Shown here piece after piece: positions 1 through 21,777 of a stretch of 21,777 bases of DNA (position 1 is the first letter of the stretch; the number at the start of each line of letters is the position of its first letter). The notes under the pieces were generated by a model that was not told the origin of the DNA, made no database searches, and worked only from the letters and a program-made list of their open reading frames with translations. The position numbers and the translations under genes are program-made. Source of the stretch: a virus; IMG/VR virus record IMGVR_UViG_3300036814_000109, positions 1 through 21,777 of that record; one strand, 5' to 3'.

Positions 1-19
1 ACACACGTCCTGACATCAT

Positions 20-48
20 TTGACATGTCTCACCATTTCCTCTATACT
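20..48 (+). promoter_or_regulatory. strong sigma70-type promoter
   Basis: TTGACA at 20-25 is followed by exactly 17 nt and then TATACT at 43-48. This is a perfect -35 box and a 5/6 -10 box at optimal spacing. TGACAT occurs twice (11-16 and 21-26) one helical turn apart, the second copy overlapping the -35 box, which could be a bound site. The predicted transcript starts near 55 and gives a leader of about 90 nt before the ATG at 146. It would drive the DUF3150/MoxR/DUF2201 cluster using host RNA polymerase. It is the best promoter match I found in the window. Confidence 0.75.
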
Positions 49-145
49 GGTTATGTTGGCGGGGGGTTCAACGGTTCCTCCTCCTGCCCTATGACAGGAA
101 GCCTCTCGTCAACAACCTAAACCAAATGGCACACAGGAGAACGAC

Positions 146-1063
146 ATGACAAATGAAGCAAATGTTAGTGCCGCACTAACAAACGAACCTGCGGTTACAG
201 CACCATCCATCGGCTCTTCATCTATGTTGGTAGAGTTAAGCATCAGTACATGGACTGGGCGCAAGCTAGACAAGCGTGCGTCAAAAGATGTCACCATGAC
301 CAACCATGCCGATGCAGGTATCGCAAACGTCCACAAGAAACTACTGGGCAATTGCGATGAACTCGCGGCGGTACAGAAGTTTACCGCTAATGTTCGTAAC
401 CTACATTACAGCATGACAATGCCGTGGTCTGATACTGGCCTTCGATTACTACCAACTGCTCAGTATTTCAAATACCACCAAGCCATGACCGAGGTTCAGA
501 ACGAGTACAGCCGAATGGTCCAGACCTTCATGGGCGCATATGACTGGGCGATCAGTCAGTCACAGGCACGGCTTGGCAACTTGTTTTCACACGATGACTA
601 TCCATCAGCGGAGAGCATAGCCAATAAGTTTAACTTTCGCTTCTCATATATACCGCTACCAGATGCAGGTGATTTCAGGGTGGACATAGGTAATGAGGGT
701 AACGAGTTAGTACGTAAGCACTATCAGACCTACTACTCTGAGCAATTGACCAACGCCATGAATGACGTATGGCAACGAGCGTTCAAAGCATTGACCAAGA
801 TGTCAGAGCGTCTCGACTATGCCGATCACGAACAGAAGAAAGTGTTTCGTGACACGCTAGTGTCCAACGTGGTCGATCTCGTCGATCTATTGGATGTATG
901 CAACGTAACAGGTGACAGTCAGATGTCAGCGATGCGCATGAAACTGGACGATACCCTACGTGGTGTTACACCAGACGCATTGCGCGAGGATGAATACCTT
1001 CGCGCAGAAACTAAACGCGCTGTCGATGATGTCATCAAAGCACTTCCATCAATTGATCTTTAA
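146..1063 (+). CDS. DUF3150-like protein, first gene of the MoxR/VWA cluster
   Basis: A 305-residue protein with no signal peptide or membrane segment. The start is supported by AGGAGA at 135-140, five bases before the ATG. After a variable 28-residue N-terminus, the segment LVELSISTWTGRK (about 28-40) and the later FSYIPLPDAGDFRV (about 166-179) resemble DUF3150 proteins, which are found next to MoxR-type ATPases in phages. This is recognition from memory, not a search. The biochemical function of DUF3150 is unknown. Being first in the operon before an AAA+ ATPase and a VWA protein suggests it is a partner or substrate adaptor of that machine. A GTTAGTG-N3-CACTAAC palindrome lies inside codons 7-12 and is translated as part of NVSAALT, so the N-terminus may be shaped by a nucleic-acid signal. 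Sure that it codes, moderate on the family. Confidence 0.85.
   Translation: MTNEANVSAALTNEPAVTAPSIGSSSMLVELSISTWTGRKLDKRASKDVTMTNHADAGIANVHKKLLGNCDELAAVQKFTANVRNLHYSMTMPWSDTGLRLLPTAQYFKYHQAMTEVQNEYSRMVQTFMGAYDWAISQSQARLGNLFSHDDYPSAESIANKFNFRFSYIPLPDAGDFRVDIGNEGNELVRKHYQTYYSEQLTNAMNDVWQRAFKALTKMSERLDYADHEQKKVFRDTLVSNVVDLVDLLDVCNVTGDSQMSAMRMKLDDTLRGVTPDALREDEYLRAETKRAVDDVIKALPSIDL
164..180. repeat. palindrome GTTAGTG-CCG-CACTAAC, copy 1
   Basis: Perfect 7-bp arms around the spacer CCG, starting 18 nt after the A of the start codon at 146 and lying within the coding sequence. It belongs to a five-copy dispersed family whose arms never vary. As DNA it resembles an operator; as RNA it would form a 7-bp hairpin with a 3-nt loop just downstream of the initiation site. 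Confidence 0.85.
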
Positions 1064-1066
1064 TCA

Positions 1067-1083
1067 GTTAGTGCCGCACTAAC
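1067..1083. repeat. palindrome GTTAGTG-CCG-CACTAAC, copy 2
   Basis: Identical to copy 1, including the CCG centre. It fills the 39-bp gap between the stop of the DUF3150-like gene (1063) and the ribosome-binding site of the MoxR gene (GGGAGA about 1091-1096). It could act as an operator, or as an RNA hairpin setting relative expression of the two genes. Confidence 0.85.
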
Positions 1084-1102
1084 AAATCAAGGGAGAAATG
1101 TC

Positions 1103-2194
1103 ATGACTTTAGCAATTCAAATGTACGCACTTAGCTTAGACCAGATTGCAACAGCAATACTCAACGGTGGGCATAAGCGCACCATCCTTGTCCAAGGGCA
1201 CATGGGTACAGGTAAGTCATCACTACTTACCACGTTATCACGTGACCTACCCAAGCACACACCGTGCTACTTCGACTGTACTACCAAGGACTTGGGCGAC
1301 ATCACCATACCTAAGATGTCCAAGCTAGACGACGCCGATTACGTTTCATACGCCACCAACGAGGAACTGGGCGCACACCACAAGACCCCTATCATTCTCA
1401 TGATCGACGAGTATGGCAAGGCCAACCCTGCGGTGAAGAACGCGTTACTACGTGTCATGTTGGAGCGCAAGATCGGTGGGTACACACTACACCCTGACAG
1501 CATAGTGTTTGCTACAACTAACCTTGGGGCTGAGGGTGTCGGTGATCTAATACCACCAATCGCACGGAACCGGATCACGGTGGTCACCGCACGTAAACCT
1601 GACAACACAGAGTGGATCGAGTGGGGTATCAACAACGGTGTTGACCACACACTACTTGGTTGGTGCAAGGACAACCCCCATTTGTTTCATGGGTTCGAGG
1701 ATGTCAAAGACCCCGATGACAACCCCTACATCTACCACCCCAAGCAACAACGCACCGCGTTTGTGACACCGCGCTCACTTGAAGCCGCATCCGACTGGCT
1801 CAAGACACGAGAGTGCTTCGATGATCAGACGTTAACAGGTTTACTCATGGGTACCATTGGTGAACGTGGCGCGATGGACTTGATGGCCTTTGTCAAACTG
1901 GCTGATCAACTACCGTCATTGCAATCTATCAAGGACGATCCCAAGAACGCCAAGGTACCAGACAGTGCCGCCGCCGTGTGTATGGTTGTTTACCGTACAT
2001 TGTCCACGATGGGGAGCGATTGGATCGACTCATGGATGGACTACATGGTGCGTCTCGATAAGGAAGCACAAGGTATGTTCGCCAATGGTTGTAGTGCCGA
2101 GAAGTACGCGCACCGCAGGATCGTGATGACCAACAAGAAGTTTACTCAATGGGCGATGGACAACAACTACATGTTCGCCGCCGACAAGAAATAG
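1103..2194 (+). CDS. MoxR-type AAA+ ATPase
   Basis: A 363-residue cytoplasmic AAA+ ATPase. Visible motifs are Walker A GHMGTGKSS (32-40), Walker B ILMIDEYG (98-105), sensor-1 ATTN (137-140) and arginine-finger-like RNR (155-157). The layout fits the AAA_5/MoxR group, which works with VWA-domain proteins to remodel or activate target complexes (RavA-ViaA and NorQ-NorD are bacterial examples). Here the VWA partner would be the DUF2201-type protein at 2799. The start uses GGGAGA a few bases upstream. Its target in the infected cell cannot be read from sequence. N4-like phages also carry a MoxR/VWA pair, so the combination is known in phages, though its role is unclear. All catalytic motifs look intact. 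Confidence 0.93.
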   Translation: MTLAIQMYALSLDQIATAILNGGHKRTILVQGHMGTGKSSLLTTLSRDLPKHTPCYFDCTTKDLGDITIPKMSKLDDADYVSYATNEELGAHHKTPIILMIDEYGKANPAVKNALLRVMLERKIGGYTLHPDSIVFATTNLGAEGVGDLIPPIARNRITVVTARKPDNTEWIEWGINNGVDHTLLGWCKDNPHLFHGFEDVKDPDDNPYIYHPKQQRTAFVTPRSLEAASDWLKTRECFDDQTLTGLLMGTIGERGAMDLMAFVKLADQLPSLQSIKDDPKNAKVPDSAAAVCMVVYRTLSTMGSDWIDSWMDYMVRLDKEAQGMFANGCSAEKYAHRRIVMTNKKFTQWAMDNNYMFAADKK

Positions 2195-2205
2195 GGAGAA
2201 GCACA

Positions 2206-2298
2206 ATGACTGAAGATGAACAGGTAGAATACCTTGGTGACATTGCGATGCCAGCAACTAACTGCAGGAAGGAGCAACAAGATGAGCAAGCTAGATGA
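2206..2298 (+). CDS. 30-residue ORF between MoxR and Sel1 genes
   Basis: A short reading frame, MTEDEQVEYLGDIAM then PATNCRKEQQDEQAR, with a good ribosome-binding site (GGGAGAAGCACA before the ATG). It begins 11 nt after the MoxR stop and overlaps the start of the Sel1 gene by 17 nt, so it may couple translation of that gene. The peptide is acidic at the N-terminus and charged throughout. No family is recognised. It may be a real micro-protein or only a translational-coupling leader. Confidence 0.45.
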   Translation: MTEDEQVEYLGDIAMPATNCRKEQQDEQAR

Positions 2299-2815
2299 AA
2301 TTAGTCACGACGTAAAAGAGGCGCTGCAGATAACAACCCTAGCCTTCACGCTTTTGGCAAAACGCGACATATATTCAAATGAAGCCTTGGAAATGGCCGC
2401 TGAGCACATGGAACATAACGCAAAACACGACAAAGAAACGGGGGACGAACTACTGTTACTGGCTACAATAATACGCAACGGGATTGTGGACTGTAACGGT
2501 GCCCCAACCGGAACAAACCCAAGAAGCGAGAAGTTGGACTTACTTAAGCAGCACGCAGAACAAGGTGATGCGGAAGCGCAGTTCAATCTTGGTGTGATGT
2601 ACGACAACGGTGATGGCGTAGCGCAGAACTACGCCGAAGCTGTGCGCTGGTACCGGCTAGCAGCAAAGCAGGGTTATGCGGTTGCGCAGAACTATCTTGG
2701 CGCGATGTACGACAACGGTGAGGGCGTAGAGCGGGACCATGAGGAAGCTGTGCGATGGTACCGGCTAGCAGATGGACAGGAAAATGAAGGAGAAGACTAT
2801 GTTAGCTATAGGTAA
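2282..2815 (+). CDS. Sel1-repeat protein
   Basis: A 177-residue protein starting at the ATG preceded by AAGGAG (2269-2274) with 7-nt spacing. The longer in-frame TTG start at 2234 has no such site. Residues 1-80 form a charged, helical N-terminal region not recognised as a family. Residues 95-130 and 131-166 are two 36-residue Sel1-type (TPR-like) repeats with the A-x2-LG-x-MYDNG-x-GV and EAVRWYRLA signatures. Sel1 repeats are alpha-solenoid protein-interaction modules. The protein sits between the MoxR ATPase and its likely VWA partner, and its end overlaps the next gene by 17 nt, so an adaptor role in that complex is a reasonable inference. No signal peptide is seen. Confidence 0.85.
   Translation: MSKLDEISHDVKEALQITTLAFTLLAKRDIYSNEALEMAAEHMEHNAKHDKETGDELLLLATIIRNGIVDCNGAPTGTNPRSEKLDLLKQHAEQGDAEAQFNLGVMYDNGDGVAQNYAEAVRWYRLAAKQGYAVAQNYLGAMYDNGEGVERDHEEAVRWYRLADGQENEGEDYVSYR
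2597..2771 (+). repeat. recent 108-bp internal duplication (Sel1 units)
   Basis: The two Sel1 units are similar at DNA level with a 108-bp period. A 17-mer at 2597-2613 recurs exactly at 2705-2721, and the 28 bases at 2636-2663 recur at 2744-2771 with one mismatch. Near-identity that includes silent positions points to recent duplication or gene conversion rather than ancient repeat divergence. Confidence 0.8.
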
Positions 2816-4058
2816 ACAGCTTACCCCAGAGCAACGACTGTCCAAAGCTGTCGTTGACATCATGGGCAACCCTAAATACGTCGCTCTCGCAGGTGTCCTC
2901 ATGATCGGTGATCGTTCAGTGGTGGACAACATACCAACGGCATGTACCAACGGGCGTGACGAGACGTATGGGCGAGCCTATGTTGACTCGCTCAACGATG
3001 CAGAACTACGGTTCCTTGTGCTTCATGAGGTTTACCATAAGCTGTATAAACACCTTACTACATGGCGACATCTGTACGACCAAGATGGAGAGCTTGCCAA
3101 TCAAGCGTGTGACTATGTAATCAACATCAAGATTACAGATGACAACCCAGATGGTTGGGCAGTCATGCCCGAAGGTGGGTGCCTCGATGTGAAGTACCGT
3201 GACTGGGACAGCGCCGCAGTCTTTATTGACCGACGTGATAACGGCTCACCACAAAACGGCAACGATGACACCTGTCAAGATAGCATAGTACCCACAGGTG
3301 ATAACGGCTCACCCCAAGATGGCGACGAGGGGTCAGGTGATTCATCACCTAAAGGTTTCGACAGCCATGACTGGGATGGTGCCGCCGAACTTACACCAGA
3401 TGAGAAGCGCGAGTTAGCACGTGATGTTGACGAGGCAATACGCCAAGGCGCGTTGATCGCAGGTAAGATGGGCAGTGGTGGTGATCGTGACCTTGAGGAT
3501 TTGCTAGCGCCGCAGATAGATTGGCGCGAGGTATTGCGTGAGTTTATTCAGACCACATGCGCAGGTAATGACTACTCAACATGGCAACGACCTAACAGGC
3601 GTTACGTGTCATCAGGTTATTATATGCCCTCCGGTGTATCCGAGAAAGTTGCCTGTATAGCCGAGCACAACGACATGTCCGGTTCCATCGGTAAGCGTGA
3701 ACAACAGATCATGATAAGTGAGCTGGTTGGTATCTGTGAGGCGGTTAAGCCTGACGAGTTACACGTAAGCTATTGGGACACCAAAGTGTGTGGGTATGAG
3801 AAGTACGCTGGTGATGAACTGGATACGGTTGCGTCTAAGACAAAACCTGTAGGTGGTGGCGGCACTGACGTGCGTTGTGTACCGCAGTATCTTCGTGAGA
3901 ACGGTATCAAGCCGCAAGCCTCTATCGTGTTTACAGATGGCTACATCTACGGCGGTTGGGGTACGTGGGATCATCCTGTGTTGTGGGTGATCGTGGATAA
4001 CAAGAATGCCAAGCCTGATACAGGTAAGTACATAAACATAACATCAAGGGAGATGTAA
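2799..4058 (+). CDS. DUF2201-type putative metallopeptidase with VWA-like domain
   Basis: A 419-residue protein. The start at 2799 is chosen because AAGGAG (2787-2792) lies 6 nt upstream; the in-frame ATG at 2772 lies further inside the Sel1 gene. The N-terminal domain carries a zinc-type HEVYH motif (76-80) in LRFLVLHEVYHKLYKHL. A low-complexity Asp/Gly/Ser/Pro linker spans about 147-190 and contains a repeated DNGSPQ. The C-terminal domain has a complete MIDAS-like metal site: DMSGS (292-296), T356 in GGGGTD and D380 in FTDG. This order matches DUF2201 proteins, which are commonly paired with MoxR ATPases. The VWA part would contact the ATPase and the HExxH part could cleave or merely bind a substrate. 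Actual proteolysis is unproven for the family. Confidence 0.88.
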   Translation: MLAIGKQLTPEQRLSKAVVDIMGNPKYVALAGVLMIGDRSVVDNIPTACTNGRDETYGRAYVDSLNDAELRFLVLHEVYHKLYKHLTTWRHLYDQDGELANQACDYVINIKITDDNPDGWAVMPEGGCLDVKYRDWDSAAVFIDRRDNGSPQNGNDDTCQDSIVPTGDNGSPQDGDEGSGDSSPKGFDSHDWDGAAELTPDEKRELARDVDEAIRQGALIAGKMGSGGDRDLEDLLAPQIDWREVLREFIQTTCAGNDYSTWQRPNRRYVSSGYYMPSGVSEKVACIAEHNDMSGSIGKREQQIMISELVGICEAVKPDELHVSYWDTKVCGYEKYAGDELDTVASKTKPVGGGGTDVRCVPQYLRENGIKPQASIVFTDGYIYGGWGTWDHPVLWVIVDNKNAKPDTGKYINITSREM

Positions 4059-4059
4059 C

Positions 4060-4218
4060 ATGGACTACCAAGAAGCATTGAAGCTAATGGAAGAAACTGT
4101 AGCGCATAGGGTGCACCAGTTAATGACTGAAGAAAACAGAAGCAAAGCAGAGCAGGGTGAAATGAATAGACGCGCACAACAAGTACATGATGCGTTCAAC
4201 AAAATCAGAAACGGCTAA
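4060..4218 (+). CDS. small hypothetical protein, 52 residues
   Basis: Begins 2 nt after the DUF2201 stop with AGGGAG seven bases before the ATG. The predicted protein (MDYQEALKLMEETVAHRVHQ at the start) is charged and almost wholly helical, with no membrane segment and no recognised family. The tight spacing and good ribosome-binding site support a real gene co-expressed with the MoxR/DUF2201 cluster. Confidence 0.65.
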   Translation: MDYQEALKLMEETVAHRVHQLMTEENRSKAEQGEMNRRAQQVHDAFNKIRNG

Positions 4219-4235
4219 GTTTAAGGAGAACGACA

Positions 4236-5099
4236 ATGGCTGGATATGAATACAAACTTGTTAGTGGCGCACTAACAACAGACCGTACAGTTAGTGCGTG
4301 GGACGGTATTTCTACACCCTTTGCTGAGCGGGTATGTAAAGAGTTACGTGTGAAGATGCACCCACGTGACTCCCAAAGTTACTGGATATACCGAGACGAT
4401 TGCCCCTACGTGTTGGGGTGGGTTGGATATGGTGACTACCAAAAGGCTGGTGATGGTACGCCCATGTATGTGGTGCAAGCACGCACGATTGTGAACGGTA
4501 AGTATGCTGAGTACCACCACCAACACTTCATGAAGATGTCTACTAACTTCAACGTGGCAGTACGTAATGCTAAGAAGTTTATACGTATGATGTCACCACA
4601 CGAGCTAGCAGCCACACGTCTACGAGACGCATCCAATGCAGTAAATGATGTGGTGGGTACGGCCTACACTAGGTTCGCCGAGACACGTAACGTGCTCGAC
4701 ATCAACGGCATCCAACCTGCTTTACTCACTGAACTACGTCACCTAATGAATAGTAACCACAAGTTTATAGATGCCATGTTTGGTGAGAACCTAGCTACGT
4801 TCTTTGCTAAGCAAGATGAGTGGGTTAGATTGAAGCAACGCACCGTGCTAATGCGGTTTATCCGTGTGTATGACCGCGCGGATCAGCAAGTGTTTGACGT
4901 TATCGACATCGACCCCGAAGAGTACGGGTATCAGCCCCGCAGCATAGCGATCAGTGGTGAAGCAAAACGGTACACGGCAGACACGTTACCCGAAGACATC
5001 ATGCAGAAACTTTCTGTGCTCAATATCCTGCAAGCCAATGATTACGTTGATGATGTTGGCTTCTCTGCGGGCGACGGTATGTTCTATGTCGTACAATAA
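4236..5099 (+). CDS. hypothetical protein, 287 residues
   Basis: A soluble protein of unknown family. It starts after AGGAGAACGACA (4224-4235), a 12-base leader shared exactly with the genes at 146 and 6351. A GTTAGTG-N3-CACTAAC palindrome lies in codons 9-14 and is read as LVSGALT, closely parallel to the NVSAALT of the first gene. The body mixes beta-rich stretches (YWIYRDDCPYVLGWVGYGDY, about 49-68, and MYVVQART) with a helical middle and ends in a second beta-rich part. Its place at the end of the MoxR cluster, before the terminator, suggests it belongs to the same transcription unit. No catalytic motif was recognised. Confidence 0.82.
   Translation: MAGYEYKLVSGALTTDRTVSAWDGISTPFAERVCKELRVKMHPRDSQSYWIYRDDCPYVLGWVGYGDYQKAGDGTPMYVVQARTIVNGKYAEYHHQHFMKMSTNFNVAVRNAKKFIRMMSPHELAATRLRDASNAVNDVVGTAYTRFAETRNVLDINGIQPALLTELRHLMNSNHKFIDAMFGENLATFFAKQDEWVRLKQRTVLMRFIRVYDRADQQVFDVIDIDPEEYGYQPRSIAISGEAKRYTADTLPEDIMQKLSVLNILQANDYVDDVGFSAGDGMFYVVQ
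4260..4276. repeat. palindrome GTTAGTG-GCG-CACTAAC, copy 3
   Basis: Perfect 7-bp arms with spacer GCG, inside the coding sequence 24 nt after the start at 4236. A lone left half-site, GTTAGTG, follows at 4290-4296, 30 bp (about three helical turns) downstream, in the same gene. Confidence 0.85.
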
Positions 5100-5352
5100 C
5101 GACTTACCACATGATGATAACGTATACCGTATTTACGTAAATCCACACACCAACACTATCGAGGTGTCATGTATTGGTATGGAAGTTGACAGTGCAGCCA
5201 GTGGAGAGTACCCTTCAGTGGATGACCTACCTTTGTGGATGCAAGAGAAGGTTGCCCTACTGATGATAACCCCATTGGATAAGCCAATCAGTGAGGTTGA
5301 AGGGGTAGGCAGACGGATTGATGCTAATGTTTATTGGGTGTTCCGTAGGTAA
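5086..5352 (+). CDS. hypothetical protein, 88 residues
   Basis: The likely start is the ATG at 5086, which overlaps the end of the preceding gene by 14 nt. The frame is open further upstream, but that part is a shadow of the 287-residue gene. No clear ribosome-binding site precedes it, so translation is probably coupled. The protein is small, acidic and beta-rich (VYRIYVNPHTNTIEVSCIGM), ending in YWVFRR. No family is recognised. It is the last gene before the terminator at 5374. Confidence 0.7.
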   Translation: MSYNNDLPHDDNVYRIYVNPHTNTIEVSCIGMEVDSAASGEYPSVDDLPLWMQEKVALLMITPLDKPISEVEGVGRRIDANVYWVFRR

Positions 5353-5353
5353 T

Positions 5354-5370
5354 GTTAGTGCGGCACTAAC
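5354..5370. repeat. palindrome GTTAGTG-CGG-CACTAAC, copy 4
   Basis: Perfect 7-bp arms with spacer CGG. It begins 2 nt after the stop codon at 5352 and ends 4 nt before the terminator stem. It could be an operator for the downstream nuclease gene, or an upstream stem that changes how the terminator folds. Confidence 0.85.
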
Positions 5371-5373
5371 AAG

Positions 5374-5410
5374 CGGGGGGTGGTTCGCCATCCCCCGACT
5401 TTGATTTTGA
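5374..5410 (+). terminator. intrinsic terminator with UUCG loop
   Basis: A 10-bp stem (5374-5383 with 5388-5397, one G-U pair) closes on a TTCG tetraloop and is very GC rich. It is followed by an interrupted T-rich tract (ACTTTGATTTTGAT). It lies between the 88-residue gene and the VRR-NUC gene, so it probably ends the MoxR-cluster transcript wholly or in part. The T tract is imperfect, so readthrough is likely. Confidence 0.65.
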
Positions 5411-5434
5411 TACCAGTTCCGAGGAAATCGCCCG

Positions 5435-5767
5435 ATGACACCAGAAGCAAAAGTTAAGAAGAAAGTAACGGTGCACCTAAAGACGTTAGGAGCCTATTAC
5501 TTCTACCCAGTTACAGGTGGATACGGTAAGAGTGGCGTTCCTGACATCATTGGATGCTACGAGGGTAAGTTCTTTGGTATAGAATGTAAGGCAGGTAAAA
5601 ATAAACCAACTCCCTTACAAGAAAAGAATTTATCTGATATAAAAGCTAACGATGGCATAAGTCTTGTCATTAACGAAGACAATATAGATGACGTGTTGAT
5701 CTATGTTGGCGGTAAGTACCGCGACCCACGACAGTTAGAGTTAGATTTTGAAGGCTCACCTGTTTAG
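5435..5767 (+). CDS. VRR-NUC family nuclease
   Basis: A 110-residue stand-alone VRR-NUC domain of the PD-(D/E)XK superfamily. The core is GVPDIIGCYEGKFFGIECKA (35-53-ish): P36-D37 form the PD element and E50-x-K52 the ExK element, with Q62 further along. Such short phage enzymes are structure-selective or dsDNA nucleases and some resolve branched DNA, which fits the nearby helicase and RecB-like nuclease. The start has GAGG (5421-5424) about 10 nt upstream. It is the first gene after the terminator at 5374. All active-site residues I would expect are present. Confidence 0.9.
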   Translation: MTPEAKVKKKVTVHLKTLGAYYFYPVTGGYGKSGVPDIIGCYEGKFFGIECKAGKNKPTPLQEKNLSDIKANDGISLVINEDNIDDVLIYVGGKYRDPRQLELDFEGSPV

Positions 5768-5791
5768 ACACTGCAAAAATTGGAGGTTGTT

Positions 5792-6103
5792 ATGGGATAC
5801 ACCGAAGAAGGTATCGGTTATCAGCGTAGAGATACAAGTCTCGCCGCCGCTGAAGATAACGCAGGTAAGAAAGTTACTTTACGCGAACAAGTCTACACAC
5901 TACTAACCAAATCACCTACCCCAATGAGCACTGAGGAAATCGCGCATCACCTAGAGCGTCCTTATGTTTCAGTCCAACCACGTCTATCTGAGTTATCAAA
6001 TGATCTTCGTGTAAGAGATAGCGGAAGGCGCGGCAAAACCCGATGGGGTAAGGCGTGCATCCTATGGGAGGTGCCACATGGCGAAGCAACGCACCAAAGC
6101 TGA
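5792..6103 (+). CDS. winged-helix DNA-binding protein
   Basis: A 103-residue protein. The start at 5792 is chosen because GGAGG sits 6 nt upstream; an in-frame TTG at 5780 lies inside that site. The segment from about residue 31 (LREQVYTLLTKSPTPMSTEE, then IAHHLERPYVSVQPRLSEL) has the spacing of a winged helix-turn-helix, and the GKTRWGK stretch would be the wing. It probably binds DNA, as a small regulator or nucleoprotein component; no effector domain is present. It is a candidate for recognising one of the repeats described here, but nothing shows this directly. Confidence 0.78.
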   Translation: MGYTEEGIGYQRRDTSLAAAEDNAGKKVTLREQVYTLLTKSPTPMSTEEIAHHLERPYVSVQPRLSELSNDLRVRDSGRRGKTRWGKACILWEVPHGEATHQS

Positions 6104-6230
6104 ATGGATGGCTATCGCAAATCATTGCGTCGAGGCTTATCTGATTGCTCCGAAGTATTCGCCGATGCGGTTGTTCTTTTCGTGGGGTGAGAAGTACGCA
6201 AGAAAGCAAGCCGCACAATCCTCCAAATAA
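6078..6230 (+). CDS. small basic hypothetical protein, 50 residues
   Basis: Starts at an ATG preceded by GGGAGG with 6-nt spacing and overlaps the end of the winged-helix gene by 26 nt. The protein begins MAKQRTKAEWMAIANHCVEA and is basic at both ends. No family is recognised and no membrane segment is convincing. The good ribosome-binding site and overlap suggest a real co-translated gene. Confidence 0.55.
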   Translation: MAKQRTKAEWMAIANHCVEAYLIAPKYSPMRLFFSWGEKYARKQAAQSSK

Positions 6231-6237
6231 GCCAAAG

Positions 6238-6330
6238 GGTCGCGGAAAGATTTTGGTCGCGGAAAGATACAGGAGAACGAGCCGGACCTTAACCGTACGA
6301 GGGTCTTGTGGTCATTTGTTATATCGTACG
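6238..6330. repeat. non-coding block with direct and inverted repeats
   Basis: The 120-bp gap 6231-6350 holds a 14-bp direct repeat GGTCGCGGAAAGAT at 6238-6251 and 6255-6268 (17-bp period). It also holds an inverted repeat CGTACGA (6294-6300) / TCGTACG (6324-6330). An SD-like AGGAGAACGA at 6271-6280 has no start codon after it, and the complete leader AGGAGAACGACA follows at 6337-6348. It looks like a control region for the genes from 6351 onward. No good -35/-10 pair was found in it. Confidence 0.6.
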
Positions 6331-6350
6331 TGCAATAGGAGAACGACATC

Positions 6351-6842
6351 ATGGCTAGTAAAGCATCACCCAAAGCCGACAAGGTATGGGCGTATTTAGT
6401 TAAGAATAAAACAGCCACACCTGTGCAGGTCTCGAAGGCCACAGGAGTATCGTATGGCTATGCTTACAAGATAATGCAAAAGATTGGCACGCCGAAAGAG
6501 GTGTTTGTCGCAGAAGAGGAGGCGAAAAGCACTGGAAAAAAACTACGACCCTCTGGGGAAAACTCAGAGGGATTTTCTCGCGGTCAGATTCTTGATACTG
6601 CTAAGTTGTACGTAACTAAGGATCGTGCGGCTGACCATGGTGACATGAAGAATAATTTCTCTAGGACCGCTGGCTACTGGGCGACGTATCTTGCACACCC
6701 TGTATCAGCTACCGATGTCGCAGTGATGATGACACTTCTAAAAATAGCACGCATCAATTTTAATCCGAAGCATCCAGACAACTGGGTGGACGGCGCAGGT
6801 TATATGGCGTGTGGGGGTGAGTTAGCAGGGGGTGATTCCTAA
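6351..6842 (+). CDS. HTH-DUF6378 fusion protein
   Basis: A 163-residue protein. Residues about 10-47 form a helix-turn-helix-like domain (VWAYLVKNKTATPVQVSKAT, then GVSYGYAYKIMQKIG). Residues about 78-157 match, from memory, the phage DUF6378 domain: LYVTKDRAADHGD, then NFSRTAGYWATYL, MMTLLKIAR and DNWVDGAGYMA. The function of DUF6378 is unknown. Its helical, acidic-residue-bearing pattern recalls all-alpha nucleotide pyrophosphatases, but that is only an impression. The start follows AGGAGAACGACATC. The stop shares one base with the polymerase start (TAATG), so the two are translationally linked and a role near nucleotide or DNA metabolism is plausible. Confidence 0.8.
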   Translation: MASKASPKADKVWAYLVKNKTATPVQVSKATGVSYGYAYKIMQKIGTPKEVFVAEEEAKSTGKKLRPSGENSEGFSRGQILDTAKLYVTKDRAADHGDMKNNFSRTAGYWATYLAHPVSATDVAVMMTLLKIARINFNPKHPDNWVDGAGYMACGGELAGGDS

Positions 6843-8671
6843 TGGACTTAATCACGATAGATTTTGAAACCTACTATGACAGGGATTTTTCCCTGTCTAA
6901 GTTAACAATAGAGGAGTACGTACGCGACCGCCAATTTGAGGTGATTGGCGTAGGTATAAAGGTGAACAATGAAGGAACTGAATGGGCAAGCGGAACACGT
7001 GAACAACTTAAACGATACTTACACACCTTCAACTGGGCAGAAAGCATGGTTCTCGCTCACAACACTTTGTTTGATGGTGCCATTCTCTCTTGGGTGTTTG
7101 ATATTCATCCTCGCGTGTATACCGATACTTTGTGTATCGCCCGTGCTTTACACGGGGTGGAAGTTGGCGGCAGTCTCAGGGCGTTGTCTGAACGCTACCA
7201 GATTGGCACTAAGGGAACCGAGGTCTTAAATGCTTTAGGTAAACGTCGAGCCGATTTCTCTGAACAGGACTTGGCGCTGTACGGTGACTACTGCATCAAT
7301 GATGTCGAGTTAACATACAAACTATTCAACATCTTCTTGAAGAAGGGCTTTCCGAAGCAAGAACTTATGATGATTGATCTGACGTTGCGGATGTTTACCG
7401 AGCCGATGCTTGAGTTGGATATTGGGTTGCTTGAACAGCACCTTGAAGCCACACGCGAACGTAAAGACCAACTACTTGAGGATGCAGGTGTAACTAAGGA
7501 AGACTTGATGTCTAACCCTAAGTTTGCCGCTGTGCTTGAGGGGCTAGGCGTAAAGCCGCCTATGAAAATAAGTTTACGTACAGGCAAAGAAACATTCGCG
7601 TTCGCCAAGAACGACGAAGAGTTTAAGGCTCTAGTTGACCATGAGGATGACAGGGTGCAAGCGGCAGTAGCCGCACGTCTAGGCACGAAAAGTACCCTTG
7701 AGGAAACACGTACTCAGAGGTTTATAGACATAGGTAAACGTGGGACTTTGCCGGTTCCAGTAAGATACTACGCCGCACACACTGGGCGATGGGGTGGTGA
7801 TGATAAGATCAACATGCAGAACCTACCTAGCCGAGGCCCAAATGGTAAGAAGTTAAAGCGTAGCATCCTAGCACCAGAAGGATACACGTTGATTGACTGT
7901 GATAGTTCGCAGATCGAAGCACGTGTACTCGCATGGTTGGCAGGTCAGGATGATATTACTCAATCATTCGCTAATAACGAAGATGTATATAAGGTGATGG
8001 CTTCTCGCATATATGGTGTTACCGAAGACGAAGTAACTAAAGATCAACGGTTTGTAGGTAAGACTACCATCCTTGGCGCAGGTTATGGGATGGGTGCAGT
8101 TAGGTTTCAAGAACAGCTAAAAGGTTTTGGGTTTGAAATGGAACTGTATGAAGCGCGTCGAGTTATCAATATCTATCGTGAGGCTAATTGGAAAATCAAT
8201 CAGCTATGGCGCGACTGTCAGAACATGATCAAGCACATGGTGAACGGCGATACCATACAGGTAGGTAGGGAAGGTGTGCTAAAAGTATTAGGATCAGAAC
8301 GCGGTATCCTTCTTCCGTCTGGTTTAATGTTACGTTATGACGACTTATCAGGTGAGCAAGGTGAGCGTGGTGTTGAGTATAGTTACAAGACACGACGTGG
8401 GCGCACCCGAATTTATGGTGGGAAGGTAACAGAGAATGTATGTCAGGCGATAGCGCGGTGCATTATTGGTGAGCAAATGTTACAAATCAGCAAGAGATGT
8501 CGTATTGTGTTAACGGTGCATGATTCCATCATCGTATGTGTAAAAGACGAGGACGTGATCGAATCGAGAGCGTTCGTTGAGGAGCGTATGCGTTGGACAC
8601 CCGACTGGGCGGCAGGTCTGCCTATCAATTGTGAAAGTGGACTAGGAAAATCTTACGGAGATTGTGAATGA
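6842..8671 (+). CDS. polA: family A DNA polymerase with 3'-5' exonuclease
   Basis: A 609-residue replicative phage DNA polymerase. The N-terminal DnaQ-like proofreading domain has Exo I D7-x-E9 (IDFET), Exo II N74-x3-D78 and Exo III Y150-x3-D154. The polymerase domain has motif A DSSQIEAR (354-361), motif B K407...Y415-G416 in GKTTILGAGYG, and motif C VHDS (559-562). No 5'-3' exonuclease domain is present, as usual for phage enzymes. Two residues stand out. The position equivalent to E. coli Phe762 is Leu411, and the usual Glu of motif C (VHDE) is Ser562. It overlaps the HTH-DUF6378 gene by one base and the downstream nuclease gene by four (ATGA). Confidence 0.97.
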   Translation: MDLITIDFETYYDRDFSLSKLTIEEYVRDRQFEVIGVGIKVNNEGTEWASGTREQLKRYLHTFNWAESMVLAHNTLFDGAILSWVFDIHPRVYTDTLCIARALHGVEVGGSLRALSERYQIGTKGTEVLNALGKRRADFSEQDLALYGDYCINDVELTYKLFNIFLKKGFPKQELMMIDLTLRMFTEPMLELDIGLLEQHLEATRERKDQLLEDAGVTKEDLMSNPKFAAVLEGLGVKPPMKISLRTGKETFAFAKNDEEFKALVDHEDDRVQAAVAARLGTKSTLEETRTQRFIDIGKRGTLPVPVRYYAAHTGRWGGDDKINMQNLPSRGPNGKKLKRSILAPEGYTLIDCDSSQIEARVLAWLAGQDDITQSFANNEDVYKVMASRIYGVTEDEVTKDQRFVGKTTILGAGYGMGAVRFQEQLKGFGFEMELYEARRVINIYREANWKINQLWRDCQNMIKHMVNGDTIQVGREGVLKVLGSERGILLPSGLMLRYDDLSGEQGERGVEYSYKTRRGRTRIYGGKVTENVCQAIARCIIGEQMLQISKRCRIVLTVHDSIIVCVKDEDVIESRAFVEERMRWTPDWAAGLPINCESGLGKSYGDCE

Positions 8672-9339
8672 GTGTAGCCCCGTGGTCGTTCAGCAAGATT
8701 AAAGCGTTTGAACAATGCCCTAAACAGTTTTACCACGAGAAAATACTTAAAGAGTATCCTTTCGTCCAGACCGATGCGATCTTATACGGTAACGAGTTTC
8801 ACAAAGCCGCAGAAGATTACGTTAGCAGTGATACCCCTCTACCTAAGAGGTTTAGCTACGCGCAAGCAATGCTTGATTCCCTTAACGACAAACGAGGGGT
8901 CAAACTATGCGAACAAAAGGTGGGCGTAACCGAGAACCTAACCGCATGTAGATTCGACGATAAAGATGTTTGGTTCCGTGGGATCATTGACTTGCTAATT
9001 GTTGACACGTTGGGGGAAACCGCATGGGTCATCGACTACAAGACTGGTAAAAATGCACGATACGCAGACAAGGGGCAGTTAGAATTAATGGCGCTGTCTG
9101 TATTTATAAACTACCCCGAAGTAAAGAAAATTAAAGCAGGGTTAGTGTTTGTTGTTAGTAATGATCTTATCAAAGCGAAGTACCATGAGTACGATACCAG
9201 TTCCTTATGGGATAAATGGCTAGGCAAGTATGAAGCCATGAAGACCGCCGCTGATAAAAATGTCTGGAATCCGCGCCCGAATGGTCTGTGCAAAAGGCAC
9301 TGCTCTGTCACCGTGTGCGCTCACAACGGGAGTAACTAA
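8668..9339 (+). CDS. RecB/Cas4-like PD-(D/E)XK nuclease, probable Fe-S protein
   Basis: A 223-residue nuclease. It has the N-terminal signature SFSKIKAFEQCPKQFYHEK (7-25), GNEFHKAAEDY with H45 (41-51), catalytic D108 in GIIDLL, D123-x-K125 in VIDYKTGK, and the QLELMAL helix (137-143). Cys17 near the N-terminus plus C208-x3-C212-x4-C217 near the C-terminus reproduce the one-plus-three cysteine plan of Cas4 and AddB iron-sulfur nucleases. It probably acts as an exonuclease in replication or recombination, with the SSB-like and SNF2 proteins encoded nearby. There is no cas context, so a CRISPR adaptation role is not indicated. It overlaps the polymerase gene by ATGA. Confidence 0.92.
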   Translation: MSVAPWSFSKIKAFEQCPKQFYHEKILKEYPFVQTDAILYGNEFHKAAEDYVSSDTPLPKRFSYAQAMLDSLNDKRGVKLCEQKVGVTENLTACRFDDKDVWFRGIIDLLIVDTLGETAWVIDYKTGKNARYADKGQLELMALSVFINYPEVKKIKAGLVFVVSNDLIKAKYHEYDTSSLWDKWLGKYEAMKTAADKNVWNPRPNGLCKRHCSVTVCAHNGSN

Positions 9340-9623
9340 TGCCATACAAAAATAAAGAAGACCGTAAGGAACAAAAAAACAAACCTGTCGATAGTAAAGA
9401 GTTTAAGGCGCGTATGGAAAGACAGCGTGCCAGAAGAAAGATGGATAAGACAGGTAAAGACGATAACAAGAATGGTAAAGCTGACAAGAGAGAAGGCAAG
9501 GATGTAGCACATAAGAAGCCGTTGGCGCGGGGGGGCTTCAACAAAGATGGCGTCACAGTACAAAGCCGAAAGAAAAACCGTACGGCAGGGGGGGCGTTGA
9601 GCAAAGGCTCTAAGAAAAAATAG
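9339..9623 (+). CDS. lysine-rich protein with HNH-like motif
   Basis: A 94-residue, extremely basic protein (Lys/Arg throughout) starting at a TAATG junction with the nuclease gene. Residues 57-84 (AHKKPLARGGFNKDGVTVQ, then SRKKNRTAGG) follow the H-x9-N-x11-N spacing of an HNH finger core, as in the DHKKPLSKGG...N...N pattern. The residue before the first His, usually Asp or Glu, is Ala57 and no zinc cysteines are seen, so nuclease activity is doubtful. It may instead be a DNA-binding remnant of an HNH protein. Similar Lys-rich HNH-like proteins occur in marine phages as I remember them. Confidence 0.75.
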   Translation: MPYKNKEDRKEQKNKPVDSKEFKARMERQRARRKMDKTGKDDNKNGKADKREGKDVAHKKPLARGGFNKDGVTVQSRKKNRTAGGALSKGSKKK

Positions 9624-9639
9624 TTAGTGACACACTAAC
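9623..9639. repeat. palindrome GTTAGTG-ACA-CACTAAC, copy 5
   Basis: Perfect 7-bp arms with an AT-richer spacer ACA. It starts on the last base of the stop codon of the lysine-rich gene and lies 33 bp before the GTG start of the SNF2 helicase gene. It is the rightmost copy in the window. Confidence 0.85.
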
Positions 9640-9672
9640 ACCGCGCCATGGGGCGTTGCGATGGAGAACGAT

Positions 9673-11208
9673 GTGCAAATATTAAAGAACAAAGCGTTAC
9701 TATTGCGCCTGAAAAACCCGAACAAAGTTACTACAGTTGTCGAGAAGAGCCGAGAATTACCAAACAATCAAGTAGTAGTTAACTGGGGTGTAGACGAAGC
9801 GCATACCCTAAAGAAGTTAAATATAAAGGTGCCATCACCCATTGAGGGGCGGTACGAGTGGCCGGGGCAGTACGCACCATACGAACACCAGAAGGTTACT
9901 TCCGCGTTTCTTACTCTGAACCGAAGGGCTTTCTGCTTTAATGAGCAGGGCACAGGCAAAACTGCGTCTGCGATCTGGGCATCCGATTTTCTAATGACAC
10001 AAGGTAAGATACGGCGTGTGTTAGTTATCTGCCCGCTTTCGATCATGGATAGCGCATGGCGCAATGACTTGTTTAGTTGCGCCATGCACCGCACGGTTGA
10101 TGTGGCCTACGGTGCTAAAGAGAAGCGTAGGAAAATCATCAACCAAGGCTCTGATTACGTCATCATTAACTATGATGGGGTAGAGATTGTAGCTGATGAC
10201 ATAGCCAAGGGTGGGTTCGACTGCATCATAGTAGATGAAGCTACTCACTATAAGAACGCGCAGACCAAACGCTGGAAGACACTCAACAAGTTGTTAACCG
10301 ATCAGACTTGGTTGTGGATGATGACTGGCACACCAGCGGCACAAAGTCCTCTGGACGCATACGGTATTGCTAAGCTAATTAATCCCACTGCCGTGCCACG
10401 ATTCTTTGGGTCATTCCGCGACATGGTTATGTACAAGATAACGCAGTTCAAATGGGTGCCAAAAGAAACTGCTTCGGAGACAGTCTACAACGCACTGCAA
10501 CCGGCTATCAGGTTCACAAAAGACGAGTGTCTGGACTTGCCCCCTATGGTATATGCCAAGCGAGAGGTAGAACTCACGCGTCAGCAGACCAAATACTATA
10601 AGGAACTAAAGAATAAGATGGTGTTACAGGCCGCAGGTGAGGAGATCACAGCGGCTAACGCTGCCATTATCATGAGCAAACTCCTACAAATATCTTCTGG
10701 TGCGGTATACACCGATAAAGGAGAGGCATTAGAGTTTGACATCAAGAACCGGTACAAAGTTTTACGTGAGGTAATCGACGAGAGTAGTAAGAAGGTGCTT
10801 GTGTTCGTGCTGTTCAAGCACACGATAGACATCCTTACAAACAAACTACTCGACGATGGGATAGCTACTGAGGTTATTCGTGGTGATGTATCTGCACCCA
10901 AACGTACAGATATATTTCACCGATTCCAAACTACCCCCAACCCACGTGTGTTAGTAATCCAACCACAAGCCGCCGCCCACGGGGTCACGTTAACCGCCGC
11001 TAACACAGTTGTGTGGTGGGGGCCTACCAGTTCGCTAGAGACTTACGCCCAAGCCAACGCACGTGTTCACAGAGCAGGACAAGATCATAAGTGTACCGTC
11101 GTCCAGCTCCAAGGTTCAGCCGTAGAGAAACGTGTTTACACACTGTTAGATAACAGAATCGACGTACACACAAAAATGATTGATCTTTACAAAGAATTGC
11201 TTGACTAA
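9673..11208 (+). CDS. SNF2/DEAD-type superfamily 2 helicase
   Basis: About 511 residues. In the numbering from the in-frame ATG at 9661, the motifs are Q-like YEHQ (74-77), motif I NEQGTGKT (94-101), motif II DEATH (192-196), motif III TGTP (222-225), motif V HGVTLTAANTVVWWGP, and motif VI ARVHRAGQ (about 467-474). The HRAGQ form of motif VI is typical of SNF2-family translocases, which in phages act in recombination or replication-fork remodelling. I prefer the GTG at 9673 because GGAGAACGA precedes it with the same spacing as the leader of the gene at 146. The ATG at 9661 lies on that Shine-Dalgarno and has only a weak site of its own. Confidence 0.93.
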   Translation: MQILKNKALLLRLKNPNKVTTVVEKSRELPNNQVVVNWGVDEAHTLKKLNIKVPSPIEGRYEWPGQYAPYEHQKVTSAFLTLNRRAFCFNEQGTGKTASAIWASDFLMTQGKIRRVLVICPLSIMDSAWRNDLFSCAMHRTVDVAYGAKEKRRKIINQGSDYVIINYDGVEIVADDIAKGGFDCIIVDEATHYKNAQTKRWKTLNKLLTDQTWLWMMTGTPAAQSPLDAYGIAKLINPTAVPRFFGSFRDMVMYKITQFKWVPKETASETVYNALQPAIRFTKDECLDLPPMVYAKREVELTRQQTKYYKELKNKMVLQAAGEEITAANAAIIMSKLLQISSGAVYTDKGEALEFDIKNRYKVLREVIDESSKKVLVFVLFKHTIDILTNKLLDDGIATEVIRGDVSAPKRTDIFHRFQTTPNPRVLVIQPQAAAHGVTLTAANTVVWWGPTSSLETYAQANARVHRAGQDHKCTVVQLQGSAVEKRVYTLLDNRIDVHTKMIDLYKELLD

Positions 11209-11229
11209 GGTATTATACGCTAATAGAGT
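11186..11229 (+). promoter_or_regulatory. possible promoter before the SSB/primase genes
   Basis: Two imperfect sigma70 arrangements overlap here: TTTACA (11186-11191) with TATTAT (11211-11216) at 19-nt spacing, and TTGACT (11201-11206) with TAGAGT (11224-11229) at 17-nt spacing. A small hairpin, CGACA/TGTCG (11238-11242 with 11248-11252), follows in the leader. The 64-bp gap before 11273 is among the longest in the rightward block, which makes a promoter plausible but not proven. Confidence 0.3.
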
Positions 11230-11272
11230 GCGCCTCCCGACACAGTTTGTCGTGCGATTAGGAGCAATAAAA

Positions 11273-11671
11273 ATGAGTGAGGACAAGAAGTTAGCGGAGA
11301 AGCTGACACGTGTTTACTTAAAAATCCGAAATAAGAAAGCGCAGCTTTCGTCAGACTATAAGAAACAAGAAGACGATCTTAACCAGAAATTGGATAAGGT
11401 CAAAGCCGCGCTACTCGACTACTGCAAAGAGCAGGGCCTTGAGAGCGTAAAGACTTCAGAGGGACTTTTCTACCGTTCGGTGAAGACTCGCTATTGGACC
11501 AGTGATTGGGAAGCCATGCACAAATTTGTTATGGCGCATGGCGTACCTGAGTTTCTGGAAAAGCGGTTGAACCAAACTAATGTAAAAACTTTCCTTGAAG
11601 AAAATCCTGAGACTGTCCCTATGGGACTTAACGTAGACTCTGAATATATAATTTCTGTGAGGAATAAATGA
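11273..11671 (+). CDS. coiled-coil phage protein near SSB
   Basis: A 132-residue protein starting at the ATG preceded by AGGAG (11260-11264). The in-frame extension to 11180 overlaps the helicase gene and is not needed. Residues about 5-50 are a charged, heptad-like helix (KLTRVYLKIRNKKAQLSSDY). The C-terminal half (WEAMHKFVMAHGVPEFLEKR, NVKTFLEENPETVPMG, ending SVRNK) resembles phage proteins often found beside recombination genes and superficially recalls Gam or Gp157-like host-nuclease inhibitors. Function is not established. The stop overlaps the next start (ATGA). Confidence 0.75.
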   Translation: MSEDKKLAEKLTRVYLKIRNKKAQLSSDYKKQEDDLNQKLDKVKAALLDYCKEQGLESVKTSEGLFYRSVKTRYWTSDWEAMHKFVMAHGVPEFLEKRLNQTNVKTFLEENPETVPMGLNVDSEYIISVRNK

Positions 11672-11970
11672 TGAATGGCCCTTTTGTACCAATCGAAGAA
11701 CTGTCCAAGCACTTCTCTGTATCGGTTTCGACCATACGAGCATGGGTGCGCCAAGGACATATCCCAAAAGACACATACATTAAAGTAGGAAACACATACC
11801 GCTTCTCTGTCGATGATGTGTCTGTTGCCCTAGCCAAAAAAGATAACACCAAACCTACTGACAGTGCCTCTACACATGTAGAAACGCAGGTGGGTGGATT
11901 ATCAGCAATAACTACCACGGCAGTAACCGGCATCGAGTTAGGGCAAGGTCATACCGACGAGGATTTGTGA
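11668..11970 (+). CDS. MerR/excisionase-like HTH protein
   Basis: A 100-residue protein. Residues about 7-55 carry a MerR-like or AlpA/Xis-like winged helix: VPIEELSKHFSVSVSTIRAW, VRQGHIP, then the wing KVGNTYRFSVDDV. The C-terminal 45 residues are polar and Thr/Ser rich, probably flexible. It is a DNA-binding protein of the kind used as phage regulators or excision factors. No integrase is in the window, so a regulatory role is more likely here, but excisionase cannot be excluded. Two adjacent ATGs (11668 and 11671) are possible starts; GAGG lies upstream. Confidence 0.82.
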   Translation: MMNGPFVPIEELSKHFSVSVSTIRAWVRQGHIPKDTYIKVGNTYRFSVDDVSVALAKKDNTKPTDSASTHVETQVGGLSAITTTAVTGIELGQGHTDEDL

Positions 11971-11974
11971 GGAG

Positions 11975-12670
11975 ATGCAGAACGTAGGTGAACGCCGCCG
12001 GATTAGTATTAGCGGCAGTAAGTTCCGTGAGTATGTTAACGGTCAACAAGACACGGTGCATGAAGGTGCATTGAACGTGGTAATCTTGAACGCCGCTAAA
12101 ATCTCTCGCTCTTACTACGCAGGGGAGTATGATGCGAGTAGCCCTACAGGTCCTAAGTGTTGGTCAGCGGATACTAGCGCACCTGCACCGGAGGTGAAGC
12201 AAGAAGATCGCCAAGCCCACCGTTGTATGGACTGCCCCCAAAATATTAAGGGGTCAGGGTCAGGTACGTCACGTGCATGTCGTTTTGCACAACGGTTAGC
12301 CGTTGTGATAGAGAACGACTTTACAAAAGTATACCAACTGCAATTACCGGCAACATCGTTGTTTGGTAAAGCGAAGGAAGGCAAGATGCCTATGCAAGCC
12401 TACGCGCAGTACCTAAGTTCGCATAACACCCCTGCGCTATCCGTGATTACCGAATGCGCGTTTGATCGGGGGAGTGCGGTACCCAAGTTGTTCTTCAAGG
12501 CAGTACGTCCCCTTGGGGAAGAAGAAGTGAGTCTTGCGGCTTCAATGGCTGATAGCCAAGAAGCTAAAGAGGCTATATCAATGTCAACGCCCTCAAGGGG
12601 GTCAATCTTTGCGAAAGTGGACGGATTTGTCTACGCCGCAAATGCAAACCAAGGAGACTTTTATGTCTGA
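11975..12670 (+). CDS. four-cysteine hypothetical protein in the SSB operon
   Basis: A 231-residue protein of unknown family. Cys62, Cys84-x2-Cys87 and Cys102, in KCWSAD...HRCMDCPQN...ACRFAQRLAV, could form a zinc or Fe-S site. The rest is beta-rich (ALNVVILNAA, LAVVIEND, VYQLQLPA), compatible with an OB-like or other nucleic-acid-binding fold. It overlaps the gene for the gp2.5/DUF2815-like protein by 8 nt, which suggests joint action. The start is unusual: GAGGAG directly abuts the ATG with no spacing. The upstream GAGG at 11959-11962 may serve instead, or the true start may differ. Confidence 0.78.
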   Translation: MQNVGERRRISISGSKFREYVNGQQDTVHEGALNVVILNAAKISRSYYAGEYDASSPTGPKCWSADTSAPAPEVKQEDRQAHRCMDCPQNIKGSGSGTSRACRFAQRLAVVIENDFTKVYQLQLPATSLFGKAKEGKMPMQAYAQYLSSHNTPALSVITECAFDRGSAVPKLFFKAVRPLGEEEVSLAASMADSQEAKEAISMSTPSRGSIFAKVDGFVYAANANQGDFYV

Positions 12671-13364
12671 GCGATATGTAGTTAAAAAAATAACCGCCAT
12701 GTACCCTAAACTGGATAAGACGTACAGATACGATAGCACGGAACAACGCTCCGTATCGTGTGGACCAACGGATGATGGTGCTGAGTATTCGGTAAACTTC
12801 ATCATGGACGATGCAACAGCCAAGGCGTTGTGGTCATACATGAAAACAACTTATGCCGAGGAAAAGAAAAAGACTTGGCCCAGCATTAAAAACCCGTTCA
12901 AGAAAACAGATGATGGGATGTGGTCCCACAAGGCTAGTTTGAAGGGCGCATACAACGGCGATAAGACTAGGAAGCCGCCGCAGTTTGATGCAAAGACTAA
13001 TGAACTGCCTGATGGTTTCCAATTGACAAGCGGTAGTATCGTGAATGTAGCAGTCAAGGGTATTCCTTACAGCGGTTCGATGGGTGCAGGTTGCTCCCTA
13101 AGATTGCAAGCAGTGCAGGTTCTTAAACTTGCAGAGCGTAAGCAATCGAATCCCTTTGGTGCCGAAGACGGATACAATTCTAAGGAGGATAACCCGTTTA
13201 CAGCAGTGGTTGAAGACGATGAGCCAACTACCCCTGTTGTTAAAGAGCCTGTTGAGAAACCTATTAAGGAACCTACAAAGGTTGTTAAGAAGGCTGCATC
13301 CGCACCGCCAACGGATGACAGTGATTTGAGTTCGATTATTGATGACTGGGATGATGAAGACTAA
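12663..13364 (+). CDS. gp2.5/DUF2815-like ssDNA-binding protein
   Basis: A 233-residue protein. The start at 12663 follows AAGGAG with 6-7 nt spacing; upstream in-frame codons lie inside the previous gene. The N-terminal 160 residues have the sequence style of phage OB-fold SSBs of the T7 gp2.5/DUF2815 type (VNFIMDDATAKALWSYM, then SGSIVNVAVKGIPYSGS and GCSLRLQAVQVLKLAE). A Pro/Lys/Glu-rich linker (about 185-215) leads to an acidic tail ending DDWDDED, the part of SSBs that recruits replication partners. It would coat single-stranded DNA at the fork and work with the primase-helicase and polymerase. The assignment is by pattern, not by search. Confidence 0.85.
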   Translation: MSERYVVKKITAMYPKLDKTYRYDSTEQRSVSCGPTDDGAEYSVNFIMDDATAKALWSYMKTTYAEEKKKTWPSIKNPFKKTDDGMWSHKASLKGAYNGDKTRKPPQFDAKTNELPDGFQLTSGSIVNVAVKGIPYSGSMGAGCSLRLQAVQVLKLAERKQSNPFGAEDGYNSKEDNPFTAVVEDDEPTTPVVKEPVEKPIKEPTKVVKKAASAPPTDDSDLSSIIDDWDDED

Positions 13365-13476
13365 GGAAATTGTCAAAGTAATCGAACTACGTCACGGTGA
13401 GGAAATATGCCCTCACCGTGGCGGTTATGGGTGGACCAATGGAGACAAAAACATTTTTGTCGAAGGCGCTAAGTAG
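13351..13476 (+). CDS. possible 41-residue overlapping ORF
   Basis: A frame running from a double ATG (13351, 13354) inside the end of the SSB-like gene to a TAG at 13476, within the primase-helicase gene. It reads MMKTKEIVKVIELRHGEEIC, then PHRGGYGWTNGDKNIFVEGA and a final Lys. It spans the gap 13365-13438 that otherwise has no gene and contains the whole 13-bp inverted repeat. The ribosome-binding site is weak. The sequence looks protein-like, but the ORF is short and unrecognised. Confidence 0.4.
   Translation: MMKTKEIVKVIELRHGEEICPHRGGYGWTNGDKNIFVEGAK
13390..13423 (+). promoter_or_regulatory. 13-bp hairpin before the primase-helicase gene
   Basis: Bases 13390-13402 pair with 13411-13423 (12 Watson-Crick pairs and one G-T) around the 8-nt loop AAATATGC. 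The inner ten pairs, CACGGTGAGG/CCTCACCGTG, are perfect. It lies just 5' of the candidate primase-helicase starts (13427, 13439), and a GTG start at 13397 would be inside the stem. There is no T tract, so it is not a classical terminator. Translational control, RNase processing or an origin structure are possible. Confidence 0.6.
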
Positions 13477-16258
13477 TGGCGGCTACTACTGTGTGTTTTC
13501 GGCGCGATCAAGTGATGAACGCAAAGCACAGAAGTTCTACGACACAATAGATGCCGTTGTCGATGCCGCCCACAATTATGATAAAGAAGGATACGATGTC
13601 TATTACGGCCTAGCCACGTTTGATAAGGCAGGTTCACGTAAAGTCGATAACGTAAAGAGATTAAGCGCGTTCTTCCTCGATCTGGACTGTGGTCCAAGCA
13701 AAGAATTTTTAACTCAAGAACAGGCTATACAGGCGTTAAGGCGTTTCTGTAAGCGCAACAAACTACCGAAACCAACGATGGTCAATTCGGGGAGAGGCAT
13801 CCATGTTTACTGGTTCCTATCAGAGTCGGTGTGCTTAGATGATTGGTTGCCTGTAGCGGAACGGCTTAAAAGGTTATGTGCACAGCAAGATTTTTACGCT
13901 GATCCCGCAGTAACCTCAGATGCGGCACGTGTGTTGAGAGTTCCTCACACACATAACTATAAGACCACCCCCCCATCAGACGTAGGATTTTTTGGCCTTA
14001 CCGCCAAATTCGAGACGGTAGACTTTGATACGTTTTCAGAGTTGCTTGGGTCTGAGTCGATACCAGTTCCTACGAAAAACACACCAAGGGAACTAAGCAC
14101 GACTATGCAAAACCTGATGGGTAATCAGGAAAACAAGTTTAAAGATATACTTATTAAGACCCAGAAGGGTGAAGGATGTGAACAGCTTAAATACATAGTC
14201 CGAAATCAAGAGACTATGAGCGAACCATTGTGGAGGGCAGGGCTATCTATTGCTAAGTTCTGCACCGATGGGGAGAGAGCAATACACCTCATGTCCAAAG
14301 GACATCCTGACTACACACCAGACGATACGAAACGTAAGGTGGAGCAAATAAAAGGGCCTTATACATGCGTACGCTTTGACGAATACAACCCCGACATCTG
14401 TAGAGATTGCCCCCAATGGGGCATCATAAAGTCTCCTATCGTGTTGGGTAAGAAGTTACGTGAGGCTGAGATTGATGACGAGGGAAACTATGTAGCGGAA
14501 AGCATCGAAGAAGACGAGCCGACCTACGTTATACCCAAGTACCCACCGCCCTATGTGCGTGGGTCAAACGGTGGTGTGTATATACGTACCGCCAACGAAG
14601 ACGGCGATATAGACGAGAAGCGTATATACCATAACGACTTATACGTAGTTAAGCGGATCAGAGACCCCGAGATGGGCGAGTCACTGGTTATGCGTCTGCA
14701 CCTTCCTCGAGATGGGGTGCAAGAGTTCTCATTGCCGATGAGTTCAGTCACGTCTAGTGAAGAGTTTAGAAAGAAACTTTCATCCCAAGGCGTAGCGGTT
14801 AAAAAGATGGATGAATTGATGTCATACACACTAAGTTGGGTGGACGAACTACAAGCCACCAGTACAGCAGACGATGCTCACGTTCAGTTTGGGTGGGTTA
14901 ACGACAAGATGGATACGTTTATTCTAGGCAACCAGAAGGTCAAACCTGACTGCATAGAATTTAACCCCCCTGCCAATCAGACGGTAGGGTTTTTCCCCCA
15001 CTTTGAACCCAAGGGTACATACGAAGTGTGGCGTGAGAACTTGGGACTATGGAACGATGATAAGTTTCTACTACAACAATTCGCGCTTGGTATGGGTTTC
15101 GGTAGTCCACTAATGGAATTGCTCAACGAAAGTTGCGGTGCAGTAGCGTTCATTAACAACGAATCAGGCACAGGCAAAACCATGATGATGTACGCCACAG
15201 CAGGTATTTGGGGCAACCCAAAGAGACTTGTTTTGGATAAAGCCGATAGCGTTGCGTTTAAGATGAACCGTGCCGAGGTTATGCACAGTCTCCCAACGGG
15301 TATTGACGAAATTACCAATTTAACACCTCGGCAAATGTCCGACCTTATATATCAAGGTACGTCCGGTAGGCAGCGAGGACGTATGACTGCTAGTGCGAAC
15401 GTGGAGCGGCACCAAGGTAGGGAGTGGGGTTTGTTGATGCAGTACACGGCGAACGCTTCCGTTATTGAGACAGTCAGTCGTGGTAAGGCTATGCCGAAAG
15501 CGGAAGCACAGCGCATACTTGAGTGTCGGGTGGATCGTATATTCGACAAGGTGAAAGACAAAGAACTGCAAGATACGTTTAAGAGTAACGTCTTTGGGAA
15601 CTACGGACATGCAGGCCCCCCCTACATACAGTGGGTAATGAAGAATTTAGAAGAGGCAAGAGCGATAGTAAAGAAGGTACAGAGGCGGGTGGATGAAAAG
15701 GCACAGCTAACATCTGAAAATCGTTACTGGTCGGACACACTTACTGCGACAATATCAGGGTTGATAATCTCAAAGAAGGTTGGGCTTCACGACTTTGATG
15801 TATCGAAAGTGTTTAACTGGGCGTGTACCGATCTTATAGCGCAAAACAAACGAGGGCTATCTGAAATGGGTGGCTCAGTACAGGATATTATGGGCGACTT
15901 TTTTGCAGAAAACATAAGTTATATTCTGCAAATCAAAAGCACCGCAGACAACCGTGGAACACATGGTAACGGGCTTGATGAACATGTTATCCCCGAACAG
16001 GTAGCGCGGGGCAAATTAGTAGCCCGATACGAAACTGACACCAAACTATTTTACGTCAAACCAAAACCCCTTAAAGAATGGTGTGGTGAGTTACAGATTA
16101 ACTACGCGCATCTGAAAAGCGAAATCTTTGCTAAATGCGAGGGTAGAAGTAAGAAAGTGCGGATAACGAAAGGCACTCTTTTGGAATTGGGTTCCACTGA
16201 TGTGATTATAATGAAGTTCGATACGGGTTCTGGTGATGAAGGTATTGAAGACGTATGA
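13439..16258 (+). CDS. AEP-type primase fused to DUF927-like helicase
   Basis: About 939 residues from the ATG at 13439 (METKTFLSKAL). In-frame ATG 13427 and GTG 13397 are alternatives and all have weak ribosome-binding sites. Numbered from 13397, the primase part shows the catalytic FFLDLDCG (92-99), SGRGIHVYWF (131-140) and the RVPHTHNYKT element (181-190), as in archaeo-eukaryotic primases. A C-x10-C-x2-C cluster (324-338) precedes the helicase part. There, Walker A is NESGTGKT (588-595) and the Walker-B-like GIDEIT is at 635-640, in a DUF927-like ATPase context. It would unwind and prime the phage DNA for the family A polymerase. The gene overlaps the next one by 23 nt. Confidence 0.92.
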   Translation: METKTFLSKALSSGGYYCVFSARSSDERKAQKFYDTIDAVVDAAHNYDKEGYDVYYGLATFDKAGSRKVDNVKRLSAFFLDLDCGPSKEFLTQEQAIQALRRFCKRNKLPKPTMVNSGRGIHVYWFLSESVCLDDWLPVAERLKRLCAQQDFYADPAVTSDAARVLRVPHTHNYKTTPPSDVGFFGLTAKFETVDFDTFSELLGSESIPVPTKNTPRELSTTMQNLMGNQENKFKDILIKTQKGEGCEQLKYIVRNQETMSEPLWRAGLSIAKFCTDGERAIHLMSKGHPDYTPDDTKRKVEQIKGPYTCVRFDEYNPDICRDCPQWGIIKSPIVLGKKLREAEIDDEGNYVAESIEEDEPTYVIPKYPPPYVRGSNGGVYIRTANEDGDIDEKRIYHNDLYVVKRIRDPEMGESLVMRLHLPRDGVQEFSLPMSSVTSSEEFRKKLSSQGVAVKKMDELMSYTLSWVDELQATSTADDAHVQFGWVNDKMDTFILGNQKVKPDCIEFNPPANQTVGFFPHFEPKGTYEVWRENLGLWNDDKFLLQQFALGMGFGSPLMELLNESCGAVAFINNESGTGKTMMMYATAGIWGNPKRLVLDKADSVAFKMNRAEVMHSLPTGIDEITNLTPRQMSDLIYQGTSGRQRGRMTASANVERHQGREWGLLMQYTANASVIETVSRGKAMPKAEAQRILECRVDRIFDKVKDKELQDTFKSNVFGNYGHAGPPYIQWVMKNLEEARAIVKKVQRRVDEKAQLTSENRYWSDTLTATISGLIISKKVGLHDFDVSKVFNWACTDLIAQNKRGLSEMGGSVQDIMGDFFAENISYILQIKSTADNRGTHGNGLDEHVIPEQVARGKLVARYETDTKLFYVKPKPLKEWCGELQINYAHLKSEIFAKCEGRSKKVRITKGTLLELGSTDVIIMKFDTGSGDEGIEDV

Positions 16259-16457
16259 TCTATCGCCAGATGGCGTGATGATAGAAGTTAGGTGGGAGAA
16301 CATGGCTATCGGCTCTTCCATCTTTGTACCCTGCATAAATACCGACGAGGCAATAAAGCAGGTAAACAAGATATTCTGTGATAGACACTGGGAACTAGAG
16401 CACCGACTACGTATTGAAGGCGGAAATTTAGGGGTACGCTTCTGGCGCACAGTGTGA
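16236..16457 (+). CDS. small hypothetical protein, 73 residues
   Basis: Starts inside the end of the primase-helicase gene (23-nt overlap). The protein begins MKVLKTYDLSPDGVMIEVRW and ends in a helix plus a beta strand (GGNLGVRFWRTV); it is soluble and of no known family. An internal in-frame ATG at 16302 has a better ribosome-binding site (GGGAGAAC) and would give 51 residues, but the first 22 residues look like genuine beta-strand coding sequence, so I keep the longer form. Confidence 0.65.
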   Translation: MKVLKTYDLSPDGVMIEVRWENMAIGSSIFVPCINTDEAIKQVNKIFCDRHWELEHRLRIEGGNLGVRFWRTV

Positions 16458-16490
16458 TTAAGTCTTTAACTTTTTTATCTGGAGGACCGA

Positions 16491-16604
16491 ATGGGACGAG
16501 TGAGCGACTGGTACATCGAGCTTGAGGAACGCGGCTTAATATTGGTTGACGAGGTTATGGAGCCGAATCTCCCTGAACCCGAACCCGAAGAGGAAGAAGA
16601 ATGA
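16491..16604 (+). CDS. small acidic protein with Pro-Glu tail, 37 residues
   Basis: The ATG has a strong GGAGG 5 nt upstream and the stop overlaps the next start (ATGA). The protein is MGRVSDWYIELEERGLILVD followed by EVMEPNLPEPEPEEEEE, so it ends in an acidic Glu-Pro/Glu tail similar in style to the linker of the GcrA-like protein two genes downstream. No family is recognised. The strong initiation site and packing support expression. Confidence 0.6.
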   Translation: MGRVSDWYIELEERGLILVDEVMEPNLPEPEPEEEEE

Positions 16605-16780
16605 ATAAGACACAAGAATACAACGAGTTGATGCAGAGCAATTTAATGCAAGCGTACTCTAGCCACCCACGTAATAGGACGAGGGGCCACTTCAAAACAG
16701 AAGAAGAGGGCGAAGCGTTATGCGAACGAGCGCGTAGCAGCATAGAGGCTATACAGAGTTTTGTCAGGAGGAAGAAATGA
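16601..16780 (+). CDS. small hypothetical protein, 59 residues
   Basis: Overlaps both neighbours by ATGA (start at 16601, stop at 16780 against the next ATG at 16777). It begins MNKTQEYNELMQSNLMQAYS, is polar, and ends basic (FVRRKK). No domain is recognised. The paired overlaps argue for a translated gene in a coupled string leading to the GcrA-like gene. Confidence 0.6.
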   Translation: MNKTQEYNELMQSNLMQAYSSHPRNRTRGHFKTEEEGEALCERARSSIEAIQSFVRRKK

Positions 16781-17247
16781 AGCTCGCGTATAAGTTGTGG
16801 ACAAAGAAACATACAGACCAACTACGAAAGCTACGTGCGACAGGACTTACGTTCAACCAGATAGGTGTAATGCTGGAGAGGTCTAAGAACAGCGTGATTG
16901 GCAAAGCGCATAGGCTCGGAATATTCTCCCAACCTGAATTTGAACCGGAACCTGAACCGGAACCTGAACCGGAACCTGAACCGGAACCTGAAGCTGTAAA
17001 AACGAGCGTTTATGTAAAGCCGGTGGTGCGGGTAGCTAAGCCCGCAATCGCAGCCCGACACGTAGGCTTAGCAGAATTGGAGCGAGATGAGTGCCGATAC
17101 CCCGTGGGTAAAGATGTAAGCGTGCCCGGTGCACATTTATTTTGCGGTACGCCTACACGCGATAAATCTTCATACTGTAAGGCACACCACAATATTGTGT
17201 GGCAGCAAATGCCAACGCGGGTAAGAGACCGGGGGTATCGACTATGA
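16777..17247 (+). CDS. GcrA-like transcriptional regulator with Glu-Pro rod
   Basis: A 156-residue protein starting after AGGAGG (16766-16771). The N-terminal helix-turn-helix (about 8-50: WTKKHTDQLRKLRATGLTFN, then QIGVMLERSKNSVIGKAHRLGI) is the GcrA DNA-binding signature, including NSVIGKAHRLG. The C-terminal domain CRYPVG...HLFCG...YCKAHH (106-138) matches the GcrA region that, in Caulobacter, contacts sigma70 and includes the conserved Cys/His residues. The two are joined by 17 residues of alternating Glu-Pro (56-72) followed by a Lys/Val/Pro stretch. Host GcrA acts at GANTC sites methylated by CcrM. A phage copy could redirect host RNA polymerase or exploit methylation state. No methyltransferase is in the window. 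Confidence 0.9.
   Translation: MKLAYKLWTKKHTDQLRKLRATGLTFNQIGVMLERSKNSVIGKAHRLGIFSQPEFEPEPEPEPEPEPEPEPEAVKTSVYVKPVVRVAKPAIAARHVGLAELERDECRYPVGKDVSVPGAHLFCGTPTRDKSSYCKAHHNIVWQQMPTRVRDRGYRL
16942..16989 (+). repeat. tandem 12-bp repeat (GAACCGGAACCT) x4
   Basis: Four perfect copies of GAACCGGAACCT lie in frame within the GcrA-like gene and encode eight Glu-Pro pairs. Exact identity of the units, with strictly alternating CCG and CCT proline codons, indicates recent expansion by slippage, so copy number is likely to vary between relatives. Confidence 0.9.
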
Positions 17248-17453
17248 AAAATTACGGGACGCTATACGAGACTAACGTACTTCTAAGTGTGGCGTCGTAC
17301 TTGCTACAAGCCGCCGGAATGTGGCTTTTCGCGTTGGCGGTTGGTGTTTTTGTAACTGTGCGACCAAGCGATTGGACGTTTGGTCTTATCGCGTCATTTG
17401 GCCTGTGTGTAGTCGCGGCTGGTTGTTTTCGCGTAGCCGAAAGGTGGAGATAA
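17244..17453 (+). CDS. small membrane protein, two predicted segments
   Basis: A 69-residue protein starting at an ATGA overlap with the GcrA-like stop; GGGGG lies upstream. Hydrophobic segments at about 14-38 (LSVASYLLQAAGMWLFALAV then GVFVT) and 44-62 (WTFGLIASFGLCVVAAGCF) are separated by a short RPSD turn, and the C-terminus is basic (RVAERWR). Size and layout are compatible with a two-span holin or another small inner-membrane protein. No lysin or spanin gene is visible beside it, so the lysis role is only a possibility. Confidence 0.68.
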   Translation: MKNYGTLYETNVLLSVASYLLQAAGMWLFALAVGVFVTVRPSDWTFGLIASFGLCVVAAGCFRVAERWR

Positions 17454-17569
17454 TGGATGCCGCGACAGCGATGTTATTGTTCGCTGCAGGATTTGCGTTC
17501 TGTATGTTCATAAATTGGTTAGGAAACGGTGGGCGTGGCGGCAAGGGCTGTGACCCAGAAGAAGGTTAA
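17453..17569 (+). CDS. tiny single-span membrane protein, 38 residues
   Basis: Starts at a TAATG junction with the previous gene, with GGTGGAGA upstream. One hydrophobic segment (about 4-23, ATAMLLFAAGFAFCMFINWL) is followed by a Gly-rich, charged tail (GNGGRGGKGCDPEEG). Together with the preceding gene it forms a pair of co-translated small membrane proteins. No family is recognised. Confidence 0.58.
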   Translation: MDAATAMLLFAAGFAFCMFINWLGNGGRGGKGCDPEEG

Positions 17570-17581
17570 AGGAGCCTCATA

Positions 17582-17881
17582 ATGGAGAAGACTTCTCATG
17601 TAATACGGGCGCGAGACCAAAATCGCGCGGCCAGGGGGGCTTTGGCTAAGAAGATAGCGCGAGCAGACGAAATGCGAAAAGCTGCGCTTCTCGACGAAGC
17701 TATCAATAGGTCAAACGCGGTACGGTATAACGCGGTGCTGACACGCGCGAAGCCGGGGAGTTTAGAACTACTCCTGCATAGCAGAGTGCGGGGTATGTCG
17801 GAAGCGAGCTTAATTCGGATTTGGGGTCGTGAATTAGTCTCGGCTGCACGGGGTTTACAAAAACCAAGCTGTAGTGTGTGA
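17582..17881 (+). CDS. basic hypothetical protein, 99 residues
   Basis: The last rightward gene, with AAAGGAG 7 nt before the ATG. The protein is rich in Arg and Ala and largely helical (NRAARGALAKKIARADEMRK in the first third), with a SLELLLHSRVRGMSEASLIR stretch in the second half. No motif or family is recognised. It may be DNA- or RNA-binding because of its charge. It ends 34 bp from the stop of the oppositely oriented giant gene. Confidence 0.65.
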   Translation: MEKTSHVIRARDQNRAARGALAKKIARADEMRKAALLDEAINRSNAVRYNAVLTRAKPGSLELLLHSRVRGMSEASLIRIWGRELVSAARGLQKPSCSV

Positions 17882-17915
17882 GGTCGTTGCTCGTATAATT
17901 GATCTTCGAGCGGGG

Positions 17916-20900
17916 TTACCTCGTTGGTGGCATGAATCCGTTTCTTAGCCCATAAAGCTGATCCTCTGCGACTCTACGCATCGCCGGGGACAGTGACATA
18001 CCGTTATACATCTCTTCAGAACTTTTCATATGTTGCTTCAGTGAGCTGTTGATTGAGTCAGTAGTCAGTTCAAAGCTAGGATGCTCACTGTTAAACTTTT
18101 GAATTTCACGTTCTAACCGCCCAATCTCAGCCCAATCCATTTGTCGTGCGGCGATGTAGTATTTTCTAGTCAGGCTAGATCGTTGGTTAGATATTGCAAT
18201 ATCTATACGTTTTAGACGTTGATTCTCTTCTTGAATACGTATGTATTCTGCTGGAGCGAATCCTAGGAACTGTGTAAACAACTCACCACCTGTCATATCG
18301 TCATAGATAGGATCAGTACGACGTGTGTATATACCTCCGTCTTGTTGGTATCGCCCCAAAACCTTATACGCATTGGCGAAACCGACAGGTAGCAGGTTCT
18401 CCACCCCCCTCTGCATCTCACCATTGTATAAATCTACAAGGCCACGACCTGTGCGTTTCGCCACACTGAGTGCAGGGCCACCGATATAATAGCCAACGAA
18501 CTCCTCGGCAGACGGGTCAGGGTTGAACCTGTTCTCCTGAAGAATCAAACCCGTTAGACGTATACGTGATGCCACGTCAGCACCCATACCAACTTCATCT
18601 AGTATCTGGTTAAACGCGCCTTTGAACCAACCTTCTCCGACAGCGTTGCGGACAATTGCGTTAGTGTCGTCTTTATCATCATCAAATAGGAGCAAGTCTG
18701 CTAGTAATTGCACAGCACCGTATAATGGAACACCGTGCACCCCTGCAAAGAACAATGAAGACAGATGTACAGCCGCAATTTGTTTTGCGGCTATCTTACG
18801 AGTTTCGGCGTCACTCTCTAATGCCAGTAAGTCACGCGCAGATTTGAACATCGTGTAGTACATACGTAGCCCATAGGTCTTGTACATACCGGCAACACGC
18901 CCAATACCTTCTTGCGTGATACGTGGTGCAGTCTCAAGGGTAGAACCACCATTGTATTCTTGTGTATCGAATAGTGCCTCTACTGCCGCTAGGTTTTGTT
19001 GTTCAGCCGTAGGCATCTTGGGGTTATCAGCCGCAATACGTTCTAACGCCAAATTGTATGACGCAACCATAGTCACCTGCCTGTTAAAGCGTTCTGCTTG
19101 GTTAAACAACATGGCAGATATACCCGTAGCCCAATCAAGCACCGCAGCTAATTTACGTGCTGCCGTGTCAGTTCTACGTGCTTTACCGCCCTCTTGATGT
19201 CCGAGAGCGGCCAAGGTATATGATTGTTTAAGGTGTCCACGTTCCGACGCCATACGCACCAGTGGAGCCATACGCTCTAACTCTTTTAGACGCTCCGCAG
19301 GTATGTCTTTATCTTTTTTGACAACAAAGTCACCATTATCGGTGATGTCATAGTAGGCATCTAACCCGTGTGCGACTGATATTTTTTCTAATATAGTCTC
19401 GCCGTAGCCCCGTGCGCCTATCACAAACGATACAGCGTTCATAATTTCGTTGTATGTTTTCTTGTACCCGTACCGTGCTCCAAGCATCGGATAGGTAAAC
19501 ATCGGGGTCTGCGCTGTCTGCACCATTGCAGAAGCTGTGTTAAAGCCGATTGTGCCTACAAACGCGGTTTGGTTAAACGTACGAACATACCGCTCAACAC
19601 CTTTCATCTTTGCGCCATACTTGGCAAAGTTCATGCGTATTTTAATTTCTTCACGTATTGTATTGAATTGTAAGTCTTTTCCAGCTCCAACGCCGCCAAT
19701 CCACGCGCTAGCTCCTTTATAGTCAGGCACTTCTAGTTCGTTAAGACGTACCTCCATACTTTGAATAAGCGCGTTGTACTTTAACTTCTCTACCTGCATA
19801 CCCAAATCAAAGCCTTTGCTCTTCATAGCATAGACCGCATCCTGCATATATCCGGGCGTACCCTTACGTTTTTGCAGGGACTTAGCGAATGATGACTCCG
19901 GTAGCGCATCAATGAATAGACGCATGATTTCAGATTGTACTGTGTCATCAACATTGTTTGCACTTAATGAATCAAGCACTTGTTTTACAAATGAGGATGA
20001 CGGTGCGTTGTTAAAGTCAGACGTTTTAAAGTCACCATCCATACCTTTAACAGTATTTGATATAACCTTGGGGTCTTTCTTTAACTCGGTTAAAACTCGG
20101 TCGCGTTGCCGTTTACTGTCAAACATCTGGAACACATACTTAGCGTTCTCTGATTTGACCGCGCTGTCTTTATATTGGAACTCTAATTTGTAAGGGCCTT
20201 CACGTAACAGCGGGAAATAAACATCTAATGTATTACCATCAAACAACTTAGCAAATACTTCTTTCTTTAGCTCTGCGGCTGCATCAGGGTTATCACGTAG
20301 TGCTGCGTCAATACGCCCGTTAATCGCATCTTTAAGTTTTCCGTACAGGTCACGGTACAGGTCACGCATCGTGCGGTAGGCTTTCTGCCCATCAGGACCT
20401 AGTGCATTCCAGTCCTTACGTTGCGCATCCCAAACTTTTTCTAAGCTGTTACCGCTTTCGTCTGTCTTATCTTTATATGTGCTACGGGGTTTAGTTGGGT
20501 CTACCTGATAGATAGTAGCCCCGTACTCTTGGCTGTATATTAAATCGTTAAGGTTCTTTTGCTTCTCTTTAATACCACCAAGACTAGCGATCCACTTATC
20601 TACAACCTTTACTTGACCACGTACAAAGTCGTCAGCACGTGATATTGAGCCAGTTTGTCGCTCCATCAACTCGTGAAACTCTAACGCAAGTTTACCTAGT
20701 TTGGTGTCAGCTCTTTTAGCTACATCGCTAAGAGCCTGTGAATCCAGTAATTTTAATTTGATAGTTGTTAGCTCTCCTCCCAAACTGGAGAGCGAATCGA
20801 ACATACCATCAGCCCACTCCTCACGGAATTTATCAGTCAGAGGTAGATGTAACGCTTTTTGCGTATCATCTATTCCTTTCATCTCTTCTTTAACCCCCTT

Positions 20901-21777
20901 TGCCGTAGAGTTCATTGGCAGTTCATTGGCGTTACGGAACTGGGGAGCAGGTGCAAGTATGCCATCTACAAGCCTGTCAGCGGCTGTTTGCGCTGATTCA
21001 ATCTTCTTAGGTTGCATACCAACAAGTTTACGTAAGAAGTTCCCTGCACTGTTAAAGAAGCGTTGTAGAGCGTTTACCTCTGTACCGTTAGGGTTGATCT
21101 TAGCTAACTTAGCTTGGAACTCGGGGTTCGACATTGCTTCGGACACGAACTCGTCTACATCTTTGGCACCATACGCAGTATCAAGATATGGTTTAACATC
21201 CTCAAATAACTTCGTGAGCTGGCGCGTCATAGGGTGGTTCTTGTTCGATAACGTAGCAGACACCGCCCCATGGGTCATCTCATGCAACAACACGTGGGGG
21301 TTCATGCCGATTTCAGAGTCGAGCTTGATTGTGTTGGTCTCTGGATCAAACAAGCCTGCAACGGGTTCACCTGCCGCAGTCTTTAAGTCCTTAACAACTT
21401 CTACTTTAGTCTCGCCAACGACCTTGGCTAATTTGTTAGCCATCTGTGCTATGCGTTTATCCGGTGTTGTAGCCGACAGTGCTCGTAACGCGCCCTTTAA
21501 GTTGCCCGCACGTAATAGTCCACGTACCCCGGGGTGTAACGGCACGTCGAGTCCCATAACCGATCCACGTGCTAGCTTCTTCTCGAACATGCGGGCCAGT
21601 GCATCTAGGTTGGCACGTACGTCTTGACGCATCTCAGCTTCGATCTGCGTTTGTTCTGCCATTTCTTTAGCGGCTAACGCGGCATCACGTTTACGGAACA
21701 TCTCAACATAGTCAGTGCTTTCAATCCTTTGTATCTCGCGTATTTCTTTAGCGAGGGTCTCGTCTATCCACTTATTT
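17916..21777 (-). CDS. giant large polyvalent protein with HExxH domain (5' partial)
   Basis: A leftward gene giving at least 1261 residues from the first in-window ATG (21701). The frame stays open to the window edge (reading ...KWIDETLAKEIREIQRIEST before that ATG), so the true protein is longer. In the 1261-residue numbering, a zinc-metallopeptidase-like HEMTH lies at 140-144 in LLHEMTHGA, and the later DEFVSEAMSNPEF could supply the third Glu ligand. The long helical remainder, including GTIGFNTASAMVQTAQTP, MLFNQAERFNRQ and the C-terminal GGPALSVAKRTGRGLVDLYN, resembles phage large polyvalent proteins (LPD38-like, from memory). Such proteins are thought to be virion components, probably injected with the DNA. 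It is probably part of a leftward late module. Confidence 0.85.
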   Translation of the reverse strand, partial: NKWIDETLAKEIREIQRIESTDYVEMFRKRDAALAAKEMAEQTQIEAEMRQDVRANLDALARMFEKKLARGSVMGLDVPLHPGVRGLLRAGNLKGALRALSATTPDKRIAQMANKLAKVVGETKVEVVKDLKTAAGEPVAGLFDPETNTIKLDSEIGMNPHVLLHEMTHGAVSATLSNKNHPMTRQLTKLFEDVKPYLDTAYGAKDVDEFVSEAMSNPEFQAKLAKINPNGTEVNALQRFFNSAGNFLRKLVGMQPKKIESAQTAADRLVDGILAPAPQFRNANELPMNSTAKGVKEEMKGIDDTQKALHLPLTDKFREEWADGMFDSLSSLGGELTTIKLKLLDSQALSDVAKRADTKLGKLALEFHELMERQTGSISRADDFVRGQVKVVDKWIASLGGIKEKQKNLNDLIYSQEYGATIYQVDPTKPRSTYKDKTDESGNSLEKVWDAQRKDWNALGPDGQKAYRTMRDLYRDLYGKLKDAINGRIDAALRDNPDAAAELKKEVFAKLFDGNTLDVYFPLLREGPYKLEFQYKDSAVKSENAKYVFQMFDSKRQRDRVLTELKKDPKVISNTVKGMDGDFKTSDFNNAPSSSFVKQVLDSLSANNVDDTVQSEIMRLFIDALPESSFAKSLQKRKGTPGYMQDAVYAMKSKGFDLGMQVEKLKYNALIQSMEVRLNELEVPDYKGASAWIGGVGAGKDLQFNTIREEIKIRMNFAKYGAKMKGVERYVRTFNQTAFVGTIGFNTASAMVQTAQTPMFTYPMLGARYGYKKTYNEIMNAVSFVIGARGYGETILEKISVAHGLDAYYDITDNGDFVVKKDKDIPAERLKELERMAPLVRMASERGHLKQSYTLAALGHQEGGKARRTDTAARKLAAVLDWATGISAMLFNQAERFNRQVTMVASYNLALERIAADNPKMPTAEQQNLAAVEALFDTQEYNGGSTLETAPRITQEGIGRVAGMYKTYGLRMYYTMFKSARDLLALESDAETRKIAAKQIAAVHLSSLFFAGVHGVPLYGAVQLLADLLLFDDDKDDTNAIVRNAVGEGWFKGAFNQILDEVGMGADVASRIRLTGLILQENRFNPDPSAEEFVGYYIGGPALSVAKRTGRGLVDLYNGEMQRGVENLLPVGFANAYKVLGRYQQDGGIYTRRTDPIYDDMTGGELFTQFLGFAPAEYIRIQEENQRLKRIDIAISNQRSSLTRKYYIAARQMDWAEIGRLEREIQKFNSEHPSFELTTDSINSSLKQHMKSSEEMYNGMSLSPAMRRVAEDQLYGLRNGFMPPTR

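Follow-up and report, generated by a model that had tools for sequence, protein, structure and literature searches.

The window analyzed here is a 21,777-nucleotide stretch of viral DNA (IMG/VR record IMGVR_UViG_3300036814_000109, positions 1 to 21,777). Its plus strand carries a gcrA-like gene whose 156-residue product, P0001, runs from an ATG at 16777 to a stop codon at 17245-17247, as translation of the open reading frame (ORF) confirmed for the coordinates and frame given by an earlier, sequence-only reading. A Shine-Dalgarno-like AGGAGG is found upstream of the ATG. The gene and its surroundings are organized as follows:

16464-17916, plus strand: accessory cassette holding gcrA, between a 74-aa ORF and a convergent LPD39 gene; absent from sister phages, with flanks matching at 77 to 95% nucleotide identity
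16491-16604, plus strand: 37-aa ORF of the cassette, ending in EPNLPEPEPEEEEE; no Pfam match
16601-16780, plus strand: 59-aa ORF, its stop overlapping the gcrA start (ATGA)
16777-17247, plus strand: gcrA-like gene (P0001), assigned from Pfam PF07750, a phmmer match to PDB 7ye1, and model matches to 5yiv and 5yix
16777-16923, plus strand: predicted DNA-binding domain (DBD) of the helix-turn-helix (HTH) type, residues 1 to 49 (5yiv match, pLDDT)
16941-16992, plus strand: tandem array of a 12-bp unit (TGAACCGGAACC; TRF, period 12), 4.3 copies, 100% identical, encoding a Glu-Pro tract (also supported by a shuffle test and by a 6-bp addition in contigs L002 and L003)
16942-16992, plus strand: (EP)8E tract, residues 56 to 72 (17 residues), the acidic linker segment adjoining the DBD (translation, net charge)
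16993-17061, plus strand: second linker half, basic and rich in Val, Lys, and Pro, residues 73 to 95 (sequence, net charge +2)
17062-17220, plus strand: predicted sigma-interacting domain (SID), approximately residues 96 to 148, with C106, C123, C134, and H137 (5yix_B match, Cys/His conservation)
17244-17453, plus strand: 69-aa hydrophobic ORF, its start overlapping the gcrA stop (ATGA)

The overlap between the 59-aa ORF and gcrA suggests translational coupling, and, judged by gene arrangement, the co-directional small genes with their ATGA overlaps have the layout of an expressed, translationally coupled gene. Scans for sigma70-like promoters and terminators near gcrA gave nothing above shuffled sequences. 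An ORF on the reverse strand (16831-17061) was rejected as a gene, being merely the complement of the repeat.

PF07750 (GcrA) matches residues 8 to 148 of P0001 with an E value of 5e-22 and 79.4 bits (curated Pfam cutoff, 26.9 bits), and a phmmer search of the PDB retrieves 7ye1, the GcrA of Caulobacter crescentus, with an E value of 3e-9; P0001 and C. crescentus GcrA share 34% identity. The AlphaFold2 model, built with 78 homologues, has pLDDT values of 93 to 96 across HTH residues 11 to 50 and at least 90 over most of the C-terminal domain, and its four best Foldseek matches are the four distinct GcrA structures. In VIA-align comparisons, the modeled HTH superimposes on 5yiv_A (GcrA-DBD on methylated DNA) with a Z score of 7.2 and 0.8 Å over 44 residues (43% identity), and the modeled SID superimposes on 5yix_B (SID with sigma70 domain 2) with a Z score of 6.2 and 2.1 Å over 47 residues. 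Unrelated Myb-like domains rank below 5yiv for the DBD with Z scores of about 6, so the DBD fold match is not unique by itself, and the 43% identity and the SID match carry the case. A query with the HTH only returned many weak matches in phages with unrelated hosts, and the HTH alone is thus not diagnostic for GcrA. In the alignment of the 78 homologues, W8, N38, V40, I41, G42, K43, C106, C123, and C134 are invariant and H137 is nearly so; the HTH of P0001 departs from the consensus at several positions (e.g., TKKHT for TDERV). Pfam, phmmer, and the predicted fold together show P0001 to be a member of the GcrA family with a predicted GcrA fold, and they bear out the earlier proposal that both functional ends are kept. 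In the model, neither helix nor strand is predicted for residues 48 to 95, which would form an unstructured linker between the two domains. The features of TonB (N-terminal membrane anchor, C-terminal TonB domain) were not found in P0001, which has HTH and SID instead and no TonB match in Pfam.

The most unusual part of P0001 is this linker, which consists of an acidic rod beside the DBD followed by a weakly basic V/K/P-rich half. The perfect period-12 stretch spans 52 bp in the window; none of 200 third-order Markov shuffles had more than 22 bp, and the array is therefore not due to chance; the 17-residue Glu-Pro rod from exact 12-bp repeats noted previously is thus confirmed. Residues 61 to 70, within the tract, are modeled with fairly high confidence (pLDDT of 85). 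The residues after the rod (AVKTSVYVKPVVRVAKPAIAARHV), earlier described as a Lys-Val-Pro stretch like that of TonB-type rods, do contain much Lys, Val, and Pro but have no regular Lys-Pro repeat. The cassette's 37-aa ORF has an EP/Glu tract at its end too, encoded there by a short GAACCC repeat of its own at 16575-16589. L002 and L003 (IMG/VR phage contigs, 98% identical; L002, L005, and L164 are one contig) have one extra GAACCG, which adds 6 bp and one EP unit in frame. The contig L004 starts inside the array and hence shows it only in part. Each of the four gcrA-carrying records has the array, one of them partially. When a degenerate DNA pattern was built from the EP tract and AVKT, its only matches were the three known carriers. 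The array thus varies in length by a 6-bp unit, a variation seen once; the rod had been described as expanding, which is supported for this single 6-bp step, be it a gain or a loss.

P0001 was compared with 143 homologues, 79 of them cellular GcrAs and 64 further, distinct GcrAs from phages, with linker length counted between the RLG that closes the HTH and the first Cys of the SID. The linker of P0001 has 57 residues, compared with medians of 66 in phages (n = 64) and 83 in cells (n = 79) and with 73 in C. crescentus GcrA; natural GcrA linkers range from about 40 to more than 110 residues and are poorly conserved in both sequence and length. The idea of an extended spacer, part of the sequence-only reading, was rejected on these lengths. 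Charge, not length, is what makes this linker the strongest outlier: the first 25 residues beyond the DBD have a net charge of -10 in P0001, whereas the median is +5 in both groups and the minimum among the 143 homologues is -3. Beyond its first 25 residues, the P0001 linker has a net charge of +2. The longest EP runs elsewhere in the set are 4 residues (phage) and 6 residues (cellular). The linker had been correctly recognized as acidic, but that description stopped short of the inversion relative to the family.

The neighboring DUF927-type protein (13397-16258) was used to recover 39 related viral loci. In 16 sister loci both flanks align with the window, up to 16463 and again from approximately 17917, and between them lie 58 to 586 bp of other DNA, compared with 1,453 bp in the window; because both flanks are kept while the middle differs, gcrA belongs to a cassette that is accessory and occupies a variable site. 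Known carriers aside, no sister locus has a GcrA match, and a whole-record Pfam search of 10 of them was also negative; the presence and absence of the cassette among sister phages show that gcrA is optional. The site (16464-17916), flanked by the 74-aa ORF, which is conserved, and by the LPD39 gene in convergent orientation, may be an accessory-gene hot spot. In L004, the cassette portion corresponding to 16964-17525 is present at 96.6% nucleotide identity beside other genes (DUF6378, PDDEXK nuclease, HNH, and SNF2), and the PDDEXK and SNF2 proteins are only 43% and 56% identical to those of the window. Such close similarity of the cassette between phages whose backbones have diverged is a sign of recent horizontal transfer and, by this sequence comparison, of a gcrA cassette that is mobile between related phage lineages. 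Comparison of L003 (4839-5833) with L004 (1-995) shows L003 to resemble the window on the left and L004 on the right, the changeover falling within the gcrA cassette. Natural recombination or chimeric assembly could each account for L003, and no conclusion rests on it alone.

The core gene order of the window, namely, MoxR-like ATPase, DUF2201, PolA (34.7%), RecB-like nuclease, SNF2 helicase, and DUF927-type protein, is shared with Rhizobium phages RHph_TM3_14A, TM27A/B, and TM29, although the relation is only distant. The genes for the MoxR-like AAA ATPase (1103-2194) and the DUF2201 metallopeptidase/VWA-like protein (2772-4058) enclose one for a Sel1-repeat protein, and the order of the former two is also kept in RHph_TM3_14A. 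Most isolated phages bearing GcrA infect alphaproteobacteria, and an alphaproteobacterial host is likely on these sequence grounds. Clear GcrA matches also occur in two phages recorded as Synechococcus phages, L207 (PP438432.1; Pfam E value, 1.6e-35) and OM868079.1, which is unexpected for a cyanobacterial host. A tblastn search with P0001 as the query had no match among isolated phages. In a tree of 132 homologues, P0001 sits with L071 on a long unresolved branch, not near any cellular GcrA; phylogeny therefore failed to name a donor host.

A host that methylates GANTC had also been proposed; the Rhizobium phage synteny makes an alphaproteobacterial host likely, but the GANTC evidence itself is weak. 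The window has 36 GANTC sites compared with about 68 expected, and CCNGG (9 of 57 expected) and GGNCC (23 of 57 expected) are more depleted. In sister phages without gcrA, the GANTC ratio is 0.51 to 0.95, a similar or weaker depletion, and GANTC depletion was rejected as gcrA-specific evidence, CCNGG and GGNCC being rarer still and the gcrA-free sisters showing such ratios. For contrast, a 25.9-kb stretch of RHph_TM3_14A (L202; MN988472.1, 19630-45537) contains no GANTC where 88 would be expected, which is the picture of strong avoidance. The scarcity of CCNGG extends to close sister phages (ratios of 0.04 to 0.16) and suggests avoidance of a host restriction system. The sequence-only reading had suggested a look at phage promoters for GANTC. 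The window, which is a genome fragment, has five GcrA-type YGAKTCG sites, and none of them falls in the 60 bp that precede an ORF. GANTC-regulated phage promoters are thus not indicated, and host promoters are the more likely targets if P0001 reads GANTC.

The closest characterized protein is C. crescentus GcrA, which has a DBD (residues 1 to 45), an unstructured linker (46 to 107), and a SID (108 to 173) that binds sigma2 and which stimulates open complex formation at methylated promoters (PMC7403470). Its structures (5yiu/5yiv, 5yix, and 7ye1/7ye2) share with P0001 the HTH DBD and a SID with the C..P.G, FCG, and YC..H motifs. Unlike P0001, it follows the DBD with a basic segment (+5 versus -10 over 25 residues) that has no acidic Glu-Pro, and its Arg/Lys-rich residues 45 to 80 are taken as supporting DNA binding (PMC3667746). 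Phage-borne PF07750 proteins are already known from phiCbK (PMC3556154), whose gp222, like P0001, represents the family, as do the homologues in other Caulobacter phages, Brevundimonas phage Bajun, and IMG/VR phages; gcrA is optional in phiCbK-like phages too, five of six carrying it (PMC3556154). The phiCbK and Bajun linkers differ from that of P0001 in being strongly basic (net +16 and +15) and in having no EP tract, and their phage backbone is unrelated to the window. Bajun GcrA (L209; ON529858.1) apparently has two HTH copies before a single SID, with a linker of 136 residues counted from the first. Glu-Pro stretches in TonB form polyproline-II rods, and the TonB linker resembles that of P0001 in having acidic Glu-Pro followed by a basic Lys/Pro-containing stretch (PMC10771500). 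TonB is, however, a periplasmic energy transducer rather than a cytoplasmic transcription factor, and the second half of the P0001 linker is irregular; we regard TonB as a fair physical analogy, with no homology shown.

On balance, P0001 is probably a phage-borne sigma70-binding co-activator acting in infected cells, with a charge-inverted linker that lowers nonspecific DNA contact. We infer sigma70 binding, GANTC reading, activation, and the linker-charge effect for this protein. The C-terminal SID would bind domain 2 of the host main sigma factor, the N-terminal HTH would read promoter DNA (m6A-GANTC in the case of the host family), and P0001 would thereby help RNA polymerase to open chosen promoters during infection. 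The basic, DNA-friendly segment usual after the HTH is replaced by an acidic polyproline-II-like (EP)8E rod and then a short basic half; the effect would be electrostatic rather than one of extra reach, the acidic rod keeping the head off nonspecific DNA, so that P0001 would act mainly via sigma-bound polymerase at specific sites. As part of a mobile cassette, gcrA would be an optional host takeover gene outside the replication core. The lack of YGAKTCG sites close to the ORFs of the window counts against this reading, since phage promoters are not evident targets. So do the departures of its HTH from the consensus and the long branch of P0001, which is not placed near any cellular GcrA and means that its function may have drifted.

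The EP array could also be a slippage product in a little-constrained linker, with no specific role, and P0001 an ordinary phage GcrA. Such neutral drift would agree with the weak conservation of GcrA linkers, the 6-bp change among close relatives, and the EP/E tract at the end of the adjacent 37-aa ORF; yet in the 143 homologues EP runs never exceed 6 residues and no charge next to the DBD is comparable, which makes linker charge look constrained in general, and the array is kept in every gene-carrying record (one in part). We consider drift a possible but doubtful account. The original proposal that a rigid EP rod fixes or lengthens the distance between DNA site and polymerase, with slippage tuning it, appears improbable. 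Stiffness as in the TonB Glu-Pro repeats (PMC10771500), array change in whole EP units with the frame kept, and the model confidence at residues 61 to 70 are compatible with it, but the linker is among the shorter ones in the family, the rod accounts for just 17 residues with some 30 others presumably flexible, so that no distance would be fixed, and the breadth of family linker lengths implies a mechanism that needs no single distance.

An equally improbable role is that of a decoy or dominant-negative protein, which would tie up sigma70 through its SID, bind DNA less well through its HTH because of the acidic tract, and so displace host GcrA and shut down GcrA-dependent cell-cycle promoters. 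The well-conserved SID, the inverted charge beside the HTH, and the fact that many phage sigma-binding proteins are repressors (PMC7403470) would suit this role, but the HTH is retained with a near-perfect fold match and intact invariant residues, and a pure decoy would need no HTH. A further elaboration of the co-activator reading, that a slippable acidic polyproline-II rod sets the DNA affinity of a mobile-cassette sigma70 co-activator and that its length variants tune the capture of host methylation-dependent cell-cycle promoters, is in our judgment a long shot.

That phages carry GcrA homologues has been known since phiCbK, and none of these seems to have been functionally studied in the literature examined; what is new here is the charge-inverted, repeat-variable GcrA linker and the mobile gcrA cassette. 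P0001 offers a natural test of the role of the GcrA linker, since both functional domains are kept and the charge between them is inverted, and if linker charge governs specificity, a linker swap between P0001 and C. crescentus GcrA would reveal it. A gcrA gene that is optional and moves between phage lineages fits the takeover of hosts with GcrA/CcrM cell-cycle control.
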